The translations under genes and the position numbers were made by a program. From NCBI RefSeq assembly GCF_021531915.1, contig NZ_JAFBIV010000001.1:62001-126000 (forward strand): a DNA stretch of 64,000 nucleotides. The letters are read 5' to 3'. Below are positions 1 through 64,000 of this stretch, one piece after another. Under the pieces are notes generated by a model that had not been told where the DNA came from, did not search any database, and was given only the letters and a program-made list of their open reading frames with translations. The stretch is from Oscillibacter valericigenes. GTDB lineage: Bacteria > Bacillota > Clostridia > Oscillospirales > Oscillospiraceae. Position 1 is the first letter of the stretch; each line of letters opens with the position of its first letter.

Positions 1-798
1 GCCGGCGTGCTGACCGGCGACGTCAAGGGCCTGCTGCTGCTGGACGTCACCCCCCTGTCCCTGGGCATTGAGACCATGGGCGGCGTCTGCACCAAGCTGA
101 TCGACCGCAATACCACCATCCCCGTGAAGAAGAGCCAGATCTTCTCCACCGCCGCCGACAACCAGACTTCTGTTGAAGTCAACGTGCTGCAGGGCGAGCG
201 CGAGATGGCCGCCGCCAACAAGAGCCTGGGCCGCTTCCATCTGGACGGCATCGCTCCCGCCCGCCGCGGCGTGCCTCAGATCGAGGTTACCTTCGATATC
301 GACGCCAACGGCATCGTCAACGTCTCCGCCAAGGACCTGGGCACCGGCAAGGAGCAGCACATCACCATCACTTCTTCTTCCAACATGAGCAAGGATGACA
401 TTGAGAAGGCTGTCAAGGAAGCCGAGCAGTATGCCGCCCAGGACAAGAAGATGAAGGAAGAGGTGGAGACCCGCAACCAGGCCGACCAGATGGTCTATCA
501 GAGCGAGAAGACCCTGGCCGAGATGGGCGACAAGATTCCCGCCGATGACAAGAATAAGGTCCAGGCCGGTATCGACAAGCTGAAGGAGGCCCTGAAGGGC
601 ACCGATACCGCTGCCATCAAGGCCGCCACCGACGAGCTGACCCAGGCTTTCTACGCTGTCAGCGAGAAGCTGTATCAGCAGGCCAATCCCCAGGATGCCC
701 AGGCTGGTGCTCAGCCCGGTCCCGATACTGGCGCTCAGGGCGGTCAGTACTACGACGCCGACTACAAGGTAGTCGACGAGGACGATCAGAACAAGTAA
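1..798 (+). CDS. dnaK: Chaperone DnaK (Hsp70), C-terminal part
   Basis: C-terminal 265 codons of the Hsp70 chaperone DnaK; the 5' part lies before the window. The first residues are the end of the ATPase domain and the linker ([19 protein letters not shown]), followed by the beta-sandwich substrate-binding domain (about residues 20-130 of the fragment), the helical lid (about 130-230) and a Gly/Gln/Ala-rich tail ending in VVDEDDQNK, like the acidic tails of other DnaK proteins. It binds exposed hydrophobic segments in the cytoplasm in an ATP cycle driven by DnaJ and GrpE. dnaJ follows after 84 bases, the usual Firmicutes order. Codon use is strongly biased to C- and G-ending codons, as expected of an abundant protein. 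Identity is certain; only the start is missing. Confidence 0.97.
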
Positions 799-815
799 GC
801 CCCCTCTCAATCAAA

Positions 816-854
816 CGTATCAGGGACAGCGCGTTTCAGCCTGTCCCTGATACG
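816..854 (+). other. Intercistronic hairpin between dnaK and dnaJ
   Basis: Perfect 14-bp stem: CGTATCAGGGACAG at 816-829 pairs with 841-854 around an 11-base loop. No T-run follows, so it is not a full intrinsic terminator. Inference: an mRNA-stabilising or partial-attenuation hairpin that lets dnaK be expressed above dnaJ. Confidence 0.7.
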
Positions 855-882
855 GCGTTTCGGAATATGAGGAGTTTTCATT

Positions 883-2013
883 ATGGCAGACAAACGTGAT
901 TACTACGAGGTCCTTGGAATCTCCAAGGGAGCCTCGGAGGACGAGATCAAAAAAGCATATAAGAAGATGGCCCGGAAATACCATCCGGACCTGAATCCCG
1001 ACAACAAAGAAGCGGAGGAGAAGTTCAAGGAGGTCAACGAGGCCTACGAGGTGCTGTCCGACCCCAACAAGAAGGCCCGGTACGACCAGTACGGCCATGC
1101 GGGTGTGGACCCCAACTTCGGCGCCGGCGGCGCCGGGTTTGACGGCAGCTTCGACTTCGGAGACCTGGGAGACATTTTCGGCAACTTCTTCGGCGGCGGC
1201 TTCGGCGGCGGACGGCGCACCAATCCCAACGCACCCCAGCGGGGTGAGAGCATCCGCCTGTCCCTGACTATCAGCTTTGAGGAGGCCGCCTTCGGCTGCG
1301 AGAAGGAGGTCACCGTGGAGCGCATGGAGCAGTGCGGCACCTGCGGCGGCAGCGGCTGTGCCGCCGGCGCCACGCCGGAGGTCTGCCCGGACTGCCACGG
1401 CAGCGGCCAGGTCCAGGTCCGCCGCCAGACCCCCATGGGCGTCTTCGCCACCTCCTCCCCCTGCGGCCGCTGCGGCGGCAAGGGCAAGATCATCCATCAG
1501 CCCTGCCCGGACTGCCGGGGCACCGGCGCTGTCCGGAAGCGCAAGACCATCAAGGCCAGCGTCCCCGCGGGCATCGACAACGGCCAGACCATCTCTATCC
1601 GGGGCCAGGGCCACGCCGGCAAGAACGGCGGCCCGGCGGGCGATCTGCTGATCACTATTACCGTGCGGCCCCATGAGCTGTTCCGCCGGGAGGGCACCAG
1701 CGTTCTCTGCGAGGCGCCTATCACCTTCGCTCAGGCTGTCCTGGGCGCCGAGCTGGAGATCCCCACCATCGACGGCAAGGTCAAATATGACCTGCCCGAG
1801 GGCACCCAGTCCGGCACCACCTTCCGCCTGAAGGGCAAGGGCATCCCCTCCATCAACGGCCGGGGCCGGGGTGACCAGTACGTCACCGTCTATATCGAGA
1901 CCCCCCGGAACCTGAACAAAGAGCAGAAGGAAGCCCTGAAGAAGTTCGCCGAGACCATGGGAGACAACAACTACGAGGAGCGGCGGAAGTTCTTCAAGAA
2001 ATCCAAAAAGTGA
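883..2013 (+). CDS. dnaJ: Chaperone DnaJ (Hsp40, type I)
   Basis: Full-length type I DnaJ, 376 residues (family about 370-390). The J domain at 1-70 carries the HPD motif at residues 34-36, which stimulates DnaK ATPase. A Gly/Phe-rich segment follows (about 75-110). The zinc-finger domain has four CxxCxGxG-type repeats ([36 protein letters not shown]), and a two-part substrate-binding C-terminal domain completes the protein. It delivers unfolded clients to DnaK in the cytoplasm. The start is supported by GAGGAG about ten bases upstream of the ATG. It follows dnaK across a hairpin. The next gene overlaps its stop region through a shared ribosome-binding site, suggesting cotranscription. Confidence 0.98.
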
Positions 2014-2022
2014 GGAATGTCC

Positions 2023-2835
2023 ATGTACTTGGCTGACTATCACATGCACTCCCGCATTTCCCCGGACGCCGGGACACCTATGGCCTTGCTGGCAGAGGCT
2101 GCCATCAAGGCGGGGCTTGATGAGATCTGCTTTACGGACCATGTGGAGCCCATCGTCTGGGGTTCTACCAGACTGCGGCCGGAACCCTATGACTGGGCGG
2201 CGCTGACCGGAGAATACCGGGCCGCCCGGGAGGCTATGGGAGACCGGATCACTTTGCGTCTGGGTATGGAACTGGGAGATGCCCCCTGGAGCTTTGAGCA
2301 CACGGAAAAGATGATCGCCGACGCACCGGAGCTGGATTTTGTCATTGGCTCTGTCCACATGCTGTCAGAGAAGTTCAATGGCGTGGACCTGTATTTCTTC
2401 GACCCCAAGGATGACGACGAGGCCCGGGAAGGCATGGCGGATTATCTGAAGCAAGTGAAAAAGCTGGCGGAGTGGGGCCGGTTCTCCGTCCTGGGCCACC
2501 TGACCCTGCCGCTGCGGTATCTCAATGAGAACCGGGGCTTTCACCTGACCTTCGATGGCTTTGAGCGGGAGATCGAGGAGATTCTGCGCACCCTCATCGG
2601 AAAGGGCCTGGGCATTGAGCTGAACACCAACCGGGGCAACACCCCGCTGCCGGATGCAAAGTGGCTGCGGATGTACCGTGACTTAGGCGGCGAGATCATC
2701 ACCCTGGGTACCGACGCCCACGGCCCGGAGTATGTGGGCTGCGCCATCCGGGAGCGGCAGCAGCTGCTGAAGGACTGCGGCTTCACCCGCTTCTGCACCT
2801 TTGAGAAGATGCGGCCCATCTGGCATGAACTGTGA
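2023..2835 (+). CDS. PHP-domain phosphatase, histidinol-phosphatase (HisJ/HisK) family
   Basis: About 270 residues of a PHP-superfamily metal-dependent phosphoesterase. The N-terminal DYHMHS motif and later conserved His/Asp positions (FTDHVEP, IGSVHML, GHLTLPLRY, LGTDAH) are the metal ligands of the family. Members dephosphorylate histidinol phosphate, the penultimate step of histidine synthesis, but no other his gene is nearby, so the substrate is not proven; it may act on another small phosphate ester. I prefer the ATG at 2023 because GAGG at 2012-2015, which overlaps the dnaJ stop codon, then has 7-base spacing. The in-frame ATG at 2017 is too close to that site. It sits directly after dnaJ, probably in the same transcript. 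Confidence 0.85.
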   Translation: MYLADYHMHSRISPDAGTPMALLAEAAIKAGLDEICFTDHVEPIVWGSTRLRPEPYDWAALTGEYRAAREAMGDRITLRLGMELGDAPWSFEHTEKMIADAPELDFVIGSVHMLSEKFNGVDLYFFDPKDDDEAREGMADYLKQVKKLAEWGRFSVLGHLTLPLRYLNENRGFHLTFDGFEREIEEILRTLIGKGLGIELNTNRGNTPLPDAKWLRMYRDLGGEIITLGTDAHGPEYVGCAIRERQQLLKDCGFTRFCTFEKMRPIWHEL

Positions 2836-2864
2836 TTGATTTCTACGGAGAAACCGTGTAAAAT
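2836..2864 (+). promoter_or_regulatory. Putative promoter of rpiB
   Basis: TTGATT (2836-2841), 17-base spacer, TAAAAT (2859-2864), about 35 bases before the rpiB start. Confidence 0.5.
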
Positions 2865-2900
2865 AAATCTGCAAATTTTTAAAAACAGGGGGAACCTAAC

Positions 2901-3338
2901 ATGAAAATCGCATTGGGCTGTGACCACGGCGGCTATGAGCTGAAGCAGCACATCATCAAGGTGCTGGAGAAGCTGGGCCATGAATACGAGGACTTTGGCT
3001 GCTACAATCTGGACAGCTGCGACTATCCTGATTTCGGCGCTGCCGCCGCCCGGGCTGTGGCCGAGGGCAAGTGTGACCGTGGCATCGTGATCTGCACCAC
3101 CGGCATCGGCATCTCCATCGCCGCCAACAAGGTCAAGGGCATTCGCTGCGCCCACTGCGCCGACTGCCTGCAGGCTGAGATGACCCGCAAGCACAACGAC
3201 GCCAACATGATGGCCATCGGCGCCGGCTTTACCGGCAAGAACATGGCCGAGCGCATGGTGGAGGTGTTCCTGAGCACCGAGTTTGAGGGCGGCCGCCACG
3301 AGCGTCGGGTAAACAAAATGATGGCCCTGGAGGGCTGA
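2901..3338 (+). CDS. rpiB: Ribose-5-phosphate isomerase B
   Basis: 145-residue RpiB, which interconverts ribose 5-phosphate and ribulose 5-phosphate in the non-oxidative pentose phosphate pathway. Seen in the sequence: N-terminal GCDHGG, the catalytic Cys65 in CTTGIGISIAANK (65-77) and His98 in RKHND, matching the E. coli RpiB numbering. Length is typical for the family. Related RpiB/LacAB proteins act on allose or galactose phosphates, but no such sugar genes are near, so the housekeeping role is favoured. It starts at ATG 2901 with AGGGGG about 8 bases upstream and has its own candidate promoter. Confidence 0.95.
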   Translation: MKIALGCDHGGYELKQHIIKVLEKLGHEYEDFGCYNLDSCDYPDFGAAAARAVAEGKCDRGIVICTTGIGISIAANKVKGIRCAHCADCLQAEMTRKHNDANMMAIGAGFTGKNMAERMVEVFLSTEFEGGRHERRVNKMMALEG

Positions 3339-3377
3339 GCCGGAAAGACAGCGGTTTCCTGAAGCGAGGTGAAAAGC

Positions 3378-4424
3378 ATGGCAATGTCCAGAGGCTATCG
3401 CAATTACCGGGGACGGAAGTCCAAGGGGAAGGTCGCCCTGGCGGTGCTGCTGGTCCTGGTGATCCTGGCGGCTGCGGCGGTCATGTTTTTACAACGGAAT
3501 ATCGTTTATGATAAAACCGGCACGCCCCGTCTGGAGGTGCCCTGGCAAAAGGAAGCAGCGGCGGAGGAAGAGGAGCCGGTGGACCTGGACCTGGTGGTCC
3601 AGGAACCGGAAAAACCCCAGCAGGAGGCGGTCCACGCCTTTTCCGTGGGGAATGAGGCGTTAACGCTGGAAGGCTGGAGTTCCACCCGGACCCAGGCCGG
3701 AGCCCTGTGCGGACAGAACTGGAATGCCGTGGCCGTCACGTTAAAGGACAGCCAGGGCCGGGTGCTGTTTGACTCCGGCACGGCGGTGAGCGGTGCCCGC
3801 TATATGAAGGATGACACCACCGCCGCCTTGGCGGAGCTGCTGTCAGGCGAGACGGCGGCGGACTACGCCATCGCCCGTCTCAGCTGCTTCCACGACCCCA
3901 GGGCCGCCAACAGTGATGTGGAGAACCTGGGGCTGAAGAACACCGGCGGCTATATCTTCTATGATGGAAGGAACAGCCAGTGGCTGGACCCCGCCAAGCC
4001 GGCGGCCAGAGAATATCTCTGCCGGTTGGCGCAGGAAGCGGCGGCGTTGGGCTTTGACGAGATATTGCTGACAGATGTCAGCTATCCCACAGAGGGCAAG
4101 CTGGACAAGATCGCCTACGGAGAGACGGAGAAAAGCGCCAATATGACCGCCTTTCTGGAGGAAGTGCGGACGGCTCTGGAGCCTTACGGCACTACCCTCT
4201 CCATGGAGGTACCCGCCTCTGTGCTGACAGAGGGTTACTCGGAGGCGGCGGGACTGGTGCTGTCGGAGATTGCTCCCAGAGTAGACCGCATCTATGCCGC
4301 CGCCCTGCCGGAGGAGATCCCTGCACTGGCGGCGGCGGTGACGGCCGCCTGTGAGACAACGGATTTCGTGCCGGAGCTGACGGCCGTGGACCCGTCTCTG
4401 ACCGGAAGCTGGCTGCTGTACTGA
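3378..4424 (+). CDS. Membrane-anchored putative glycoside hydrolase (DUF4015-like)
   Basis: About 348 residues. A basic N-terminus is followed by one transmembrane segment (about residues 20-40) and an acidic Glu/Pro linker, then an extracytoplasmic domain. The domain resembles the DUF4015 'putative glycoside hydrolase' family: the segment WLDPAKPAAREYLCRLAQEA followed by ALGFDEILLTDVSYP matches the usual 'aspartate at the end of a TIM-barrel strand' signature. Shorter than many members (about 400). Start chosen at ATG 3378, 6 bases after GAGGTG; an upstream GTG at 3369 overlaps that site. Role in cell-wall or exopolysaccharide turnover is an inference only. A strong terminator follows. Confidence 0.7.
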   Translation: MAMSRGYRNYRGRKSKGKVALAVLLVLVILAAAAVMFLQRNIVYDKTGTPRLEVPWQKEAAAEEEEPVDLDLVVQEPEKPQQEAVHAFSVGNEALTLEGWSSTRTQAGALCGQNWNAVAVTLKDSQGRVLFDSGTAVSGARYMKDDTTAALAELLSGETAADYAIARLSCFHDPRAANSDVENLGLKNTGGYIFYDGRNSQWLDPAKPAAREYLCRLAQEAAALGFDEILLTDVSYPTEGKLDKIAYGETEKSANMTAFLEEVRTALEPYGTTLSMEVPASVLTEGYSEAAGLVLSEIAPRVDRIYAAALPEEIPALAAAVTAACETTDFVPELTAVDPSLTGSWLLY

Positions 4425-4441
4425 ATTTCATCAAGGGGAAG

Positions 4442-4473
4442 TCCGCCTGCGTGAAAGCGCAGGCGGATTTTTT
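4442..4473 (+). terminator. Rho-independent terminator after the GH-like gene
   Basis: Perfect 10-bp stem TCCGCCTGCG (4442-4451) / CGCAGGCGGA (4458-4467) with a 6-base loop, followed by six T. Confidence 0.93.
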
Positions 4474-4501
4474 ATGCGGGCGAAAGTATTCAGGGAAAAA
4501 T

Positions 4502-4527
4502 GAATATTCATTTTGAATATTCATTTT
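4502..4527. repeat. Two tandem 13-bp repeats GAATATTCATTTT
   Basis: Two exact tandem copies (4502-4514, 4515-4527), each containing the palindrome GAATATTC, in the AT-rich 4475-4637 stretch about 110 bases before the -35 box of the amino-acid transporter. Possible regulator site; the rest of 4475-4637 holds no gene. Confidence 0.6.
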
Positions 4528-4637
4528 GGGTTGGGGAAAATACACAAAAAACAGAGAGTAAATCAGAAATTCTGTGGGAAAATTCTGCTTTTCTGAAAAG
4601 TAAAATCAAATATTTATTCATTTTTCTTGAAAAAGTA

Positions 4638-4666
4638 TTGACATCCGGCATGGACCGTGATAAGGT
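4638..4666 (+). promoter_or_regulatory. Promoter of the amino-acid ABC operon
   Basis: Consensus TTGACA (4638-4643), 17-base spacer, TAAGGT (4661-4666). Downstream, 4677-4702 can fold into a stem (AACGGA/TCCGTT plus GGAA/TTCC) followed by a short T-run, a weak candidate attenuator before the first gene. Confidence 0.7.
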
Positions 4667-4768
4667 ATCCACTGTCAACGGAAGGAAAACCCTTCCTCCG
4701 TTTTCAGATCATACACAACGTTTCCCTCCGGGGGAGCGCAAATCAAGATGGAAAAGGAAGTTTTGAAG

Positions 4769-5596
4769 ATGAAAAAGTTGTTTGCACTGCTGCTGACCCT
4801 GGCTATGGTTCTGAGCCTGGCCGCCTGTGGCTCCAAGGAAGAGCCTGCCAAGACCGAAGAACCCGCCAAGACCGAGGAGCCTGCCGCTGAGAGCGAGCTG
4901 ACCACTGCTACCAAGGGCTGCCTGACCATGGCCACCAACGCCCAGTTCCCTCCCTATGAGTATTATGAGGGTGACAGCATCGTGGGCATCGACGCCGAGA
5001 TCGCCGGCGCCATCGCCGAGAAGCTGGGCTTGGAGCTGGTCATCGAGGATATGGAGTTCGACTCCATTATCGAGGCCGTGAAGACCGGCAAGGCTGACAT
5101 CGGCCTGGCCGGCATGACCGTGACCCCCGAGCGTCAGGAGTCCGTGGACTTCACGGAGACCTACGCCACCGGCGTGCAGGTGATCATCGTCACCGAGGAT
5201 TCCGCCATCACCAGCGTGGATGACCTGTTTGCTGAGGGTGCCAGCAACGTGATCGGTGTGCAGCGCAACACCACCGGCGACCTGTACACCACCTGGGACC
5301 TGGAGGACGCCGGCCTGGCTACCATCGACCGTTACAGCAAGGGCGCTGACGCCGTGCAGGCTCTGAAGACCGGCAAGGTGGACTGCGTGGTCATCGACAA
5401 CGAGCCCGCCAAGGCCTTTGTGGCCGAGGTCGAGGGCCTGAAGATCCTGGAGACCGAGTATGTTCTGGAGGATTACGCCGGCGCCATGAGCAAGGACAAC
5501 ACCGCTCTGTACGAGGCTGTGAATGCCGCTCTGCAGGAGCTGATCGCCGACGGTACCGTCAAGACCATCATCGACAGCTACATCTCCGCCCAGTAA
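4769..5596 (+). CDS. Polar amino-acid ABC transporter, substrate-binding lipoprotein
   Basis: 275-residue extracytoplasmic solute-binding protein of family 3 (SBP_bac_3). A lipoprotein signal peptide ends in LAAC with lipidated Cys20. A linker of EEPAKT repeats follows, then the two-lobe binding domain starting at LTMATNAQFPPYEY and including the GKADIGLAGMTVTPER segment typical of polar amino-acid binders (glutamine, cystine, arginine and relatives). The ligand cannot be read from the sequence. Start set at ATG 4769, 8 bases after AAGGAAG; ATG 4748 has no good site. First gene of a three-gene importer with its own promoter. A GAAA-capped hairpin follows it, consistent with more binding protein than permease being made. 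Confidence 0.93.
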   Translation: MKKLFALLLTLAMVLSLAACGSKEEPAKTEEPAKTEEPAAESELTTATKGCLTMATNAQFPPYEYYEGDSIVGIDAEIAGAIAEKLGLELVIEDMEFDSIIEAVKTGKADIGLAGMTVTPERQESVDFTETYATGVQVIIVTEDSAITSVDDLFAEGASNVIGVQRNTTGDLYTTWDLEDAGLATIDRYSKGADAVQALKTGKVDCVVIDNEPAKAFVAEVEGLKILETEYVLEDYAGAMSKDNTALYEAVNAALQELIADGTVKTIIDSYISAQ

Positions 5597-5622
5597 GCGG
5601 CACCATACCAAACGACAGCAGA

Positions 5623-5646
5623 AGGGGTTCAGGAAACTGAACCCCT
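5623..5646 (+). other. Intercistronic GNRA-loop hairpin
   Basis: Perfect 10-bp stem AGGGGTTCAG (5623-5632) / CTGAACCCCT (5637-5646) with GAAA loop, between binding-protein and permease genes. Followed only by CTTGT, so probably a transcript-stability or partial-termination element. Confidence 0.75.
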
Positions 5647-5669
5647 CTTGTCACGAAGGAGTTGACGTT

Positions 5670-6455
5670 ATGAACAAGGTTACCCCTGCGGAACTGTGGC
5701 TCACCATCGCTCCGGAATGGATACAGAACCTGCCCGAGTGGCTGGAGGATATCCTTTTCAAGGGCTACAAATGTTTCATCTACGGGGACCGCTACATGCT
5801 GTTCCTGAAGGGACTGAAGCACACCCTGATCCTTACCTTTTTTGCACTTCTGATTGGTATTGCGCTGGGTATCGTGGTCTCCCTGATTCGGGTGAGCTGG
5901 GATAAAAACGGCTCTGAGATGCACGGTCCTGCCAAATGGGTGCTGGGCTTCTTCAATATCATCGGCAAGATCTACCTGACGGTGATCCGGGGTACCCCCG
6001 TGGTGGTCCAGATCATGATCATGTTCTTTGTCATTTTTGCATCCAGCCGGAACAAGCTCCTGGTGGGCTGCCTGTGCTTCGGCATCAACTCCGGCGCCTA
6101 TGTGGCGGAGATCTTCCGGTCCGGCATTATGTCCATCGACGCCGGGCAGACGGAGGCCGGCCGGTCCCTGGGCTTCGGATATATCCCCACCATGCGGTAC
6201 ATCATTCTGCCCCAGGCTTTCAAGAACGTGCTGCCCACCCTGGGCAACGAGTTCATCGTGCTGCTGAAGGAAACGGCTGTGGTGGGCTATATCGGCCTGT
6301 CCGACCTGACCTACGCGGCCAATACCGTGGGCGGCAATACATACGAATACCTCTATCCGCTGCTGCTGGCGGCGGCGATCTATCTGATCATGGTCATGTT
6401 CTTCAGCTATCTGGTGGGCAGACTGGAGAGGAGGCTGAGAAACAGTGAACGATAA
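5670..6455 (+). CDS. Polar amino-acid ABC transporter, permease
   Basis: 261-residue HisM/GlnP-type integral membrane permease. Several hydrophobic segments are visible ([60 protein letters not shown]). The family EAA loop reads [20 protein letters not shown], the contact site for the ATPase. The IRGTPVVVQ motif is characteristic of polar amino-acid permeases. It presumably works as a homodimer because only one permease gene is present. It lies 73 bases after the binding protein and overlaps the ATPase gene by 11 bases, so the two are translationally coupled. Confidence 0.93.
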
Positions 6456-7188
6456 TATCATCATCCGCGCTGAAGGCGTACAGAAATATTTCAAGGACGG
6501 CGCCATCAAGGCGCTGGACGGCGTCTCCGCAGAGATCCGCAAGGGCGAAGTGGTGGTGATCATCGGCCCCTCCGGTTCCGGCAAGTCCACCTTCCTGCGG
6601 TGCCTGAACCTGCTGGAGGTCCCCACCGGCGGACATATCTACTTCAACGATGTGGATATTACGGATAAAAAGGTGAACATTAACCTGCACCGCCAGAAAA
6701 TGGGCATGGTGTTCCAGCACTTCAATCTGTTCCCTCACATGACCATTCTGCAGAATATGACCCTGGCTCCCATCCAGCTTCTGAAAAAAAGCAAGGCGGA
6801 GGCTGAGGCAAAGGCGATGTCCCTGCTGGAGCGGGTGGGCCTGGCAGATCGGGCCGACGCTTATCCCAGCCAGTTGTCCGGCGGCCAGAAACAGCGTGTG
6901 GCCATCGTCCGGGCACTGGCTATGGAGCCGGAGGTCATGCTGTTCGACGAACCCACCTCCGCCCTGGACCCCGAAATGGTAGGCGAGGTGCTGGAAGTTA
7001 TGAAACAGCTGGCCCATGAGGGCATGACCATGGTGGTGGTCACCCACGAAATGGGCTTTGCCCGGGAAGTGGGCAACCGGGTGCTGTTTATGGCGGACGG
7101 CAAGCTGCTGGAGGAAAACACTCCCCAGGAGCTGTTCGGCAATCCCCAACACCCCAGATTGCAGGATTTCCTCAGAAAGGTGCTCTGA
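6445..7188 (+). CDS. Polar amino-acid ABC transporter, ATP-binding protein
   Basis: 247-residue GlnQ/HisP-type ATPase that energises the importer. Walker A is GPSGSGKST, the Q-loop region is [11 protein letters not shown], the signature is LSGGQKQR and Walker B is [11 protein letters not shown], followed by a switch His in VVTHEMGFA. It begins with GTG at 6445, inside the end of the permease gene, about ten bases after GGAGAGGAGG. The length is typical. It is the last gene of the operon and is followed by a strong terminator. Confidence 0.95.
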
Positions 7189-7196
7189 GTTATTTG

Positions 7197-7226
7197 ACGG
7201 CGCGCACGAAAGTGCGTGCCGTTTTT
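7197..7226 (+). terminator. Rho-independent terminator of the amino-acid ABC operon
   Basis: 11-bp stem ACGGCGCGCAC/GTGCGTGCCGT (one wobble pair) with GAAA loop, ending in a T-run. Confidence 0.93.
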
Positions 7227-7292
7227 CATGCTGCCGGTTGACTTGACAGACAAAACGGCGGCAGATGTTTGTGTGAGGTGCACAAAAAACAG

Positions 7293-7309
7293 ATACAAAA
7301 TTTTTGTAT
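7293..7309. promoter_or_regulatory. AT-rich palindrome upstream of the nucleobase permease
   Basis: ATACAAAA-T-TTTTGTAT, perfect 8-bp arms, about 19 bases before the -35 box of the following promoter. Candidate operator; no purine-riboswitch motif is visible in 7227-7388. Confidence 0.45.
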
Positions 7310-7327
7310 GAAAAACTAAAAATTTGT

Positions 7328-7355
7328 TTGATTTTGACGGGGGATGTGCTATCAT
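7328..7355 (+). promoter_or_regulatory. Putative promoter of the nucleobase permease
   Basis: TTGATT (7328-7333), 16-base spacer, TATCAT (7350-7355). Confidence 0.5.
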
Positions 7356-7388
7356 AAACAGGTAAGTTTTTTTAAGGAGGCATTGCCC

Positions 7389-8744
7389 ATGGAAACCCCT
7401 GCGTCCCGCCGGGACCTGTTGTTCCAGTTCCGCGGCACACCCCCCATCGGCGCATCCATCTCTCTGGCGCTTCAGCATCTGGTGGCCATGATCGTTGGCT
7501 GCGTGACACCGCCTATCATCATTGCCGGAGCCATCGGTCTCAGCCAGGCTGACCGCGTCCTGCTGATCCAGGCGTCCCTGGTCATGTCGGCGGTCTGCAC
7601 GCTGCTGCAGCTGTTCCCCATCGGCGGACGGTTTGGTTCCGGCCTGCCGGTGATCCTGGGTGTCAGCTTTGCCTATCTGCCCAGCATGCAGGCCATCGTG
7701 GCCGGCGGCGGAGGCGTGAGCGCCATTGCCGGTGCCATGCTGGTGGGCGGCGTGGTGGCAGTGCTGGTGGGCATCTTTGTGAAGAAGATCCGCATGCTGT
7801 TCCCGCCGGTCATTACCGGCACGGTGGTGTTCACCATCGGCTTGTCTCTGTATCCTACGGCCATCAATTACATGGCCGGCGGCACCGCCAATACGGCGGA
7901 GTCCGTGGCGGCCAAGGGCCTGCCGGAGGCGCTGGTGTACGGCTCCTGGCAGAACTGGCTGATCGCGGCCCTGACCCTGGCGGTGGTCATGATCCTGAAC
8001 AACAAGGCCAAGGGCGTCTGCAAGCTGGCCTCCATCCTGCTGGGTATGGTGTTCGGCTACGTGGTGGCCCTGTGCTTCGGTATGGTCAGCTTCGCGGATG
8101 TGGGTGACGCGGCCTGGTTCTCCCTGCCCCGGTTCATGCATTTCGGCATCTCCTTCGATGTGCCCAGCTGTGTGGCCATGGGGTTGCTGTTTGCCATCAA
8201 CTCCATCCAGGCCATCGGCGACTTTACCGCTACCACCGTGGGCGGCTTTGACCGGGACCCCACGGACAACGAGCTGCAGGGCGGCATCATCGCCTATGGC
8301 GTCAGCAATATTCTGACGGCGCTGTTCGGCGGTCTGCCCACGGCCACCTATTCTCAGAACGTGGGTATCGTCACCACCAACAAGGTGGTGAACCGGACGG
8401 TGTTTGCCTTTGCCGGCGGCTTCCTGCTGCTGGCAGGCGTTTCCCCCAAGTTTGCGGCCATCCTGACCACCATTCCCCAGTGCGTGCTGGGCGGCGCTAC
8501 CATTACCGTGTTCTCCACCATCGCCATGACCGGCATGAAGCTGATCGCCTCCCAGGACCTGACGGCCCGGAACACCACCATCGTGGGCTTGTCCGCCGCT
8601 CTGGGTGTGGGTATCTCTCAGGCCAGCTCAGCTCTGAGCCAGTTCCCGGCAGCCGTGACCATGATCTTCGGCAAATCCCCCGTGGTCATCGCCACCCTGA
8701 TGGCGGTGTTGCTGAACCTGATCCTGCCCAAGGAAAACAAGTAA
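7389..8744 (+). CDS. NCS2 family nucleobase:cation symporter (xanthine/uracil permease)
   Basis: 451-residue inner-membrane permease with many hydrophobic segments. Family marks seen: LALQHLVAM near the N-terminus, NSIQAIGDFTATT in the middle and TYSQNVGIV, the conserved QN-containing stretch of UraA/XanP proteins. It imports a purine or pyrimidine base with a proton or sodium; xanthine/uric-acid-type permeases are the best match but the base is not determined. Start at ATG 7389, 8 bases after a perfect AAGGAGG; an upstream ATG at 7344 precedes that site and is unlikely. It is a single-gene unit with its own promoter and a shared terminator. Confidence 0.92.
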   Translation: METPASRRDLLFQFRGTPPIGASISLALQHLVAMIVGCVTPPIIIAGAIGLSQADRVLLIQASLVMSAVCTLLQLFPIGGRFGSGLPVILGVSFAYLPSMQAIVAGGGGVSAIAGAMLVGGVVAVLVGIFVKKIRMLFPPVITGTVVFTIGLSLYPTAINYMAGGTANTAESVAAKGLPEALVYGSWQNWLIAALTLAVVMILNNKAKGVCKLASILLGMVFGYVVALCFGMVSFADVGDAAWFSLPRFMHFGISFDVPSCVAMGLLFAINSIQAIGDFTATTVGGFDRDPTDNELQGGIIAYGVSNILTALFGGLPTATYSQNVGIVTTNKVVNRTVFAFAGGFLLLAGVSPKFAAILTTIPQCVLGGATITVFSTIAMTGMKLIASQDLTARNTTIVGLSAALGVGISQASSALSQFPAAVTMIFGKSPVVIATLMAVLLNLILPKENK

Positions 8745-8752
8745 AAGTGTAA

Positions 8753-8788
8753 AAAAGGACCTGCCGCAAATTTGCGGCAGGTCCTTTT
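8753..8788. terminator. Bidirectional terminator between permease and MATE genes
   Basis: Perfect 36-base palindrome (AAAAGGACCTGCCGCAAA and its complement) between convergent genes, with T-runs in both directions. Confidence 0.95.
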
Positions 8789-8806
8789 GCTATTCCGAAA
8801 CGGGAG

Positions 8807-10177
8807 TTATTTTTCCAGCTCCGCCATGCTCTTTCTGAACTGGATGGAGAACATGGTGGCCGTTGTGGTGACGGCCAGAAGGTCCGCAACCGGCTCCGCC
8901 AGAAACACGGCAAAGACCTTGTTGGCAAAGAAATGGGGCAGAATATAGATGAGGGGGATCAGCAGGATGATCTTCCGCAGGGCTGCCAGGAACAGAGAGG
9001 TTTTGGCGTTGCCCAGGGCAATAAACGTCTGCTGGCAGGCGATCTGGATGCCGAAAATGCCGGTGGCGGCCATGTAGACCCGCAGGGCCTTGGCGGCGTA
9101 TGTCACCAGAGAGGGATCGTTGTTGAAGATCATCACGAAGGCCCGGGGGAACAGCTGTACCGCGGCCCACAGAACCAGGGAATAGGTGAGGCAGGCAGTC
9201 AGCAGCGTTTTGAAGGCGTCCCGGACCCGCTGTGCATTCCTGGCGCCGAAGTTGTAGCTGATGATAGGCTGGGCGCCTTGGGTCAGGCCCTGCAGGGGCA
9301 TCATGGCCAGCTGCATGATGCTGATCAGCACGGTCATGGAGCCCACTGCGATGTCGCCGCCGTATTTCAGCAGGGAGGAGTTGAAGCACACGGCGATCAG
9401 GCTCTCTGTGGACTGCATGATAAAGGGGGAGAGCCCCAGGGCCAGAGAGGGAAGGAAGACAGCGGGGACTGGCCGGAGATTCTCCCGGCGGAGACGCCAG
9501 CGGGTGGTGGACCCGGTGAGGAATCGCAGCACCCATAGGGCGGAGACGGCTTGGGACAGAATGGTGGCCAGAGCTGCGCCACGGACGCCCATATCCAGCA
9601 CAAAAATGAAGATGGGGTCCAGAATGGTGTTCAGAATGGCGCCGATAAGGACCGTTTTCATGCTGACGGTGGTGAAGCCCTGAGCAGTGATATAGGCGTT
9701 CATGCCCAAGGTCATCTGCACGCAGATGGTGCCCAGAGAATAGATTTTCAGGTAGCTGAGGGCATATCCGATGGTGTTCTCGCTGGCGCCGAACAGCAGG
9801 AGCAGTGGCTCCGCGAAAAGCTGTAGCAGCACCGTCAGCACCAGGGAGGCACAGATCAGCAGCGAGAAGCTGTTGCCCATGATGTGTTCCGACTGGCCGG
9901 GTTCCCCCCGCCCCTCGAAGATGGAGGCCCGGGGGGCGCCGCCCATGGCCAGCAGCGCCGCAAAAGCGGAGATGATGAGGATCACCGGCAGGCAGACGCC
10001 CACGCCGGTCAGGGCCAACGCACCTACCGTGTCCACAGGCTGCATATGGCCGATGTAGACCCGGTCCACCAGGTTATAGAGCATGTTGACGATTTGGGAG
10101 AGAATGGTGGGCAGGGCCAGGGAAACCATCAGCTTGCGGACATTGCCGCTGCTCAGATCCACGGATTTTGGATTCAT
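8807..10177 (-). CDS. MATE family multidrug/cation efflux pump
   Basis: 456-residue MATE transporter of the MepA/DinF type with about 12 hydrophobic segments. The N-terminus (KLMVSLALPTILSQIVNMLY, then NLVDRVYIGH) is the classic MATE opening, and the two halves repeat the fold (PFIMQSTESL in the second). It exports cationic compounds or drugs in exchange for Na+ or H+. Start at ATG 10177, with AGGAGG 6 bases upstream. The start codon overlaps the stop of the MarR gene (ATGA), so the pair is translationally coupled and the regulator probably controls the pump. Confidence 0.93.
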   Translation of the reverse strand: MNPKSVDLSSGNVRKLMVSLALPTILSQIVNMLYNLVDRVYIGHMQPVDTVGALALTGVGVCLPVILIISAFAALLAMGGAPRASIFEGRGEPGQSEHIMGNSFSLLICASLVLTVLLQLFAEPLLLLFGASENTIGYALSYLKIYSLGTICVQMTLGMNAYITAQGFTTVSMKTVLIGAILNTILDPIFIFVLDMGVRGAALATILSQAVSALWVLRFLTGSTTRWRLRRENLRPVPAVFLPSLALGLSPFIMQSTESLIAVCFNSSLLKYGGDIAVGSMTVLISIMQLAMMPLQGLTQGAQPIISYNFGARNAQRVRDAFKTLLTACLTYSLVLWAAVQLFPRAFVMIFNNDPSLVTYAAKALRVYMAATGIFGIQIACQQTFIALGNAKTSLFLAALRKIILLIPLIYILPHFFANKVFAVFLAEPVADLLAVTTTATMFSIQFRKSMAELEK

Positions 10178-10623
10178 TTGGAAGCCTCCTCTGCTAAATG
10201 GGCGCCGTTGTCCAACACGGTATCCAGCAGTTCCTGCAGCTGCCGGACCTGCTCCGGAGTAAGACCGTCCAGCAGGCGGGCACCGCAGCGCTCCTGAAGT
10301 GCCTGGCACTCCTGCGCCAGAGGCCGGCCCTCCCGGGTGATGGAAAGGTGGACCATGCGGCGGTCCGATTCGTCGGGAGTGCGCTGCAAAAGCCCCTCCG
10401 CACACAGCAGCTCCACCGCTTGGGAGACCTGGGACTTGGACATTCCCCGGTACAGCGTCACATCCCGGGCGGTGTCGTAGTCCGGATTGTTGGCCAGAAA
10501 CAGGAGCACATGGATCTCCCGCATGGTCAGGCCGGTCTGCTCCAGCAGGAGAGTGAACTGATATGCGTAGAATTTGCCGAACTGCTGGAAAAATTGCAGC
10601 AGCCGGGTGTAACTGATAGACAT
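10174..10623 (-). CDS. MarR family transcriptional regulator
   Basis: 149-residue winged-helix repressor. The recognition-helix region GMSKSQVSQAVELLCAEGLL and the wing DESDRRMVHLSITREG are the hallmarks of MarR proteins. They bind palindromic DNA as dimers and release it on binding small aromatic ligands. It overlaps the MATE pump gene by four bases, so it is probably a local repressor of its own operon. A candidate operator, TGTTTT-ATTA-AAAACA, lies at 10638-10653 just upstream of its ribosome-binding site (inference). The ligand is unknown. Confidence 0.92.
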   Translation of the reverse strand: MSISYTRLLQFFQQFGKFYAYQFTLLLEQTGLTMREIHVLLFLANNPDYDTARDVTLYRGMSKSQVSQAVELLCAEGLLQRTPDESDRRMVHLSITREGRPLAQECQALQERCGARLLDGLTPEQVRQLQELLDTVLDNGAHLAEEASK

Positions 10624-10637
10624 AGACGCCCCTCTTT

Positions 10638-10653
10638 TGTTTTATTAAAAACA
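10638..10653. promoter_or_regulatory. Candidate MarR operator
   Basis: TGTTTT (10638-10643), ATTA, AAAACA (10648-10653): 6-bp inverted repeat directly upstream of the marR-MATE operon start. Position fits autorepression; binding is inferred. Confidence 0.35.
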
Positions 10654-10743
10654 GTTTCAAAAAGAACTAGATGAAGATAACATACTTTTCGGGAGATGTC
10701 AAGGCCTGTGCAGGGAGGTTGGCGGAAACCGCATATCTTGTCA

Positions 10744-10772
10744 TTGACAAACAGGACACACAGAGGTATGAT
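10744..10772 (+). promoter_or_regulatory. Promoter of the degV-like gene
   Basis: TTGACA (10744-10749), 17-base spacer, TATGAT (10767-10772): near-perfect vegetative promoter about 40 bases before the start codon. Confidence 0.85.
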
Positions 10773-10812
10773 ATAAATATAATATCAAATACCATATTAC
10801 AAGGAGAAAGAT

Positions 10813-11658
10813 ATGATTTGGAACATCGTCAGCGACAGCAGCTGCGACCTGCGGACGGAGGACTTTTCCAGCGATAAGGTGGCGTTTGAACTGGTCCCCC
10901 TGCGTATTCAGGTGGGCAGCCAGGAATTTGTGGATAACGACCTGCTGGAGGTCCCGGTGATGCTGGCTGCCATGGCCGACGAGAAGACTGCCTCCTCCAC
11001 GGCCTGTCCCTCTCCTGCGGCCTTTGCCCGCGCCTTTGAAAAGGGAGATAAGACCATCTGCTTCACCATTTCCGCCAACCTTTCCGGCACCTACAACGCC
11101 GCCGTCCTGGGGCGGGAGATGGTACTGGAGGAGCATCCGGAGAAGGAGATCTGCATCATCGACTCCAAGGCCACGGCGGGGGCCATGGTCCTGCTGATCC
11201 GGAAGGCCAAGGAGCTGATGGAGGCGGACACCACGGGGGACTTTGGGAGCATCTGCGCCCAGCTGCGGCTGTATCAGGCTGCCCTGCGGACCTGCTTTAC
11301 CTTGGAGAACTTCGATAACCTGATCAAAAACGGCCGGATGCGCCCTCTGGTGGGCACCCTGCTGCACTCCTTGGGCATCCACGTGATCGCCGACGCCACG
11401 CCTCAGGGCACCATCCATGTGGCGGATAAGGCCCGGGGTGAGGCCAAGACTTACAGTGCCATCACCGCCCTCATGCGGGACAGCAAGGACTGCGCCGGGG
11501 CGGAAGTGGTGATCTCCCACTGCGAGAATATCACCGGCGCCCTGAAGCTGAAGGAGCGTATCCTGGCAGACCTGCCGGTGAAGAGTGTGGACGTGATCCC
11601 CTGCCGGGGTCTCACCAGCTTCTATGCCATGGAAAAGGGCCTCATCATCGGTTACTGA
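10813..11658 (+). CDS. DegV family fatty-acid-binding protein
   Basis: 281 residues of the DegV (FakB) family, which bind a fatty acid in the cytoplasm. FakB members present the fatty acid to the FakA kinase for phosphorylation and entry into phospholipid synthesis. Family marks: WNIVSDSSCDL at the N-terminus (SDSSCDL is the usual SDSTADL), TISANLSGTYNAA with the ligand-contact Ser/Thr, and a C-terminal lobe ending YAMEKGLIIGY. No fakA-like gene is in view, so which kinase it serves is unknown. RBS AAGGAG lies 6 bases before ATG 10813. Single-gene unit between a canonical promoter and a terminator. Confidence 0.92.
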   Translation: MIWNIVSDSSCDLRTEDFSSDKVAFELVPLRIQVGSQEFVDNDLLEVPVMLAAMADEKTASSTACPSPAAFARAFEKGDKTICFTISANLSGTYNAAVLGREMVLEEHPEKEICIIDSKATAGAMVLLIRKAKELMEADTTGDFGSICAQLRLYQAALRTCFTLENFDNLIKNGRMRPLVGTLLHSLGIHVIADATPQGTIHVADKARGEAKTYSAITALMRDSKDCAGAEVVISHCENITGALKLKERILADLPVKSVDVIPCRGLTSFYAMEKGLIIGY

Positions 11659-11673
11659 TCTCACAGACAAAAC

Positions 11674-11702
11674 AACGCCCAGCGGCACAGCCGCTGGGCG
11701 TT
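11674..11702. terminator. Bidirectional terminator between degV-like and FAH-family genes
   Basis: 12-bp stem AACGCCCAGCGG/CCGCTGGGCGTT with 5-base loop; T-run after it on the + strand and GTTTTGT on the - strand. Confidence 0.93.
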
Positions 11703-11712
11703 TTCAGCATGG

Positions 11713-12567
11713 TTACCGGACGGTGTTCCGCAGGGTGCCAATGCCCTCGATGGTGCACTCCACCACATCGCCGGGCTTCAGGAATTTGGGCGGGTCAAAG
11801 CCCATACCCACGCCGGCGGGGGTGCCGGTGGCGATGATGGTGCCGGGCAGCAGGGTCATACCGGAGGACAGCTCCTCGATGATGTCGGCGATGCCGGTGA
11901 TCAGCAGGTCCGTGGTGGAGTCCTGGCGCAGCTCCCCATTGACCCGGGAGGAAATGCGCAGGGCGGGCGGGAAGGCGATCTCATCCGCCGTGGTGATGCA
12001 GGGGCCGATAGGGGTAAAACCGTCCAGGCCCTTGCCGAAGTACCACTGCTTGTGGGTGGTCTGCAGCAGTCGGGCGGAGACGTCGTTGAGGACGGTGTAG
12101 CCGAAGATGTAATCCGCCGCATCGGCGGCTTTCACGTGTTTGGCGGTCTTTCCAATAATGACTGCCAGCTCGGACTCATAGTCCAGCCGCTCCACCAGGC
12201 CGGGGTGGCTCTCAATGAAGCCCTCGGGGCCCACGGCCTCGCTGACCCGCTTGGAGAAGTAGATGGGGATGGGCCGCTCCTTTTTGAAGGCCTCGGAGCT
12301 GTACCGCTCCGCCTCCTCCGCGTGGGCCTTGTAGTTGATGCCCAGGCAGATCACATCCTGCCGGGGGCGGGGGATGGGGGCCAGCAGGGTCACGGCGGAC
12401 AGGGGCAGGGAGATCTTCGCCGCTTCCACGGCGGAAAGCAGCTGCTCACGGGGCGCTTCAATGAGGGCGTTCATATCCGCAAAGGGCAGGGGACGGACCG
12501 CAGCTTCATCGGCGGTCAGAACGCCGACGGATTCCTTATCTTGATAGAGATAGGTAACGAGTTTCAT
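11713..12567 (-). CDS. Fumarylacetoacetate hydrolase (FAH) family protein
   Basis: 284-residue FAH-fold enzyme with the metal-binding blocks of the family: LGINYKAHAEE, LDYESELAVIIGK, YTVLNDVSARL, GKGLDGFTPIGPCI and IIATGTPAGVGMG. Members cleave C-C bonds or decarboxylate/isomerise 2-oxo acids such as oxaloacetate, 2-hydroxyhepta-2,4-diene-dioate or acylpyruvates. The actual substrate is not evident and no catabolic cluster surrounds it. It lies downstream of the TrpXYZ-type transporter genes, separated by a terminator at 12598-12623. No separate promoter is obvious in the 69-base gap, so read-through may contribute. Confidence 0.9.
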   Translation of the reverse strand: MKLVTYLYQDKESVGVLTADEAAVRPLPFADMNALIEAPREQLLSAVEAAKISLPLSAVTLLAPIPRPRQDVICLGINYKAHAEEAERYSSEAFKKERPIPIYFSKRVSEAVGPEGFIESHPGLVERLDYESELAVIIGKTAKHVKAADAADYIFGYTVLNDVSARLLQTTHKQWYFGKGLDGFTPIGPCITTADEIAFPPALRISSRVNGELRQDSTTDLLITGIADIIEELSSGMTLLPGTIIATGTPAGVGMGFDPPKFLKPGDVVECTIEGIGTLRNTVR

Positions 12568-12589
12568 GGGGAGGTCTCCTCTCAGTCAG

Positions 12590-12623
12590 AATCAAAACGG
12601 CGGACAGGGGGACCTGTCCGCCG
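12590..12623 (-). terminator. Terminator after the TrpXYZ-type transporter operon
   Basis: Perfect 11-bp stem CGGCGGACAGG (12598-12608) / CCTGTCCGCCG (12613-12623); read on the minus strand it is followed by TTTTGATT. Confidence 0.85.
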
Positions 12624-12636
12624 CACTTTCGGATGC

Positions 12637-13431
12637 TCAGGATAACAGCAGCTTGTCGTCAGCCTCGTCAGAGCCGCTGACCTTGCTGAACAGCTCCAGC
12701 AGCTGGGGAACGGTCAGCTTCTTTTTCTCCTCGCCGGAGACATCAATGACGATGCGGCCGTTGTACATCATGATGAGCCGGTTGCCGTGGGCAATGGCGT
12801 CCTTCATGTTGTGAGTGACCATCATGGTGGTCAGGTGGTTCTCCGCAACGATGCGGTCGGACAGCTCCAGCACCTTGGCGGCAGTCTTGGGGTCCAGAGC
12901 GGCGGTGTGCTCGTCCAGCAGCAACAGCTTGGGCTTCTGCAGGGAGGCCATCAGCAGCGTCAGTGCCTGGCGCTGGCCGCCGGACAGCAGGCCCACCTTG
13001 CTGGTGAGCCGGTCCTCCAGGCCCAGATCCAGCTTCCGCAGCATCTCCTGATACTGCTCCTTCTCTGCCTTGGTGATGCCCCACTTCAGGCCCCGGGACT
13101 GGCCCCGGCGGGCAGCCAGCGCCAGATTCTCGTCGATCTGCATGGTGGGGGCGGTACCCATCATGGGGTCCTGGAACACGCGGCCGATGAATTTGGCCCG
13201 CTTGAACTCCGGCAGGTGGGTCACGTCGGTGCCGCCGATGGAGATGGTGCCGGCGTCCACGGGGAAGGTGCCGGCCACGGCGTTGAGCATGGTGGACTTG
13301 CCGGCGCCGTTGCCGCCGATGACGGTGCAGAAGTCGCCGTCGTTCAGCGTCAGGCTGACGCCCCGCAGGGCCTGTTTTTCGTTGACCGTTCCGGCGTTGA
13401 AGGTCTTCCAGATCTCTTTGATCTCAAGCAT
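12637..13431 (-). CDS. ABC transporter ATP-binding protein, TrpZ-type (COG1101-like)
   Basis: 264-residue ATPase of the TrpXYZ-type importer. Walker A is GGNGAGKST, the signature is LSGGQRQAL and Walker B is LLLLDEHTAALDP, where His replaces the usual Pro after Asp-Glu; from memory this is normal for this subfamily. Start at ATG 13431, 9 bases after AGGAGG; the frame upstream of it is read-through into the permease end. It overlaps the permease stop by 8 bases. Family members have been predicted, on regulatory grounds, to take up tryptophan or tyrosine. It energises the permease encoded just upstream. Confidence 0.9.
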   Translation of the reverse strand: MLEIKEIWKTFNAGTVNEKQALRGVSLTLNDGDFCTVIGGNGAGKSTMLNAVAGTFPVDAGTISIGGTDVTHLPEFKRAKFIGRVFQDPMMGTAPTMQIDENLALAARRGQSRGLKWGITKAEKEQYQEMLRKLDLGLEDRLTSKVGLLSGGQRQALTLLMASLQKPKLLLLDEHTAALDPKTAAKVLELSDRIVAENHLTTMMVTHNMKDAIAHGNRLIMMYNGRIVIDVSGEEKKKLTVPQLLELFSKVSGSDEADDKLLLS

Positions 13432-14380
13432 GGGTGGACACCTCCTTGGTGGTCTTGACGCTGGCGCGGATATACTTGTTCTTCCAGAAGGGAATGGACA
13501 GGAAGATGGCAACCACCACCGCGCTCAGCAGCTTCAGGTAGTTGGGATTCAGACCCATGGCCAGCACCGCCTGGATGACGATGTAGTAGATGATAGCGCC
13601 GATAGACACGCTGACGAGCTTCAGGCCAAAGTTTCGGAAGAGCTTGGAGAAAGCCACCTCGCCGATGATGACGGCGGCCAGGCCGATGACGATGGCGCCG
13701 CGGCCCATGTTGATCTCGCTGGCGCTGTTGTACTGGGCCAGCAGAGCGCCGGACAGGGACACCAGACCGTTGGAGATCATCAGGCCCAGCACCTTGCAGA
13801 AGTCGGTGTTGATGCCCTGGGCCCGGGCCATATTCTGGTTGGAGCCGGTAGCCCGGAGAGAGCAGCCCAGCTCCGTGCCGAAGAACCAGTACAGGATCAG
13901 GATCAGGATCGCGGTGAAAATGCCAACCACCAGGATGGGGTGACGGTAGAAGGGGCGGGTGCCGTTGGCCACATCCTTCACGAACCGCAGGGAGACCAGC
14001 AGCTTGTCCAGCAGCTCCGGTGTGGAGACGTTGATGGCAACGGTGGCCTTCATACCCATGATGGCCATGTTGATGGACCACAGGCCCAGCTGGGTCAGGA
14101 TGCCGGACAGAATGGCCGGGATGCCGCAGAAGGTGTGCAGAATACCGGTGACCAGGCCTGCCAGCATACCTGCCAGCAAGGAGGCCAGCATGGCGATCCA
14201 CAGGTTGGTGCCGTTGGTGTACAGCACCACGAAAGCGGCGGCGCCGGTGCAGAAGGAGCCGTCCACCGTCAGGTCGGCAATGTCCAGGATCTTATAGGTA
14301 ATGTAGACGCCGATAGCCATGATACCCCAGATGAGACCCTGGGAGATGGCGCCCGGCAGCGCGTTGATGAAGTTCAGCAT
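13424..14380 (-). CDS. ABC transporter permease, TrpY-type (COG4120-like)
   Basis: 318-residue membrane permease of the branched-chain-type fold, with about 8-9 hydrophobic segments (for example ISQGLIWGIMAIGVYITYKI and AILILILYWFFGTELG). It carries the conserved segment GCSLRATGSNQNMARAQGIN, which in this fold forms the cytoplasmic loop that docks on the ATPase. Start at ATG 14380, with GGGGGA about 10 bases upstream. It lies between the binding-protein gene and the ATPase gene, overlapping the latter. With one permease gene, a homodimer is likely. Substrate is inferred from the leader peptide described upstream, not from this sequence. Confidence 0.9.
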   Translation of the reverse strand: MLNFINALPGAISQGLIWGIMAIGVYITYKILDIADLTVDGSFCTGAAAFVVLYTNGTNLWIAMLASLLAGMLAGLVTGILHTFCGIPAILSGILTQLGLWSINMAIMGMKATVAINVSTPELLDKLLVSLRFVKDVANGTRPFYRHPILVVGIFTAILILILYWFFGTELGCSLRATGSNQNMARAQGINTDFCKVLGLMISNGLVSLSGALLAQYNSASEINMGRGAIVIGLAAVIIGEVAFSKLFRNFGLKLVSVSIGAIIYYIVIQAVLAMGLNPNYLKLLSAVVVAIFLSIPFWKNKYIRASVKTTKEVSTHA

Positions 14381-14505
14381 AGTTGAGAATTCCCCCTGTT
14401 TAGGTGATAAAAGTCGATAGACTTCAATAGTATAGCGCAAATCAGCGGAAAAGGGAAGCCCTTTTCCGCTGATTCTGTATGCTTTTTGCGCCGTTTCGAC
14501 AATTC

Positions 14506-15522
14506 TCAGGCGATGGCCTCGTAACCCTCGGGAACGGTCAGGCCCAGATCGGTGCAGATGGGCTCGTTGTACTTCTTGGTGAACTGGGGTGCGTACTCAA
14601 TGGGCATGGAAGCGATGTCGGCCTCGCCGGTCAGGACCTTGGCAGCCATCTTGCCGGTGGCAACACCCAGGTCATAGTAGCTGATGGACAGGGTGGCAAC
14701 GCCGCAGCCGCCGCAGATGCCCTCCTCGCCGCAGATAACGATTTTACCGGCGGGACGGGCGATGTTGTCGATGATGCCGGTGTTGTTGGCGCAGGTGTTG
14801 TCGGTGGGGACGTACACCACATCGCTGTTGTCAACGGCGCTCTGGGTTACGGAAGCCATGTCGTTGGTGTCAGAGAAGGGATACTGGGTGCAGGTCAGGC
14901 CCAACTTCTCCAGCTCAGCCTGGACGGTGTCCACCTGATACTGGCTGTTAGCCTCGGCGGAGCAATACAGCAAGCCTACGGTCTTGGCCTCAGGGCACCA
15001 CTCGGGGATCATGGCAGCCTGCTGGTCCAGGGGAGCCAGGTCGCTGGTACCGGACACGTTGGTGCCCACGGTGCCGCTGAAGTCCTTGATGCCCAGGGCC
15101 ACGCCGTACTCGGTGACGGAGGTGCCCAGAACGGGGATATCACTGGTGGCGGCCACGGCAGCCTGCAGGGCGGGGGTGGCGTTGGCCATGATCAGGTCCA
15201 CATCAGCGGACACAAAGCCGTTGACGATGGTGGCGCAGGTGGCGCTTTCACCGGCGGCATTCTGGTTGTCGAACTCCACCTGGCCGGGCAGAGCCTCGTT
15301 CAGGGCGTCGATGAAGCCCTGGGTGGCGGCGTCCAGAGCGGGGTGAGGGGCCAGCTGGCAGATGCCGACCTTGTAGGTCTGGGCAGCGGGGGTCTCGGCG
15401 GGAGTCTCGGTCTCAGCGGGCTTTTCCTCTGCGGGGGCAGGGGTCTCCTTGGCGCCGCCGCAGGCGGCCAGGCTCAGCGTCATAACGCCGGCCAGAATCA
15501 GTGCAAGCAACTTCTTTTTCAT
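14506..15522 (-). CDS. ABC transporter substrate-binding lipoprotein, TrpX-type (ABC_sub_bind)
   Basis: 338-residue binding protein of the COG2984/PF04392 type. The lipoprotein signal ends in LAAC with Cys21; a Pro/Glu/Thr-rich linker follows and the ligand domain starts at TYKVGICQLAPHPALDAA, the usual opening of the family. The characteristic LIMANATPALQAA and VVYVPTDNTCANN blocks are present. Proteins of this group in streptococci and clostridia have been named TrpX for predicted tryptophan/tyrosine uptake. Here the gene is preceded by a promoter, a 30-residue aromatic-containing leader peptide and a terminator, so import is probably tuned to aromatic amino-acid supply. RBS AAGGAG lies upstream of ATG 15522. 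Confidence 0.92.
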   Translation of the reverse strand: MKKKLLALILAGVMTLSLAACGGAKETPAPAEEKPAETETPAETPAAQTYKVGICQLAPHPALDAATQGFIDALNEALPGQVEFDNQNAAGESATCATIVNGFVSADVDLIMANATPALQAAVAATSDIPVLGTSVTEYGVALGIKDFSGTVGTNVSGTSDLAPLDQQAAMIPEWCPEAKTVGLLYCSAEANSQYQVDTVQAELEKLGLTCTQYPFSDTNDMASVTQSAVDNSDVVYVPTDNTCANNTGIIDNIARPAGKIVICGEEGICGGCGVATLSISYYDLGVATGKMAAKVLTGEADIASMPIEYAPQFTKKYNEPICTDLGLTVPEGYEAIA

Positions 15523-15562
15523 CGTTTTGATCTCCTTATGTCAATTTTTCTGGGAAACCTAT

Positions 15563-15593
15563 AAAAAACGGCCCTGCCGGTGAGACAGGGCCG
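15563..15593 (-). terminator. Attenuator terminator in the TrpX-type leader
   Basis: 8-bp stem CGGCCCTG/CAGGGCCG (15569-15576 with 15586-15593) followed on the minus strand by six T, located between leader peptide and first structural gene. Confidence 0.88.
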
Positions 15594-15629
15594 CTCTTCA
15601 TACAGAGGTGGCGATGTAACTCGACCGTT

Positions 15630-15722
15630 TCAGGGATGTGGAGTATGGCCCGCATAGCGGACCTTCATAAAGCGGAAATAGGGGCGGGCCAGCATGGCGG
15701 TAAAGCTCTTGTCAAGACGCAT
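15630..15722 (-). CDS. Leader peptide (30 aa) of the TrpX-type transporter operon
   Basis: A 30-codon reading frame on the minus strand, from ATG 15722 to TGA at 15630-15632, with AAAGGAG 8 bases before the start. It lies between a good promoter (15768-15796) and the terminator at 15563-15593. Aromatic codons fall at Phe7, Tyr15, Phe16, Phe18 and Tyr23, in the stretch ARPYFRFMKVRYAGH (12-26). This arrangement is that of a transcription-attenuation leader in which ribosome stalling at scarce charged tRNA(Tyr/Phe) would prevent the terminator from forming. That function is inference; the frame, ribosome site and hairpin are visible. It resembles in design the leader ahead of the aro operon at 52387-52485. 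Confidence 0.72.
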   Translation of the reverse strand: MRLDKSFTAMLARPYFRFMKVRYAGHTPHP

Positions 15723-15767
15723 GGCGGCGGCTCCTTTCTCCGGCATCCCGGCGGTGTTTGCTTTTTC

Positions 15768-15796
15768 AATATATAACTTTAAAGGGGTGAAGTCAA
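15768..15796 (-). promoter_or_regulatory. Promoter of the TrpX-type transporter operon
   Basis: Minus strand TTGACT (15796-15791), 17-base spacer, TATATT (15773-15768); transcription would begin about 40 bases before the leader peptide. Confidence 0.75.
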
Positions 15797-15866
15797 TTGT
15801 CATTTAGCACAAAACAATGCAGGAAAACAAATGAATGATTGTTGCGTTTTGCAAAAATAATTTTCG

Positions 15867-15895
15867 TTGACAAGAAAAAAACCGCGTGATATAGT
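15867..15895 (+). promoter_or_regulatory. Promoter of the pyrG leader transcript
   Basis: TTGACA (15867-15872), 17-base spacer, TATAGT (15890-15895): strong vegetative promoter, divergent from the TrpX-type promoter. Predicted start about 15901. Confidence 0.85.
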
Positions 15896-15900
15896 GGAAA

Positions 15901-16047
15901 GGTATTTTTGGAACGCTTTGGGCGGCGATTTGCGGCGTGAGCCGCAAGGCGACAATCGAACAGACGAGCGACACCGCGGATCGCAGCTGAAAGTCCCGAA
16001 AGAGACTGGGACTTTTAGCCGCAAAATTCCCCAGGTGTCGTTTTTTG
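15901..16047 (+). ncRNA. Structured leader RNA ending in a terminator, upstream of pyrG
   Basis: About 147 bases between a strong promoter and a T6 run, with no convincing reading frame. Visible pairing: hairpin TTGCGGC-GTGA-GCCGCAA (15930-15947) inside CGATT/AATCG (15926-15930 partly shared, 15954-15958) and CGCT/AGCG (15914-15917, 15967-15970). Then CGACACC-GCGG (15969-15979) pairs with CCGC (16019-16022) and GGTGTCG (16034-16040), enclosing a hairpin AAAGTCCC/GGGACTTT, and runs into TTTTTT. The CGCT/AGCG helix and the terminator stem share bases 15969-15970, so they compete. It could be a riboswitch-like attenuator of pyrG or a free small RNA. I do not recognise the family. Confidence 0.6.
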
Positions 16048-16144
16048 TTTTTCAAAACTGGCTCTGGCTGTCTGCGGGATGCGTACAGCTCCGGTTTTTG
16101 GTAACACTGTTGTGTGAAATGTGTGAAAAGGTAAGGTGAGAGGA

Positions 16145-17749
16145 ATGTCAACAAAGTTCGTATTCGTCACCGGCGGCGTGGTCTCCGGCCTGGGCAAGGG
16201 CATCTGCGCGGCGTCCCTGGGCCGCCTGCTGAAGCAGCGGGGCGTCCGGGTCCGCAACCAGAAGTTCGACCCCTATATCAATGTGGATCCCGGCACCATG
16301 AGTCCCTATCAGCACGGTGAGGTGTTCGTCACCGATGACGGCGCCGAGACCGACCTGGACCTGGGCCACTACGAGCGGTTCGTGGACGAGAACCTGACGG
16401 AGAACAGCTCCATCTCCTCCGGCAAGATCTGGTGGTCCGTGCTGAACCGGGAGCGCCGGGGCGACTACCTAGGCGCCACGGTGCAGATCATTCCCCACAT
16501 CACCAATGAGATCAAGGAGCGCATCTACTCCATGGCTTCCGATGACGTGGATGTAGTCATCACGGAGATCGGCGGCACCGTGGGCGATATTGAGAGCCAG
16601 CCCTTCCTGGAGGCCATCCGCCAGGTGGCCTCTGAGCGGCCTCACGGCGACGTGGTGTTCATCCATGTGCCCCTGATCGTCCAGATCCCCGGCAGCGGCG
16701 AGCTGAAGTCCAAGCCCACCCAGCACTCCGTCAAGGAGCTGCTCTCCCTGGGCATCCAGCCGGACATCCTGGTGTGCCGCTGCGACGTGCCCATCACCGA
16801 TGACATCAAGAAGAAGATCGCCCTGTTCTGCAATGTGGAGCCTGACTGCGTCATCCAGAACACCACGGCGGAGACCCTGTACGAGGTCCCCCTGCTGATG
16901 GCCAAGGAGGGCCTGGACGAGGTGGTTTGCCGCAAGCTGGGCCTCATCACCCACCAGCCGGACCTGCGGGAGTGGAGCGCCATGGTGAAGCGGGAGAAAG
17001 CCGCCCACAAGAAGGTGCGCATCGCGCTGGTGGGCAAGTACACCCAACTCCACGACGCCTACCTCTCCGTGGTGGAGTCCCTGAACCACGCCGGCACTGC
17101 TAACGATGCCATCGTGGACATCGAATGGGTCAATTCCGAGGATGTGACCGACAAAAACGCGGCGGAGAAGCTGGCAGGCTGCTCCGGCATCCTGGTGCCC
17201 GGCGGCTTCGGCGACCGGGGCATCGAGGGCATGATCGCTGCCTGCCGCTACGCCAGGGAGAACAACATCCCCTATTTCGGCATCTGCCTGGGCATGCAGA
17301 TGGCGGTCATTGAGTTCGCCCGCCATGTGCTGGGCTGGGAGGACGCCACCTCCTCCGAATTCTCCGAAACCACCAAACACCCGGTCATTGCCCTGATGCC
17401 GGACCAGGTGAACGTGACGGAGAAGGGCGGCACCATGCGGCTGGGCAAGTACCCCTGCGTGCTGACCGAGGGTACTCATAGCTTTGACTTGTACGGTGCG
17501 GCGGAGATCTCCGAGCGCCACCGCCACCGCTTTGAATTCAACAACGACTACCGGGAGGCCATGCAGAAACAGGGCATGGTCCTGGCGGGCCTGTCTCCCG
17601 ACAGCCGCCTGGTGGAGATCGTGGAGGTCCCGGACCATCCCTGGTTCGTGGGCGCCCAGTTCCATCCGGAGTTCAAGAGCCGTCCCGACCGGCCCCATCC
17701 GCTGTTCTACGGCTTCGTGAAGGCCGCCGTGGAGAAGGCGGAAGCGTAA
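16145..17749 (+). CDS. pyrG: CTP synthase
   Basis: 534 residues, the normal length for PyrG, which makes CTP from UTP, ATP and glutamine. The N-terminal amidoligase opens with [20 protein letters not shown] and contains [20 protein letters not shown]. The C-terminal class I glutamine amidotransferase has the Cys nucleophile in [10 protein letters not shown] and the His-Glu pair in [10 protein letters not shown]. Start at ATG 16145 after AGGTGAGAGG; an in-frame GTG at 16136 is less well placed. No promoter is seen between the leader terminator at about 16046 and the gene, so expression probably needs read-through of the leader. B. subtilis pyrG is also attenuated, but by CTP-dependent G addition at a GGGC start that is absent here. 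Confidence 0.97.
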
Positions 17750-17923
17750 GAAAGAATGTAAAGTCGGGACGGCTCTTGTGCCATCACCGCCGGTTGCCGC
17801 GGAAGCGGCGAGGCGGTGTGGCATATCTATGGAATGCCCCTGAAAGGGGCGTTCCGTCCCGACCGGCCCCACCCCTTGTTCTATGGCTTTGTGAAGGCCG
17901 CCGTGGAGAAGGCGGAAGCGTAA
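17681..17923 (+). repeat. Duplicated 69-bp 3' end of pyrG
   Basis: The last 69 bases of pyrG (17681-17749, encoding [20 protein letters not shown] plus two residues and stop) recur at 17855-17923. The second copy encodes the same 22 residues and stop; the differences seen are synonymous (CAT/CAC, CCG/CCC, CTG/TTG, TAC/TAT, TTC/TTT). Between them, 17763-17778 is an exact inverted copy of pyrG 17674-17689. It is followed by two hairpins: 17779-17823 (12-bp stem) and 17831-17855 (10-bp stem). The second copy has no start codon or full domain and is a gene fragment. Confidence 0.9.
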
Positions 17924-17993
17924 AAAGCACGCGGGACGCTTTGGCCCGCGCTTTCCCGCCGGCAAGATGTACACACCAAAGGAGAACCATTTG

Positions 17994-19067
17994 ATGAACC
18001 ATTTTCAAAAAATTGCCGCCCAGCTGGAGAGCCATGACCTGGACGCCATCCTGCTGACGGGAGAGGCCAACCGCTTTTACGGCTCCGGCTTCCACTCCGC
18101 CGGCACCGACGGCGTGGCCCTGGTGACCCGAAAGAAGGCCTACTATTTCACGGACTCCCGGTACACGGAAGCCGCCGCCCGCTATGTGCAGGGGGCGGAG
18201 CTGCGGGAGATCGGCCGGGGCCGTGGCTATGGCACCCTGGTGCAGGAAGTTGTGGCGGAGGAGTGCATCCGCCGCATGGGCTTCGAGGATGCCTATATGA
18301 CCGTCCAGGACCATGAGCGTTACCGTAAAGCCCTGTCCTGTGACCTGATTCCCGCCACGGACCTGCTGTGGGACCTGCGGATGGTGAAGGATGACGAGGA
18401 ACTGGAGGCCATGGTGGCGGCCCAGCGCATCGCGGAACGGGCGCTGACGGATATCCTGGAGGAGATCCGCCCCGGCGTTACGGAAAAGGAGATCGCCGCA
18501 CGGCTGCAGTATCTGATGCTGCACTACGGTGCGTCGGACATGTCCTTCGACCCCATCGTGGTGTCTGGCCCCAACGGCAGCCTGCCCCACGGCGTTCCGT
18601 CGGAAAAGACCATCCGGCAGGGAGAGTTCGTCACCATGGACTTCGGCTGCATTTACCATGGCTACTGCTCCGACATGACCCGCACTGTGGCAGTGGGTTT
18701 TGCCACCGAGGAGATGCAGACCGTCTACAACACGGTCCTGTCCGCCCAGAAGGCGGGCATCGCCGCTGCCAGAGCTGGCCTGACCGGACGGGAGGTGGAC
18801 GGTGCCGCCCGGGCTGTCATTGACGCCGCCGGGTACGGGGACTATTTCGGCCACAGCTTTGGCCACGGCGTGGGCGTGGAGATCCACGAGGCCCCCAACG
18901 CCTCTCCCATGAACGACAAGCCCCTGCCTGCGGGAGCCGTCATCTCCGCCGAGCCGGGCATCTATCTGCCCGGAAAGCTGGGTGTCCGCATTGAGGATGT
19001 CATCATTCTGACGCCGGAGGGCTGCCGGAATATCACCAAGGCCCCTAAGGACCTGCTGATCCTGTAA
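17994..19067 (+). CDS. M24 family aminopeptidase (Xaa-Pro peptidase type)
   Basis: 357-residue creatinase-fold peptidase that removes N-terminal residues preceding proline, releasing amino acids from peptides in the cytoplasm. The N-terminal domain (about 1-125) is the small creatinase-N domain. The C-terminal pita-bread domain shows the five metal ligands in MDFGCIYHGYCSDMTRT (two Asp), SFGHGVGVEIHEAPN (His), ISAEPGIYLPG (Glu) and RIEDVIIL (Glu). Start at ATG 17994, 9 bases after AAAGGAG; an in-frame ATG at 17967 precedes that site. It follows the duplicated pyrG fragment; no promoter could be picked out with confidence. Length fits PepQ/YpdF-type enzymes. Confidence 0.92.
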   Translation: MNHFQKIAAQLESHDLDAILLTGEANRFYGSGFHSAGTDGVALVTRKKAYYFTDSRYTEAAARYVQGAELREIGRGRGYGTLVQEVVAEECIRRMGFEDAYMTVQDHERYRKALSCDLIPATDLLWDLRMVKDDEELEAMVAAQRIAERALTDILEEIRPGVTEKEIAARLQYLMLHYGASDMSFDPIVVSGPNGSLPHGVPSEKTIRQGEFVTMDFGCIYHGYCSDMTRTVAVGFATEEMQTVYNTVLSAQKAGIAAARAGLTGREVDGAARAVIDAAGYGDYFGHSFGHGVGVEIHEAPNASPMNDKPLPAGAVISAEPGIYLPGKLGVRIEDVIILTPEGCRNITKAPKDLLIL

Positions 19068-19082
19068 GAGAATCGGATATCA

Positions 19083-19124
19083 AAAAAATCCCGCGGAAGC
19101 AATCGTTTCCGCGGGAATTCTTTG
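19083..19124 (+). terminator. Terminator after the M24 peptidase
   Basis: 10-bp stem TCCCGCGGAA (19089-19098) / TTCCGCGGGA (19107-19116), followed by ATTCTTTG; A-run upstream. Confidence 0.75.
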
Positions 19125-19136
19125 TGGAAGGGGCCG

Positions 19137-19165
19137 TTGACAAAGGCGGGCCCGGGAATCATAAT
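19137..19165 (+). promoter_or_regulatory. Promoter of the pyrophosphatase gene
   Basis: TTGACA (19137-19142), 17-base spacer, CATAAT (19160-19165). Confidence 0.8.
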
Positions 19166-19206
19166 GAATGTAGAAACTTTTTGATCTCATTGAAGGAGAG
19201 CATTGC

Positions 19207-20820
19207 ATGGATACAGTTTACATTATGGGACACCGCAATCCAGACACGGACTCCATTGTCTCGGCCATGGCCTATGCCGCACTGAAAAACGCCCTGGGTC
19301 AGCGGGAGTACAAGGCTGCCCGCCTGGGTCAGATCAGCGACGAGACACAGATCGTGCTGGACCGCTTCGGATTTCAGCCGCCCATGCTCATCACGGATGT
19401 GCGCAACCAGGTCCGGGACCTGGATTACGATACGCCGCCTACCCTGGATGCCTCCGCCACCATCAGCCGGGCCTGGCAGGCCATGCAGAAGGACCGTGTG
19501 TCCGCCATGCCCGTGACCAACGAGGACGGCACCCTGAATGGTATGCTGTCCGCCGGTGATGTGGCCAACTACGATATGACTTCCGTCCGGGACCCGCAGG
19601 TGCGCAATGTTCCCGTTTACAACCTACTGTCTGTGCTGGAGGGTCAGATCCTCAATGAGGGCACCGAACTGTGGGAGGAAGTCTCCGGTGTTGTGACCAT
19701 TGCCCTGCCTGCCGGACGGGAAAACCTGATGTTCTCCAGCCGGGATGTGATCCTGGTCTGCGGCGACCAGCCGGACATGCTTCGCCGGGCGCTGGAACTG
19801 GAGGTGAACTGCGTGCTGGTGTGCCAGGCGGAGGTGAGCCAGGAGTTCATTGAGATGGCGAAAAAGACCTGCATCATCTCCACGCCCTATGATGCCTACC
19901 GCGCCGTGCGGCTCATCCAGCACGCCATGCCTATCAGCAGCATCTGCAAGACCAAGGACATGGTCTGCTTCCATCTGGACGACTACATTGACGATGTGCA
20001 GGACACGGTCCTGGAGAGCCGTTTCCGCTCCTATCCCATTCTGGACGAGGAGGAGCATGTGGTGGGGACCCTGTCCCGGTACCATCTGCTGCGGCCCCGC
20101 CGCAAGCGGGTCATCCTTATGGACCACAACGAGAAGGCCCAGTCCGTACCTGGCCTGGATCAGGCCAGGATCATGGAGATCGTGGACCATCACCGTCTGG
20201 CGGACATTGAGACCAAGGACCCCATCTACGTCCGCAATGAACCGGTGGGCAGCACTACCACCATTGTGGCGGGCATGTATCAGGAAAAGGGCTTGATGCC
20301 CACGGCGAAAATGGCGGGCCTGATGGCTGCGGCCATCGTATCCGACACGGTCATGTTCAAGTCTCCCACCTGCACCCAGCGGGACATCGACATGGCCAAC
20401 CGCATGGCCCGCATTGCCAACGTCTCCCTGGAGGAACTGGGCAAGGCCATTTTCTCCGCCACCTGCGGCGACGATAAGACCGTGGACGCCATGCTGAAAA
20501 CGGACTATAAGGAATTCCACATTGCCGGACATAACCTGGCGGTGAGCCAGATCACCTGCATGGATTCGGACCGCCTGCTGGCGCGGAAGCAGGAATTCTT
20601 CTACGCCATGGGCGCCATCCGCAAGGCCAGAGAACTGGATACGGTGGTGCTGATGATCACCGACGTGCTGCTGGAGGGCACCCATCTGCTCTTTACCGGC
20701 GACGAGGACACCATCCGCCAGGCCTTCAACATCAGGAACGGGGATAACTGCGCCTTCCTGCCCAAGATCATGAGCAGGAAGAAGCAGGTCATTCCCACGC
20801 TGTCTGCTTTGTGGGGCTAA
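19207..20820 (+). CDS. Manganese-dependent inorganic pyrophosphatase with CBS and DRTGG domains
   Basis: 537-residue family II inorganic pyrophosphatase of the large, regulated type; it hydrolyses PPi to drive biosynthesis. Order of domains: start of the DHH catalytic domain with GHRNPDTDSI (residues 8-17), first CBS domain (about 70-125), DRTGG domain (about 130-235), second CBS domain (about 240-300), remainder of DHH with the DHH motif in IVDHHRLADIE, and the DHHA2 domain ending the protein. The inserted CBS pair binds adenine nucleotides in characterised members, so activity is probably controlled by energy charge. Own promoter, ATG 19207 after AAGGAG, and a shared bidirectional terminator downstream. 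Confidence 0.95.
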   Translation: MDTVYIMGHRNPDTDSIVSAMAYAALKNALGQREYKAARLGQISDETQIVLDRFGFQPPMLITDVRNQVRDLDYDTPPTLDASATISRAWQAMQKDRVSAMPVTNEDGTLNGMLSAGDVANYDMTSVRDPQVRNVPVYNLLSVLEGQILNEGTELWEEVSGVVTIALPAGRENLMFSSRDVILVCGDQPDMLRRALELEVNCVLVCQAEVSQEFIEMAKKTCIISTPYDAYRAVRLIQHAMPISSICKTKDMVCFHLDDYIDDVQDTVLESRFRSYPILDEEEHVVGTLSRYHLLRPRRKRVILMDHNEKAQSVPGLDQARIMEIVDHHRLADIETKDPIYVRNEPVGSTTTIVAGMYQEKGLMPTAKMAGLMAAAIVSDTVMFKSPTCTQRDIDMANRMARIANVSLEELGKAIFSATCGDDKTVDAMLKTDYKEFHIAGHNLAVSQITCMDSDRLLARKQEFFYAMGAIRKARELDTVVLMITDVLLEGTHLLFTGDEDTIRQAFNIRNGDNCAFLPKIMSRKKQVIPTLSALWG

Positions 20821-20826
20821 TACCGT

Positions 20827-20994
20827 CGGCAAAGGGACTTTGCCGCTTTGCCGAAAAGGCTGCGGCCCGCTGCGCGCAAGAATCGTCCGCCTGCGGCGGG
20901 CGGTTCGCACACTTGCGGGCCGGGAAGTATTTTCTCCGACGTATATGCCGCCGGAGAAAATGAATTCTACTTTCTTCGCGCCTGCGGGCGCGAA
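20827..20994. repeat. Cluster of four palindromes in intergenic space
   Basis: Four consecutive inverted repeats between the pyrophosphatase stop and its terminator: CGGCAAAG/CTTTGCCG (20827-20845); a nested structure CGGCCCGC/GCGGGCCG (20863-20922) enclosing CCGCC-TGC-GGCGG; ATTTTCTCCG/CGGAGAAAAT (20929-20961); TTCGCGCC/GGCGCGAA (20975-20994). No reading frame of note. Likely an intergenic palindromic element or the structured 3' UTR of the upstream mRNA. Confidence 0.7.
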
Positions 20995-21017
20995 CTCTGT
21001 GAGGCTGTTTTCCGAAT

Positions 21018-21054
21018 AAAAAGGTTCCAGGCCCTCTGGCCTGGAACCTTTTTT
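21018..21054. terminator. Bidirectional terminator between pyrophosphatase and HerA-like genes
   Basis: 16-bp stem AAAAAGGTTCCAGGCC / GGCCTGGAACCTTTTT with CTCT loop. Confidence 0.95.
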
Positions 21055-21069
21055 GATATCACAACGTAT

Positions 21070-22656
21070 TCATTTCTTAAAGGTGCCGAACAGGCCCCGG
21101 ACAATCTGCTTGCCCAGCTCCCGGCCCACGGTGTTGGCGGCGGAGTTGATGGCCTTCTCCAGGGGGTCCTGCTTTTTGCGGCTGGAGGTGGTGCGGCGTG
21201 TGGTGGTGGAGGTGCGCCGGGGCGCGGCGGCCTGACGGTACATCCGCTCCCGTTCCCGCTGTTCCTTCTCCCACGCGGCCTGCTGAGCCTTCAGCTCCTT
21301 CTCCCGGGCCTTCTGCTCCTTTTCCCAGGCGGCCTGGCGGGCCTCTTCCTCCTCCCGGGCGGTCTCCTGCTGCCGGACCTCCTCCAGCACCTCATAGGCG
21401 GAGCGCCGGTCCTGGACCTGGCCGTATTTCTGCGCCAGGGGGCTGCTCTGGACAGCGGCCTTGACCTCCGTTTCCGGGGCGGCGCTCATGGAGCTGCGGG
21501 GCGGCAGGATACCGGCTTTCTCCACAATGGAGGGCACGCCCTTCTCGTCCAGCACGGACACCAATGCCTCGCCCACGCCCAGGGCCTGGAGGGCTTCCTC
21601 GGTGTTGAAGGCGGGATTCACCCGGAAGGACCGGGCGGCGGCGCGGAGGGCCTTCTGGTCGTTGGGGGTGTAGGCCCGCAGGGCGTGCTGTACCCGGTTG
21701 CCGATCTGGCCCAGGACGCTGTCGGGGATGTCGGAGGGGTTCTGGGTGATGAACCAGACGCTGACGCCCTTGGAGCGGATGAGCCGCACCACCTGCTCCA
21801 CCTTTTCCACTAGCGCCTTGGGAGCACCGTTGAACAGGAGATGGGCCTCGTCAAAGAAGAAGGCCAGCTTGGGCTTGTCCAGATCTCCGGCTTCCGGCAG
21901 CATTTCATAGAGTTCAGACAGCATCCACAGCAGGAAGGTGGCATACAGCAGGGGGTGCTGGAACAGCTCCTGGCACTCCAGGATGTTCATGACGCCCCGG
22001 CCGTCTTCCGCCCAGTCCACCCAGTCGGCAATGTCCAGAGCGGGCTCTCCGAAGAAGATGTCGCCGCCCTCGTCCTCCAGCTGCAGCAGCGCGCGCTGGA
22101 TGGCGCCCACGGACTGGCTGGAGATGTTGCCGTAGGTCAGCTTGTACTCCTTGGCGTTGTCGCCCACATACTGGACCATGCTCCGCAGGTCCTTCAGGTC
22201 GATCAGCAGCAGGCCCTGGTCGTCCGCAATGCGGAACACGATGCGCAGAACGCCGCTCTGGGTGTCGTTCAGCCCCAGCAGGCGGCTCAGCAGTTCCGGA
22301 CCCATTTCAGAGATGGTGGTGCGGACGGGATGGCCCTGCTTTCCGTACACATCGAAGAAGCGGACAGGGTAGGCGGTGTAGTCAAAGCCGGTGATGCCCA
22401 TGGTGTCGATGCTGCGGCGAATGTGCTTATTCTCGCAGCCGGGCAGGCACATGCCGGACAGGTCCCCCTTGATGTCCGCCAGGAACACGGGGACGCCCAT
22501 GTCGCTGAAGGACTCTGCCAGCACCTTCAGCGTGACGGTCTTGCCGGTGCCGGTGGCGCCGGCGATGAGACCGTGGCGGTTGGCCATGCCGGGCTCCAGG
22601 TAGATGGGGTGGTCGCTGGTAGCCAGCCAGATCTTGTGCGCTTCGTTCATGTACAT
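21070..22656 (-). CDS. HerA-like P-loop ATPase (DUF853 family)
   Basis: 528 residues of the DUF853 'helicase HerA-like' family. Walker A is [12 protein letters not shown] near residue 35, Walker B is [12 protein letters not shown], and a sensor-type [11 protein letters not shown] follows. The last 130 residues form a highly charged Glu/Gln/Lys/Arg coiled-coil stretch with AAWEKEQ repeats and a Thr/Arg-rich linker, then a short globular tail. The family is an FtsK/HerA-type hexameric motor; its biological role is not settled. Start at ATG 22656 after GGGAGGG; an in-frame ATG two codons later is possible. Single-gene unit with its own weak promoter (22693-22721), unconnected to any nuclease here. 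Confidence 0.85.
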
Positions 22657-22692
22657 AGGAAACCCTCCCGTGTTTTCTGAATGTTCAAGGTC

Positions 22693-22721
22693 ATGATACC
22701 ATGAAGGACACGCCCCGTCCA
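22693..22721 (-). promoter_or_regulatory. Putative promoter of the HerA-like gene
   Basis: Minus strand TGGACG (22721-22716), 17-base spacer, TATCAT (22698-22693). Confidence 0.45.
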
Positions 22722-22731
22722 GATTTCACGC

Positions 22732-22762
22732 AAAAAAAGTCCCGCCGGTGCCGGCGGGACTT
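22732..22762 (-). terminator. Terminator of the GntR-ABC operon
   Basis: AAGTCCCGCCGG / CCGGCGGGACTT stem, followed on the minus strand by seven T. Confidence 0.92.
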
Positions 22763-22770
22763 CAAAGTAT

Positions 22771-23379
22771 TCAAGATTGCCGTTTGGCGTAAAACCGCAT
22801 AGACAGGGAGACGGAAACAGCGGTCAGCACCAGGGCGGCGATCAACAGGACAACCAAAATGGGGCCCTGGAAAGCGAAGGGGGCTCCATTGGACGCGGAT
22901 TCAGTGATGGAGGCGATGGCCCCGGCGCCGCCGCAGACCAGGAAGATGATCAGGAACATGCCCAGCCGTCCTCTCTCCACACCGAGACGGAACATCAGCG
23001 GCAGAGAGATAGCCAGGATGCAGAGGGCACCCAGAACGGACATGGCCAGCGTACCCGGCAGAAACGCTCGGTCGATCACCAGGGAGATGATCGCCTGCAG
23101 CAGGCCGGACAGCACCGCCGCGCCGCCGATGCACAGCCAGCCGAATACATACTTGCTCAGCACCACATCCCGGGTGGAGTATGGCATCATGGCGGCCAGC
23201 TGGTCCCATTTGCTCCGCTCGTCATAGGCCAGAGCGGTGTAGGGCAGCATAGAGGTGTAGATCACGGCGAAGGCGTTGTTGAACCCACTGGGCAGGGCGG
23301 AGAAAATGAGGATCAGGATCAGAAAATACTTCATCTGCCGCCAGATCACATAGGTATCTTTTATAATGAGAGCTTTCAT
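22771..23379 (-). CDS. ABC-2 type transporter permease
   Basis: 202-residue membrane protein with about six hydrophobic segments, starting MKALIIKDTYVIWRQMKYFL, the usual opening of small ABC-2 permeases found beside GntR/YtrA regulators. The loop YDERSKWDQLAAMMPYSTRD between the second and third segments is conserved in this group. It forms the membrane channel for the ATPase encoded just upstream, overlapping it by four bases (ATGA). Exported substrate is unknown; related B. subtilis and clostridial systems respond to cell-envelope antibiotics, which is only a family-level hint. Confidence 0.88.
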   Translation of the reverse strand: MKALIIKDTYVIWRQMKYFLILILIFSALPSGFNNAFAVIYTSMLPYTALAYDERSKWDQLAAMMPYSTRDVVLSKYVFGWLCIGGAAVLSGLLQAIISLVIDRAFLPGTLAMSVLGALCILAISLPLMFRLGVERGRLGMFLIIFLVCGGAGAIASITESASNGAPFAFQGPILVVLLIAALVLTAVSVSLSMRFYAKRQS

Positions 23380-24230
23380 CTGTTCTTCGCTCCTTTCACC
23401 AAAAACAGCACCACATCTTCCACTGTGGGCTTTTCCAGCCGGAACCCGGTGGGGGCCAGGTCCCGTTTGACGAGGGCCCGCACGCCGCCGTAGCGGCTCT
23501 CCTCCCGGGCCACGATGGCCTCGGGCTGCAGGCAGTCCAGGTTTTCCCGGGAGTCCTCGAAAATGCCGTACTGCTCCAGAAGCTGGTCCTTTTCTTCACA
23601 GAACAGCAGGTCGCCCTTATGGATGAAGGCGATGTAGTCGCAGAGCTTTTCCAGGTCGCTGAGGATGTGGGAGGAGATCAGGATGGAGTGGTCCTCCTCC
23701 CGGGTGAACTCGTTGAAGATGTCCAGCACCTCGTCCCGGACAATGGGGTCCAGCCCGGCGGTGGCCTCGTCCAGCACCAGGAGCTTCGGCTGGTGGCTCA
23801 ATGCCACGACAATGGCCAGCTTCATCCGCATACCCCGGGAGAAGTCCTTGAACTGCTTTTTCTCCGGCAGGTCAAAGCGCTTCAGGTAGCCGTCGTAGAG
23901 CTTCTGGTCCCACTGGCGGTAGGTGGCTGCCATGATCTTTCCCACCTGGGCGGCGTTCAGGGACTCAGGGAAGTAGGCCTCGTCCAGCACCACGCCCACG
24001 TTCTCCTTCACTTCCCGGAATTCCGGGGAGGTGACGTCCACGCCCAGCACGGAGGCCGTGCCGCTGTCGGGCCGCAGGGCGCCCATCAGGAGACGGATGG
24101 TGGTGGATTTGCCGGCGCCGTTCTCGCCCACCAGGCCGCAGATGGTGCCGCTGGGCACCGTCAGGTTCAGGTCCCGGATGGCGAAGTCGCCGAAGGATTT
24201 GTTGATATGGGTAAGTTCAATGGCATTCAT
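23376..24230 (-). CDS. ABC transporter ATP-binding protein
   Basis: 284-residue export-type ATPase. Walker A is GENGAGKST, the signature region is FSRGMRMKLAIVVALSHQ (degenerate signature, as in YtrB-like proteins), Walker B is LLVLDEATAGLDP and the switch His is in LISSHILSDLEKL. A C-terminal extension of about 70 residues follows the core. Start at ATG 24230, which overlaps the GntR stop by four bases; the open frame upstream of it belongs to other features. It is the middle gene of a regulator-ATPase-permease operon. Confidence 0.92.
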   Translation of the reverse strand: MNAIELTHINKSFGDFAIRDLNLTVPSGTICGLVGENGAGKSTTIRLLMGALRPDSGTASVLGVDVTSPEFREVKENVGVVLDEAYFPESLNAAQVGKIMAATYRQWDQKLYDGYLKRFDLPEKKQFKDFSRGMRMKLAIVVALSHQPKLLVLDEATAGLDPIVRDEVLDIFNEFTREEDHSILISSHILSDLEKLCDYIAFIHKGDLLFCEEKDQLLEQYGIFEDSRENLDCLQPEAIVAREESRYGGVRALVKRDLAPTGFRLEKPTVEDVVLFLVKGAKNR

Positions 24231-24607
24231 TGGGATTCCTCCTCCAACAGGATGCGGAGCATCTCCTGCAGCTCCGGCGGGGTCACGCCGCAGCTCTTTG
24301 CCAGCTCTGCGGCGGCGGACAGGTGGTCCTCCAGGGTTTTCAGCTGCTGCTCCCGGATGAGATCGAGATTTTTCTCCGCCACGAAGCAGCCCTTGCCTGC
24401 CACGGTGGTGACGAAGCCCTCGGCCTCCAGCTCGTCGTAGGCTCGTTTCGTGGTGATGACGGAAATTTTCAGATCCTTCGCCAGAGCCCGGATGGAGGGC
24501 AGCGCCTCCCCCGGCTGCAGCGCCCCGGCGATGATCTGGGCCTTGATCTGGGAGCTGATCTGATCGTAGATGGGCTGGCCCGCAGTGTTTCGGATAATGA
24601 GTTCCAT
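24227..24607 (-). CDS. GntR family regulator, YtrA subfamily
   Basis: 126-residue repressor: winged-helix domain at about 10-75 (IRALAKDLKISVITTKRAYD is the helix-turn-helix) followed by a short YtrA-type tail rather than a ligand domain. Such regulators control adjacent ABC-transporter operons. Start at ATG 24607 behind GGAGGA. Upstream lies an 18-bp perfect palindrome overlapping the -10 box (24624-24641), a likely autoregulatory operator. Overlaps the ATPase gene by four bases. The inducing signal is unknown. Confidence 0.92.
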   Translation of the reverse strand: MELIIRNTAGQPIYDQISSQIKAQIIAGALQPGEALPSIRALAKDLKISVITTKRAYDELEAEGFVTTVAGKGCFVAEKNLDLIREQQLKTLEDHLSAAAELAKSCGVTPPELQEMLRILLEEESQ

Positions 24608-24623
24608 GGAATTCCTCCGTTCG

Positions 24624-24665
24624 TACTGTACATGTACAGTATATACAGTATGCACAGAATGTCAA
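24624..24665 (-). promoter_or_regulatory. Promoter and palindromic operator of the GntR-ABC operon
   Basis: Minus strand TTGACA (24665-24660), 16-base spacer, TATACT (24643-24638). The perfect palindrome TACTGTACATGTACAGTA (24624-24641) overlaps the -10 box, with a further half-site copy TACAGTA at 24644-24650. Ideal position for repression by the encoded GntR protein. Confidence 0.8.
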
Positions 24666-24729
24666 GAGGAAATTTGAAAAAACTTTTTTGTGGCATTTGA
24701 TATAGGAAGCCGGGCGGTTTTGTGTTATA

Positions 24730-25004
24730 TTACCCTCGGTGTACAAAGAGCAACACGCCTGCCAGCGGCTAAAATCAACGCTGGCGGCGTCATCGTCCTT
24801 GGTGGGCGCCAGCCCACCTGCGTCCTCTTCCTTGCCAGCGCCGGTTTTCTCTCGCTGGCAGGTCCTGCGGAGTTTTTCAGGAGCAGATTTGGTGGCTGGC
24901 AAGGCTTTTGAGGCGGCCGGGCTGCCGCCCGGCAACGAAAATAACGACGCCAGCCGCCCAAGATGCCTTGAAAAACCGTATTGCCCTTTGTATACTGAGG
25001 GTAA
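24730..25004. mobile_element. MITE-like element with 24-bp terminal inverted repeats
   Basis: 275-bp stretch whose ends are inverted repeats matching at 21 of 24 positions (24730-24753 and 24981-25004, outer bases TTACCCTC). TA dinucleotides sit at the junction on both sides of the CCCTC...GAGGG core, as expected of an IS630/Tc1-type TA target duplication. The interior contains further palindromic G/C-rich blocks (CGCCAGC/GCTGGCG types) and no reading frame with coding character. No transposase. Judged a non-autonomous miniature element. Confidence 0.75.
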
Positions 25005-25034
25005 AAAGGCAAAATTGTTCGGGAGGCCAGTGCT

Positions 25035-26006
25035 TTGGAGCAGATCAGCGGCGTCAACAACTGGAAACTGGTGATCCGCCGGGAGGCGGCGGGGGTGACC
25101 ATCCTTCGGGCGGAGACCTGCGACCGGCAGGCCGCTCTGCCGGATACCCTGTTTGGCTTGCCCGTCACGGCCCTGGGCCACCACGCCCTGACGCCGGGCC
25201 GTCAGGCTCCGGAGGGGGAGGAGGTTCTGGTGACCTGCGGACCCGCCGGAGAGGAATGGGACAACCGCCGACTGGAGGACCTGCGCCTGCCGGAGAGTCT
25301 GAGGCGGGTGGGGGACTACGCCCTGTTCAACTGCACCGCCCTGCGGACCTTGCGGCTGGCGGATACCATCGCCTACTGGGGCGGCGGCGTTCTCATGAAC
25401 TGCCGCCAGCTGGACACCTTCCACCTGACCTGCACCGGCCGGGAGGGGGAGCTGATGGACTATCTGGCGGGGGAACTGCCCCGGGAACTGGACATGACCC
25501 TCTCTTACGCCGAGGGCCGGACTGCCCGGGTGATTTTCCCGGAGTACGCGGAGGTCTTTGAGGAAAACGTCCCCCATCATCAATTTGACTTTCACATTCA
25601 GGGGGCGGGGTATCCCTACCACCACTGTTTTTATCACAAGCAGTTCAGTCTTCGGAATTATGACCAGCTGTGGAAGGGGTATCTGGGCATGGAGTACGAG
25701 CCGGGCTGCGCCCTGCGGCTGGCCTGGTGGCGGCTGCGGTATCCCATGGACCTGACGGACCAGGCGGAAGTGGCCTACTGGGTCTACCTCCGGGATCACG
25801 GGATGGATACCGCCCGGTGGCTGCTGTCCCGGCGGGACGCGGCGGGGCTGCGGACCCTGTTCTCCCGGACGGACTGGACCCGGGAGGATTTGTCGGAGCT
25901 GTGTGACCTGGCCCGGGGACAGGACGCCACGGAGGCCCTGGCGGTTTTGTTGGAGGAGCAGCATAAGCGGTTCCCCTCCAGCATGGATAAGACATTCGAC
26001 CTATAA
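25035..26006 (+). CDS. Leucine-rich-repeat-like protein of unknown function
   Basis: 323 residues, cytoplasmic (no signal peptide). The first half resembles BspA-type leucine-rich repeats: LEDLRLPESLRRVGDYALFN, then CTALRTLRLADTIAYWGGGV, with repeats of the LP..V..IG..AF type. The second half (about 165-320) has no family I recognise: it is rich in aromatic residues (FHIQGAGYPYHHCFYHKQF) and ends in a helical region of Arg/Leu/Asp repeats. It begins with TTG at 25035, 8 bases after GGGAGG. First gene of an apparent four-gene operon (23-base gap to the next), immediately downstream of the MITE; the LRR part could be the recognition subunit of the VWA/MoxR pair that follows, which is only a guess. 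Confidence 0.75.
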   Translation: MEQISGVNNWKLVIRREAAGVTILRAETCDRQAALPDTLFGLPVTALGHHALTPGRQAPEGEEVLVTCGPAGEEWDNRRLEDLRLPESLRRVGDYALFNCTALRTLRLADTIAYWGGGVLMNCRQLDTFHLTCTGREGELMDYLAGELPRELDMTLSYAEGRTARVIFPEYAEVFEENVPHHQFDFHIQGAGYPYHHCFYHKQFSLRNYDQLWKGYLGMEYEPGCALRLAWWRLRYPMDLTDQAEVAYWVYLRDHGMDTARWLLSRRDAAGLRTLFSRTDWTREDLSELCDLARGQDATEALAVLLEEQHKRFPSSMDKTFDL

Positions 26007-26029
26007 GCTGACGGAAAGGGGGCAGCCAT

Positions 26030-27388
26030 ATGGAGGAGCGGAAGGACCTGTCCGCCATCGGGCAGGAAATTTTGCTGACGGCCCGGAACGAACTGTATAT
26101 GAACCTGCCCTATCTGGACGTGGCCCTGTGCGCCCTGCGGTTCGTGCCGGGCGGCGGCATGACGCTGTCCCTGGCCACCGACGGCGAGCAGCTGTATTAT
26201 GACGGCGCCTGGCTGGCGGACCGCTATCTCCGCAGCCGGGTGGCGGTGGACCGAGCGTATTTGCATGTGATTTTGCACTGTATGCTGCGGCACCTGGCGA
26301 AAAAGCGGGGCAAGGTGCCGGAGCTGTGGGACCTGGCCTGCGACGCGGCGGTGGAGAGTATTCTGGACAGCCTTCACTACCCCTGCCTGGAGGAGGGCAC
26401 CGTGCCTGCCAAGCAGAAGTTTTACGGCGAGTGCCGACAGGACATGCCGGTGCTGACGGCGGAGGGCATCTACCGCCATCTCCTGCGGCGGGACCTGCCG
26501 GAGTACCAGGTGGCCCAGCTGCAAAGGCGGTTCCTGGTGGACGACCACGGCCTCTGGGACCCGGAGCAGAAAGATAACCAGGAGCAGAGCCAGCAGCAGG
26601 ACGAGAAGTGGCGGGATATGTCCGACAAGACGCAGACCGCCATGGAGACGGTGCTTGCGGACCAGGGCACCGGCGGAGAGGCGGTTTTGGAGCAGATTAA
26701 AGTTTCCAACCGGGACGATGTGGACTACCGGGCCTTCCTGCGGCGGTTTGCCGTGCCCCGGGAGGTCATGGCGGTGGATGGTGACGCCTTTGACTATATC
26801 TTCTACACCTACGGTCTCCAGCTCTACGGCAACATGCCTCTGGTGGAGCCGCCGGAGACGAAAGAGGAGAAGCGCATCGAGGATTTCGTCATCGCCGTGG
26901 ACACCTCCATGTCCACCTCCGGCGAGCTGGTGCGGCAGTTTTTGGCCTGCACCTACGGCATCCTGCGGAGCACCGGCACCTTTACCCGGAAGGTGAACAT
27001 CCGGGTCATCCAGTGCGACGACCAGGTGCGGTCCGACACCGTGATCCGCGACCTGGAGGATTTGAAGCAGTATATGGAGCACTTCGAGCTCTGCGGCGGC
27101 AGCGCCACGGACTTCCGCCCGGTGTTTGAGCATGTGGCCCAATTACAGAAAGAGGGGGCCTTCACCTCTCTCCGGGGCCTCATCTACTTCACCGACGGCA
27201 TGGGCATCTATCCCCGGAAGCGGCCACCCTACGATGTGGCCTTCGTGCTGCTGGAGGAGCCGCCCCTGGCTGTAAAAATGCCCCCCTGGGCCATCCGGCT
27301 GGTGTTGGACCTGCCGGGACTGGAGCGGGCGGTCCGGGAGGCCGTGGAGGAGGACGAAATCGACCTGAGTGAACTTCCCGAGTTGTAA
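26030..27388 (+). CDS. Putative metallopeptidase-VWA protein (DUF2201/VWA-like)
   Basis: 452 residues with two visible parts. The N-terminal DUF2201-type domain has HVILHCMLRH (His79-xxx-His83), a zinc-peptidase-like HxxxH motif, followed by CDAAVE. A Gln/Glu/Asp-rich linker (about 175-200) leads to a C-terminal von Willebrand A-like domain whose metal site reads DTSMS (Asp291, Ser293, Ser295). It also contains GGSATDFRPVF and LIYFTDGMG. This layout is the standard partner of MoxR ATPases, which are thought to act as substrate-specific chaperones. The next gene is such an ATPase, 15 bases downstream. Function of the complex is unknown. Confidence 0.85.
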   Translation: MEERKDLSAIGQEILLTARNELYMNLPYLDVALCALRFVPGGGMTLSLATDGEQLYYDGAWLADRYLRSRVAVDRAYLHVILHCMLRHLAKKRGKVPELWDLACDAAVESILDSLHYPCLEEGTVPAKQKFYGECRQDMPVLTAEGIYRHLLRRDLPEYQVAQLQRRFLVDDHGLWDPEQKDNQEQSQQQDEKWRDMSDKTQTAMETVLADQGTGGEAVLEQIKVSNRDDVDYRAFLRRFAVPREVMAVDGDAFDYIFYTYGLQLYGNMPLVEPPETKEEKRIEDFVIAVDTSMSTSGELVRQFLACTYGILRSTGTFTRKVNIRVIQCDDQVRSDTVIRDLEDLKQYMEHFELCGGSATDFRPVFEHVAQLQKEGAFTSLRGLIYFTDGMGIYPRKRPPYDVAFVLLEEPPLAVKMPPWAIRLVLDLPGLERAVREAVEEDEIDLSELPEL

Positions 27389-27403
27389 CGGAGGAATGAC
27401 GAT

Positions 27404-28936
27404 ATGAACATCAAACAGGCAAAACAGGAGATCGCCAACACCCTAAAGGCGTATCTCACCCGTGACGGGCTGGGCAATTACCTGATCCCCGCTGTCCGTC
27501 AGCGGCCCGTGCTGCTGATGGGCCCTCCGGGCATCGGCAAGACCCAGATCATGGAGCAGATCGCGGCGGAGGAGGGCGTGGGGCTGGTGGCCTACACCAT
27601 CACCCACCACACCCGCCAGAGCGCCATCGGCCTGCCTTTCATTGAAAAGCGCACTTACGGCGGGGAGGAATTCTCCGTCACGGAATACACTATGAGCGAG
27701 ATCCTGGCCTCCGTATACCAGCTGATGGAGCGGACAGGCATCAAGGAGGGCATCCTCTTCCTGGACGAGATCAACTGCGTCAGCGAGACCCTGGCTCCCA
27801 TGATGCTGCAATTTTTGCAGTGCAAGACCTTCGGCAACCAGCGGCTGCCGGAGGGCTGGCTGATCGTGGCGGCGGGCAATCCGCCGGAGTACAACAAGTC
27901 CGTCCGGGACTTCGACGTGGTGACCCTGGACCGTGTGAAGCGCATCGACGTGGAGGGGGACTTCGCTGTCTGGAAGGAGTACGCCTACCGGAAGGGCCTC
28001 CACGGCGCGGTCATCTCCTATCTGGATATCAAGAAGGAGAACTTCTACCGCATCGAGACCACAGTGGACGGCCTGCAGTTCGCCACCGCCCGCGGCTGGG
28101 AGGATCTGAGCGAGCTGATTATCGCCTACGAGAAGCTGGGCCTCCGGGTGGACCGGGAGGTGGTGGGCCAGTACATCCAGCTGCCCCGGGTGGCCAAGGA
28201 CTTTGCCAACTATCTGGAGCTCTATTACAAGTACCAGCGGACCTACCACGTGGAGGACATCCTGACGGGCACCTGGCAGAGCATCACCATGCTGGAGCTG
28301 CGGGAGGCGCCCTTTGACGAGAAACTGTCCGTCATGGGTCTGCTGCTGAGCCGCCTGGCGGAAGCCGCCCGGGAGACCCGGCGGCAGGATGAACTGACCA
28401 CCGCCCTCCACACCGCCCTGACGGACTTCAAGGGCAAGATCGCCGACGCCGAGCCTCAGGCGGTGCTGGCTCAATTGCTCTGGCAGCGGCAGGAGAAGCT
28501 GAAGCGGGCCAAAGAGGCCGGCCAGATGGACAAGGAGACCCGGGACCTGGGGCTGCGGGAGATCCATGCACTGGAGGACTACCGCCAGCGGCTGGTAAAG
28601 GAGGAGATCACCGCCTCCGGCGAGGCTATGGAGGCAGTCCGGGGCTGGTTCGGCGGAGAGGTGGAGAAGCGCAGGGCTCTGGCGGCGGAGGCCGGTGCCC
28701 GGTTCGACAACGCCTTCCGCTTTCTGGAGCAGACCTTCGGTCAGAGCCAGGAACTGGTGATCTTCGTGACGGAGATCACCTCCGGCCACGACACCAGCTG
28801 GTTTGTGGAGAATTTCGGCTGTGACGCCTATTTCCGCCACAACAAGGAGCTGTTGTTTGACGACACCCGGCGCCGCATCCGGGACGATATTGCCGCCGCC
28901 AGAGCGGCGCAACAGGAGGAAAACACCCATGAGTGA
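27404..28936 (+). CDS. MoxR-type AAA+ ATPase
   Basis: 510 residues. AAA+ core with Walker A GPPGIGKT (residues 40-47), Walker B ILFLDEIN (117-124), a sensor-1 region LIVAAGNPPEYN and an arginine in TLDRVKRIDVEG. The C-terminal 250 residues are long helical segments rich in Glu/Arg/Lys, unusual next to typical 330-residue MoxR proteins. MoxR ATPases work with VWA-domain proteins in maturation or assembly of protein complexes, and the VWA gene is immediately upstream. The stop overlaps the next gene by 8 bases. RBS GGAGG precedes ATG 27404. Confidence 0.9.
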   Translation: MNIKQAKQEIANTLKAYLTRDGLGNYLIPAVRQRPVLLMGPPGIGKTQIMEQIAAEEGVGLVAYTITHHTRQSAIGLPFIEKRTYGGEEFSVTEYTMSEILASVYQLMERTGIKEGILFLDEINCVSETLAPMMLQFLQCKTFGNQRLPEGWLIVAAGNPPEYNKSVRDFDVVTLDRVKRIDVEGDFAVWKEYAYRKGLHGAVISYLDIKKENFYRIETTVDGLQFATARGWEDLSELIIAYEKLGLRVDREVVGQYIQLPRVAKDFANYLELYYKYQRTYHVEDILTGTWQSITMLELREAPFDEKLSVMGLLLSRLAEAARETRRQDELTTALHTALTDFKGKIADAEPQAVLAQLLWQRQEKLKRAKEAGQMDKETRDLGLREIHALEDYRQRLVKEEITASGEAMEAVRGWFGGEVEKRRALAAEAGARFDNAFRFLEQTFGQSQELVIFVTEITSGHDTSWFVENFGCDAYFRHNKELLFDDTRRRIRDDIAAARAAQQEENTHE

Positions 28937-29222
28937 AGATATGAAACGCATTGAAGCCGTGCTGGACGAGAAGGTCCGGCCGTCCCTGCGGGCTCACGGC
29001 GGAGAGATCGAGATCGACCATCTGGAGGATGGCGTGCTGTATGTGAAGCTGCTGGGCCAGTGCGCCGGGTGCCCCTCCGCAGACCTGACCAACGAGACCC
29101 TGGTGGAGGCGGAATTGGTGCAGGCACTGCCGGAGCTGGTGAAAAAGGTGGCGGTGATCCAGACCGTCAGCGATGAGCTGTGGGAGCAGGCAAAGCGGCT
29201 CCTGCGGGATCATCACCTGTAA
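28929..29222 (+). CDS. NifU C-terminal-domain-like iron-sulfur scaffold protein
   Basis: 97 residues corresponding to the NifU-like/Nfu domain, with the CxxC cluster-binding pair in GQCAGCPS (Cys45, Cys48). Nfu proteins hold and pass on [4Fe-4S] clusters. Start at ATG 28929, inside the end of the MoxR gene, after CAGGAGG, so it is translationally coupled to it. A NifU-like member in a MoxR/VWA operon suggests that the system handles an Fe-S protein, and the next operon downstream encodes an Fe-S-rich hydrogenase; that link is inference. Confidence 0.9.
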   Translation: MSEDMKRIEAVLDEKVRPSLRAHGGEIEIDHLEDGVLYVKLLGQCAGCPSADLTNETLVEAELVQALPELVKKVAVIQTVSDELWEQAKRLLRDHHL

Positions 29223-29324
29223 AACAGTCGGAAAAAGTTGTGGAAAAAACTCCCAAAGATGGGAGCATGGGGCCTGATGGGTCACTTCGCTTTCAAGGGA
29301 GAGCGTGTCTTACAGCCGCAGGAA

Positions 29325-29359
29325 AAGCCGGTCCCCCGTAGGGGGGCCGGCTTGTTTTT
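29325..29359 (+). terminator. Terminator after the MoxR/VWA operon
   Basis: Stem AAGCCGG-T-CCCCC / GGGGG-G-CCGGCTT with GTA loop, then GTTTTT. A smaller hairpin CTCCC/GGGAG lies at 29249-29264; otherwise 29223-29416 shows no gene. Confidence 0.92.
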
Positions 29360-29416
29360 CGGGCTGTTTGCGAAATAACAAACTTTTATGCCACCTAAAA
29401 AATTTTTAGAAAATGC

Positions 29417-29455
29417 TTGCATTTGCGCAAATATTGCGCTATAATTTGCGCAAAT
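29417..29455 (+). promoter_or_regulatory. Hydrogenase promoter flanked by two identical 12-bp palindromes
   Basis: TTGCAT (29417-29422), 17-base spacer, TATAAT (29440-29445). The perfect palindrome ATTTGCGCAAAT occurs at 29421-29432, overlapping the -35 box, and again at 29444-29455, overlapping the -10 box and start region, with centres 23 bases apart. A third partial copy, ATTGCGC, lies between them. Two phased operator copies indicate tight control by a dimeric repressor that I cannot name. Confidence 0.8.
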
Positions 29456-29507
29456 GGTTTGCGGTATCGCAACTCTTTGGGATACCGACCGGGAGGAGGA
29501 TCATCAT

Positions 29508-31346
29508 ATGAGCAGACTGGAAGTAAAGATGCCCGGCCAGGCACAGGCCGTGGTGGAGCAGCTGTATCGGAACATGGAACGGCGGATTGCCGCCAGCCCT
29601 CCGGGCCTTTGCCCTGTGGATATGGCGCTGAATTTCCTGAACCTGTGCCAGGCCCAGACCTGCGGCAAGTGCGTGCCCTGCCGTATTGGCCTGACCCAGC
29701 TTTCCAACATGATCCGGGAGGTGCTGGAGGGTGAGCCTGAGCTGAAGATCCTGGACCGGATCGAGGCCACCGCCCAGGTCATCGTGGACACGGCGGACTG
29801 TGCCATCGGTATTGACGCCGCCAACCTGGTGCTGATGGGCCTGAAGGGCTTCCGGGATGACTATGAGGAGCACATCCTCCATCACCGCTGCCTGGGCAGC
29901 CTGAAGAACCCCGTGCCCTGTGTGGCCCTGTGCCCCGCCGGTGTGGATATCCCCGGGTACATCTCCCTGGTGAACGAGGGCCGCTGCGCCGATGCCGTGC
30001 GGCTTATCCGGAAGGACAACCCCTTCCCCACCGCCTGCGCCTATATCTGCGAGCATCCCTGCGAGGCCCGCTGCCGCCGCAACATGGTGGATGACGCCCT
30101 GAACATCCGTGGGCTGAAGCGCTACGCCGTGGACCACGCCGGCAATGTACCCCAGCCCAAGAAGGCTCCTGCTACCGGCAAGTCCGTTGCCATCATCGGC
30201 GGCGGTCCCGGCGGCCTTTCCGCCGCCTACTACCTGGCCCTCATGGGCCACAAGGTCACGGTCTACGAGAAGCAGACCAAGCTGGGCGGCATGATGCGCT
30301 ATGGCATCCCCAGCTACCGCTTCCCCCGGGAGAAGCTGGACGCGGAGATCGACTCCATCCTGTCTCTTGGTATTGAAGTCAAGACCGGCGTGAAGGTGGG
30401 CCAGGATGTCACCTTCGACCAGCTCCGGAAGGAGCATGACTGCCTGTACATCTCCATCGGCGCCCATACCGACAAGAAGACCGGCATCGAGGGGGAGGAC
30501 AGCCAGGGCGTCATCTCCGCCGTGGAGATGCTGCGCCGCATCGGCGACGAGGAGATGCCTGACTTCACCGGCCAGAACGTGGCGGTCATCGGCGGCGGTA
30601 ACGTGGCCATGGACGTGACCCGCAGCGCCATCCGCCTGGGTGCCGCCAAAGTCACCTGTGTCTACCGCCGCCGTCAGGAGGATATGACGGCCCAGCAGGA
30701 GGAAGTGGAGGGCGCCATCGCTGAGGGCGCCGAGGTCCTGACTCTCCAGGCGCCGCTGAAGATCGAGGCCGACGAAAACGGCCACGTGACGGCCCTCTGG
30801 ACCCAGCCCCAGATCATCGGTGAGATGGACAAGGCCGGCCGTCCCCGGCCCAACACCGCGGCCGTGGAACCCCTGCGGATCCCGGCGGACACCGCCATCG
30901 TGGCCATCGGCCAGGGTATCGAGTCCCGGGGCCTGGAGGAGAGCGGCATCAAGATCCAGCGAGGCGGCAACGTGGCTGCCAATACCAGCACCCAGATCCC
31001 CGATATGGAGGGCGTGTTCGCCGGCGGCGACTGCGTCACCGGCCCCGCCACCGTCATCCGGGCCATCGCGGCCGGCAAGGCGGCTGCTGCCAACATCGAC
31101 GAGTATCTGGGCTTCAACCATGAGATCAAGGTGGATGTCACAGTGCCCGCGGCTTTCAGTAAGGGCATTCAGCCCTGCGGCCGCGTGAATTCCAGCGAGC
31201 GTGATGCCAGCGAGCGCAAGTGCGACTTCCAGTGCATCGAGTGCGGCATGACGGACGAAGAGGCAGCCCAGGAGTCCGCCCGTTGCCTACGCTGCGACCA
31301 CTTTGGCTACGGAAACTTCAAGGGAGGACGTGTGGAGAAATGGTAA
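29508..31346 (+). CDS. Hydrogenase-associated NAD(P)H oxidoreductase: NuoF-type Fe-S domain fused to glutamate-synthase small-subunit fold
   Basis: 612 residues. An N-terminal NuoF C-terminal-type Fe-S domain has CGKCVPCR (Cys52, 55, 58) and a later ligand Cys in DTADCAIG. It is followed by a GltD/NfnB-like body: two cysteine clusters (CVALCPAGVDIPGY and CAYICEHPCEARCRR), an FAD-binding GGGPGGLSAAYYLA and an NAD(P)-binding GGGNVAMD. A C-terminal Cys-rich tail (CDFQCIECGM, CLRCDHFGYG) may hold another cluster. It probably transfers electrons between the hydrogenase and NAD(P)H. Start at ATG 29508, 7 bases after GGGAGGAGGA. It overlaps hydA by 7 bases. The pairing matches the class of [FeFe]-hydrogenases called glutamate-synthase-linked (group A2 in HydDB). 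Confidence 0.88.
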   Translation: MSRLEVKMPGQAQAVVEQLYRNMERRIAASPPGLCPVDMALNFLNLCQAQTCGKCVPCRIGLTQLSNMIREVLEGEPELKILDRIEATAQVIVDTADCAIGIDAANLVLMGLKGFRDDYEEHILHHRCLGSLKNPVPCVALCPAGVDIPGYISLVNEGRCADAVRLIRKDNPFPTACAYICEHPCEARCRRNMVDDALNIRGLKRYAVDHAGNVPQPKKAPATGKSVAIIGGGPGGLSAAYYLALMGHKVTVYEKQTKLGGMMRYGIPSYRFPREKLDAEIDSILSLGIEVKTGVKVGQDVTFDQLRKEHDCLYISIGAHTDKKTGIEGEDSQGVISAVEMLRRIGDEEMPDFTGQNVAVIGGGNVAMDVTRSAIRLGAAKVTCVYRRRQEDMTAQQEEVEGAIAEGAEVLTLQAPLKIEADENGHVTALWTQPQIIGEMDKAGRPRPNTAAVEPLRIPADTAIVAIGQGIESRGLEESGIKIQRGGNVAANTSTQIPDMEGVFAGGDCVTGPATVIRAIAAGKAAAANIDEYLGFNHEIKVDVTVPAAFSKGIQPCGRVNSSERDASERKCDFQCIECGMTDEEAAQESARCLRCDHFGYGNFKGGRVEKW

Positions 31347-33082
31347 ACTTCAAGATCAATGACCGGGAGCTGTCTGCCGCAAAGGGCACCACCATCCTGG
31401 AAGCCGCCGAGAAGGCCGGCATCCCCATTCCTCATCTGTGCTTCCTGAAGGAGATCAACGAAATCGCCGCCTGCCGTATGTGCGTGGTGGAGGTGGAGGG
31501 TATCAACCGCCTGGTCCCCGCCTGCAACACGGAGGTGGCGGAGGGAATGGTGATCCAGACCAACTCCCCCCGGGTCCGGCAGGCCCGGAAGACCAACCTG
31601 CGGCTGATCCTCAGCCAGCATAACTCCAACTGCACCACCTATGTCCGAAGCGGCTACTGCGAGCTGCAGAAGCTGTCCCACGACCTGAATATCCACTATC
31701 AGCCCTACGATGTGCAGCCGGAGCGCTCCCGGGTGGACCTGAGCGTCCCCATCGTCCGGGAGGCCAGCAAGTGCATCAAGTGCATGCGCTGCGTCCAGGT
31801 CTGTGACAAGATCCAGGGCATGCACATCTGGGACGTGGCGGGCACCGGCTCCCGCACCACCGTGGATGTCAGCTACAACCGCTATCTGAAAAACACCGCC
31901 TGCGTGTTCTGCGGACAGTGTGTCACTCACTGCCCCACCGGCGCCCTGACGGTCCGGGACGATACCACAAAGGTCCTGCGGGCCCTGGCGGACCCGGAGA
32001 TCACCACCGTGGTCCAGGTGGCTCCTGCTGTCCGGGTGGCCTGGGCGGAGGTGTTCGGCGTGGTGAACAAGAGCAAGCAGGTGCCTGTGGGCAAGCTGGT
32101 GGCGGCCCTGAAGCGTCTGGGCTTTGACTATGTGTTCGACACCAACTTCTCCGCTGATCTGACCATCATGGAGGAGGGCAGTGAGTTTATCGAACGGTTC
32201 ACCCACCGTGGGAAGTACCGCTGGCCCATGTTCACCTCCTGCTGCCCCGGCTGGGTGCGGTTCCTCAAGACGGAGTTCCCCATCTATACGGAGAACCTCT
32301 CCACTGCCAAGTCCCCTCAGCAGATGTTCGGCGCGGTGGCCAAGAGCTACTTTGCCGAGAAAATGGGCATTGACCCCCACAAGCTGTGCGTGGTCTCCAT
32401 CATGCCTTGCTCCGCCAAAAAGGCGGAGAGCGAGCTGCCTACCATGAAGGACGCCTACGGCGACCGGGACGTGGATGTGGTGCTGACCACCCGGGAGCTG
32501 GTGCGCCTGTTCCGCAGCGACTGCATCGTGCCCGCCGACCTGGAGGAAATGGAGTTCGACAGCCCCCTGGGCAGCGGCACCGGCGCGGCGGTCATCTTCG
32601 GCGCCACCGGCGGCGTCATGGACGCGGCCCTGCGCAGTGCCTACTATCTGGTGACCGGCAAAAATCCCGATCCGGATGCCTTTGAGCAGGTGCGGGGCAG
32701 CAAGCCCTGGAAGGAAGCCGCCTTTGACATCCCGGGCGCCGGAAAGGTCCGGGTGGCGGTGGTCAGCGGCCTGGCTAATACCCGGAAACTGATGGAGGCC
32801 GTAGACAACGGCGAGGTGGACTACGACTTCGTGGAAGTCATGGCCTGTCCCGGCGGCTGCGCCGGCGGCGGCGGACAGCCCATCCACGAGGGCGTGGAGA
32901 TGGCGGCCTCCCGGGGCAGCCAGCTGTGGAAGCTGGATGCCAAAGCACCCATTCGGTTCTCCCACGAGAATCCGGATGTGCAGGCTCTGTACCGGGCTTA
33001 TCTGAAAAAGCCCCTGGGGGAGAAGTCTCACCATCTGCTGCACACGGACCACGAGGCCTGGGAAGCCAAGCCCGGCCGGTAA
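31340..33082 (+). CDS. hydA: [FeFe]-hydrogenase, catalytic subunit
   Basis: 580 residues. [2Fe-2S] domain with Cys34, 45, 48, 62; a His/Cys cluster segment with His94, Cys98 and Cys107, but Tyr101 where the third Cys is expected; two ferredoxin clusters (CIKCMRCVQVC and CVFCGQCVTHC); then the H-cluster domain with its three signatures TSCCPGW (299-305), MPCSAKKAE (355-363) and MACPGGCAGGGGQP (501-514). All H-cluster ligands are present. It makes or consumes H2 with electrons from ferredoxin or the NAD(P)H partner encoded just upstream. Short C-terminal tail with paired His. HydE/F/G maturases are not in the window. Start ATG 31340 overlaps the upstream stop, showing translational coupling. 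Confidence 0.95.
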   Translation: MVNFKINDRELSAAKGTTILEAAEKAGIPIPHLCFLKEINEIAACRMCVVEVEGINRLVPACNTEVAEGMVIQTNSPRVRQARKTNLRLILSQHNSNCTTYVRSGYCELQKLSHDLNIHYQPYDVQPERSRVDLSVPIVREASKCIKCMRCVQVCDKIQGMHIWDVAGTGSRTTVDVSYNRYLKNTACVFCGQCVTHCPTGALTVRDDTTKVLRALADPEITTVVQVAPAVRVAWAEVFGVVNKSKQVPVGKLVAALKRLGFDYVFDTNFSADLTIMEEGSEFIERFTHRGKYRWPMFTSCCPGWVRFLKTEFPIYTENLSTAKSPQQMFGAVAKSYFAEKMGIDPHKLCVVSIMPCSAKKAESELPTMKDAYGDRDVDVVLTTRELVRLFRSDCIVPADLEEMEFDSPLGSGTGAAVIFGATGGVMDAALRSAYYLVTGKNPDPDAFEQVRGSKPWKEAAFDIPGAGKVRVAVVSGLANTRKLMEAVDNGEVDYDFVEVMACPGGCAGGGGQPIHEGVEMAASRGSQLWKLDAKAPIRFSHENPDVQALYRAYLKKPLGEKSHHLLHTDHEAWEAKPGR

Positions 33083-33092
33083 TACAGCCATC

Positions 33093-33126
33093 AAAAAACC
33101 TGCCCGCTGCAGCGGGCAGGTTTTTT
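33093..33126. terminator. Bidirectional terminator between hydA and htpG
   Basis: Perfect 34-base palindrome AAAAAACCTGCCCGCTG and its complement, T6 on both strands. Confidence 0.96.
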
Positions 33127-33128
33127 CG

Positions 33129-35012
33129 TTATTTCATCAACTCGCACACCAGGTCGGTGTAGGCGGAGGGATCCTCCAGGGGCAGGCCCGCGATCAGCAG
33201 GGCCTGATCGTACAGCAGCGTGGCGTACTTTTTCGCCTTCTCGGGGTCCTCCGTCACGGCGGCCTCCAGGGCGGCAAAGGCGGGATGCTCCACGTTCAGC
33301 TCCAGGATGCGGTCGGCCTTAATGGGAGAGTCGGGCTGGACGGCGTGGAAATACTTCTCCATCTCGAAGCTCAGGCCCTCGCCGGCGGTGAGACAGACGG
33401 GGTGGGACTTCAGACGGGAGGAGGCCTTCACTTCCTTTACCTGGTCGCCCAGGGCCTCCTTCACGAAGTCGAAGGCGGCCTTATGCTCACCGGCGGCCTC
33501 CTCGGCCTTCTTTTCGGCGCCCTCCTCGATTTCCTGGTCCAGGACGGAGCGCAGCTCCTTGCCGTCCTTGTCCCGGACCACCTGGGCGCAGAACTCGTCA
33601 ATGTCCTCGGTGAAGTAGAGGATCTCGATGTCCTTGTCCTTCAGCAGCTCTGTCTGGGGCAGCTTGTCCACCTTGTCCAGGGCCTCGCCGGAGGCGTAGT
33701 AGATATATTTCTGGTCCTCCTGCATGCGGCCCACGTACTCCTCCAGCGTGACCAGCTTCTTCTCCTTGGAGGAGTAGAACAGCAGCAGGTCGGAGAGCAG
33801 GTCCTTGTTGGCACCGTAGTCCGCGGTGACGCCGAACTTGATCTGGCGGCCAAAGTTCTTCCAGAAGGTCTCGTAGCCCTCCCGGTCATCCTTCAGCATC
33901 TTGACCAGCTCGTTCTTGATCTTCTTCTCCAGGTTGGTGGCGATCACTTTCAGCTGGCGGTCATGCTGCAGCAGCTCCCGGGAGATGTTCAGGCTCAGGT
34001 CGGGGGAGTCCACCACGCCCCGGACAAAGCGGAAGTGCTCCGGCAGCAGGTCGGCGCACTTGTCCATGATAAGTACGCCGTTGGAGTAGAGCTGCAGGCC
34101 CTTTTCATACTCCTTGGTGTAGTAGTCGTAGGGGGTGGCGCCGGGGATGAACAGCAGGGCCTTGTAGGTGACAGCGCCCTCGGCGGACACGGTGATGACC
34201 TTCTGGGGGTCGGTGTAGTCGTGGAACTTGTCCCGGTAGAACTTGTTGTATTCCTCGGGTTTCACGCTGGACTTCCGGCGCTGCCAGATGGGCACCATGG
34301 AGTTGAGGGTCTCGATCTCCTGATAGGTCTCGTACTCAGGCTTGTCGTCGGGACAGCCCTCCTTCTTGCGGGTCTTGCTGACCTCCATGCGGATGGGGAA
34401 GCGGATGTAGTCGGAGTACTTCCGCACCAGCTCCTGCAGCCGCCAGGATTCCAGGAACTCACTGTACTTCTCATCGTCGGTGTCGGGCTTTACGTGCATG
34501 ATGATGTCGGTGCCAACGGAGTCCTTTTCGCACTCGGTGATGGTGTAGCCGTCGGCGCCGGCGGACTGCCACATGTAAGCGGTGTCGCTGCCGTACTTCT
34601 TCGTCACCACGGTGATGTGGTCTGCCACCATGAAGGCGGAGTAGAAGCCCACGCCGAACTGGCCGATGACGTCGGTGTCCTTGGCGTCGTCGCCCACTTC
34701 CTGCTTGAACTTGTAGGAGCCGGAGGAGGCGATGACGCCCAGGTTGTTCTCCAGGTCCTCCTTGTCCATGCCGATGCCGTTGTCACTGACGGTGATGATG
34801 CGGTTCTCCTTATCCACGGAGAGATCAATCTTGAAATCCTTGCGCTTCATGCCCACGGCGTCATCCGTCAGAGCCTGGTAGCACAGCTTGTCGCAGGCGT
34901 CGCTGGCGTTGGAGATGATCTCCCGCAGGAAAATCTCCTTGTGGGTGTAGATGGAGTTGATCATCAGGTCCAGGAGCCGCTTGGATTCCGCTTTGAACTG
35001 TTTTTTTGCCAT
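33129..35012 (-). CDS. htpG: Chaperone HtpG (Hsp90)
   Basis: 627-residue Hsp90. The N-terminal GHKL ATPase domain shows EIISNASDACDKL, SDNGIGM and IGQFGVGFYSAFMVAD; the middle domain includes GVVDSPDLSLNISRELLQ; the C-terminal dimerisation domain follows. It remodels client proteins with ATP in the cytoplasm. Start ATG 35012 with AAGGAAG upstream. A CIRCE element at 35050-35076 spans the promoter, so it should be repressed by HrcA with the dnaK/groE genes, unlike in B. subtilis where htpG is not in the HrcA regulon. Confidence 0.97.
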   Translation of the reverse strand: MAKKQFKAESKRLLDLMINSIYTHKEIFLREIISNASDACDKLCYQALTDDAVGMKRKDFKIDLSVDKENRIITVSDNGIGMDKEDLENNLGVIASSGSYKFKQEVGDDAKDTDVIGQFGVGFYSAFMVADHITVVTKKYGSDTAYMWQSAGADGYTITECEKDSVGTDIIMHVKPDTDDEKYSEFLESWRLQELVRKYSDYIRFPIRMEVSKTRKKEGCPDDKPEYETYQEIETLNSMVPIWQRRKSSVKPEEYNKFYRDKFHDYTDPQKVITVSAEGAVTYKALLFIPGATPYDYYTKEYEKGLQLYSNGVLIMDKCADLLPEHFRFVRGVVDSPDLSLNISRELLQHDRQLKVIATNLEKKIKNELVKMLKDDREGYETFWKNFGRQIKFGVTADYGANKDLLSDLLLFYSSKEKKLVTLEEYVGRMQEDQKYIYYASGEALDKVDKLPQTELLKDKDIEILYFTEDIDEFCAQVVRDKDGKELRSVLDQEIEEGAEKKAEEAAGEHKAAFDFVKEALGDQVKEVKASSRLKSHPVCLTAGEGLSFEMEKYFHAVQPDSPIKADRILELNVEHPAFAALEAAVTEDPEKAKKYATLLYDQALLIAGLPLEDPSAYTDLVCELMK

Positions 35013-35049
35013 GATGTGGTTGCACTTCCTTCATTTCTTTTAATAACAG

Positions 35050-35076
35050 TTAGCACTATAACACAGAGAGTGCTAA
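35050..35076 (-). promoter_or_regulatory. CIRCE operator (HrcA site) of htpG
   Basis: TTAGCACTA-N9-GAGTGCTAA, one mismatch from the CIRCE consensus TTAGCACTC-N9-GAGTGCTAA. On the minus strand the -10-like TATAGT lies within its spacer, so HrcA binding would block the promoter. Confidence 0.9.
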
Positions 35077-35190
35077 AAATAAATGACCAATTTGTAAATT
35101 CTGGCGGCAGGGTGTTGTCTGGGGCGTGGTTTGCGAGTAAAATACAGAAAAAGACCGACGGACCCGCCGCCAGAAGGAGTTTGCGAAGAT

Positions 35191-35616
35191 ATGCTGTATA
35201 AATTGAGATGTGCCGTGGCGAGATTCATGTATGGCCGCAACGGAATGGACCAGCTGAATCGGGCACTGTTCTGGGGCTACATGGGCCTGTTTGTGGCGCA
35301 GATGCTGTTCAGCGTTCTGCGGCTGGGGGTTCCGGCCATGGTCTGCGAGGCCCTGCTGTGGCCGCTGATGCTCATGATCTTCTTCCGCATGTTCTCCAAG
35401 AACCTGCCCCGACGGCAGCTGGAAAATCAGAAGTTTGTGAACTGGTGGTGGCGGGTAAAGAACAAAAACGCCGGCGCAAAAGCCCGCCACGCCGACAAGG
35501 ACCACAAGTATTTCACCTGCAAGAGCTGCAAGACTATCTGCCGGGTGCCGGTGGGCAAGGGGAAGATCATCATCACCTGTCCCAAGTGCGGCGCCAAGAT
35601 CGAGGCAAAGACCTGA
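35191..35616 (+). CDS. Small membrane protein with C-terminal zinc ribbon
   Basis: 141 residues, function unknown. Two adjacent hydrophobic segments (about residues 25-70, including GYMGLFVAQMLFSVLRLG and ALLWPLMLMIFF) are followed by a basic stretch and a C-terminal zinc-ribbon with two CxxC knuckles (FTCKSCKTICRV and ITCPKCGAKIE). Start taken at ATG 35191, behind AAGGAG with 11-base spacing; an upstream in-frame start at 35131 lacks a good site. Divergent from htpG. The architecture resembles small zinc-ribbon membrane proteins that are common but uncharacterised in clostridia. A strong terminator follows. Confidence 0.75.
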   Translation: MLYKLRCAVARFMYGRNGMDQLNRALFWGYMGLFVAQMLFSVLRLGVPAMVCEALLWPLMLMIFFRMFSKNLPRRQLENQKFVNWWWRVKNKNAGAKARHADKDHKYFTCKSCKTICRVPVGKGKIIITCPKCGAKIEAKT

Positions 35617-35650
35617 AGCGGCTGCTACATTATAATAATGTATATAAAAC

Positions 35651-35682
35651 AAGGAGAGGAGCCGTCGGCTCCTCTCCTTTTT
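35651..35682 (+). terminator. Terminator after the zinc-ribbon protein gene
   Basis: AAGGAGAGGAGCCG / CGGCTCCTCTCCTT stem followed by TTTTT. Confidence 0.93.
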
Positions 35683-35934
35683 GACGTGTCGAAAATTCTT
35701 GTTTGAAGTAAAATGGTCCGTTTTTGCAGGGGGAGTACGAGGGGGCGGGAGTCCCCTCGTGTTGAATCAGATGCCTGTAAAAAGCCTGCGGCAGCAGGCG
35801 TTTGCGCCGCGCAGCGGCCAGCTTTTTGGACTGCGTGGCAGGCAAAAAAGCGAGGCATTGTGAAGGCTGTCAAAAAAGCCCGCCGGACTTTTTTGACAGC
35901 CTGAAAGAAGAGGAGCCGTCGGCTCCTCTCCTTT
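35656..35934. repeat. Intergenic region bounded by two copies of a 25-bp palindrome
   Basis: GAGGAGCCGTCGGCTCCTCTCCTTT occurs at 35656-35680 and exactly again at 35910-35934. Between them are hairpins ACGAGGGG/CCCCTCGT (35737-35760) and a 15-bp stem AGGCTGTCAAAAAAG / CTTTTTTGACAGCCT (35864-35902), plus GCCTGC/GCAGGC and other short palindromes. No coding frame is convincing. Could be a small repetitive element or a duplication of terminator sequence around an insertion; the second copy would also end ilvE transcription on the minus strand. Confidence 0.7.
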
Positions 35935-35954
35935 GGTTTCTATGGAATGATGTC

Positions 35955-37031
35955 TCAGCCCTTGCAGACGGGAACGATCCAGCCCTTGGTGTCGGGCAGC
36001 TTGCCCCACTGCATGCCGGTCATGGTGTCGTACAGCTTCTGAGTGACGGGGCCAATCTTGCCGTCGCTGATGAAGACCTTGTCGCCCTTCCAGTCCAGCT
36101 CCTTGACGGGGGACACGACAGCGGCGGTGCCGGTGCCGAAGACTTCCTCCAGGCGGCCCTCGTGGCCGGCCTTCATGACGTCGGCGATGGCCAGCTTGCC
36201 CTCGATGACCTCATAGCCCCAGTCTTTCAGCAACTCGATGCAGCTGCGGCGGGTAACGCCGGGCAGAACGGTGCCGGTGCAGGCGGCGGTGTAGACCTTG
36301 CCGTCGATCTTGAACATGATGTTCATGCTGCCGACTTCCTCAACGTACTTCTTCTCCACGCCGTCCAGCCACAGCACCTGGGCGAAGCCCTGCTGCTCGG
36401 CCAGCTCACCGGCCTTGATGGAGGCAGCGTAGTTGCCGCCGCACTTGGTAAAGCCGGTCAGGCCGGGGGCGGCACGGATGTACTCGTCTTCGACATAGAT
36501 GCGGACGGGGTTGATGCCCTCGGCGTAATAGGCGCCGGAGGGGGCGCAGATGATGCAGAAGATGTAGTGCTTACTGGCGTGGACGCCTAGACCGATGTCG
36601 GAGGCGATCACGAAGGGACGGATGTACAGGGAGGCGCCGTCGGTGTGGGGGACCCAGTCCTTGTCGACTTCCACCAGAGCCTTGACGGCCTGGACAAAGT
36701 CCTCGACGGGGATCTGGGGGATGCACAGACGGTCGGAAGAATCCTGCATCCGCTGCGCGTTGCAGTCAGGACGGAAGAGCTGAATGGTGTTGTCAGCGGT
36801 GCGGTAGGCCTTCATGCCCTCGAAGATCTCCTGGGCGTAGTGGAACACCACGCAGGCGGGATCCAGCTCAAAGGGAGCGTAGGGGACAATGCGGGCGTCG
36901 TGCCAGCCTTCACCGTCGGTGTAGTCCATCAGGAACATGTGGTCGCTGAAGAGCTTACCGAAGCCCAGCTTGCTCTCATCGGCAGGCTTCGCCTTGGGGG
37001 CAGTTGTTTTGGTGATCTTGATATCCAGCAT
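35955..37031 (-). CDS. ilvE: Branched-chain amino-acid aminotransferase
   Basis: 358-residue fold-type IV PLP enzyme that exchanges amino groups between valine, leucine or isoleucine and 2-oxoglutarate. Seen: FHYAQEIFEGMKAYR, the Lys-containing GLTGFTKCGGNYAASIKA block (Schiff-base lysine region) and EVGSMNIMFKIDGKVYTA, as in type-2 IlvE proteins. It lies downstream of a Vor-type 2-oxoacid oxidoreductase operon on the same strand, so together they can interconvert branched-chain amino acids and acyl-CoA esters. Own promoter (37175-37203) and an attenuator-like hairpin in the leader. RBS AAGGAGAG before ATG 37031. Confidence 0.95.
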   Translation of the reverse strand: MLDIKITKTTAPKAKPADESKLGFGKLFSDHMFLMDYTDGEGWHDARIVPYAPFELDPACVVFHYAQEIFEGMKAYRTADNTIQLFRPDCNAQRMQDSSDRLCIPQIPVEDFVQAVKALVEVDKDWVPHTDGASLYIRPFVIASDIGLGVHASKHYIFCIICAPSGAYYAEGINPVRIYVEDEYIRAAPGLTGFTKCGGNYAASIKAGELAEQQGFAQVLWLDGVEKKYVEEVGSMNIMFKIDGKVYTAACTGTVLPGVTRRSCIELLKDWGYEVIEGKLAIADVMKAGHEGRLEEVFGTGTAAVVSPVKELDWKGDKVFISDGKIGPVTQKLYDTMTGMQWGKLPDTKGWIVPVCKG

Positions 37032-37072
37032 AACAAACTCTCCTTATCTATACATGATTTGGAATTTGTAAG

Positions 37073-37118
37073 AAAAAAGACCTTCGCGCAGTCCCACACC
37101 GTGGGAGAGGCGAAAGTC
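37073..37118 (-). terminator. Attenuator-like terminator in the ilvE leader
   Basis: Minus-strand stem GACTTTCGC / GCGAAGGTC (37118-37110 with 37087-37079, one wobble) capped by TCCCAC-GGT-GTGGGA and followed by six T, about 50 bases after the predicted start of transcription and before ilvE. No T-box motif and no convincing branched-chain leader peptide were found, so the controlling signal is unknown. Confidence 0.75.
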
Positions 37119-37174
37119 AGACTTCCGTGGCGTGTTCCGCGACAGCACGGCAACAGTTCGCCAATCTTATTACC

Positions 37175-37203
37175 TTTATACGCTGATGACCGTGCAAAGT
37201 CAA
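37175..37203 (-). promoter_or_regulatory. Promoter of ilvE
   Basis: Minus strand TTGACT (37203-37198), 17-base spacer, TATAAA (37180-37175). Confidence 0.75.
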
Positions 37204-37289
37204 GCGGTAAAATGCATAGAATACATCGGGAACGGGCAGCTGGTTCCCGCACAGGGACAACCACGGGGCAGATACCCCTGAGAGAAGGA

Positions 37290-37317
37290 CAGCGGTCCGG
37301 TTTTCACCGGACCGCTG
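37290..37317 (-). terminator. Hairpin after the Vor operon
   Basis: Perfect 11-bp stem CAGCGGTCCGG / CCGGACCGCTG with 6-base loop just downstream of the gamma-subunit gene. Only a pyrimidine-rich TCCTTCTCTC follows on the minus strand, so termination may be partial. Confidence 0.6.
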
Positions 37318-37342
37318 CGTGTTTTGGTAAGGAAGGAGCGTG

Positions 37343-37879
37343 TTACTGGATGCAGGCCATGCCGCGGCGGAAAGCCTCAATGTTCAGGGGAATGAACTTG
37401 GCCTTGGGACCGGCGAACATCGTCTCGATCATCTTCTCGATGGTCTCGGGCTTCAGGATCTTGGTGGCCGCCACGTAAGCGCCCAGCATGACCATGTTGC
37501 CTACTTTGGAGTTGCCAACCTCCTCGGCGATCTTGGCGCAGGGGATATAGTAAGCAGTCAGGTCCGGACGGGATACCTTGTCGGTGACCACGTCGCTGTT
37601 GACAAAGACTGTGCCGCCGGGGAGGACGCCTTCTTCAAATTTGATGAGAGAGGGTTCATTTAACGCGATCAGCTCCGTGCAGCGGGCAAAAACAGGAGAG
37701 CCTACGGGCTTGTCGGAGAGGACCACGGAGCAGTTGGCGGTACCGCCGCGCATCTCGGGACCGTAGGAGGGAGCCCAGGTGACGTTCAGGCCCTCGTCCA
37801 TGCCGGCCTCCGCCAGGTTCTTCCCAATGGCCAGACCGCCCTGGCCGCCGAAACCGGAAATGATGATCTGCTTTTTCAT
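37343..37879 (-). CDS. 2-oxoacid:ferredoxin oxidoreductase, gamma subunit (Vor type)
   Basis: 178-residue gamma subunit of a four-subunit 2-oxoacid:ferredoxin oxidoreductase. It opens with KKQIIISGFGGQGGLAIGKN, the glycine-rich CoA/subunit-contact motif, and contains WAPSYGPEMRGGTANCSVVL, conserved in gamma subunits. Last gene of the operon, one base after the beta gene. The complex converts a 2-oxo acid, CoA and oxidised ferredoxin to acyl-CoA, CO2 and reduced ferredoxin, or the reverse. Because ilvE follows directly, branched-chain oxo acids are the likeliest substrates; 2-oxoglutarate is the main alternative. Confidence 0.92.
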   Translation of the reverse strand: MKKQIIISGFGGQGGLAIGKNLAEAGMDEGLNVTWAPSYGPEMRGGTANCSVVLSDKPVGSPVFARCTELIALNEPSLIKFEEGVLPGGTVFVNSDVVTDKVSRPDLTAYYIPCAKIAEEVGNSKVGNMVMLGAYVAATKILKPETIEKMIETMFAGPKAKFIPLNIEAFRRGMACIQ

Positions 37880-37880
37880 C

Positions 37881-38636
37881 TTATTTCACCTCCGCACTGA
37901 TCGGCTTATCCTTGATGACTCCCAGAGGATAGTACGCGGCCATGTTCTCCTTCAGCCACTGATTGGCCTTCAGCGGCGTCATGCCCCAGTTGGTGGGACA
38001 GGTGGACAGGACCTCCACGAAAGTGAAGCCCTCGCCGGCCATCTGCTTCTGGAACGCCGTCTTGATGGCCTTCTTGGCCTTGTTCAGGTTGGCAATGTCG
38101 GTGACGCAGACACGCTCGGCGTAGACGCAGCCGTCCAGGGTGGACAGCATCTCCGCCACGCGGATGGGCATACCGGCCTGCTCCACGGTACGGCCGCTTT
38201 GGCAGGTGGTGGCCCGCTGACCGATCAGAGTGGTGGGGGCCATCTGGCCGCCGGTCATGCCGTAAATGGCGTTGTTGACGAAAATGGTGGTGAACTTCTC
38301 ACCGCGCATGGCAGCGTGGACAATCTCGGCGGCACCGATGGAGGCCAGGTCGCCGTCGCCCTGGTAGGTGAACACGGCCTGATTGGGATGGGTGCGCTTG
38401 ATGCCGGTGGCAACGGCGGGAGCGCGGCCATGGGCGGCCTCCATCATGTCACAGGAGAAATATTTGTAGGCAAACACGGAGCAGCCCACGGGGCAGACGC
38501 CGATGGCGCCGTCCAGCAGTCCCAGCTCCACCAGGGATTCCGCCACCAGCTTGTGGATAATGCCGTGATGGCAACCGGGGCAGTAATGCAGTTCCTTGTC
38601 GGTCAGTCCAGCGGACTTCTGATATACGATCGCCAT
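37881..38636 (-). CDS. 2-oxoacid:ferredoxin oxidoreductase, beta (TPP-binding) subunit
   Basis: 251-residue beta subunit that binds thiamine diphosphate. The TPP motif runs from TYQGDGDLASIG to FVNNAIYGMTGGQMAPTT (GDGD...NN with Mg2+ ligands). The N-terminal HYCPGCHHGIIHKL supplies conserved Cys/His, and HGRAPAVATGIKR is the family block before the TPP site. Located one base after the alpha gene and one base before the gamma gene, as expected of strictly co-translated subunits. Catalyses decarboxylation of the 2-oxo acid with the alpha subunit. Confidence 0.93.
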   Translation of the reverse strand: MAIVYQKSAGLTDKELHYCPGCHHGIIHKLVAESLVELGLLDGAIGVCPVGCSVFAYKYFSCDMMEAAHGRAPAVATGIKRTHPNQAVFTYQGDGDLASIGAAEIVHAAMRGEKFTTIFVNNAIYGMTGGQMAPTTLIGQRATTCQSGRTVEQAGMPIRVAEMLSTLDGCVYAERVCVTDIANLNKAKKAIKTAFQKQMAGEGFTFVEVLSTCPTNWGMTPLKANQWLKENMAAYYPLGVIKDKPISAEVK

Positions 38637-38637
38637 A

Positions 38638-39708
38638 TCACTTGACCTCCTTCAAGGCCTTTCTGGCCCATTCGATCATCTCTTCCACGGTGGGCATGAT
38701 GCCGCCGGCGTGGCCCAGATAGCTGATGGGCTTCTGGCCCTCCACAGCCAGCCGGACATCGTCCAGCATCTGGCCGGTGGTGCTCATTTCCACGTCCAGG
38801 ATGGCCTTGATGTGCTCCTTGCCCGCCAGCTCGTGCAGCGCCTTCTCGGGGAAGGGCCACAGGGTGATGGGGCGGAACAGGCCTGCCTTGATGCCCTCGG
38901 CCCGCAGAGCCTCCAGCGCAGTCAGGGCAATTCGGGCGGGGGTGCCGTAAGCGGTGATGAGGACCTCCGCGTCCTCACACTGGACCTCTTCCCAGCGGAC
39001 TTCATTTTTCTCCATCTCGGCATACTTGGCGGTCAGACGGTCGTTGTGGCCCTCGCACTCCTCCGCGTCCAGGAAGATGGAGGTGATGGAGTTCTGGTTC
39101 TCCCGGCCCATACGGCCGTTGGCTGCCCAGTCCTTGGCGGGCAGGTCCCGCTTGGGAATGGGCTTCCACTCGATGGGCTCCATCATCTGGCCGATCAGGC
39201 CGTCGCAGAGCACCATCACGGGGTTGCGGTACTGGTCCGCGATGTCGAAGGCCTCCTGGACGAAGTCCACGGTCTCCTGCACGTTGGAGGGAGCCAGGAC
39301 CACCGTGCGGTAGTCACCGTTGCCGCCGCCGCGGGTGGCCTGGAAATAATCGCCCTGGCCGGGCTGGATGGTGCCCAGGCCCGGACCGCCGCGCATGCAG
39401 TTGATGATGACGGCGGGCAGCTCGGCGCCTGCCAGATATGTAATGCCCTCCTGCTTCAGGCTGATGCCGGGAGAGGAGGAGGAGGTCATGGCCCGCATGC
39501 CGGCGCCGGCAGCGCCGTAAACCATGTTGATGGCCGCAACCTCGGATTCGGACTGGACGAACACACCGCCCGCCTTGGGCAGGTGCACGGACATGTACTC
39601 GGGGACTTCGCTCTGGGGCGTGATGGGATAACCGAAGAAGCAGTCGCAGCCGGCGCGGATGGCAGCCTCGGCGATGGCTTCGTTACCCTTCCACAATTCC
39701 TTTGCCAT
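38638..39708 (-). CDS. vorB: 2-oxoacid:ferredoxin oxidoreductase, alpha subunit (VorB-type)
   Basis: 356-residue alpha subunit holding the pyrimidine-binding half of the TPP site. FFGYPITPQSEVPEYM, QSESEVAAINMVYGAA and MTSSSSPGISLKQEGITYL are diagnostic. Sequences of exactly this type are usually annotated VorB, 3-methyl-2-oxobutanoate (2-oxoisovalerate) oxidoreductase. The neighbouring ilvE supports a branched-chain oxo-acid substrate. The enzyme feeds ferredoxin, which in this window can be used by the [FeFe]-hydrogenase. Substrate specificity among KorA, PorA and VorA-like enzymes cannot be proven from sequence alone. Confidence 0.9.
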   Translation of the reverse strand: MAKELWKGNEAIAEAAIRAGCDCFFGYPITPQSEVPEYMSVHLPKAGGVFVQSESEVAAINMVYGAAGAGMRAMTSSSSPGISLKQEGITYLAGAELPAVIINCMRGGPGLGTIQPGQGDYFQATRGGGNGDYRTVVLAPSNVQETVDFVQEAFDIADQYRNPVMVLCDGLIGQMMEPIEWKPIPKRDLPAKDWAANGRMGRENQNSITSIFLDAEECEGHNDRLTAKYAEMEKNEVRWEEVQCEDAEVLITAYGTPARIALTALEALRAEGIKAGLFRPITLWPFPEKALHELAGKEHIKAILDVEMSTTGQMLDDVRLAVEGQKPISYLGHAGGIMPTVEEMIEWARKALKEVK

Positions 39709-39726
39709 GGTGAATGACCTCCTTCT

Positions 39727-39939
39727 TCAGAATTTTTCCACGGTGATGATGGAATCCGGGCAGATCTTGGCGCAGCTGGCACAGCCGATGCACTGCTCCA
39801 TGTCCGACACGGTGGCGGGGTGATAGCCTTTGCGGTTGATCGCCTCCATGTCGATGACGACGATGTGCTTGGGACACACGGTGGTGCACAGCTCGCACCC
39901 CTTGCAGCGGTCAGAATTGAATGTAACTTTCGCGCTCAT
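39727..39939 (-). CDS. 2-oxoacid:ferredoxin oxidoreductase, delta (ferredoxin) subunit
   Basis: 70-residue 2[4Fe-4S] ferredoxin subunit with CKGCELCTTVCP and CIGCASCAKICP; it collects electrons from the TPP site. Start at ATG 39939 with AAGGAGG 11 bases upstream; the longer frame to 39981 would overlap that site. First of the four subunit genes, followed by alpha, beta and gamma. An ATPase gene ends 32 bases upstream on the same strand and probably shares the transcript. Confidence 0.92.
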   Translation of the reverse strand: MSAKVTFNSDRCKGCELCTTVCPKHIVVIDMEAINRKGYHPATVSDMEQCIGCASCAKICPDSIITVEKF

Positions 39940-39971
39940 GGTGATGTGGTCCTCCTTCCCTGTTTGCGTGG

Positions 39972-40652
39972 TCATTCCCACGGCTTTCTCATTTGAATGG
40001 TGATCGGAAACACGGTTTCCGCAAGATCAGACAGGCTTGGAATGAATTTCTCCTCCGCCACGTGGCACAGCACCGGGATGCCGGTCTCCCGGGACACCTC
40101 CGCCGCCAGGGCCGCGCCCTTGCGGATCTCCTCCTCGGTGGTTTCCCCGCAGAGGTGGGTGTTGTTGACGATGGCGGTGCAGGTGAGGCCGGTGGTGGCC
40201 TCAATGCCCCGGAGGTAGGCGATGGCATTTTCCGCTTCCCGCACCTCCGGCCGGTTGGCGTTCAGCACGTAGATCAGCTGGTAGTCCTCCATGACGATCC
40301 TGGGCTGGAACCGGGCCAGTACCCGGGCACCCACGGGATCGCCGCCGATGTCCAGAATGCCCCGGATGCTCCGGTCCTCCAGAATGGTCAGCAGCTCCGC
40401 CGGCAGGGCGGGTACATCCGCATCGGAACAGGCCTGGGAGGAGGAGATCAGCCGGATCCCGGCTTCCTCCAGGACCTTCCTGCGCTCCCGGGAACGGAAG
40501 TAGGGGTTGACGATGTCCAGGTCCGCCATCATGACCCGTTCCCCATCCCGGGCCATGGCCAGAGCCAGGTTTACGGCGAATTCCGTTTTGCCGGTGCCGT
40601 AGTGGCCGGTGACAATGGAGAGGCGGTGGGAACAAAATGATGTGGCAAGCAA
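39972..40652 (-). CDS. P-loop NTPase (MinD/CobQ-like) leading the Vor operon
   Basis: About 226 residues with a deviant P-loop HYGTGKTEFAVNLALAMA near the N-terminus, MADLDIVNPYFRSRE (Mg2+-contact Asp) and IVNNTHLCGETT near the nucleotide base. This places it in the MinD/ArsA/CobQ-type ATPase group. No ATG is available; I chose TTG 40652, 10 bases after GGGAGG, though TTG 40670 is in frame. Such ATPases recur beside Por/Vor genes in anaerobes, and Mrp/ApbC relatives carry Fe-S clusters, so a role in Fe-S loading of the oxidoreductase is possible (inference). Transcribed from the strong promoter at 40710-40738. Confidence 0.78.
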   Translation of the reverse strand: MLATSFCSHRLSIVTGHYGTGKTEFAVNLALAMARDGERVMMADLDIVNPYFRSRERRKVLEEAGIRLISSSQACSDADVPALPAELLTILEDRSIRGILDIGGDPVGARVLARFQPRIVMEDYQLIYVLNANRPEVREAENAIAYLRGIEATTGLTCTAIVNNTHLCGETTEEEIRKGAALAAEVSRETGIPVLCHVAEEKFIPSLSDLAETVFPITIQMRKPWE

Positions 40653-40709
40653 GAATCGGCCACCTCCCAAAACAACGTTGTATTATTTCTTGATATGTGG
40701 TATGATGTC

Positions 40710-40738
40710 ATTGTACATCTCAAAAAGTGTGATGTCAA
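40710..40738 (-). promoter_or_regulatory. Promoter of the Vor operon
   Basis: Minus strand TTGACA (40738-40733), 17-base spacer, TACAAT (40715-40710). The imperfect palindrome GTA-TG-ATG-T-CAT-TG-TAC (about 40700-40716) overlaps the -10 box and is a candidate site for the divergently encoded GntR/FadR-type regulator. Confidence 0.75.
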
Positions 40739-40746
40739 GAGGGGCC

Positions 40747-40775
40747 TTGTTTTTTCGATAAAAAGTCGGTATAGT
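40747..40775 (+). promoter_or_regulatory. Promoter of the FadR-type regulator
   Basis: TTGTTT (40747-40752), 17-base spacer, TATAGT (40770-40775); divergent from the Vor promoter. Confidence 0.6.
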
Positions 40776-40816
40776 ATTCTAAAAGAAACGAAAAGCTCCT
40801 GACGGGAGGGGACCTT

Positions 40817-41500
40817 ATGGCGGAAATCAAGAAAGCAAAGCTGTCGGAGCAGACATCCGACCGGCTGTATGAGATGATCGTGGAGGAACAGCGCTATGCC
40901 CCAGGCAGTAAGCTGCCCAACGAGAATGACCTCAGCGGGGAACTGAAGGTCAGCCGCACCACTCTGCGGGAGGCCATCTCCTTCCTGGTGGCCCAGGGTG
41001 TGCTGGAGATTCGTCGGGGCAAGGGAACCTTTGTGGCGGAGGAGCTTCCGGCGGCGGGGCTGGACCTGACCAGCCTGGCGGGACTGCGGTCCCGGGTCCG
41101 GGCCAAGGACCTGTTTGAGATGCGGCTGATCTTTGAGCCGGCCACCGTGGCCCTGGCCTGCCTGCGGGCCACGGACGATGAGCTGGCCCAGATCGAAAAG
41201 CGGGCCAGGCGGGTGGAGCGCATTGCCGCCGAGGGGGGCGACTGGCCTCTGGCGGACCAGGAGTTCCACTGGGCCATCATCAAGGCCTCCCACAATGAAT
41301 ATATGCGGCGGCTGTACCCGATCATCAACAGTGCTGTCAACGAGATTCTCCAGATATCCCAGAATCGCCAGCACATGCAGGACGTGGCCCTCAGTGACAA
41401 CCGGATGATTCTGGAGTTCCTGATGAAGCGGGACGAGGACGGTGCCCGCCATGCCATGAGCATCCACATGAAGCACCTCATCAGCACCCTGCAGGATTGA
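40817..41500 (+). CDS. GntR family regulator with FCD domain (FadR-like)
   Basis: 227 residues. N-terminal winged helix (about 8-75; LSGELKVSRTTLREAISFLV is the recognition region, GKGTFVAE the wing end) and an all-helical C-terminal FCD effector domain whose metal-ligand His/Asp residues appear in LADQEFHWAIIKASHN. FadR-like regulators usually sense organic or fatty acids and often control divergent genes. Here the divergent unit is the Vor operon, making that the most likely target (inference). RBS GGGAGGGG lies close to ATG 40817. Strong terminator downstream. Confidence 0.92.
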   Translation: MAEIKKAKLSEQTSDRLYEMIVEEQRYAPGSKLPNENDLSGELKVSRTTLREAISFLVAQGVLEIRRGKGTFVAEELPAAGLDLTSLAGLRSRVRAKDLFEMRLIFEPATVALACLRATDDELAQIEKRARRVERIAAEGGDWPLADQEFHWAIIKASHNEYMRRLYPIINSAVNEILQISQNRQHMQDVALSDNRMILEFLMKRDEDGARHAMSIHMKHLISTLQD

Positions 41501-41530
41501 TTGTACGGCCTGCAAGGTTATCACAAAGCA

Positions 41531-41576
41531 AAAAAGCAGCCTTTGGAAGAGCTGTATTTTCCAAAGGCTGCTTTTT
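41531..41576 (+). terminator. Terminator after the FadR-type regulator
   Basis: 18-bp stem AAAAAGCAGCCTTTGGAA / TTCCAAAGGCTGCTTTTT with 10-base loop. The 41577-41760 stretch beyond is AT-rich and gene-free. Confidence 0.95.
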
Positions 41577-41763
41577 CCATCCGAAGGCCGGAGAGGACAA
41601 CCAATCAGAAATTTCTCAGGCAAAACAGCAAAATGCACAAAGGAAAACGATTATAAATGTTGGAAACAGAGAGGAAATTTGTCAAAAGAGGAAAAACATT
41701 TACCACAATCCACAATTTTTAACGGCTTATTCACAAATTGTACACAAATTTTGAGGAACCCCC

Positions 41764-41792
41764 TTAACAAAAACGAACAGAGCGTGTATAAT
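41764..41792 (+). promoter_or_regulatory. Promoter of the cstA operon
   Basis: TTAACA (41764-41769), 17-base spacer, TATAAT (41787-41792): one base from consensus, in a low-GC upstream region that may enhance activity. Confidence 0.85.
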
Positions 41793-41847
41793 AGCGACTG
41801 AACAGTGAAGATGTGCGCTTTTTTGGAAAGAGAGGAGAATACTGCCC

Positions 41848-42366
41848 ATGGAAATGACCCGGCAGGAACGGCTGGAGAAGCTGCTGAACGCCTACTCGCA
41901 CCATTACGACATCGCCCGGGATGTGACGGTGGAGGGCGGAAGCTTTCCCGCAACGGCGTTTTTCTTTCTTCGGGATGAGAATTACCTCATCAGCAAGAAG
42001 CATGTACTCAACGCCGTGGAAAACCATGAATACGTTTATTTTTACCTGACGGAGCATCTGGATGTGGAAACGCTGCAAAAGCAGATCGACGTATCCAGAG
42101 AAGCGGGCATGAGCCATATCATGCCCAACAAGGAGCACATGTCCTCTTTTGTGACCCTGGTGATCCTGGCGGACACCATTGACCCGGAGGCGAAGGCGCT
42201 GATCAAAAAGACCCGCTTCCGCAAAAACTTTCGGCTGGCACTCCATGGCTGGATGGAGTATCACATAGCAGCAATGGAAATCTCAACAAACAGCTTCCTT
42301 TCCAATCCAGCCGGCAAGGAAGCACGCAAGCTCCTGGAGAGGAATTTCCTCTCTAAGGAAAAATAA
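41848..42366 (+). CDS. Conserved small protein upstream of cstA
   Basis: 172 residues, no signal peptide and no transmembrane segment. It is acidic/basic mixed with many aromatic residues (AYSHHYDIARDV, ENHEYVYFYLTEHLDV). The end is helical and basic. I recognise it only as the type of protein that precedes cstA in several clostridia (possibly the DUF8052 group; uncertain). RBS GAGGAG before ATG 41848, with a near-consensus promoter. It ends 17 bases before cstA and must be cotranscribed; a role in controlling or assisting the transporter is a guess. Confidence 0.7.
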   Translation: MEMTRQERLEKLLNAYSHHYDIARDVTVEGGSFPATAFFFLRDENYLISKKHVLNAVENHEYVYFYLTEHLDVETLQKQIDVSREAGMSHIMPNKEHMSSFVTLVILADTIDPEAKALIKKTRFRKNFRLALHGWMEYHIAAMEISTNSFLSNPAGKEARKLLERNFLSKEK

Positions 42367-42383
42367 GAAGGGAGAGTATATCA

Positions 42384-44096
42384 ATGAATGGTGTAGTAGT
42401 CCTCATCATTGGCGTTGCTCTGCTGGCATGCGGTTATATTTTCTATGGCCGCTGGCTGTGCAAGCAGTGGGGCGTCGGTGAGCTCAAGGAAGAAACCCCC
42501 GCACATACCATGCAGGATGGTATCGACTATGTTCCTGCTCCGGCCCCCGTTCTGATGGGCCATCATTTCTCCTCCATCGCCGGCGCCGGCCCCATCACCG
42601 GCCCCATCTCCGCTCTGAAGCTGGGCTTCGGCTGGCTGCCCTGCCTGGCATGGATCGTCATCGGCGGTATCTTCTTCGGCGGCGTCCATGACTTCGGCGC
42701 CCTGTTCGCTTCCGTCCGCCACGGCGGCCGTTCCATCGGTGAGATCATCTCCGAGAACATGAGCAAGCGGGCCAAGATGCTGTTCCTGACCTTCGCCTAC
42801 CTGACCCTGATCCTGGTCGTGGCTGCCTTCGCCTCCATCGTGGCCGGCACCTTCGGCGCCACCTTCACCGAGGCTGGCGTTGTGGATCTCGCAGCTTCTG
42901 AGAGCAATGCCCGCGTGGCCATGGTCTCTCTGCTGTTCATCGTGATCGCCATCATCTTCGGCTTCTGCGTCTATCGCCGCAATGCTCCCATGGGCGTTGC
43001 TTCCGTGATCGGCGTTCTGGCCATCGTGGCCATCATTGCCATCGGCATGGTCTTCCATCCCATCTATCTGTCCACCAAGACCTGGATGTGGATCTGCGGC
43101 CTGTACATCGCCATCGCTTCTGTCACGCCTGTGTGGATCCTGCTGCAGCCCCGTGACTACCTGAGCTCCTTCCTGCTGTACGCCATGCTGGCTCTGGCTG
43201 TCATCGCTGTGTTCGTCGGCCATCCCTCTATGGCAAGCCTGCCCGTGGTCCAGGCTGAGTCCTGCACCACCCCCGTGTTCCCCGTCCTGTTCACCACCAT
43301 CGCCTGCGGTGCTATCTCCGGTTTCCATTCTCTGGTTTCCTCTGGTACCACCTCCAAGCAGCTGGACAAGGAAACTGACGCGAAGCCCATCGCTTATGGC
43401 GGCATGCTGCTGGAGTGCGTTCTGGCTGTTCTGGTCCTCTGCGCTGTGGCTGGCTTTGCCAATGCCAACGGCGGCGACATCGGTGTTGGCCCCACCGTCC
43501 TGTTCGGCGGCGGTATTGCCGGCATGATCGATCCTAGCCACGGTGGTGTGTACAGCGTGCTGTACACCCTGCTGGTTCTGACCTATTCCTCCTTCTGCCT
43601 GACCTCCCTGGATACTGCCACCCGTCTGGCTCGCTTCATGTTCCAGGAGTTCTGGCTGGATGGTTCCAAGGGTGAGACTCCCGAGAACGTCACCGGCTTC
43701 AAGAAGGTTATGTCCAACATGTATGTTGCCACCGGCATCACCGTCGTCCTGGGCGTGCTGCTGGGCCTGAATGGCTATGGCAAGATCTGGGCTCTGTTCG
43801 GCTCTGCCAACCAGCTGCTGGCTGCTCTGGGCCTGCTGGCTGTGGCTACCTGGCTGGGCAACATCGGCAAGAACAACAAGATGTTCCTCATCCCCATGGT
43901 CTTCATGCTGCTGGTCACCATCTGCTCTCTGATCATCAACACCAAGACTCAGATCGGTCTGATCTCTGCCGGCGGTGCTGACTGGGGTCCCTATGTCCAG
44001 GCTATCCTGGGTGTGCTGCTGGTGGTTCTGGCTATCGTCCTGGCCATCGAGGGTATCTCCACCATGAGCAAGCAGAAGAAGGCTGCTGCGAAGTAA
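42384..44096 (+). CDS. cstA: Carbon starvation protein CstA family transporter
   Basis: 570-residue membrane protein with about 15 hydrophobic segments. CstA marks: GYIFYGRWL at the N-terminus, DGIDYVPA, GHHFSSIAGAGPITGPI and GGVHDFGALFASVRHGG. E. coli homologues take up pyruvate (BtsT, CstA) or peptides. The long C-terminal domain of E. coli CstA is shortened, as is usual in Firmicutes. Codon use favours CTG, GCT and TCT more than neighbours, suggesting high expression. Cotranscribed with the preceding small gene from a near-consensus promoter; strong terminator after. Confidence 0.94.
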   Translation: MNGVVVLIIGVALLACGYIFYGRWLCKQWGVGELKEETPAHTMQDGIDYVPAPAPVLMGHHFSSIAGAGPITGPISALKLGFGWLPCLAWIVIGGIFFGGVHDFGALFASVRHGGRSIGEIISENMSKRAKMLFLTFAYLTLILVVAAFASIVAGTFGATFTEAGVVDLAASESNARVAMVSLLFIVIAIIFGFCVYRRNAPMGVASVIGVLAIVAIIAIGMVFHPIYLSTKTWMWICGLYIAIASVTPVWILLQPRDYLSSFLLYAMLALAVIAVFVGHPSMASLPVVQAESCTTPVFPVLFTTIACGAISGFHSLVSSGTTSKQLDKETDAKPIAYGGMLLECVLAVLVLCAVAGFANANGGDIGVGPTVLFGGGIAGMIDPSHGGVYSVLYTLLVLTYSSFCLTSLDTATRLARFMFQEFWLDGSKGETPENVTGFKKVMSNMYVATGITVVLGVLLGLNGYGKIWALFGSANQLLAALGLLAVATWLGNIGKNNKMFLIPMVFMLLVTICSLIINTKTQIGLISAGGADWGPYVQAILGVLLVVLAIVLAIEGISTMSKQKKAAAK

Positions 44097-44147
44097 GCAT
44101 TCTGCTTCAAGAAAAACAACGGAGTTTTGCCAGTCTCCGCTGAACAG

Positions 44148-44180
44148 AAAGGACTGCCGTGAAAACGGCAGTCCTTTTTT
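44148..44180 (+). terminator. Terminator after cstA
   Basis: 13-bp stem AAAGGACTGCCGT / ACGGCAGTCCTTT with GAAA loop and extended T-run. Confidence 0.95.
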
Positions 44181-44186
44181 GTGCGC

Positions 44187-44224
44187 ACAAGGGCGGCTCC
44201 GTATGTCTGCGGAGCCGCCCTTGT
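44187..44224 (-). terminator. Hairpin at the end of the aro operon
   Basis: 15-bp stem ACAAGGGCGGCTCCG / CGGAGCCGCCCTTGT just beyond the aroQ stop on the minus strand; no T-run directly follows, so it may act with the neighbouring cstA terminator hairpin. Confidence 0.65.
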
Positions 44225-44241
44225 AATACGTCCTATGATGA

Positions 44242-44673
44242 TTACTGCTTTTCACATAGCAGCCGCAGTGCCTCCACATACCCCGGCAGGCCATGGCCCT
44301 TGATGGTAGCGATGCAGGCGGCACGGATGTAGGAGGTGTGTCGGAATTCCTCCCGCCCATCCGGGTCAGACACATGGACCTCCACTGTGGGAATGCCGAC
44401 TGCCTTCACCGCGTCCAGCAGCGCCACGCTGGTATGGGTGTAAGCCGCGGGGTTGATGATGATGCCGTCTACCTTGTCAAAGTAGGCTTGCTGGATAGCG
44501 TCCACCAGGGCACCCTCGTGGTTGGACTGGAAGAAGCTGATCTCCACCCCCAGCTTGTCGGCCTCTGCCTGAAGCATAGCCACCAGATCGGCGTAGGTGG
44601 TTTTCCCGTAGATCTCCGGCTGGCGGATGCCCAGCATGTTCATGTTGGGGCCGTTAAGCACCAGAATTTTCAC
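44242..44673 (-). CDS. aroQ: 3-dehydroquinate dehydratase, type II
   Basis: 143-residue type II dehydroquinase; converts 3-dehydroquinate to 3-dehydroshikimate. Seen: ILVLNGPNMNMLGIRQPEIYG, with the catalytic Tyr in the lid, SNHEGALVDAIQQA, NPAAYTHTSVALLDA and VEVHVSDPDGREEFRH (here SDPDGREEFRH corresponds to SNIHAREEFRH). Starts with GTG at 44673 behind GGAGGG, overlapping the aroE-aroK fusion by 20 bases. Last gene of the aromatic operon. Confidence 0.95.
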   Translation of the reverse strand: MKILVLNGPNMNMLGIRQPEIYGKTTYADLVAMLQAEADKLGVEISFFQSNHEGALVDAIQQAYFDKVDGIIINPAAYTHTSVALLDAVKAVGIPTVEVHVSDPDGREEFRHTSYIRAACIATIKGHGLPGYVEALRLLCEKQ

Positions 44674-45898
44674 AAAAATCCCTCCAGATTGCGGCGGCGG
44701 TGTCCTCCACCGTGCCGTTGTTGTCCATAGCAGCGTCCCGGAAGGCCGTGTACAGCGGTGCCCGCTCCGCCCACATGGCGGACAGGTCCGCGCCCTGGGA
44801 CAGGGGGCGGCCGTCGGTAGACAAGGCGTCCAAATTCCGTACCAGCTGATAGATGCGGCCGTTCTGGTGGAGCGGGGCATAGTTGCGCCGGTCCTTCACC
44901 ACGCCGCCGCCGGTGAGAAGGATCTTGCCGGACAGCTTGCCCACTTCCGCCGTCACTTCCCGTTCCAGCGCCCGGAAGGCGGCTTCGCCCTCTGCGGCAA
45001 AAATCTCCGGAATGGAGCGGCCGGCCTTTTCCACGATCCGCTGGTCGATGTCGATGGCCTCCCGGCCTGTCAGCGCCGCCAGGGCCTGCCCCACCGTGGT
45101 CTTGCCGCAGCCGGGCATACCGATGAGGACGATGTTGGTGCACTCCCGCCGCAACAGGGCCAGGATGCGCTCATTCTCGCTGTCGGGAATGGCCTTTTCA
45201 AAGAAGTGCTCCTCTGCCGCCTTGGCCTGGGCCACCAGCATGGGTAGGCCGTCAGAGCAGGGGATGCCCAGCTCCTCCGCCTGCAGCAGCAGGGCAGTAC
45301 GGCGGGGATTGTACACCACGTCCAGCACGCCGGAGCACCGGGGGAAGGCCGCCAGGTCCACGGGGGACACACCGGTGTTGGGGAACATGCCCACCGGGGT
45401 GGTGTTCACCACAATGTCTGCGTCGGCGTGACGGTCCAGGTTGCCGTAGTTGTCGGGCCCGGAGCGGGAGATGACCACCACCTCCCGGGCGCCCATGGCC
45501 TTCGCGCAGGCCTGGGCAGTCAGGGACGCGCCGCCGCTGCCCAGAATGACGGCCTTCTTGCTTTGGAAAGAGATGCCCGCCCGCTCAGCCATCCACCGGA
45601 AGCCGGCGGCGTCGGTATTGAAGGCATACAGCTTTCCGTCGGCCCGGCGGGTCAGGGTGTTGACGCTGCCGATGGCCTGAGCCATGGGGTCAATGATGTC
45701 GCAGAAGGGCATCACATCCCGCTTGTAGGGGATGGTGACGTTGAGCCCGCCGATGTCGGGCTGGCGGAGAAAGCCTTCCAGCTCCTCGGGGTCCAGCTCG
45801 ATGAGCCGGTAGCCCTCACAGCCCAGGGCGGTGTGGATGGGCACGGACCAGCTGTGGCCCAGCCTGCGGCCCAACAGGCCGAAGATTTTCTCAGCCAT
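44654..45898 (-). CDS. Fused shikimate dehydrogenase-shikimate kinase
   Basis: 414 residues. Residues 1 to about 250 are shikimate dehydrogenase (AroE): GHSWSVPIHTAL, NVTIPYKRDVMPF with the catalytic Lys, GSVNTL and NADP-binding LGSGGASLTAQAC. Residues about 258-414 are shikimate kinase (AroK): Walker A IGMPGCGKTTVG, IDQRIVEKAGRSIPEIF, GGGVVKDRRNY and a lid Arg. One chain thus carries two consecutive pathway steps, dehydroshikimate to shikimate to shikimate 3-phosphate. The fusion junction (SENERILALLRREC) shows no frameshift. Gap of three bases after pheA; overlaps aroQ. Confidence 0.95.
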   Translation of the reverse strand: MAEKIFGLLGRRLGHSWSVPIHTALGCEGYRLIELDPEELEGFLRQPDIGGLNVTIPYKRDVMPFCDIIDPMAQAIGSVNTLTRRADGKLYAFNTDAAGFRWMAERAGISFQSKKAVILGSGGASLTAQACAKAMGAREVVVISRSGPDNYGNLDRHADADIVVNTTPVGMFPNTGVSPVDLAAFPRCSGVLDVVYNPRRTALLLQAEELGIPCSDGLPMLVAQAKAAEEHFFEKAIPDSENERILALLRRECTNIVLIGMPGCGKTTVGQALAALTGREAIDIDQRIVEKAGRSIPEIFAAEGEAAFRALEREVTAEVGKLSGKILLTGGGVVKDRRNYAPLHQNGRIYQLVRNLDALSTDGRPLSQGADLSAMWAERAPLYTAFRDAAMDNNGTVEDTAAAIWRDFCENSGA

Positions 45899-45901
45899 AG
45901 G

Positions 45902-47038
45902 TCAGACTTCGGCGTAGCTGCCCAGGAAGTTGAAGCTGGCGCAGCTGCGCTCCATCTCCTGCAGCATGGACAGGACGCCGGGCTCCTGAACGGAGGCCTC
46001 CAGCTCCAGGAAGAAGATGAACTCGAAGTTCCGGCCGCTGACGGGGCAGGACTCCAGCTTGGTCATGTTGATGTTCAGCGCCGCCAGCTTGGACAGGATC
46101 TCATACAGGGCACCGGGCTTATTGTCACAGGCAATGATCAGGCTGATGCGGTTGGCTCCGGCGTAGATGACAGGGTCCTTGGCGATGCAGAAGAAGCGGG
46201 TGTAGTTGTTGTCGCTGTCCTGGATGGCGTCGCTGACGCACTCCAGGCCATACAGCTCCGCGCAGGGGTGGGAGGAGATGGCGGCGGCGTGGCGGTTTCC
46301 GCTCTCCGCCACCATTTTGGCGGCCATGGCGGTGTTGTCGCAGGGGATCACCCGGACGCCGCCCTGGCTGTTCAGGAACTTGCCGCACTGGCCCAGGGCC
46401 TGCTCATGGGAGTAGATCTCTGTAATGTCGCTCATCTTGACACCGGGCAGAGCCAGCAGCTCGTGGCGGATGCACAGCCGGGTGGAGCGGACCACGGAGA
46501 GGTTGTGCTCCTGCAGCAGGGTGTAGACGGCACGGACGGAGCCATTGGAGCTGTTTTCAATGGGCAGCACACCGAACTTGCACAGGCCGGACTCCACGGC
46601 GGAGACCACGGCGTCGAAGGTCTTGACGTAGACGATGTTGCCCCGGGGCAGGATGCGGTCACAGGCCACCTGGCTGTTGGCACCCTCCACGCCCTGGCAG
46701 GCGATCAGGCCTGTCTGGGGAAACACGGGGCCGCCGGCGGCCAGGGAGGTCTCCACCTGGGCGGCCACCTTGGTGGGGGCATTGATCAGCTCTGCCTGCC
46801 GGGACCGGGCCAGCTCGAACAGAGTGGAATACAGGTGATAGGCATAGCGCTCCTTGTCCCCGGCCTTCTCCGTGATCTTGGCCAGCACCTCCCGCTCCCG
46901 CTGCTTGTTCAGGATGGGGAGATGATGCTCATTTTTATACGCGGCCACTTCCTCGGCCAGATTCATACGCTCCAGGAACAGCTGCAGCAGCTGGTCGTCC
47001 ACGGCGTCAATTTTCGTGCGGATCTCAGAAAGTTCCAT
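45902..47038 (-). CDS. pheA: Bifunctional chorismate mutase/prephenate dehydratase
   Basis: 378 residues. AroQ-type chorismate mutase at 1-85 (IRTKIDAVDDQLLQLFLERM), prephenate dehydratase at about 108-285 (GVEGANSQVACDRI, then VLPIENSSNGSVRAVYTLL and the catalytic-site DNNYTRFFCIA) and a C-terminal ACT domain (about 298-375; KPGALYEILSKLAALNINMT followed by LESCPV) for feedback by phenylalanine. Produces phenylpyruvate from chorismate. Overlaps aroC by 14 bases. Its mutase domain also supplies prephenate for tyrA in the same operon. Confidence 0.95.
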   Translation of the reverse strand: MELSEIRTKIDAVDDQLLQLFLERMNLAEEVAAYKNEHHLPILNKQREREVLAKITEKAGDKERYAYHLYSTLFELARSRQAELINAPTKVAAQVETSLAAGGPVFPQTGLIACQGVEGANSQVACDRILPRGNIVYVKTFDAVVSAVESGLCKFGVLPIENSSNGSVRAVYTLLQEHNLSVVRSTRLCIRHELLALPGVKMSDITEIYSHEQALGQCGKFLNSQGGVRVIPCDNTAMAAKMVAESGNRHAAAISSHPCAELYGLECVSDAIQDSDNNYTRFFCIAKDPVIYAGANRISLIIACDNKPGALYEILSKLAALNINMTKLESCPVSGRNFEFIFFLELEASVQEPGVLSMLQEMERSCASFNFLGSYAEV

Positions 47039-48116
47039 GATGTCCCTCCAAAAGTAAATCTAACAGTACCGTCGCGGTGACGGCTTCCACCACCGGGACG
47101 GCCCGGTGGGCAATGCAGGGGTCGTGGCGGCCCCGGATGACCAGCTCTGTGTCCTCCATGGCGGAGAGACTGACGGTCCGCTGGGCCTGGGAAATGGACG
47201 GGGTGGGTTTCATGGCCACCCGCAGGGTAATGGGCATCCCGGTGGTAATACCGCCCAGGATGCCGCCGGCGCGGTTGCTCTCCGTGACGATCTTCCCGTC
47301 TTCCACGGTAAAGGGGTCGTTGTTTTCCGACCCATGGAGCCGGGCGGAGCCAAAGCCCAGGCCGAACTCCACACCCTTCACGGCAGGGATGCCGAACAGG
47401 GCGGCGGCCAGGCGGTTTTCGATGCCATCGAACATGGGGTCACCCAATCCAGCAGGCAGCCCGATGGCAGCGCACTCGATGGTGCCGCCCACAGAGTCCA
47501 GATTCTGCCGGGCCTCCAGGATCAGAGCCTGCATCCGCTCTCCGGCATGGTCGTCCAGCACCGGGAAGGGCTTGGCGGCCACCTGATCAAAGAGGGCGGC
47601 GGTGGGGTGCAGGGGGAAAGGAGAATCGCTTTCCGCCCCCACGGAGGCAAGGTGGGCGCCTATATAGATGCCCCGGCGGGCCAGGATCTGCTTGGCAATG
47701 CCGCCGGCGATGCACAGGGGCGCCGTCAGGCGGCCGGAGAAATGGCCGCCGCCCCGCATGTCCGCCTGTCCGCCCCACTTTACCCAGGCGGTGTAATCCG
47801 CGTGGGAGGGGCGGGGTTTGTCGGCCAGCTCACTGTAATCCGAGGAGTGCTGGTCGCTGTTTTCAATGATGGCGCACAGGGGCGCGCCGCAGGTGACGCC
47901 ATTTTCCAGGCCGGAGAGGAAGATGGGGGTATCCGATTCCCTCCGGGCGGTGGACAGGGGGCTCTTTCCCGGCTTCCGCCGGTCCAGGAAGGCATACAGG
48001 GCCTCCAGGTCAATGGGCTCCCCGGCGGGCAGGCCATCCATATTGAAGCCGATAGCCCTGCCGTGGGACTGGCCGAAGACTGAAACCCGCAGGATGCGGC
48101 CGAATTCAGAGGACAT
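47025..48116 (-). CDS. aroC: Chorismate synthase
   Basis: 363 residues; removes phosphate from EPSP to give chorismate, needing reduced FMN. Start at ATG 48116 (RILRVSVFGQSHGRAIG is the conserved opening), 8 bases after GGGAGG; an in-frame ATG 30 bases upstream lacks a site. Other marks: FSGRLTAPLCIAGGIA, SVGGTIECAA and FKRGRHDPC-type ending read here as IRGRHDPCIAHRAVPV. Overlaps aroA by 11 bases and pheA by 14. Fits midway in the aromatic operon. Confidence 0.96.
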   Translation of the reverse strand: MSSEFGRILRVSVFGQSHGRAIGFNMDGLPAGEPIDLEALYAFLDRRKPGKSPLSTARRESDTPIFLSGLENGVTCGAPLCAIIENSDQHSSDYSELADKPRPSHADYTAWVKWGGQADMRGGGHFSGRLTAPLCIAGGIAKQILARRGIYIGAHLASVGAESDSPFPLHPTAALFDQVAAKPFPVLDDHAGERMQALILEARQNLDSVGGTIECAAIGLPAGLGDPMFDGIENRLAAALFGIPAVKGVEFGLGFGSARLHGSENNDPFTVEDGKIVTESNRAGGILGGITTGMPITLRVAMKPTPSISQAQRTVSLSAMEDTELVIRGRHDPCIAHRAVPVVEAVTATVLLDLLLEGHHGTF

Positions 48117-49278
48117 CAAACACACCTCCCAGTCGTTTGTAGTCATCCCAGAAGCTGGGGTAGGATTTGTTCACCGCTTCCGCTCCCAAGATGGTCACCG
48201 GACCGTCGGCGCGGGTGGCGGCGATGGCCGCCGCCATGACGATGCGGTGGTCGTTGGCTCCGTCCACCGTGCCGCCGGTAAAGGCGGTGACACCCCGGAC
48301 TGTCAGGCTGTCGGGGCCTTCCTCTGCCTGCCCGCCCAGGGCGGTGAGCATCTGGTGGACCGTGGTCAAGCGGTCGCTCTCCTTGATGCGGAGCCGGGCG
48401 GCGTTAATGAAAGAGGTAGTCCCGTTCCGCACCGCCGCCATCACCGCCAGGGGCGGCAGCAGGTCGGGGCAGCCGGACACGTCAATGTCCACGTCGCCTG
48501 GGCGGGCCAGCTTCCAATACAGTTCGCTGACCACCTTGTCTCCCTGGGCGGAGGCGGGGTTCAGCCCCGTGGGCTGGACACCGTTGTCCAGGAAAGCGGC
48601 GGCATACCAGAAGCCCGCCTGGGACCAGTCGGCCTCCACGGCGATGTCCCGGGCCTGATAGGTCTGGTTTCCGGGGACCCGGAAGCACTTGTAGTTCTGA
48701 TTCTCCACAGTAATGCCGAACTGCGCCAGCATGTCTAGGGTCATGTCCACGTAGCCACCGGATTCCAGGGGCGTGGTGATCTCAATGACGGAATCGCCCG
48801 GCAGCAGGGGCAGGGCGTACAGCAGTCCGGTGACGAACTGACTGGACACATTCCCCGGCAGGCGGTACACGCCGGGGATCAGAGTGCCCCGGACGGTGAG
48901 GACGCCGTCCTTCTGCTCATGGAAGATGCCTTTTTCGTCAAAGATGTCAAAGTAGGGGCCCTGGGGCCGCTCCATGAGCCGTCCCCGGCCGGTGAAGACG
49001 CCACCGCCCGCCACCGCCAGAGCGATGGGAATAAGGAAGCGGAGGGTGGAGCCGGATTCGCCGCAGTCCAGGAAGGGCAGCTCCCCGTCAGGCCGGGGGG
49101 CCTTCAAAGCCGCTACGCACCGTTTTGTGGCCTGGATGTCCTGGGAGTCGCTGAGGTTGGAGAGGCTTCCTTCGCCGTCTGCCAGCGCCAGAGCCAGCAC
49201 GGCCCGGTGGGCCATGGACTTGCTGGCGGGGGGCATCACGGTGCCGTTCAGCGTATGGGGGGTGATGCGGATATCCAT
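48106..49278 (-). CDS. aroA: 5-enolpyruvylshikimate-3-phosphate synthase
   Basis: 390 residues, slightly short for EPSPS (about 420-430) but with all landmarks: PPASKSMAHRAVLALALADG (PEP/phosphate-binding Lys near residue 20), DCGESGSTLRFLIP, GRGRLMERP, DVSGCPDLLPPLAVMAA, IKESDRL and DGANDHRIVMA. The loop GESGSTLRF has Ser-Gly-Ser where glyphosate-sensitive class I enzymes read GNAGTAMR, so it looks class II-like. Starts one base after the aroB stop. Confidence 0.95.
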   Translation of the reverse strand: MDIRITPHTLNGTVMPPASKSMAHRAVLALALADGEGSLSNLSDSQDIQATKRCVAALKAPRPDGELPFLDCGESGSTLRFLIPIALAVAGGGVFTGRGRLMERPQGPYFDIFDEKGIFHEQKDGVLTVRGTLIPGVYRLPGNVSSQFVTGLLYALPLLPGDSVIEITTPLESGGYVDMTLDMLAQFGITVENQNYKCFRVPGNQTYQARDIAVEADWSQAGFWYAAAFLDNGVQPTGLNPASAQGDKVVSELYWKLARPGDVDIDVSGCPDLLPPLAVMAAVRNGTTSFINAARLRIKESDRLTTVHQMLTALGGQAEEGPDSLTVRGVTAFTGGTVDGANDHRIVMAAAIAATRADGPVTILGAEAVNKSYPSFWDDYKRLGGVFDVL

Positions 49279-49279
49279 G

Positions 49280-50347
49280 TCAGCCCTCCAGTCCTGCCCG
49301 GATGATGGGCAGCAGCTCTGCCACCGGGACTTTTTTCAGCTGGCAGGCACCGATTTTCTGCGGAATGACCAGGGTGATGGTATCCCCGGCCCGCTTTTTG
49401 TCGGCAAGTGCCGCTTCTGCCAGCGCTTCAGCAGAAAACTCCGTGCCGGTGGGCAGGCCGTTTTTGGCAAGGCAGGCGGCAATGCGGGCGGCGATGGGTC
49501 CTTCTGTCCAGCCAAGGGCTTCGGCGGACCGGGCGATGATGGCAAGGCCCGCCGCCACGGCGTGGCCGTGAGGGATGGCGTACCCGCTGCACTTCTCAAT
49601 GGCGTGGCCTACGGTGTGGCCCAGGTTCAGCAGCTTCCGCTCACCCTGTTCCTTCTCGTCCCGCTCCACCACGCCGGCCTTGTACCGGACGCACCGGGCA
49701 ATGACTTCGTCGGGAGCAGTGGTCAGTGTGCCGTCCTCAAAGAGGGCAAACAGGCTCTCGTCGTCCAGCACGCCGGTCTTGATGGCCTCGGCGGCGCCGT
49801 CGGCGAACACGTCGGCGGGCAGGGAGCGGAGACAGTCCGTGTCGCACAGCACAGCGGTAGGCTGCAAAAAAGCCCCGGCCAGATTTTTGCCCGCCGCCAG
49901 GTCGATGGCGGTCTTGCCGCCTACGGAGGAATCCACGGCGGAGAGCAGGGTGGTGGGCAATTGGACGCAGCGGATGCCCCGCAGGTAGCAGGCGGCGGCG
50001 AACCCCGCCATGTCCCCGGTGACGCCGCCGCCCAGAGCGATGACGCAGTCAGTGCGGGTCAGGTGCTGCTCCGCCAGAAATTCCAGAATGGCGGCCAGGG
50101 TGGTGAAATTTTTGCTGCCCTCCCCGGCGGGGAAGATATGAAAACAGACGGCGAACCCGGCAGCGGTCAGACTGTCGGTCACCGTCTTCAGATACAGGGG
50201 CGCCACGGTGCTGTCGGTGATGACGGCAGCGCGGCAGGGGGCCAGCACCTTGCGCAGGTGCTGGCCGCAGTCGGACAGTAGCCCGCCGCCGATGGAGACC
50301 TCATAGGCGGGGGTGGTATGGACTTCAATGGTCTGGATGGAGGACAT
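49280..50347 (-). CDS. aroB: 3-dehydroquinate synthase
   Basis: 355-residue NAD- and zinc-dependent enzyme converting DAHP to 3-dehydroquinate. Seen: VIALGGGVTGDMAGFAAACY (NAD site), TTLLSAVDSSVGGKTAIDL, EAIKTGVLDDESLF and zinc ligands in LLNLGHTVGHAIEK and YAIPHGHAVAAG. Length is typical. AGGAGGG lies 5 bases before ATG 50347. It follows tyrA after 88 bases that contain a small hairpin (GGGCGGA/TCCGCCC, 50381-50399), the largest gap in the operon. Confidence 0.96.
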   Translation of the reverse strand: MSSIQTIEVHTTPAYEVSIGGGLLSDCGQHLRKVLAPCRAAVITDSTVAPLYLKTVTDSLTAAGFAVCFHIFPAGEGSKNFTTLAAILEFLAEQHLTRTDCVIALGGGVTGDMAGFAAACYLRGIRCVQLPTTLLSAVDSSVGGKTAIDLAAGKNLAGAFLQPTAVLCDTDCLRSLPADVFADGAAEAIKTGVLDDESLFALFEDGTLTTAPDEVIARCVRYKAGVVERDEKEQGERKLLNLGHTVGHAIEKCSGYAIPHGHAVAAGLAIIARSAEALGWTEGPIAARIAACLAKNGLPTGTEFSAEALAEAALADKKRAGDTITLVIPQKIGACQLKKVPVAELLPIIRAGLEG

Positions 50348-50435
50348 AAGGTCCCTCCTTCAATCGGATTCGAAATGAGCGGGCGGATACGATCCGCCCC
50401 TGCGGGAAAACGGGCAGGGGGAACTTGATCCCCCT

Positions 50436-51272
50436 TTAGTTTCCGCCCGCGGTGGCTTTTTTCTCCCTGCCGTCCTTCAGCAGGGCGCGGAGCTGGTCAG
50501 CGTCCTTGGCTTTCAGCGCATCGGCGTATTCGGAGAGGTTTTCAATGAGGATGTCCAACTCCTTCGTCAGGTAGTCGGCGTCGTCCAGGAACAGCTCTGT
50601 CCACATGTCCTCGTCCAGCCGGGCCACCCGGGTCATATCCCGGAAGCTGCCGGCGGAGAAGCCCCGGCGACGCTGGGCCTCGGGGGACTTGATGTAGGCG
50701 CTGGAGACGATGTGGGCCAACTGGGAGGTGTAGGCGATGATGCGGTCATGCTCGTCCGGCGTGGAGAAGGTCAGGTTGGCAAAGCCAATATCCAGGAAGA
50801 AGGCTTTCAGCATCTCCAGAAGCTGCATGTCCGTCCGCTTGTCCGGCGTCAGGATCATGGAAGCGCCTACGTACAGATCCTCTGTGGCGGAGGTAAAGCC
50901 GCCCCGCTCCTTGCCGGCCATGGGATGGCCGCCGATGTAGGCAAAGCCGTACTGCTCGGCGATGGGGGCGATGCTCTCCACCACCACCCGCTTCACGCCG
51001 CACAGGTCCACCACGACGGCGGACTTGCTGATGTCGGCGGCGTTTCGGCGGACCCACTCGATGGCGGCGGCAGGACGGATGGCAATGAGAATCAGGTCAC
51101 ACTGGGAAAGGTTTTCTTGAGTCAGCGGGGCGTCGACGGCGCCGCACATCCGGGCCATCATCAAGGTCTCCTCGCTGCGGGCAATGCCGAACACCGTGTG
51201 GCCGGTGCGGGCTTTGATACTTTTCGCCATGGAGCCTCCGATGAGGCCTAGGCCCACAATACCCACCTTCAT
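50436..51272 (-). CDS. tyrA: Prephenate dehydrogenase
   Basis: 278 residues; oxidises prephenate to 4-hydroxyphenylpyruvate, the tyrosine precursor. NAD-binding VGIVGLGLIGGSMAKSI at the N-terminus, catalytic-region GGHPMAGKERGGFTSA and TSQLAHIVSSAY in the helical dimer domain. No ACT domain, so regulation by tyrosine must be through this short form or through transcription. Directly after aroF (three-base gap). Presence of both pheA and tyrA makes the operon complete for Phe and Tyr precursors. Confidence 0.95.
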   Translation of the reverse strand: MKVGIVGLGLIGGSMAKSIKARTGHTVFGIARSEETLMMARMCGAVDAPLTQENLSQCDLILIAIRPAAAIEWVRRNAADISKSAVVVDLCGVKRVVVESIAPIAEQYGFAYIGGHPMAGKERGGFTSATEDLYVGASMILTPDKRTDMQLLEMLKAFFLDIGFANLTFSTPDEHDRIIAYTSQLAHIVSSAYIKSPEAQRRRGFSAGSFRDMTRVARLDEDMWTELFLDDADYLTKELDILIENLSEYADALKAKDADQLRALLKDGREKKATAGGN

Positions 51273-51275
51273 GGC

Positions 51276-52289
51276 TCAGCCCTCCAGGGTCTTCATGGTC
51301 TCGTGGAGCTGCAGCAGCTTTTTGGCCAGGGGATCGAACTGCTCGGGCTTCAGGGACTGGGGACCATCACACAGGGCGTGGGCGGGGTCGTTGTGGACCT
51401 CGATCTGCAGACCGTCGCAGCCGGTAGCCACGGCGCCCAGGGCCAGGGGCTCCACCAGCCAGTTCTTGCCGGTGGCGTGGCTGGGGTCGATGATGATGGG
51501 CAGGTGGGTCAGCTTCTTCATCACGGGGATGGCGGCCAGGTCCAGGGTGTTGCGGGTGTAGCTCTCGAAGGTGCGGATGCCGCGCTCGCAGAGGATGACG
51601 TTCTCGTTGCCGCCAGCCATGACGTACTCGGCGCTCATGAGCCACTCCTCATAGGTGGCGGACATGCCCCGCTTGATCATGACGGGCTTGTCCTGATGGC
51701 CCACGGCCTTCAGCAGGTCGAAGTTTTGCATGTTGCGGGCGCCGATCTGGATCACGTCCACATCCTTGAACAGGGGCAGCTGGCTCAGGTCCATCAGCTC
51801 GGTGACGATGGGCAGACCGGTCTCCTGACGGGCGATCTTCAGGTACTCCAGGCCGGTGGCGCCCAGGCCCTGGAAGGAGTAGGGGGAGGTGCGGGGCTTG
51901 AAGGCGCCGCCGCGGAGCATGGTGGCGCCGCTGGCCTTCACAGCCTTGGCGATGGCTACCACCTGCTCCTCGCTCTCCACGGAGCAGGGGCCCGCCATGA
52001 TGGTCAGGGTGCCGCCGCCAATCTGGGTGTTGCCCACCTGGATCACGGTGTCCTCGGGGTGGAACTTGCGGTTGGCGTTCTTGTAGGGCTCCTGGACCCG
52101 CTTCACGTCCTCTACGATGTCCAGGGCGGAGATCAGGTCGATGTCCAGCTTGGAGGTGTCGCCCACCAGGCCCAGAATGGTGTGGGCTTCGCCGATGCTG
52201 GTGTGGATGGAAATACCCTTTTCCTGGAGCCAGTTGACCAGGCTCTCCAGCTGGTCACGGTTGGGATTGTGTTTCAGAATGACGATCAT
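51276..52289 (-). CDS. aroF: 3-deoxy-7-phosphoheptulonate (DAHP) synthase
   Basis: 337-residue type I-beta DAHP synthase like that of Thermotoga: an N-terminal ferredoxin-like regulatory domain (1 to about 70, MIVILKHNPNRDQLESLVNW) joined to the TIM barrel with MAGPCSVESEEQVVAIA, RGGAFKPRTSPYSFQGLG, IQIGARNMQNF and IDPSHATGK. The regulatory domain mediates inhibition by Tyr or Phe in characterised relatives. Start ATG 52289 is 8 bases after AAGGAGG; the frame upstream is leader sequence. First structural gene of the operon, placed after an aromatic leader peptide and terminator. Committed step of aromatic synthesis. Confidence 0.96.
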   Translation of the reverse strand: MIVILKHNPNRDQLESLVNWLQEKGISIHTSIGEAHTILGLVGDTSKLDIDLISALDIVEDVKRVQEPYKNANRKFHPEDTVIQVGNTQIGGGTLTIMAGPCSVESEEQVVAIAKAVKASGATMLRGGAFKPRTSPYSFQGLGATGLEYLKIARQETGLPIVTELMDLSQLPLFKDVDVIQIGARNMQNFDLLKAVGHQDKPVMIKRGMSATYEEWLMSAEYVMAGGNENVILCERGIRTFESYTRNTLDLAAIPVMKKLTHLPIIIDPSHATGKNWLVEPLALGAVATGCDGLQIEVHNDPAHALCDGPQSLKPEQFDPLAKKLLQLHETMKTLEG

Positions 52290-52319
52290 GATAAGTGCCT
52301 CCTTACAGATTTCAGCGGT

Positions 52320-52352
52320 AAAAAAGACCCGCAGCCGGTCTGGCTGCGGGTC
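52320..52352 (-). terminator. Attenuator terminator of the aro operon
   Basis: Perfect 11-bp stem GACCCGCAGCC / GGCTGCGGGTC (52326-52352), followed on the minus strand by six T, between leader peptide and aroF. A second hairpin GTCCTG/CAGGAC (52358-52380) lies between it and the leader stop, giving the stacked hairpins of a classical attenuator. Confidence 0.92.
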
Positions 52353-52386
52353 TGCGAGTCCTGGTACGTTCTGACAGGACCAGTTT

Positions 52387-52485
52387 TTACACCCGGGTGC
52401 TTTCAGCCAAACCGAAATAAGCCTTACCAAAATAATAGGTAAAGCTAAAGTAGCGGTATGCAAAAGTACGGGCGATACTGGTCAT
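52387..52485 (-). CDS. Phe/Tyr-rich leader peptide (32 aa) of the aro operon
   Basis: A 32-codon frame on the minus strand from ATG 52485 to TAA at 52387-52389, preceded by GAGGAAA. Ten of the 17 residues from 8 to 24 are aromatic: Phe at 8, 13, 15, 19, 24 and Tyr at 10, 12, 17, 18, 23. It ends 35 bases before the attenuator terminator, exactly the layout of amino-acid biosynthetic leader peptides. When charged tRNA(Phe) or tRNA(Tyr) is scarce the ribosome should stall here and let transcription continue into aroF. Mechanism is inferred; composition, ribosome site and hairpins are seen. No Trp codon is present, consistent with an operon lacking trp genes. Confidence 0.88.
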   Translation of the reverse strand: MTSIARTFAYRYFSFTYYFGKAYFGLAESTRV

Positions 52486-52518
52486 GGAAAATTTCCTCTT
52501 GCCTCTTTAGATGTTTAA

Positions 52519-52547
52519 AGCATAACACTTCGGAAAGAAAATGAAAA
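52519..52547 (-). promoter_or_regulatory. Putative promoter of the aro operon
   Basis: Minus strand TTTTCA (52547-52542), 17-base spacer, TATGCT (52524-52519). Weak -35; -10 acceptable; about 30 bases before the leader peptide. Confidence 0.45.
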
Positions 52548-52606
52548 CTGTGAGTTTTTACAAAATATGAAACCACAGCAGGGTGCATCTGTACAAATCA
52601 ACTGAA

Positions 52607-53152
52607 TCAGACGGTGGGAAGGCAGCCTGCCATCAGAAGGCCGGTGGCCTCCAGAATGTAACGGATGTCCTGCTCCAGGTCGGACCTGGAATCCAGGTAC
52701 TGCCGGTGGAGCTGCTCAATGGCGGAGATCAGGTCCTGACGGCGCTGACGGCGGCGCAGAGCCTGCCGGGAGAGGTGCTCCGCCAGGGACAGGCGCAGGT
52801 CCGTCTCATAGCGGTGGTGGTCCATCAGGGTGTTGGGCCAGTTCTCGTTGTGGGGATAGGTAAAGGCGTCCGCCAGATAGTGGGTCAGCTTGCCCAGCGT
52901 GTAATACTGCCACACGGTCCAGCGGTCACGCTGCTGGAGCCGGCGGATATGGTCGTAGATGTACAGCTGGGAGTTGGAGAAGTTGTGTCCCCCCAGCCGC
53001 TTGGCCCGGCGGGAGCCCTTCAGATAAGTCAGGGGATTGCAGTCCGGCTGAAAGGAGCCGAAAAGAAAGGCCAGCTCATACCGTCTGGCGCGGAAGCCCT
53101 CATGGCTGCGCAGCAGCGCGGAGGCCAGGAGCTTGTGACTGCGTTTCTGCAA
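52607..53152 (-). CDS. Zinc-dependent phospholipase C-like protein
   Basis: About 181 residues of the zinc-dependent phospholipase C family (PF00882). Conserved ligands appear in AFLFGSFQPDCNPLTYLKG, GGHNFSNSQLYIYDHI and LGKLTHYLADAFTYPHNENW. Family members hydrolyse phospholipids, but this version has no visible signal peptide, so it may be cytoplasmic with another substrate. A GTG at 53161 abuts the ribosome site GGGAGG; the TTG at 53152 has ideal 8-base spacing and is preferred. Own promoter at 53188-53216. No connection to the adjacent aro operon is apparent. Confidence 0.82.
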   Translation of the reverse strand: MQKRSHKLLASALLRSHEGFRARRYELAFLFGSFQPDCNPLTYLKGSRRAKRLGGHNFSNSQLYIYDHIRRLQQRDRWTVWQYYTLGKLTHYLADAFTYPHNENWPNTLMDHHRYETDLRLSLAEHLSRQALRRRQRRQDLISAIEQLHRQYLDSRSDLEQDIRYILEATGLLMAGCLPTV

Positions 53153-53187
53153 GGGGCCCACCTCCCGGGTACAAAGTTTGCCTGTTC

Positions 53188-53216
53188 AGTATAGCACCTT
53201 GGAAAAAGCAGTGCAA
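53188..53216 (-). promoter_or_regulatory. Promoter of the phospholipase C-like gene
   Basis: Minus strand TTGCAC (53216-53211), 17-base spacer, TATACT (53193-53188). Confidence 0.65.
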
Positions 53217-53244
53217 GCGGAAATCCCAGGGATGGCCCAAAACC

Positions 53245-53273
53245 TTGCAATTTGCGGAAAATTGAGATATGAT
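53245..53273 (+). promoter_or_regulatory. Promoter of the CoA-transferase gene
   Basis: TTGCAA (53245-53250), 17-base spacer, TATGAT (53268-53273). Confidence 0.65.
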
Positions 53274-53311
53274 GCTTCCATTGTGATGCTTAAAAAAGGA
53301 GCGTGATGAAG

Positions 53312-54658
53312 ATGCTGGAGCCCACCCGGCGGGGACGCTTTGCAGATATGGAGGGCTGGCAGCGGCAGTACGCGGCTCTGCTGACCACGGCGGAGGAGGC
53401 GGCTGCCTGCGTTCGGGACGGGGACGTGCTGGTCATGTCGGCCTCCGCCAACTGGCCCTACGCCTTTGATGAGGCGCTGACGAAGCACCTGCGGGCCACG
53501 GGGGGCCGTGTGGAGGTCAACGGCCTGTTCCTCCCCCTGGATACCTGCCTGATGGCGGCGGAGAACAAGGACCTGGTGACCTTCCACAGCAACTTTTTCT
53601 CCGGGGAGCGGGTGCTGGCGCCCCAGGGGAACATTCAGTTCGTGCCCACCCACCTTAGCGCCACGGGAGACTGGCAGGCCTCCCGGCACCCCCGGGTGGC
53701 GGTCATCACCTGCTCCGCCCCCAATGAACAGGGCTGGATGAGCCGATCTCTGTGGGGCAGCGACGTCTCTCGGCAGGCCCTGGAGCAAGCGGAGGTGGTC
53801 ATCGTGGAGGTCAACGACCGGCTGCCCTTCTTTGTCAGCGACGGAGAGGCCCACATGCTGTTCCACGTGTCCGAGGCGGATATGCTGCTGGAGAACAGCC
53901 GCCCCGTGGCGGAGACCCCGCCGGTGCCCACGGCGGAGGTGGACCGGGTCATCGCCGGTCACATCGCGGAGCTGGTGCAGGACGGCGCCTGCGTCCAGTT
54001 CGGCCTGGGGGGCCTTGCCAACGCCGTGGGTGAGTGTCTGGCTTACGCGGGAAAGAAGGATTTGGGTATCCAGACGGAGGTCATCAGCAGCTGCGTGGTG
54101 GACCTGATGGAACGTGGCGTCATCAACAACAGCCGCAAGCAGACCTGCACCGGCCGGTCGGCGGGGGCTTACTTCATCGGGGACCGTCGGCTGTGGGACT
54201 TTGCCCGGGACAATCCGGCCTTCTGCCAGAAGGAGATCCACTGGACCAACGACGCCCGGAATATCGCCCGGAACGACAACGTGGTCTCCATCAACAACGC
54301 CATGGAGATCGACCTGACGGGCCAGGTGAACGCGGAGTCCATTGGCCCCCGCCAGTACTCCGGCACCGGCGGCCAGCTGGAGTGGGTGCTGGGCGCCCAG
54401 TGGTCCAAGGGCGGAAAGAGCATTCTGGCCCTGCGGTCCAGCTACCGGGATAAGCAGGGGCAGCTCCACTCCAAGATCGTGCCCCAGCTGGCGCCGGGGA
54501 CCATCGTTACCACCCCGCGCACCTGCGTCCAGTACGTGGCCACGGAGTACGGCGTGGCGGACCTGCGGTACAAGAGCGTGTCGGAGCGGGCCCGTGCCCT
54601 CATCGCCATTGCCCACCCGGACTTCCGGGCGGAGCTTGCCCGGGCTGCCGGTGTGTGA
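53312..54658 (+). CDS. Acetyl-CoA hydrolase/transferase family protein (CoA transferase)
   Basis: About 448 residues of the Cat1/4-hydroxybutyrate-CoA-transferase family. N-terminal half contains NGLFLPLDTCLMA and SANWPYAFDEAL. The C-terminal half has VQFGLGGLANAVGECL (glycine-rich CoA loop) and LGIQTEVISSCVVDL, whose Glu corresponds to the covalent-intermediate glutamate. GPRQYSGTGGQLEWVLGA and VVTTPRTCVQYVATEYGVAD-type endings follow. It exchanges CoA between acyl-CoA and a carboxylate such as acetate; in butyrate-forming gut anaerobes this can be the last step, but the substrate is not determined. Start uncertain: ATG 53312 has the best spacing from AAGGAG; 53306 and GTG 53303 are in frame. 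Confidence 0.88.
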   Translation: MLEPTRRGRFADMEGWQRQYAALLTTAEEAAACVRDGDVLVMSASANWPYAFDEALTKHLRATGGRVEVNGLFLPLDTCLMAAENKDLVTFHSNFFSGERVLAPQGNIQFVPTHLSATGDWQASRHPRVAVITCSAPNEQGWMSRSLWGSDVSRQALEQAEVVIVEVNDRLPFFVSDGEAHMLFHVSEADMLLENSRPVAETPPVPTAEVDRVIAGHIAELVQDGACVQFGLGGLANAVGECLAYAGKKDLGIQTEVISSCVVDLMERGVINNSRKQTCTGRSAGAYFIGDRRLWDFARDNPAFCQKEIHWTNDARNIARNDNVVSINNAMEIDLTGQVNAESIGPRQYSGTGGQLEWVLGAQWSKGGKSILALRSSYRDKQGQLHSKIVPQLAPGTIVTTPRTCVQYVATEYGVADLRYKSVSERARALIAIAHPDFRAELARAAGV

Positions 54659-54681
54659 GACTTTCGGATTTTCAATTTTAC

Positions 54682-54712
54682 CAAGACCCTGCCCCGGATG
54701 GGCAGGGTCTTG
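54682..54712 (+). terminator. Hairpin after the CoA-transferase gene
   Basis: 13-bp stem CAAGACCCTGCCC / GGGCAGGGTCTTG; followed by CTGCGTTTTG, a weak T-run. Confidence 0.75.
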
Positions 54713-54741
54713 CTGCGTTTTGCTGAAAAGTTTGGATTTGT

Positions 54742-54770
54742 TTGACTTCCTGCGGGGAAAACGATAAAAT
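54742..54770 (+). promoter_or_regulatory. Promoter of lrgAB
   Basis: TTGACT (54742-54747), 17-base spacer, TAAAAT (54765-54770). Confidence 0.7.
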
Positions 54771-54805
54771 AGGTCCAGTTTTGTAAAAAAGGTCGTGATC
54801 CTTCC

Positions 54806-55174
54806 GTGAAGATCTTACTGCAGATCGGCGTGGTATTTGGCCTGTACTGGGTCAGCCTGCTGATCGAATCCCTGCTGCCCATTCCCTTTCCCGCCAGCGT
54901 CATCAGTTTGCTGCTATTGCTGCTCCTGCTGTTTTTGAAGGTCCTGAAGGTGGAGCACATCCGGGAAGAGGCGGATTTCCTGCTGAACAACCTGGGCTTC
55001 TTCTTCGTGCCGGTGTCCGTCAGCTTTATGAACTATGTGGATGTGCTCCGGACCTGCGCAATCCCCTTCCTGGTCATCTGTGCGGTGTCCACGGTGGTGA
55101 CCTTTGCCGCCACCGTGGGGGCGGTGCGGCTGACCTGCCGCCTCATGGACCGGAGAAAGGGGGCGGAGAAATGA
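54806..55174 (+). CDS. lrgA: LrgA/CidA family membrane protein
   Basis: 122 residues, holin-like, with four hydrophobic segments (LLQIGVVFGLYWVSLLIESL, the Leu-rich SVISLLLLLLLLFLKVLKV, LLNNLGFFFVPVSVSFMNY and AIPFLVICAVSTVVTFAATV). The order and the PxPxxPASVIS-like PIPFPASVISL match CidA/LrgA proteins. Together with LrgB, members affect murein-hydrolase release, and in B. subtilis (PftAB) transport pyruvate. Starts with GTG 54806 with only a weak ribosome site. Overlaps lrgB by four bases (ATGA). Confidence 0.9.
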   Translation: MKILLQIGVVFGLYWVSLLIESLLPIPFPASVISLLLLLLLLFLKVLKVEHIREEADFLLNNLGFFFVPVSVSFMNYVDVLRTCAIPFLVICAVSTVVTFAATVGAVRLTCRLMDRRKGAEK

Positions 55175-55860
55175 GCACCCTGTTTGAAACGCCCTATTTC
55201 GGCATCGCCGTCACCATCGCCGCCTACTGGGTGGGCGTGAAGGTCAACAAAAAGACCGGCCTGGTGATCTGCAACAACATGCTCATCACCGTGGGACTGA
55301 TCATCATCCTGCTGAAGGTGCTTCACATCTCCTATGAGGCTTACTATGTGGGCGGCAGCGTCATCAACATGCTGCTGGGCCCCGCCACCACCTGCATGGC
55401 CGTCAGCATCTACGCCAAGAAGGACCTGCTGAAGCGGTACTGGGCGCCGGTGCTGGCGGGCTGTCTGGCGGGGGCTGTGGCCTCCATTGCCAGCGTGCTG
55501 GTCATGTGCAGGATCTTCGGCCTGGACCGGGCTGTCCTGATGTCCCTGCTGCCCAAGTCCGTCACCACTCCCATTGCCACAGCGGTGGCGGAGAGCCACG
55601 GCGGCATCGTGGCCATCACCGTGGCGGCGGTGATCGTCACCGGCATGCTGGGGAACATCCTGGCCCCGACCCTTATTAAGGTGTTCCGGGTGAAGGACCC
55701 CATGGCGGCGGGCCTGGGCATCGGCGCCTGCAGCCACGCCATGGGCACCGCCAAGGCCATCGAGATCGGAGAGACGGAGGGCGCCATGAGCGGTCTGGCC
55801 ATTGGCATGTGCGGCATTATCACCGCGATCCTGGCCCTGTTCTTCGATTTCCTGGCGTAA
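55171..55860 (+). CDS. lrgB: LrgB/CidB family membrane protein
   Basis: 229 residues with about seven hydrophobic segments. The diagnostic block LMSLLPKSVTTPIATAVAES is present, as are GIGACSHAMGTAKAIE and the ending GMCGIITAILALFF. Partner of LrgA, with which it forms a membrane complex linked to cell lysis control or to pyruvate uptake in B. subtilis. cstA, another family that includes pyruvate transporters, is also in this window, though not adjacent. A very long terminator hairpin follows. Confidence 0.93.
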   Translation: MSTLFETPYFGIAVTIAAYWVGVKVNKKTGLVICNNMLITVGLIIILLKVLHISYEAYYVGGSVINMLLGPATTCMAVSIYAKKDLLKRYWAPVLAGCLAGAVASIASVLVMCRIFGLDRAVLMSLLPKSVTTPIATAVAESHGGIVAITVAAVIVTGMLGNILAPTLIKVFRVKDPMAAGLGIGACSHAMGTAKAIEIGETEGAMSGLAIGMCGIITAILALFFDFLA

Positions 55861-55910
55861 TATAAAAGAGATCCGGACGAAGCAAACGCTTCGTCCGGAT
55901 CTCTTTTATA
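55861..55910. terminator. Bidirectional terminator between lrgB and the glutamine synthetase gene
   Basis: 23-bp perfect stem (TATAAAAGAGATCCGGACGA at its start) with AAAC loop; T-rich ends on both strands. Confidence 0.96.
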
Positions 55911-55931
55911 AGGAGAGGAGTGGGAAGAAAA

Positions 55932-58019
55932 TCAGACATAGAACAGCATGTCGCTGTACACGGGGAAGGGCCAGTACTCGCTGGCGGTCAGGGTCTCCAG
56001 CTTGTCGGCGATGGCGCGGGCGGCGGCCATGTCGGCCACGATCACGTCATGGCTGTACTGCATGGCGGCCTCGGCGTCAGCGGGAATGGCGGCCAGGCCG
56101 TTCTCCAGCTTGGCGCAGGCGTCCATCAACTCGTCGGTGAGCTGAGCGACCTCGGCAGCGGTGGTCTGCTCGTACTTGCAGGCCACACCGCAGGCGGACT
56201 TGCTGTCGGCACGCTCGCACAGGTCGGTGGCGTAGCCGGAGACGGCGGGCAGGATCTGGTGCTTGATCATATCCACCATGGTGTTGGCCTCGATGGTCAG
56301 CACGGTGGTGTAGTTCTCCACGTGGATCTCGTACCGGGCCTGGATCTCCTCCTTGGTGTAGATGCCGTGCTTGACGAACAGGTCTACATTCTTGGGAGCG
56401 ATGTAGGCGGGCAGAGCGTCAGCGGTGGACTTCAGGTTGCACAGGCCCCGCTTCTCGGCCTCAGCGATCCAGGCGTCGTCATAACCGTTGCCGTTGAAGA
56501 TGATGCGCTGATGCTCGGTGAAGGTCTTCTTGATCAGCTCCTGCAGGTCGGCCTGGAAGTCGGTGGATTTCTCCAGCTCGTCAGCGAACTGGGTCAGTTC
56601 CTCAGCCATGATGGTGTTCAGGGCGATGTTGGGGCCGGAGATGGACTGGGAGGAGCCCAGCATACGGAACTCGAACTTGTTGCCGGTGAAGGCCATGGGG
56701 GAGGTGCGGTTGCGGTCAGTGTTGTCCTGACGGATGGCAGGCAGCACGTCCACGCCGATCTCCAGGGTGCGCTTGCCGGCGTCCTTGAACTCGGTGCCCT
56801 TGATGATGGATTCCACCACGGCGTTCAGCTCATCACCCAGGAAGATGGAGATGACGGCCGGGGGAGCCTCCTGGGCGCCCAGACGGTGGTCGTTGCCGGC
56901 GGTGGCCACGGTGGTCCGCAGGAAGTCCTGGTACTCGTCCACGCCCTTGACAAAGGCGGCCAGGAACAGCAGGAACTGGGCGTTCTGGCTGGGGGTGGAG
57001 CCGGGCTTGAACAGGTTCTTGCCGGTGTCGGTGCCCAGAGACCAGTTGTCGTGCTTGCCGGAGCCGTTGACGCCGGCGAAGGGCTTTTCATGCAGCAGGC
57101 ACACCAGGCCGTGCTTGTCGGCCACCTTCTTCATCATCTCCATGGCCAGCTGGTTGTGGTCGCAGGCGGTGTTGGCGTCGGAGAAGATGGGGGCCATCTC
57201 ATGCTGGCAGGGGGCCACCTCGTTGTGCTTGGTCTTACTCAGCACGCCCAGAGCCCACAGAGTCTCGTCCAGGTCCTTCATGTAGGCGGCCACACGGGGA
57301 CGGATGGCACCGAAGTAGTGGTCCTCCAGCTCCTGACCGCGGGGAGGCTTGGCACCGAACAGGGTCCGGCCGGTCATCCGCAGGTCCTCGCGCTTGGCGT
57401 AGTCCGCCTTGTCGATCAGGAAGTACTCCTGCTCGGGACCCACCTGGGCGGTGACACGCTTGGTCTCGGTGTCGCCGAACAGCCGCAGGATGCGGATGGC
57501 CTGGCGGCTCACCTCGTCCATGGAGCGCAGCAGGGGGGTCTTCTTATCCAGCGCGTGACCGGAGTAAGAGCAGAACACGGTGGGGATGCACAGGGAGCCC
57601 TCTTTGATGAAGGCAAAGGAGGTGGGGTCCCAGGCGGTGTAGCCCCGGGCCTCGAAGGTGGCACGCAGGCCGCCGGAGGGGAAGGAGGAGGCGTCGGGCT
57701 CGCCGCGGACCAGCTCCTTGCCGGAGAATTCCATGATGATCTTGCCGCCGCCCACGGGATTGATAAAGCTGTCGTGCTTCTCGGCGGTGACGCCGGTCAT
57801 GGGCTGGAACCAGTGGGTGTAATGGGTGGCGCCCTTTTCAACGGCCCACTGCTTCATGGCCTCGGCGATCTCATTGGCGGTGCCGATATCCAGGGAGGTG
57901 CCTTCGGTGACGCACTTCTTCCAGGCGCCGTAGGACGCGGAAGACAGGCGTTCCTTCATGGTCTCTTCGTTGAAGACCAGGCTGCCGAACAGCTCGGGAA
58001 GTTTCATCGTGGTACTCAT
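55932..58019 (-). CDS. glnN: Glutamine synthetase type III
   Basis: 695 residues, the GS-III size (about 700), clearly larger than GS-I (about 440). N-terminal LFGSLVFNEETMKERL, active-site blocks AQVGPEQEYFLIDKADY, HEVAPCQHEMAP-type segment read as HNEVAPCQHEMAPIF, and GVNGSGKHDNWSLGTDTG. It makes glutamine from glutamate, ammonia and ATP; GS-III is common in Bacteroides and clostridia. Start ATG 58019 has AGGAGG 9 bases upstream, whereas ATG 58028 abuts it. It lies 88 bases after asnB on the same strand, so the glutamine producer and a glutamine user may share transcripts. Confidence 0.95.
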   Translation of the reverse strand: MSTTMKLPELFGSLVFNEETMKERLSSASYGAWKKCVTEGTSLDIGTANEIAEAMKQWAVEKGATHYTHWFQPMTGVTAEKHDSFINPVGGGKIIMEFSGKELVRGEPDASSFPSGGLRATFEARGYTAWDPTSFAFIKEGSLCIPTVFCSYSGHALDKKTPLLRSMDEVSRQAIRILRLFGDTETKRVTAQVGPEQEYFLIDKADYAKREDLRMTGRTLFGAKPPRGQELEDHYFGAIRPRVAAYMKDLDETLWALGVLSKTKHNEVAPCQHEMAPIFSDANTACDHNQLAMEMMKKVADKHGLVCLLHEKPFAGVNGSGKHDNWSLGTDTGKNLFKPGSTPSQNAQFLLFLAAFVKGVDEYQDFLRTTVATAGNDHRLGAQEAPPAVISIFLGDELNAVVESIIKGTEFKDAGKRTLEIGVDVLPAIRQDNTDRNRTSPMAFTGNKFEFRMLGSSQSISGPNIALNTIMAEELTQFADELEKSTDFQADLQELIKKTFTEHQRIIFNGNGYDDAWIAEAEKRGLCNLKSTADALPAYIAPKNVDLFVKHGIYTKEEIQARYEIHVENYTTVLTIEANTMVDMIKHQILPAVSGYATDLCERADSKSACGVACKYEQTTAAEVAQLTDELMDACAKLENGLAAIPADAEAAMQYSHDVIVADMAAARAIADKLETLTASEYWPFPVYSDMLFYV

Positions 58020-58106
58020 ACGTTTCATCCTCCTAATTTTCCTAAATAGAATCGTATCATAAAATACGCAGAACGCAATAGGTAATACTTCTAACTTTTC
58101 GCTTCT

Positions 58107-59690
58107 TTACTGGCCGCTGGCACCGTAGTTTGCCAAAACACGGGCGGAGGGATCGTTGACGTTGCAGCCCTCCCACTCCTTGTTGGGCATCCAGAAGTCC
58201 TGGATCATCTCGGCCTGGCCGGGATAGTACTTCTCGAAGATCTCCCGGTACAGCAGGCTCTCCTTGGTGAAGGGGGTGCAGTAGGTGTATTTATGCCGCA
58301 GGGTCTCGAACTCTTCATCGGTGTACTTCTCCTCGGCATAGGCCTTCAGGTCGTCCACCATGGAGTGGCCCACGGCGTCGGAGAAGGCGGCCTTCTGACG
58401 CCACAGGATGTCGTCGGGCAGCAGGTGGTCCTTCTCAAAGGCATGGCGCAGCAGGTACTTGCCCATGTCGTAGGTGTTCAGCTTCAGCTGGGGGTCGATG
58501 CTCATGACGTACCTCACGAAGTCCAGGTCGCCGAAGGGGACACGGGCCTCCAGGGAGTTGACGGAGATGCAGCGGTCTGCCCGCAGCACGTCGTACATGT
58601 GCAGCTCATCCACCCGCTTCTTGGATTCGTCCTGGAAGGCCTGGGCGCTGGGGGCGAAGTCGGTGTACTTGTAGCCGAACAGCTCGTCGCTGATCTCACC
58701 GGTCAGCAGCACCCGGACGTCGGTCTGCTCGTGGATGGCCTTGCAGCACAGGTACATGCCCATGCTGGCCCGGATGGTGGTGATGTCCCAGGTGCCCAGC
58801 ATGGCGATGACCTCCTCCAGGGAGTCCAGCACCTGCTGCCGGGTCATAAAGACCTCGGTGTGGTCGGCGCCGATGTAGTCGGCGACCTCCTTGGCATACT
58901 TCAGGTCAATGGCGTCCTTGTCCATGCCGATGGCGAAGGTGCGGATCTTCTTGCCCAGGATCAGGGAGGAGATGGCGCACACCAGGGAGGAGTCCAGACC
59001 GCCGGAGAGCAGGAAGCCCAGAGGGGCGTCGGCGTCCAGACGCTTGTCCACGCCGGCGATCAGTTTGTTGCGGATGTTGTGGCAGGCGGTCTCCAGATCG
59101 TCCTGAGAATACTCTTTAACGGTGGTCAGGTCGGCGTAGCGGACGAACTTGCCGTAGGCGTAATAGTGGCCGGGCGGGAAGGGGCAGACCTCCTTGCACA
59201 GCCCCACCAGGTTCTTGGCTTCGCTGGCAAACACGATGCCGCCGTCCTTGTCATAGCCGTAGAACAGGGGCCGGATGCCGATGGGGTCCCGGGCGGCGAT
59301 CAGGGAGTCGGTGGCGGAATCATAGATGATCATGGCGAACTCGGCGTCCAGCCGGGAGAACATGGACAGGCCGTATTCGTGGAACAGAGGCAGCAGGATC
59401 TCGCAGTCGCTGCCGCTCTTGAACTGGTAGCCCTTCTCCATCAGCTGCCGCTTCAGGGGGCGGAAGCCGTAGATCTCACCGTTGCAGACCACGTAGTCGC
59501 CGTCCAGCTCAAAGGGCTGCATACCGGCCTCCGTCAGGCCCATGATGGCCAGGCGGTGGAAGCACAGCCAGCCGGAGGGTGTCTCGATGATCTTGGACAT
59601 ATCGGGGCCGCGGCTGACGGTCCGGTCAAAGTAGGGAAGGATCTCTTCCTTGGTTCTGGTCTTCTTGGAAAAACCCATGATCGCGCACAT
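58107..59690 (-). CDS. asnB: Asparagine synthase (glutamine-hydrolysing)
   Basis: 527 residues. N-terminal glutaminase domain starts with Met-Cys (MCAIMGF), Cys2 being the nucleophile, and includes VCNGEIYGFRPL and DAEFAMIIYD. The synthetase domain has the ATP-pyrophosphatase loop LLSGGLDSSLVCAI and VPFGDLDFVRYV. Converts aspartate, glutamine and ATP to asparagine. Upstream is a T-box riboswitch with an AAC specifier, so it is induced by uncharged tRNA(Asn). GGAGGT lies 6 bases before ATG 59690. Somewhat shorter than the usual 550-610 residues but with all motifs. Confidence 0.96.
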   Translation of the reverse strand: MCAIMGFSKKTRTKEEILPYFDRTVSRGPDMSKIIETPSGWLCFHRLAIMGLTEAGMQPFELDGDYVVCNGEIYGFRPLKRQLMEKGYQFKSGSDCEILLPLFHEYGLSMFSRLDAEFAMIIYDSATDSLIAARDPIGIRPLFYGYDKDGGIVFASEAKNLVGLCKEVCPFPPGHYYAYGKFVRYADLTTVKEYSQDDLETACHNIRNKLIAGVDKRLDADAPLGFLLSGGLDSSLVCAISSLILGKKIRTFAIGMDKDAIDLKYAKEVADYIGADHTEVFMTRQQVLDSLEEVIAMLGTWDITTIRASMGMYLCCKAIHEQTDVRVLLTGEISDELFGYKYTDFAPSAQAFQDESKKRVDELHMYDVLRADRCISVNSLEARVPFGDLDFVRYVMSIDPQLKLNTYDMGKYLLRHAFEKDHLLPDDILWRQKAAFSDAVGHSMVDDLKAYAEEKYTDEEFETLRHKYTYCTPFTKESLLYREIFEKYYPGQAEMIQDFWMPNKEWEGCNVNDPSARVLANYGASGQ

Positions 59691-59704
59691 AAAAGCACCT
59701 CCAG

Positions 59705-60005
59705 AAAATGAAAAACGCAGCTACATCCTAAAATTTTAGGACGAATAGCTGCTATCCGCGGTGCCACCTAATTTACCTTCCCTTTTTGACGGGGAACGGT
59801 CACCTTCAAGGCTCCAACAAGCCCGTGTGATGTAACGATCACAACTCGTCGCACTTACTGGCGGAAACCCGCGTTCAGATTGCAGCTACGGAGTGTTCTT
59901 CGCGCAGATTCTTTGGTACGGGGTTTCCACTGTCCCCCGCTCACTGAACCGAACTTCTGCGGTACTTTTCTCCATCAGCGCCTTTGCCGATGTTTTTTAA
60001 TTGAT
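59705..60005 (-). promoter_or_regulatory. T-box riboswitch of asnB (tRNA-Asn responsive)
   Basis: The T-box sequence AGGTGGCACCGCGG is at 59769-59756 on the minus strand. It is followed by the terminator GCAGCTA...TAGCTGC (59717-59752, containing TCCTAAAATTTTAGGA) with T5. Upstream lies a long Stem I region. Its specifier-loop side reads GAAGAACACTCC, placing AAC (Asn) at 59897-59895, followed by the usual purine. The downstream gene makes asparagine, supporting the assignment. Confidence 0.92.
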
Positions 60006-60011
60006 GTTTGG

Positions 60012-60041
60012 AGTTTAGCACTGTAAACCATGCGCTGTCAA
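60012..60041 (-). promoter_or_regulatory. Promoter of asnB
   Basis: Minus strand TTGACA (60041-60036), 18-base spacer, TAAACT (60017-60012), just before the T-box leader. Confidence 0.65.
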
Positions 60042-60107
60042 TAACAAAATCCACAAAATTGTGGAAAAATGTGGAGAAGATTTCTGCGGAAAGAGGAGAA
60101 ATGCGGC

Positions 60108-60141
60108 AAAAACCCCCGGCAAACCATTGGTTTGCTGGGGG
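60108..60141 (-). terminator. Terminator after the ATP-grasp gene
   Basis: Stem CCCCC-G-GCAAACC / GGTTTGC-T-GGGGG with 3-base loop; five T follow on the minus strand. Confidence 0.92.
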
Positions 60142-60159
60142 AGGACTGGTGTCGTTATG

Positions 60160-61353
60160 TCAGATACAGCGGCAGGCGTCATCGTAGAAGGCGTCCATCT
60201 CCTCCTTGGTGGGGAAGTTGGCCACGTACATCTGGTTGCCCATAGCGCCGGAGAGGGCATCGGGGATGCGGTCCACCATCTTCATCTGACGGCCGTACTT
60301 GGCCAGCAGCTCATCATGGCTCAGGGCGTAGGCGTGGTTGTCCCGTCGGCCCATGAAGGCGCAGTAGGCGTGCTCACCCTCGGGCACCGTGGAGCGGTCA
60401 AAGGCGATCATGTCGGCCCAGATCTTGTACACGTTGGTGCTGTTGGCAAAGTTCATCATGTCCGGAGAGAAACCGCCGCAGGGGCGCATGTTGACCTCCA
60501 GGGCCACAATGTCGCCCTGCTTGCCCAGACCCTCCTGGTCCTGGTCCAGGCGGAAGAACTCGAAGTGGACGAAGCGGCTCCTGACGCCGAAGCTCTTCAC
60601 CGTGGCCCGTCCGGCGGCACGGGTGTCCTCCGGCAGGTCCTTGTGGATGAAATACAGAGAGTCATCCAGGGTGTTGACCACCTCCATCAGGTTGGAGATG
60701 GTGACGTTGCCGGTTTCGAAGATGGGCTCCCCGCGGGAGTCGATGATGGCGTCATAGGAGTTGATGGTGGCGTGGATGAACTCCTCCATGATGTAGGGCA
60801 CATTCTTGGGATAGTCCTCCATGAAGTGCACCAGGTCCTCGTCGCTCTGGATCTTGTAGGTGCCGGCGGCGCCCACGCCGTTGTCTGGCTTGGCGATGGC
60901 GGGATAGCCCACGACCTTCAGGAATTCCCGGCAGCCCTCCAGATCGTCCACCAGATGATAGCGGGCGGTGGGGATGCCGGCCTTGGCGTAGAACTCCTTC
61001 ATGCGGGACTTGTGGCGCACCTTGGCCATGTCCTCCGTCTGGAAGCCGCTGGTGATGTGGAAGTCCGTCCGCAGGCGGGCGTCGGTCTCCAGCCAGTACT
61101 CGTTGTTGGACTCCAGCCAGTCAATGCGGCCATACTTGAAGATGAAGAAGGCAACAGCACGGTAAACTTCATCATAGTTCTCCAGGCTGCCCACCTTGTA
61201 GTATTCCGTCAGGCTGTCCTTCAGGCCGGGCAGCAGCTCGTCATAGGGCTGGTCGCCGATGCCCAGCACGTTCAGCCCATTGTTTTTCAGCTCCCGGCAG
61301 AACTGCCAGTAATTGGTGGGGAAGTTGGGGGACATAAAAATGATATTTTTCAT
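60160..61353 (-). CDS. ATP-grasp domain carboxylate ligase-like protein
   Basis: 397 residues. Opening KNIIFMSPNFPTNYWQFCRE, then an ATP-grasp fold: KVRHKSRMKEFYAKAGIPTA (pre-ATP-grasp), GYPAIAKPDNGVGAAGTYKI (P-loop-like lid Lys), YIMEEFIHATINSYDAI and ALEVNMRPCGGFSPDMMNF with metal ligands Glu and Asn. The family joins a carboxylate to an amine or thiol via acyl phosphate; substrate unknown. Start ATG 61353 behind a weak GAGAGAG site. Last gene of a three-gene unit after two esterases. Similar sequences recur with carbohydrate esterases and branching enzymes in gut clostridia (from memory), hinting at a joint pathway. Confidence 0.82.
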   Translation of the reverse strand: MKNIIFMSPNFPTNYWQFCRELKNNGLNVLGIGDQPYDELLPGLKDSLTEYYKVGSLENYDEVYRAVAFFIFKYGRIDWLESNNEYWLETDARLRTDFHITSGFQTEDMAKVRHKSRMKEFYAKAGIPTARYHLVDDLEGCREFLKVVGYPAIAKPDNGVGAAGTYKIQSDEDLVHFMEDYPKNVPYIMEEFIHATINSYDAIIDSRGEPIFETGNVTISNLMEVVNTLDDSLYFIHKDLPEDTRAAGRATVKSFGVRSRFVHFEFFRLDQDQEGLGKQGDIVALEVNMRPCGGFSPDMMNFANSTNVYKIWADMIAFDRSTVPEGEHAYCAFMGRRDNHAYALSHDELLAKYGRQMKMVDRIPDALSGAMGNQMYVANFPTKEEMDAFYDDACRCI

Positions 61354-61412
61354 GGAACTCTCTCTTTTCTCTGTGAAGTATAGGAGCCGTTCACGCAACA
61401 GGCCGGAGCGGC

Positions 61413-62168
61413 TCAGCCCTCCAGCAGCTTGGGAACGAAGTAGGCCACCTGCTTGTGCCACCAGGGCCAGTCGTGGGCGCAGTCATGGCCCCAGAAGTCC
61501 ACCCACACGCCGATGCCCTTTTCCCGGCAGATCTGGTTCAGGCGGATGGTGGAGTCGGGAATCTCCCAGGGACCCTGGCCCACGCAGATGATGCCCCGGT
61601 TGCGGTTGTACCGGCCGATGTAGGGGTGGTCGGCAGGCATGTTTGCCAGGTAGTCCACCGGGGAGTTCAGGTAGGTCAGCTCGTCATGATAGCCGCCGAA
61701 GCCGTACTCCGCCGTGTAAATGCCGCTGAGGGCCAGCATGCCGTCAAAGATGTCCGGGAAGCGGAAGAACAGGTTGGCGGCGTGGGTGGCGCCCAGGCTG
61801 CAGCCGAAGGTGATGATGCCGGGACAGCCCTCCCAGCCGTTCCGCCGGTTCACCATGTCCCGGATGAAGGGGACCATCTCGTCGGTGATGTACCGGATCC
61901 ACTGCTCGTGGCGGCGGATGCGCCAGTAGGGGTCCCCGTCCTTGTTGGACCAGGTTTCCAGGTCCATGGTGTCGATGGAAAAGACCATCACCTGGCCGGA
62001 CTCGATCCAGGGGGACCAGGTGTCCGTCATGTGAAAGTTCTCAAAGTCAAAGAAACGGCCGTCCTGACAGGGGATGAACAGCACAGGCCGTCCGGCGTGG
62101 CCGTAGACCTTGCACTCCATATCCCGGTTCAAAGCGGGACTGTAAAATTTGAAATACTGTGTCTCCAT
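61413..62168 (-). CDS. Alpha/beta-hydrolase fold esterase
   Basis: 251 residues of the putative-esterase (esterase D-like) type. Nucleophile elbow FGCSLGATHA with Ser124, Asp region GQGPWEIPDS and a His near FWGHDCAHDWPWWHKQV, the usual catalytic His position. No signal peptide. Starts at ATG 62168, 7 bases after AGGGAGGG. Between another esterase gene (32 bases upstream) and the ATP-grasp gene. Substrate unknown; short acyl esters of sugars are common for the family. Confidence 0.85.
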   Translation of the reverse strand: METQYFKFYSPALNRDMECKVYGHAGRPVLFIPCQDGRFFDFENFHMTDTWSPWIESGQVMVFSIDTMDLETWSNKDGDPYWRIRRHEQWIRYITDEMVPFIRDMVNRRNGWEGCPGIITFGCSLGATHAANLFFRFPDIFDGMLALSGIYTAEYGFGGYHDELTYLNSPVDYLANMPADHPYIGRYNRNRGIICVGQGPWEIPDSTIRLNQICREKGIGVWVDFWGHDCAHDWPWWHKQVAYFVPKLLEG

Positions 62169-62200
62169 GGGGAATCCCTCCCTGATCGTTTTCTCTCTTT

Positions 62201-62968
62201 TTATTCCACTCCGTAGAGCAGGGTTTCCATGAAAAAGGGGATCTGCCGCTCCCAGCTGGCCTCGTTGTGGTCGCCGCCGGGGACGATGCGGCAGTCTAGC
62301 AGCACCCCCCGCTCCAGCAGCCGGGAGGCCACCCGGCTGAACTGGCGCTTCATATTGCTGTGGAAGGGCAGCTCCCGGGAGCCGTAGTCCATGTAGACCA
62401 CGGTGTCCGGGGCGATGGGGGCCTCCCGCAGCAGCCGGTCCAGCCGTCCCGTGGCGAACCAGATGGAGGGAGACAGGGCGGCGGCCCGGGAGAAGACGTG
62501 GTTGTAGGCCGTCACGGCGTACAGGCTCATGAGTCCGCCCATGGAGCTGCCGGCGATGAAGGTGTGCTCCCGGTCCGGCAGGGTGGGAAACACGGCGTCG
62601 ATATAAGGTTTGAAGGTGTTCACCAGCCACTCCATGGTGATGCGGCCCAGGCCACGGACGTGGCCCACCTCCGGGTTATCAAAGGTAAAGGGGGAGTATT
62701 CCGAGAGGCGGCCGTTGTCGGGGTGGTGGTTGCACTCCACCGCCGCGATGATGACCGGCAGGCCGGTGGCCACCGTGAAGTCCGCCATGCCCCAGCTCTT
62801 GCCGTAGGTGGCGTCCTCATCGAAAAAGACGTTGTGGCCGTCGAACATATAGAGGACCGGATAGCGGGCCTCGGGGTCTTCCTCGAAGGCGTCCGGTACG
62901 TAGACGTAGGCACTCCGGGGCTCGTCTCCGGTGAGCTCCGGGATGGTGATGCTCCATTTTGTGATCAT
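62201..62968 (-). CDS. Alpha/beta-hydrolase fold esterase
   Basis: 255 residues, putative esterase (PF00756). Opening TKWSITIPELTGDEPRSAYV, LYMFDGHNVFFDEDATYGKS (oxyanion region), the elbow IAGSSMGGLMSLYAV with Ser142, and PGGDHNEASWERQ with the catalytic His. Such proteins deacylate sugars, S-formylglutathione or siderophores. No signal peptide, so cytoplasmic. Start ATG 62968 after AAGGAA. First gene of the three-gene operon from the promoter at 63000-63028. Confidence 0.88.
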   Translation of the reverse strand: MITKWSITIPELTGDEPRSAYVYVPDAFEEDPEARYPVLYMFDGHNVFFDEDATYGKSWGMADFTVATGLPVIIAAVECNHHPDNGRLSEYSPFTFDNPEVGHVRGLGRITMEWLVNTFKPYIDAVFPTLPDREHTFIAGSSMGGLMSLYAVTAYNHVFSRAAALSPSIWFATGRLDRLLREAPIAPDTVVYMDYGSRELPFHSNMKRQFSRVASRLLERGVLLDCRIVPGGDHNEASWERQIPFFMETLLYGVE

Positions 62969-62999
62969 TGCCAGGTTCCTTTTCTGTTGAATGTTAAAG

Positions 63000-63028
63000 A
63001 GTTTATCACGGCAAAGTGAAAAAGTCAA
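63000..63028 (-). promoter_or_regulatory. Promoter of the esterase/ATP-grasp operon
   Basis: Minus strand TTGACT (63028-63023), 17-base spacer, TAAACT (63005-63000). Confidence 0.65.
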
Positions 63029-63068
63029 TGCCGCGGAAAAACGATTTCGCGGTGAAAAACCGTCAGGA

Positions 63069-63107
63069 AGAGCCTTCTCCGCCCGGAAAACGGACAGAGA
63101 AGGCTCT
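63069..63107 (-). terminator. Hairpin after the branching-enzyme gene
   Basis: 11-bp stem AGAGCCTTCTC / GAGAAGGCTCT with a 17-base loop, between the glucan branching enzyme and the esterase operon; no clear T-run. Confidence 0.6.
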
Positions 63108-63114
63108 GGAATGG

Positions 63115-64000
63115 TTACCGGGTCTTGGCCTTTTTGGTACGCTTGGGAGCGGGCCGCTCCTTCAGCACGATGGCCGTCCGGGCGGGCAGGTACAGCTCCA
63201 CGAAGGGCTGACCGTCGAACCGCTTGGTGGGGTAGGGGATATCAGCCACCAGGTCCTGGCCGCCGTATTTGCTGTCGTCGGTGGACAGCTCCAGGGTGTA
63301 CTCCGCGTCAGTGGGCACCGGCACCAGCACGTTGGTGAGGGACCGGGTGGGGTCGAAGTTGAAGGCGAACAGCAGGCCCTTGCGGTAGAAGACGATCACC
63401 TTCTCCGGCCCCTTCAGCAGCTTCAGGTCCGCCATGCGCTGCTGGAAGATGCGGTGGGTTTTGGTGAGCTTCACCATGTCGTGGTCGAAGTCCCCTAGCC
63501 ACTGGTATTTCAGATAGCCGTTGTCCCGCAGGCTCCACTGGCGGCGGCAGTAGTGGAAGCTCCAACCGTTGCCCTCCCGGGGGAAGTCGATCCACTCCGG
63601 ATGGCCGAACTCGTTGCCCATGAAGTTCAGGTAGGCCTCGCCGCCCCCCGCCAGGGTGAACAGGCGGATCATCTTGTGCAGGGCGATGGCCCGGTCGATG
63701 ACGGGATTGTGGCAGGCCTTGTCCATGTCGGTGTACATGGCGGCGTCCGCCAGGCGGAAGATCAGGGTCTTGTCCCCCACCAGGGCCTGGTCGTGGCTCT
63801 CCACGTAAGCAACCGTGTTCTCTCCGGGGCGGCGCAGGCACATGTCGCCCCACATCTTGCCAATGTCCCAGTCCTCGTCCCGCTTTTCCTTCACGGTTTT
63901 GATCCACATGTCGGGCAGGCCCATGGCCAGCCGGTAGTCAAAGCCGATGCCGCCGTCCTCAATGGGCAGGCACATGCCGGGCATGCCGGACATGTCCTCC
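63115..64000 (-). CDS. glgB: 1,4-alpha-glucan branching enzyme, GH13_8 (eukaryote-like) type, C-terminal part
   Basis: The visible 295 codons are the C-terminal part; the 5' end lies beyond the window. Conserved blocks: EDMSGMPGM, GGIGFDYRLAMGLPDMWIK, YVESHDQALVGDK and NFMGNEFGHPEWIDFPREGN. These follow the eukaryotic/GH13_8 branching enzyme pattern (as in human GBE1 and yeast Glc3) more closely than E. coli GlgB. A C-terminal beta domain follows, with a Lys/Arg-rich tail (KRTKKAKTR). It makes alpha-1,6 branches in glycogen. Internal ATGs near 63993 are not the start. Other glycogen genes are not in view. Confidence 0.93.
   Translation of the reverse strand, partial: EDMSGMPGMCLPIEDGGIGFDYRLAMGLPDMWIKTVKEKRDEDWDIGKMWGDMCLRRPGENTVAYVESHDQALVGDKTLIFRLADAAMYTDMDKACHNPVIDRAIALHKMIRLFTLAGGGEAYLNFMGNEFGHPEWIDFPREGNGWSFHYCRRQWSLRDNGYLKYQWLGDFDHDMVKLTKTHRIFQQRMADLKLLKGPEKVIVFYRKGLLFAFNFDPTRSLTNVLVPVPTDAEYTLELSTDDSKYGGQDLVADIPYPTKRFDGQPFVELYLPARTAIVLKERPAPKRTKKAKTR

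Follow-up and report, generated by a model that had tools for sequence, protein, structure and literature searches.

A Phe/Tyr-rich leader peptide and a probable ribosome-mediated attenuator upstream of the aroF operon of Oscillibacter valericigenes

The window analyzed here is a 64,000-nucleotide stretch of the Oscillibacter valericigenes genome, and it carries on its minus strand a run of genes for aromatic amino acid synthesis. The run starts with aroF (bp 51276–52289; 3-deoxy-7-phosphoheptulonate synthase; NCBIfam PRK08673 and TIGR01361, above cut-off) and continues with tyrA (50436–51272; prephenate dehydrogenase; best E 1.5e-49, under the equivalog cut-offs), aroB (49280–50347; 3-dehydroquinate synthase; TIGR01357, above cut-off), aroA (48106–49278; EPSP synthase; TIGR01356 at 275.6 bits, slightly under the cut-off of 287.25) and aroC (47025–48146; chorismate synthase; TIGR00033, above cut-off). 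These are followed by pheA (45902–47038), a chorismate mutase-prephenate dehydratase fusion whose family matches fall under the equivalog cut-offs, by a fusion of aroE and aroK (44654–45898; shikimate dehydrogenase plus shikimate kinase, with the domain order given by the matched stretches and scores under the cut-offs) and by aroQ, a type II dehydroquinase (Pfam DHquinase_II over residues 71–208) whose true start probably lies inside the open reading frame at 44242–44880. As predicted from these matches, aroF-tyrA-aroB-aroA-aroC-pheA-aroEK-aroQ is a complete shikimate-Phe-Tyr operon; the preliminary description of this DNA, made from its letters alone, had placed aroF and a complete aromatic operon at this point, and the aroF start at 52289 and the profile matches from aroF to aroQ agree with it. 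Several Oscillibacter genomes, O. valericigenes Sjm18-20 being one, are named relatives of the window's aroF, and one O. valericigenes locus (L138) has a leader very similar to that of the window. Neither trpE (TIGR00564) nor trpD (TIGR01245) has a match in the window's genome (97.7% complete), so the operon visibly makes two amino acids, Phe and Tyr, and these are the very residues in which the leader described below is rich; this strain is perhaps a tryptophan auxotroph with full Phe and Tyr synthesis.

Between bp 52550 and 52289, where aroF starts, the minus strand displays, in this order, a promoter-like pair of hexamers, AAGAGG, a 32-codon frame, a small hairpin and an intrinsic terminator; a same-strand open reading frame (52607–53161) terminates 5′ of the leader. 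The −35-like TTTTCA (52542–52547) and −10-like TATGCT (52519–52524) are separated by a 17-nt spacer and were recognized by a −35/−10 pattern that finds matches in 36 of 40 genus leaders (in genome G017 at a different place); the pair is absent from the output of a general scan. AAGAGG (52495–52500), the putative ribosome-binding site of the leader, lies 9 nt 5′ of the ATG, and a purine site of three to five bases occupies the same place in all 40 genus leaders examined, in one of them merely as GAG. The frame itself (52387–52485) begins with ATG, ends with TAA and reads MTSIARTFAYRYFSFTYYFGKAYFGLAESTRV; ten aromatic residues fall within 17 (F8, Y10, Y12, F13, F15, Y17, Y18, F19, Y23 and F24; five Phe and five Tyr). 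The frame, its ribosome site and all ten positions had been given in exactly this way in the preliminary description. At the sequence level, then, a short open reading frame with start, ribosome site and stop precedes the first structural gene of the operon and is rich in codons for its end products. No NCBIfam or Pfam model matched the peptide, and the frame is probably an overlooked gene. In the genus leaders the promoter-like pair and the stretch 5′ of it (TTTGTAAAAACTCACAGTTTTCATTT; 52519–52562, minus strand) look conserved, and this stretch may be the site of an additional regulator.

Aromatic leaders were sought 5′ of aroF in four sets of loci by a rule that accepts any open reading frame with at least six Phe or Tyr in 12 residues. 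It is satisfied in 41/41 genus, 52/60 family, 60/80 named and 37/60 order/class loci (the last from 57 other families), and fails in the remaining 8, 20 and 23 loci of the latter three sets, so that the leaders are not universal. A scored terminator accompanies the aromatic leader in 41, 52, 51 and 35 loci, respectively. Dinucleotide shuffles satisfy the rule in 2.2, 2.1, 3.2 and 5.5% of cases, and the antisense strand does so in 0, 0, 1 and 4 loci. The rule overlooks some leaders that are visible by eye (for example, in G065, G077, G172 and G236) and accepts some doubtful ones (for example, L139). In 100 of the 101 genus and family loci the 200 nt 5′ of aroF contain a terminator-like hairpin, a count made without a shuffle control. 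Relatives retain both the aromatic short frame and the terminator, and the search of homologous aroF leaders that the preliminary description had named comes out in its favor. The genus set comprises the window and the best-scoring 40 of the other aroF-bearing genus genomes (54 in all; 13 left out), and overlaps with the 80 named loci. The family set holds 60 loci from 59 genomes, the best of 243 aroF-bearing family genomes (G147, G383 and G306 skipped; the G339 locus incomplete), and nearer relatives are over-represented in it because its loci came from the top of the list. The order/class set takes one match per family, usually the best, with three families (f11, f21 and f22) entered twice, families such as f24, f44 and f64 left out, and one incomplete locus (L247).

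Codon conservation was counted in the 41 genus leaders with the sequence GKA, which lies behind the aromatic run in every one of them, as the sole anchor. Among the 33 main-type leaders, an aromatic codon stands at positions 10, 12, 13, 15, 17, 18 and 23 in 33/33, at position 19 in 22 and at position 24 in 23; over all 41, codon 23 is aromatic in 41, codon 19 in 30 and codon 24 in 23. Third bases differ at codons 12, 13 and 17 in 4, 2 and 13 of the 33 main-type leaders, and codons 10 and 15 are fully invariant, so that constraint on the residue and constraint on the RNA are indistinguishable at these two. Beyond near relatives the sole survivor is the aromatic run (for example, MNRTYFFAYAYYFTMTI and MKSTLFAAAYFFYFFFYFICGKVKVISAAKNAIVA). 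The leader of Clostridium chromiireducens DSM 23318 reads KFYSFFYFTFWGFYF; a plasmid search with it found nothing.

The leader RNA can form several structures, all on the minus strand. A hairpin within the leader codons, P1 (52420–52446), is predicted by folding and pairs AGCUUUACC (52446–52438) with GGUAAGGCU (52428–52420) around a loop that carries Tyr-Tyr-Phe codons. Its arm codons are nearly invariant in the 41 genus leaders, synonymous bases included, and show no covariation; since P1 hardly varies, covariation does not separate it from conservation of the peptide, and its role may be that of a pause signal or a protector. The intrinsic terminator (52320–52353) lies between the leader frame and aroF and consists of a 12-bp stem (52353–52325) with nine G-C pairs, followed by a U run. 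Upstream of it lies an intermediate hairpin, GGUCCUG/CAGGACU (52357–52381). These are the two stacked hairpins of the preliminary description, and both are present, the second with a stem of 12 bp rather than 11 bp plus T6, as the outermost A-U pair had been counted into the U run. The structure that competes with the terminator is a different one: CGGUUUGGCUG in codons 24–28 (52404–52414) is complementary to CAGCCAGACCG (52336–52346), which comprises the distal 5′ arm of the terminator, its loop and the first base of its 3′ arm. This putative antiterminator, recognized by pairing, swap, covariation and folding models, shares bases with the terminator helix, and the two are mutually exclusive. 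The intermediate hairpin sits in the antiterminator loop; it was considered as the antiterminator itself and ruled out, as it has no overlap with the terminator arm. In other families the same relation recurs in different letters (GGUAAUUUGUG with CACAGGUUAC, UGAGUUUGUCUG with CAGCAAACUC, GGGUUUCACCG with CGGUGAAUCCC). Two further candidate pairings were abandoned: a protector stem of ACCG (codons 10–11) with CGGU in the predicted fold, whose register varies among subgroups, and a weak G-U-rich hairpin at columns 71–92 of the near-relative alignment (RNAalifold).

The 196-nt leader region is more stable than 200 of 200 shuffles (fold energy z −4.4). A simple scan of 2 kb returned two terminator-like sites where 1.6 were expected, so the terminator by itself is not evidence. 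When terminator arms were swapped among 148 non-redundant loci, the mean duplex energy was −16.98 kcal/mol for cognate and −12.83 kcal/mol (sd 0.22) for swapped pairs, and none of 5000 permutations reached the cognate mean; with the genus removed the values are −16.31 and −12.08 kcal/mol (n = 124). The cognate partner ranks in the best 5% for only 32 of the 148 leaders and 42 of the 148 terminators, because near relatives share arms, and comparison of single duplexes with shuffles is weak, with 53 of 100 loci beating at least 190 of 200 shuffles. Covariation was scored on 53 aligned near relatives (40 from the genus, 13 from the family). Ten of the 12 terminator pairs are changed on both sides there, and 0/500 shuffles score as high. 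The antiterminator is paired in 96.2% of cells, against at most 57.1% when slid; its covariation among these near relatives is thin, with three cells changed on both sides (2/500 shuffles as high) and a score equalled by 28/500 shuffles. As read from these sequences, both pairings are kept with covariation, the terminator strongly within near relatives and the antiterminator strongly across families.

The distance between the aromatic run and the antiterminator is narrowly distributed. Measured from the final aromatic codon in the densest window, the antiterminator begins a median of 17 nt downstream (IQR 14–19), with 75% of loci within 10–22 nt, whereas non-cognate pairings give an IQR of 3–22 and 39% for the same spacing. 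The stop codon lies a median of 19 nt (IQR −1 to 25) after the antiterminator start. A ribosome covers a footprint of RNA around the codon that it decodes, so from this spacing a terminating ribosome would sit on the antiterminator.

Ribosome position was modeled on a transcript that ends at the terminator loop, with the leader masked to 12 nt beyond the start of the A-site codon. The predicted probability of the antiterminator is 0.99–1.0 for an A site at the tested codons 1 to 19 (0.99 at the start codon alone), 0.59 at codon 23 and 0 at codons 24, 28 and 33 (the stop). It is 0.37 without a ribosome, because the leader then folds on itself and hides much of the CGGUUUGGCUG segment, so that partial termination would be expected. 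As a ribosome at the start codon already gives 0.99, the antiterminator is freed in this model by a ribosome at any position before codon 23; the model captures the masking effect of a late ribosome better than the specificity of a stall. Across the 148 loci the mean modeled probability is 0.84 with everything upstream masked and 0.35 unmasked, and the difference exceeds 0.2 in 105 loci and lies below −0.2 in none; this comparison is biased toward the antiterminator by construction, since masking removes all upstream competitors. Once the complete 3′ arm of the terminator is present, equilibrium folding favors the terminator at each ribosome position tried; a fold of the full-length leader under a masking ribosome is therefore uninformative as a test of the switch, and the transcript that ends before the 3′ arm is the informative one. 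It follows that the switch must be kinetic, as antitermination is in other attenuators. Codon conservation and the model agree imperfectly: codon 23 is aromatic in all 41 genus leaders though a stall there helps less, codon 19 in 30 of them and codon 24, with a modeled probability of 0, in 23. An explanation by which codon 24 may vary freely since a stall there would be useless was dropped, as codon 19 varies too and codon 23 does not.

The sequence comparisons and models together point to a leader-peptide attenuator, mediated by the ribosome, that controls transcription of the aroF operon, and we give this reading a probability of about 0.88. Transcription would begin just 5′ of the leader, with a ribosome trailing RNA polymerase through the 32-codon frame. 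A shortage of charged tRNA-Phe or tRNA-Tyr would stall this ribosome in the aromatic run (codons 8–19) with its front edge short of codons 24–28, leaving CGGUUUGGCUG to pair with the emerging terminator sequence (its 5′ arm and its loop); the terminator could then not close, and aroF-tyrA-aroB-aroA-aroC-pheA-aroEK-aroQ would be read. With both tRNAs charged, the ribosome would reach the stop codon and cover CGGUUUGGCUG, so that the terminator forms and transcription stops before aroF. The stall would be what holds the ribosome before codon 23 during synthesis of the terminator, and alteration of GGUUUGGCUG would be expected to make the operon uninducible. From the observed parts, their conservation, covariation and geometry, we infer that the leader is translated, that the outcome depends on tRNA charging and responds to starvation for Phe or Tyr, and that transcription of the operon is affected. 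The preliminary description had proposed attenuation of this kind, and conservation and covariation support it, while geometry and folding models fit it; the structures that exclude each other are the terminator and the helix of codons 24–28 with the terminator arm and loop, not the two stacked hairpins for which it had named a covariance test.

The same downstream RNA structures could also serve an arrest-peptide switch. TnaC-type switches of this sort are known, and here the nascent peptide would sense free Phe, Tyr or some other ligand and stall the ribosome. R11, T16, G20, K21, A22 and G25 are indeed fixed in 33/33 main-type leaders, and GKA in 41/41, which would suit such a peptide, but the majority of their codons fall within the P1 arms or the antiterminator half, where synonymous bases are fixed also and RNA pairing is thus indicated, and beyond near relatives the aromatic run alone is kept; an arrest peptide seems improbable. 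Still less probable is an attenuator that works without the ribosome, through RNA or a bound protein (riboswitch-like or TRAP-like), with the open reading frame incidental. P1 and the intermediate hairpin would provide it with additional structures and the conserved region 5′ of the promoter-like pair would fit it as well, but the aromatic codons are kept across families despite changing RNA sequence, their spacing to the antiterminator is narrow, and at the site Rfam gives only sub-threshold matches (E ≤ 10). Finally, the terminator might be constitutive and end an upstream transcript, with the aromatic frame there by chance. The same-strand frame that ends at 52607 would supply such a transcript; the shuffle, swap and covariation tests are all contrary to this, that frame and the leader are separated by a conserved promoter-like pair, and the explanation is very improbable indeed. 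Ribosome-mediated attenuation accounts for these observations better than any of the three.

Accounts of how clostridia regulate their amino-acid genes usually center on T-boxes and repressors. PMC2494555 and PMC9413887 fit this view. The window's genome has nine T-boxes above the Rfam cut-off and eight weaker ones (17 in total), the first eight of which precede glyS, leuS, valS, leuA, ilvC, a metN-like gene, asnB and ileS, named by best family match. The asnB T-box, which the preliminary description had also noted, lies at 59734–59987 (minus strand) and is the sole one in the window; none (RF00230) was found in 52200–52700 at E ≤ 10. In a scan of the family and order/class loci, no T-box precedes aroF in the 60 family loci; among the 60 order/class loci a T-box does so in three, none of which has an aromatic leader by the rule. 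T-box leaders would share their signal (uncharged tRNA) and their outcome with the aroF leader; they sense by direct contact of RNA with tRNA, whereas the aroF leader would do so via the ribosome.

Leader-peptide attenuation is a classical mechanism, and the pheL/trpL-type attenuators of enterobacteria have in common with the aroF leader their control codons and mutually exclusive antiterminator and terminator structures, and would also share with it the part played by ribosome position. Unlike in those, the antiterminator half of the aroF leader starts inside the frame and would be covered by the terminating ribosome, a single leader stands before the whole shikimate-Phe-Tyr operon, and the host is clostridial. 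Histidine leader-peptide attenuators have been described for Firmicutes, including bacilli, Peptostreptococcaceae and Erysipelotrichales (PMC9413887, with 17 genomes, and PMC2965389); they are the same kind of switch in Bacillota, with a different amino acid and different genes. A closer parallel is the uORFC-13-1 motif, known from 24 representatives in Acholeplasma and unassigned sequences and, according to PMC8632094, found exclusively before aroF, for which its authors suggest control through the speed of Phe incorporation. By that description the window's leader has the same location before aroF, an upstream frame with Phe codons and an adjacent downstream terminator; the motif has a U run coding for at least one Phe, whereas the window's leader has five Phe and five Tyr codons, an explicit, covarying antiterminator and a clostridial host. 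In view of these published cases, the premise of the preliminary description that Firmicutes usually use T-boxes or TRAP for such genes was too strong. A search of the literature, covering the main text of non-subscription papers, returned no report of a clostridial aroF leader peptide, and the part of PMC8040213 seen does not mention aroF. The kind of mechanism is known; what appears to be new, judged from sequence comparison, is its reach across Clostridia, the mixed reading of Phe and Tyr and the mapped antiterminator, in a genome where leuA, ilvC and asnB have T-boxes.

Trp codons are rare in the aroF leaders. Among 134 leaders drawn from 161 genus, family and order/class loci, trpD is carried by the genomes of 7 of the 11 leaders with Trp in the run and of 31 of the 123 without it (Fisher p = 0.012), a comparison that ignores kinship and in which some of the 11 are weak (for example, G416 and G736). 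With the genus removed, and kinship again ignored, the figures are 7/11 and 24/82 (p = 0.038), and the association is a lead only. A tentative and rather doubtful extension is that attenuation by an aroF leader is old, possibly ancestral, in Clostridia, that its codon run follows the pathways of the host (Phe and Tyr where Trp is not synthesized, as in the window's genome with its lack of trpE and trpD matches, Trp added where it is) and that T-boxes replace it in some lineages. If this were so, the leader would read which aromatic products the cell makes. The natural series of Phe/Tyr leaders, Phe/Tyr/Trp leaders and T-boxes bears on why lineages pick one tRNA sensor over another.

A few loci show peculiarities of their own. 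One genome (G063) has two aroF loci with an aromatic leader before each, one of the KVKVIRAAK type and the other of the GKAYLSL type. Four MAG contigs labeled Thermoguttaceae, Lentisphaerae or Treponemataceae (loci L158, L178, L200 and L207) carry an aroF closely related to the clostridial one together with an aromatic leader, and either mis-binning or transfer would explain this. At one further locus (L224, 398–552; genome G405) a glmS ribozyme adjoins aroF on the opposite strand.
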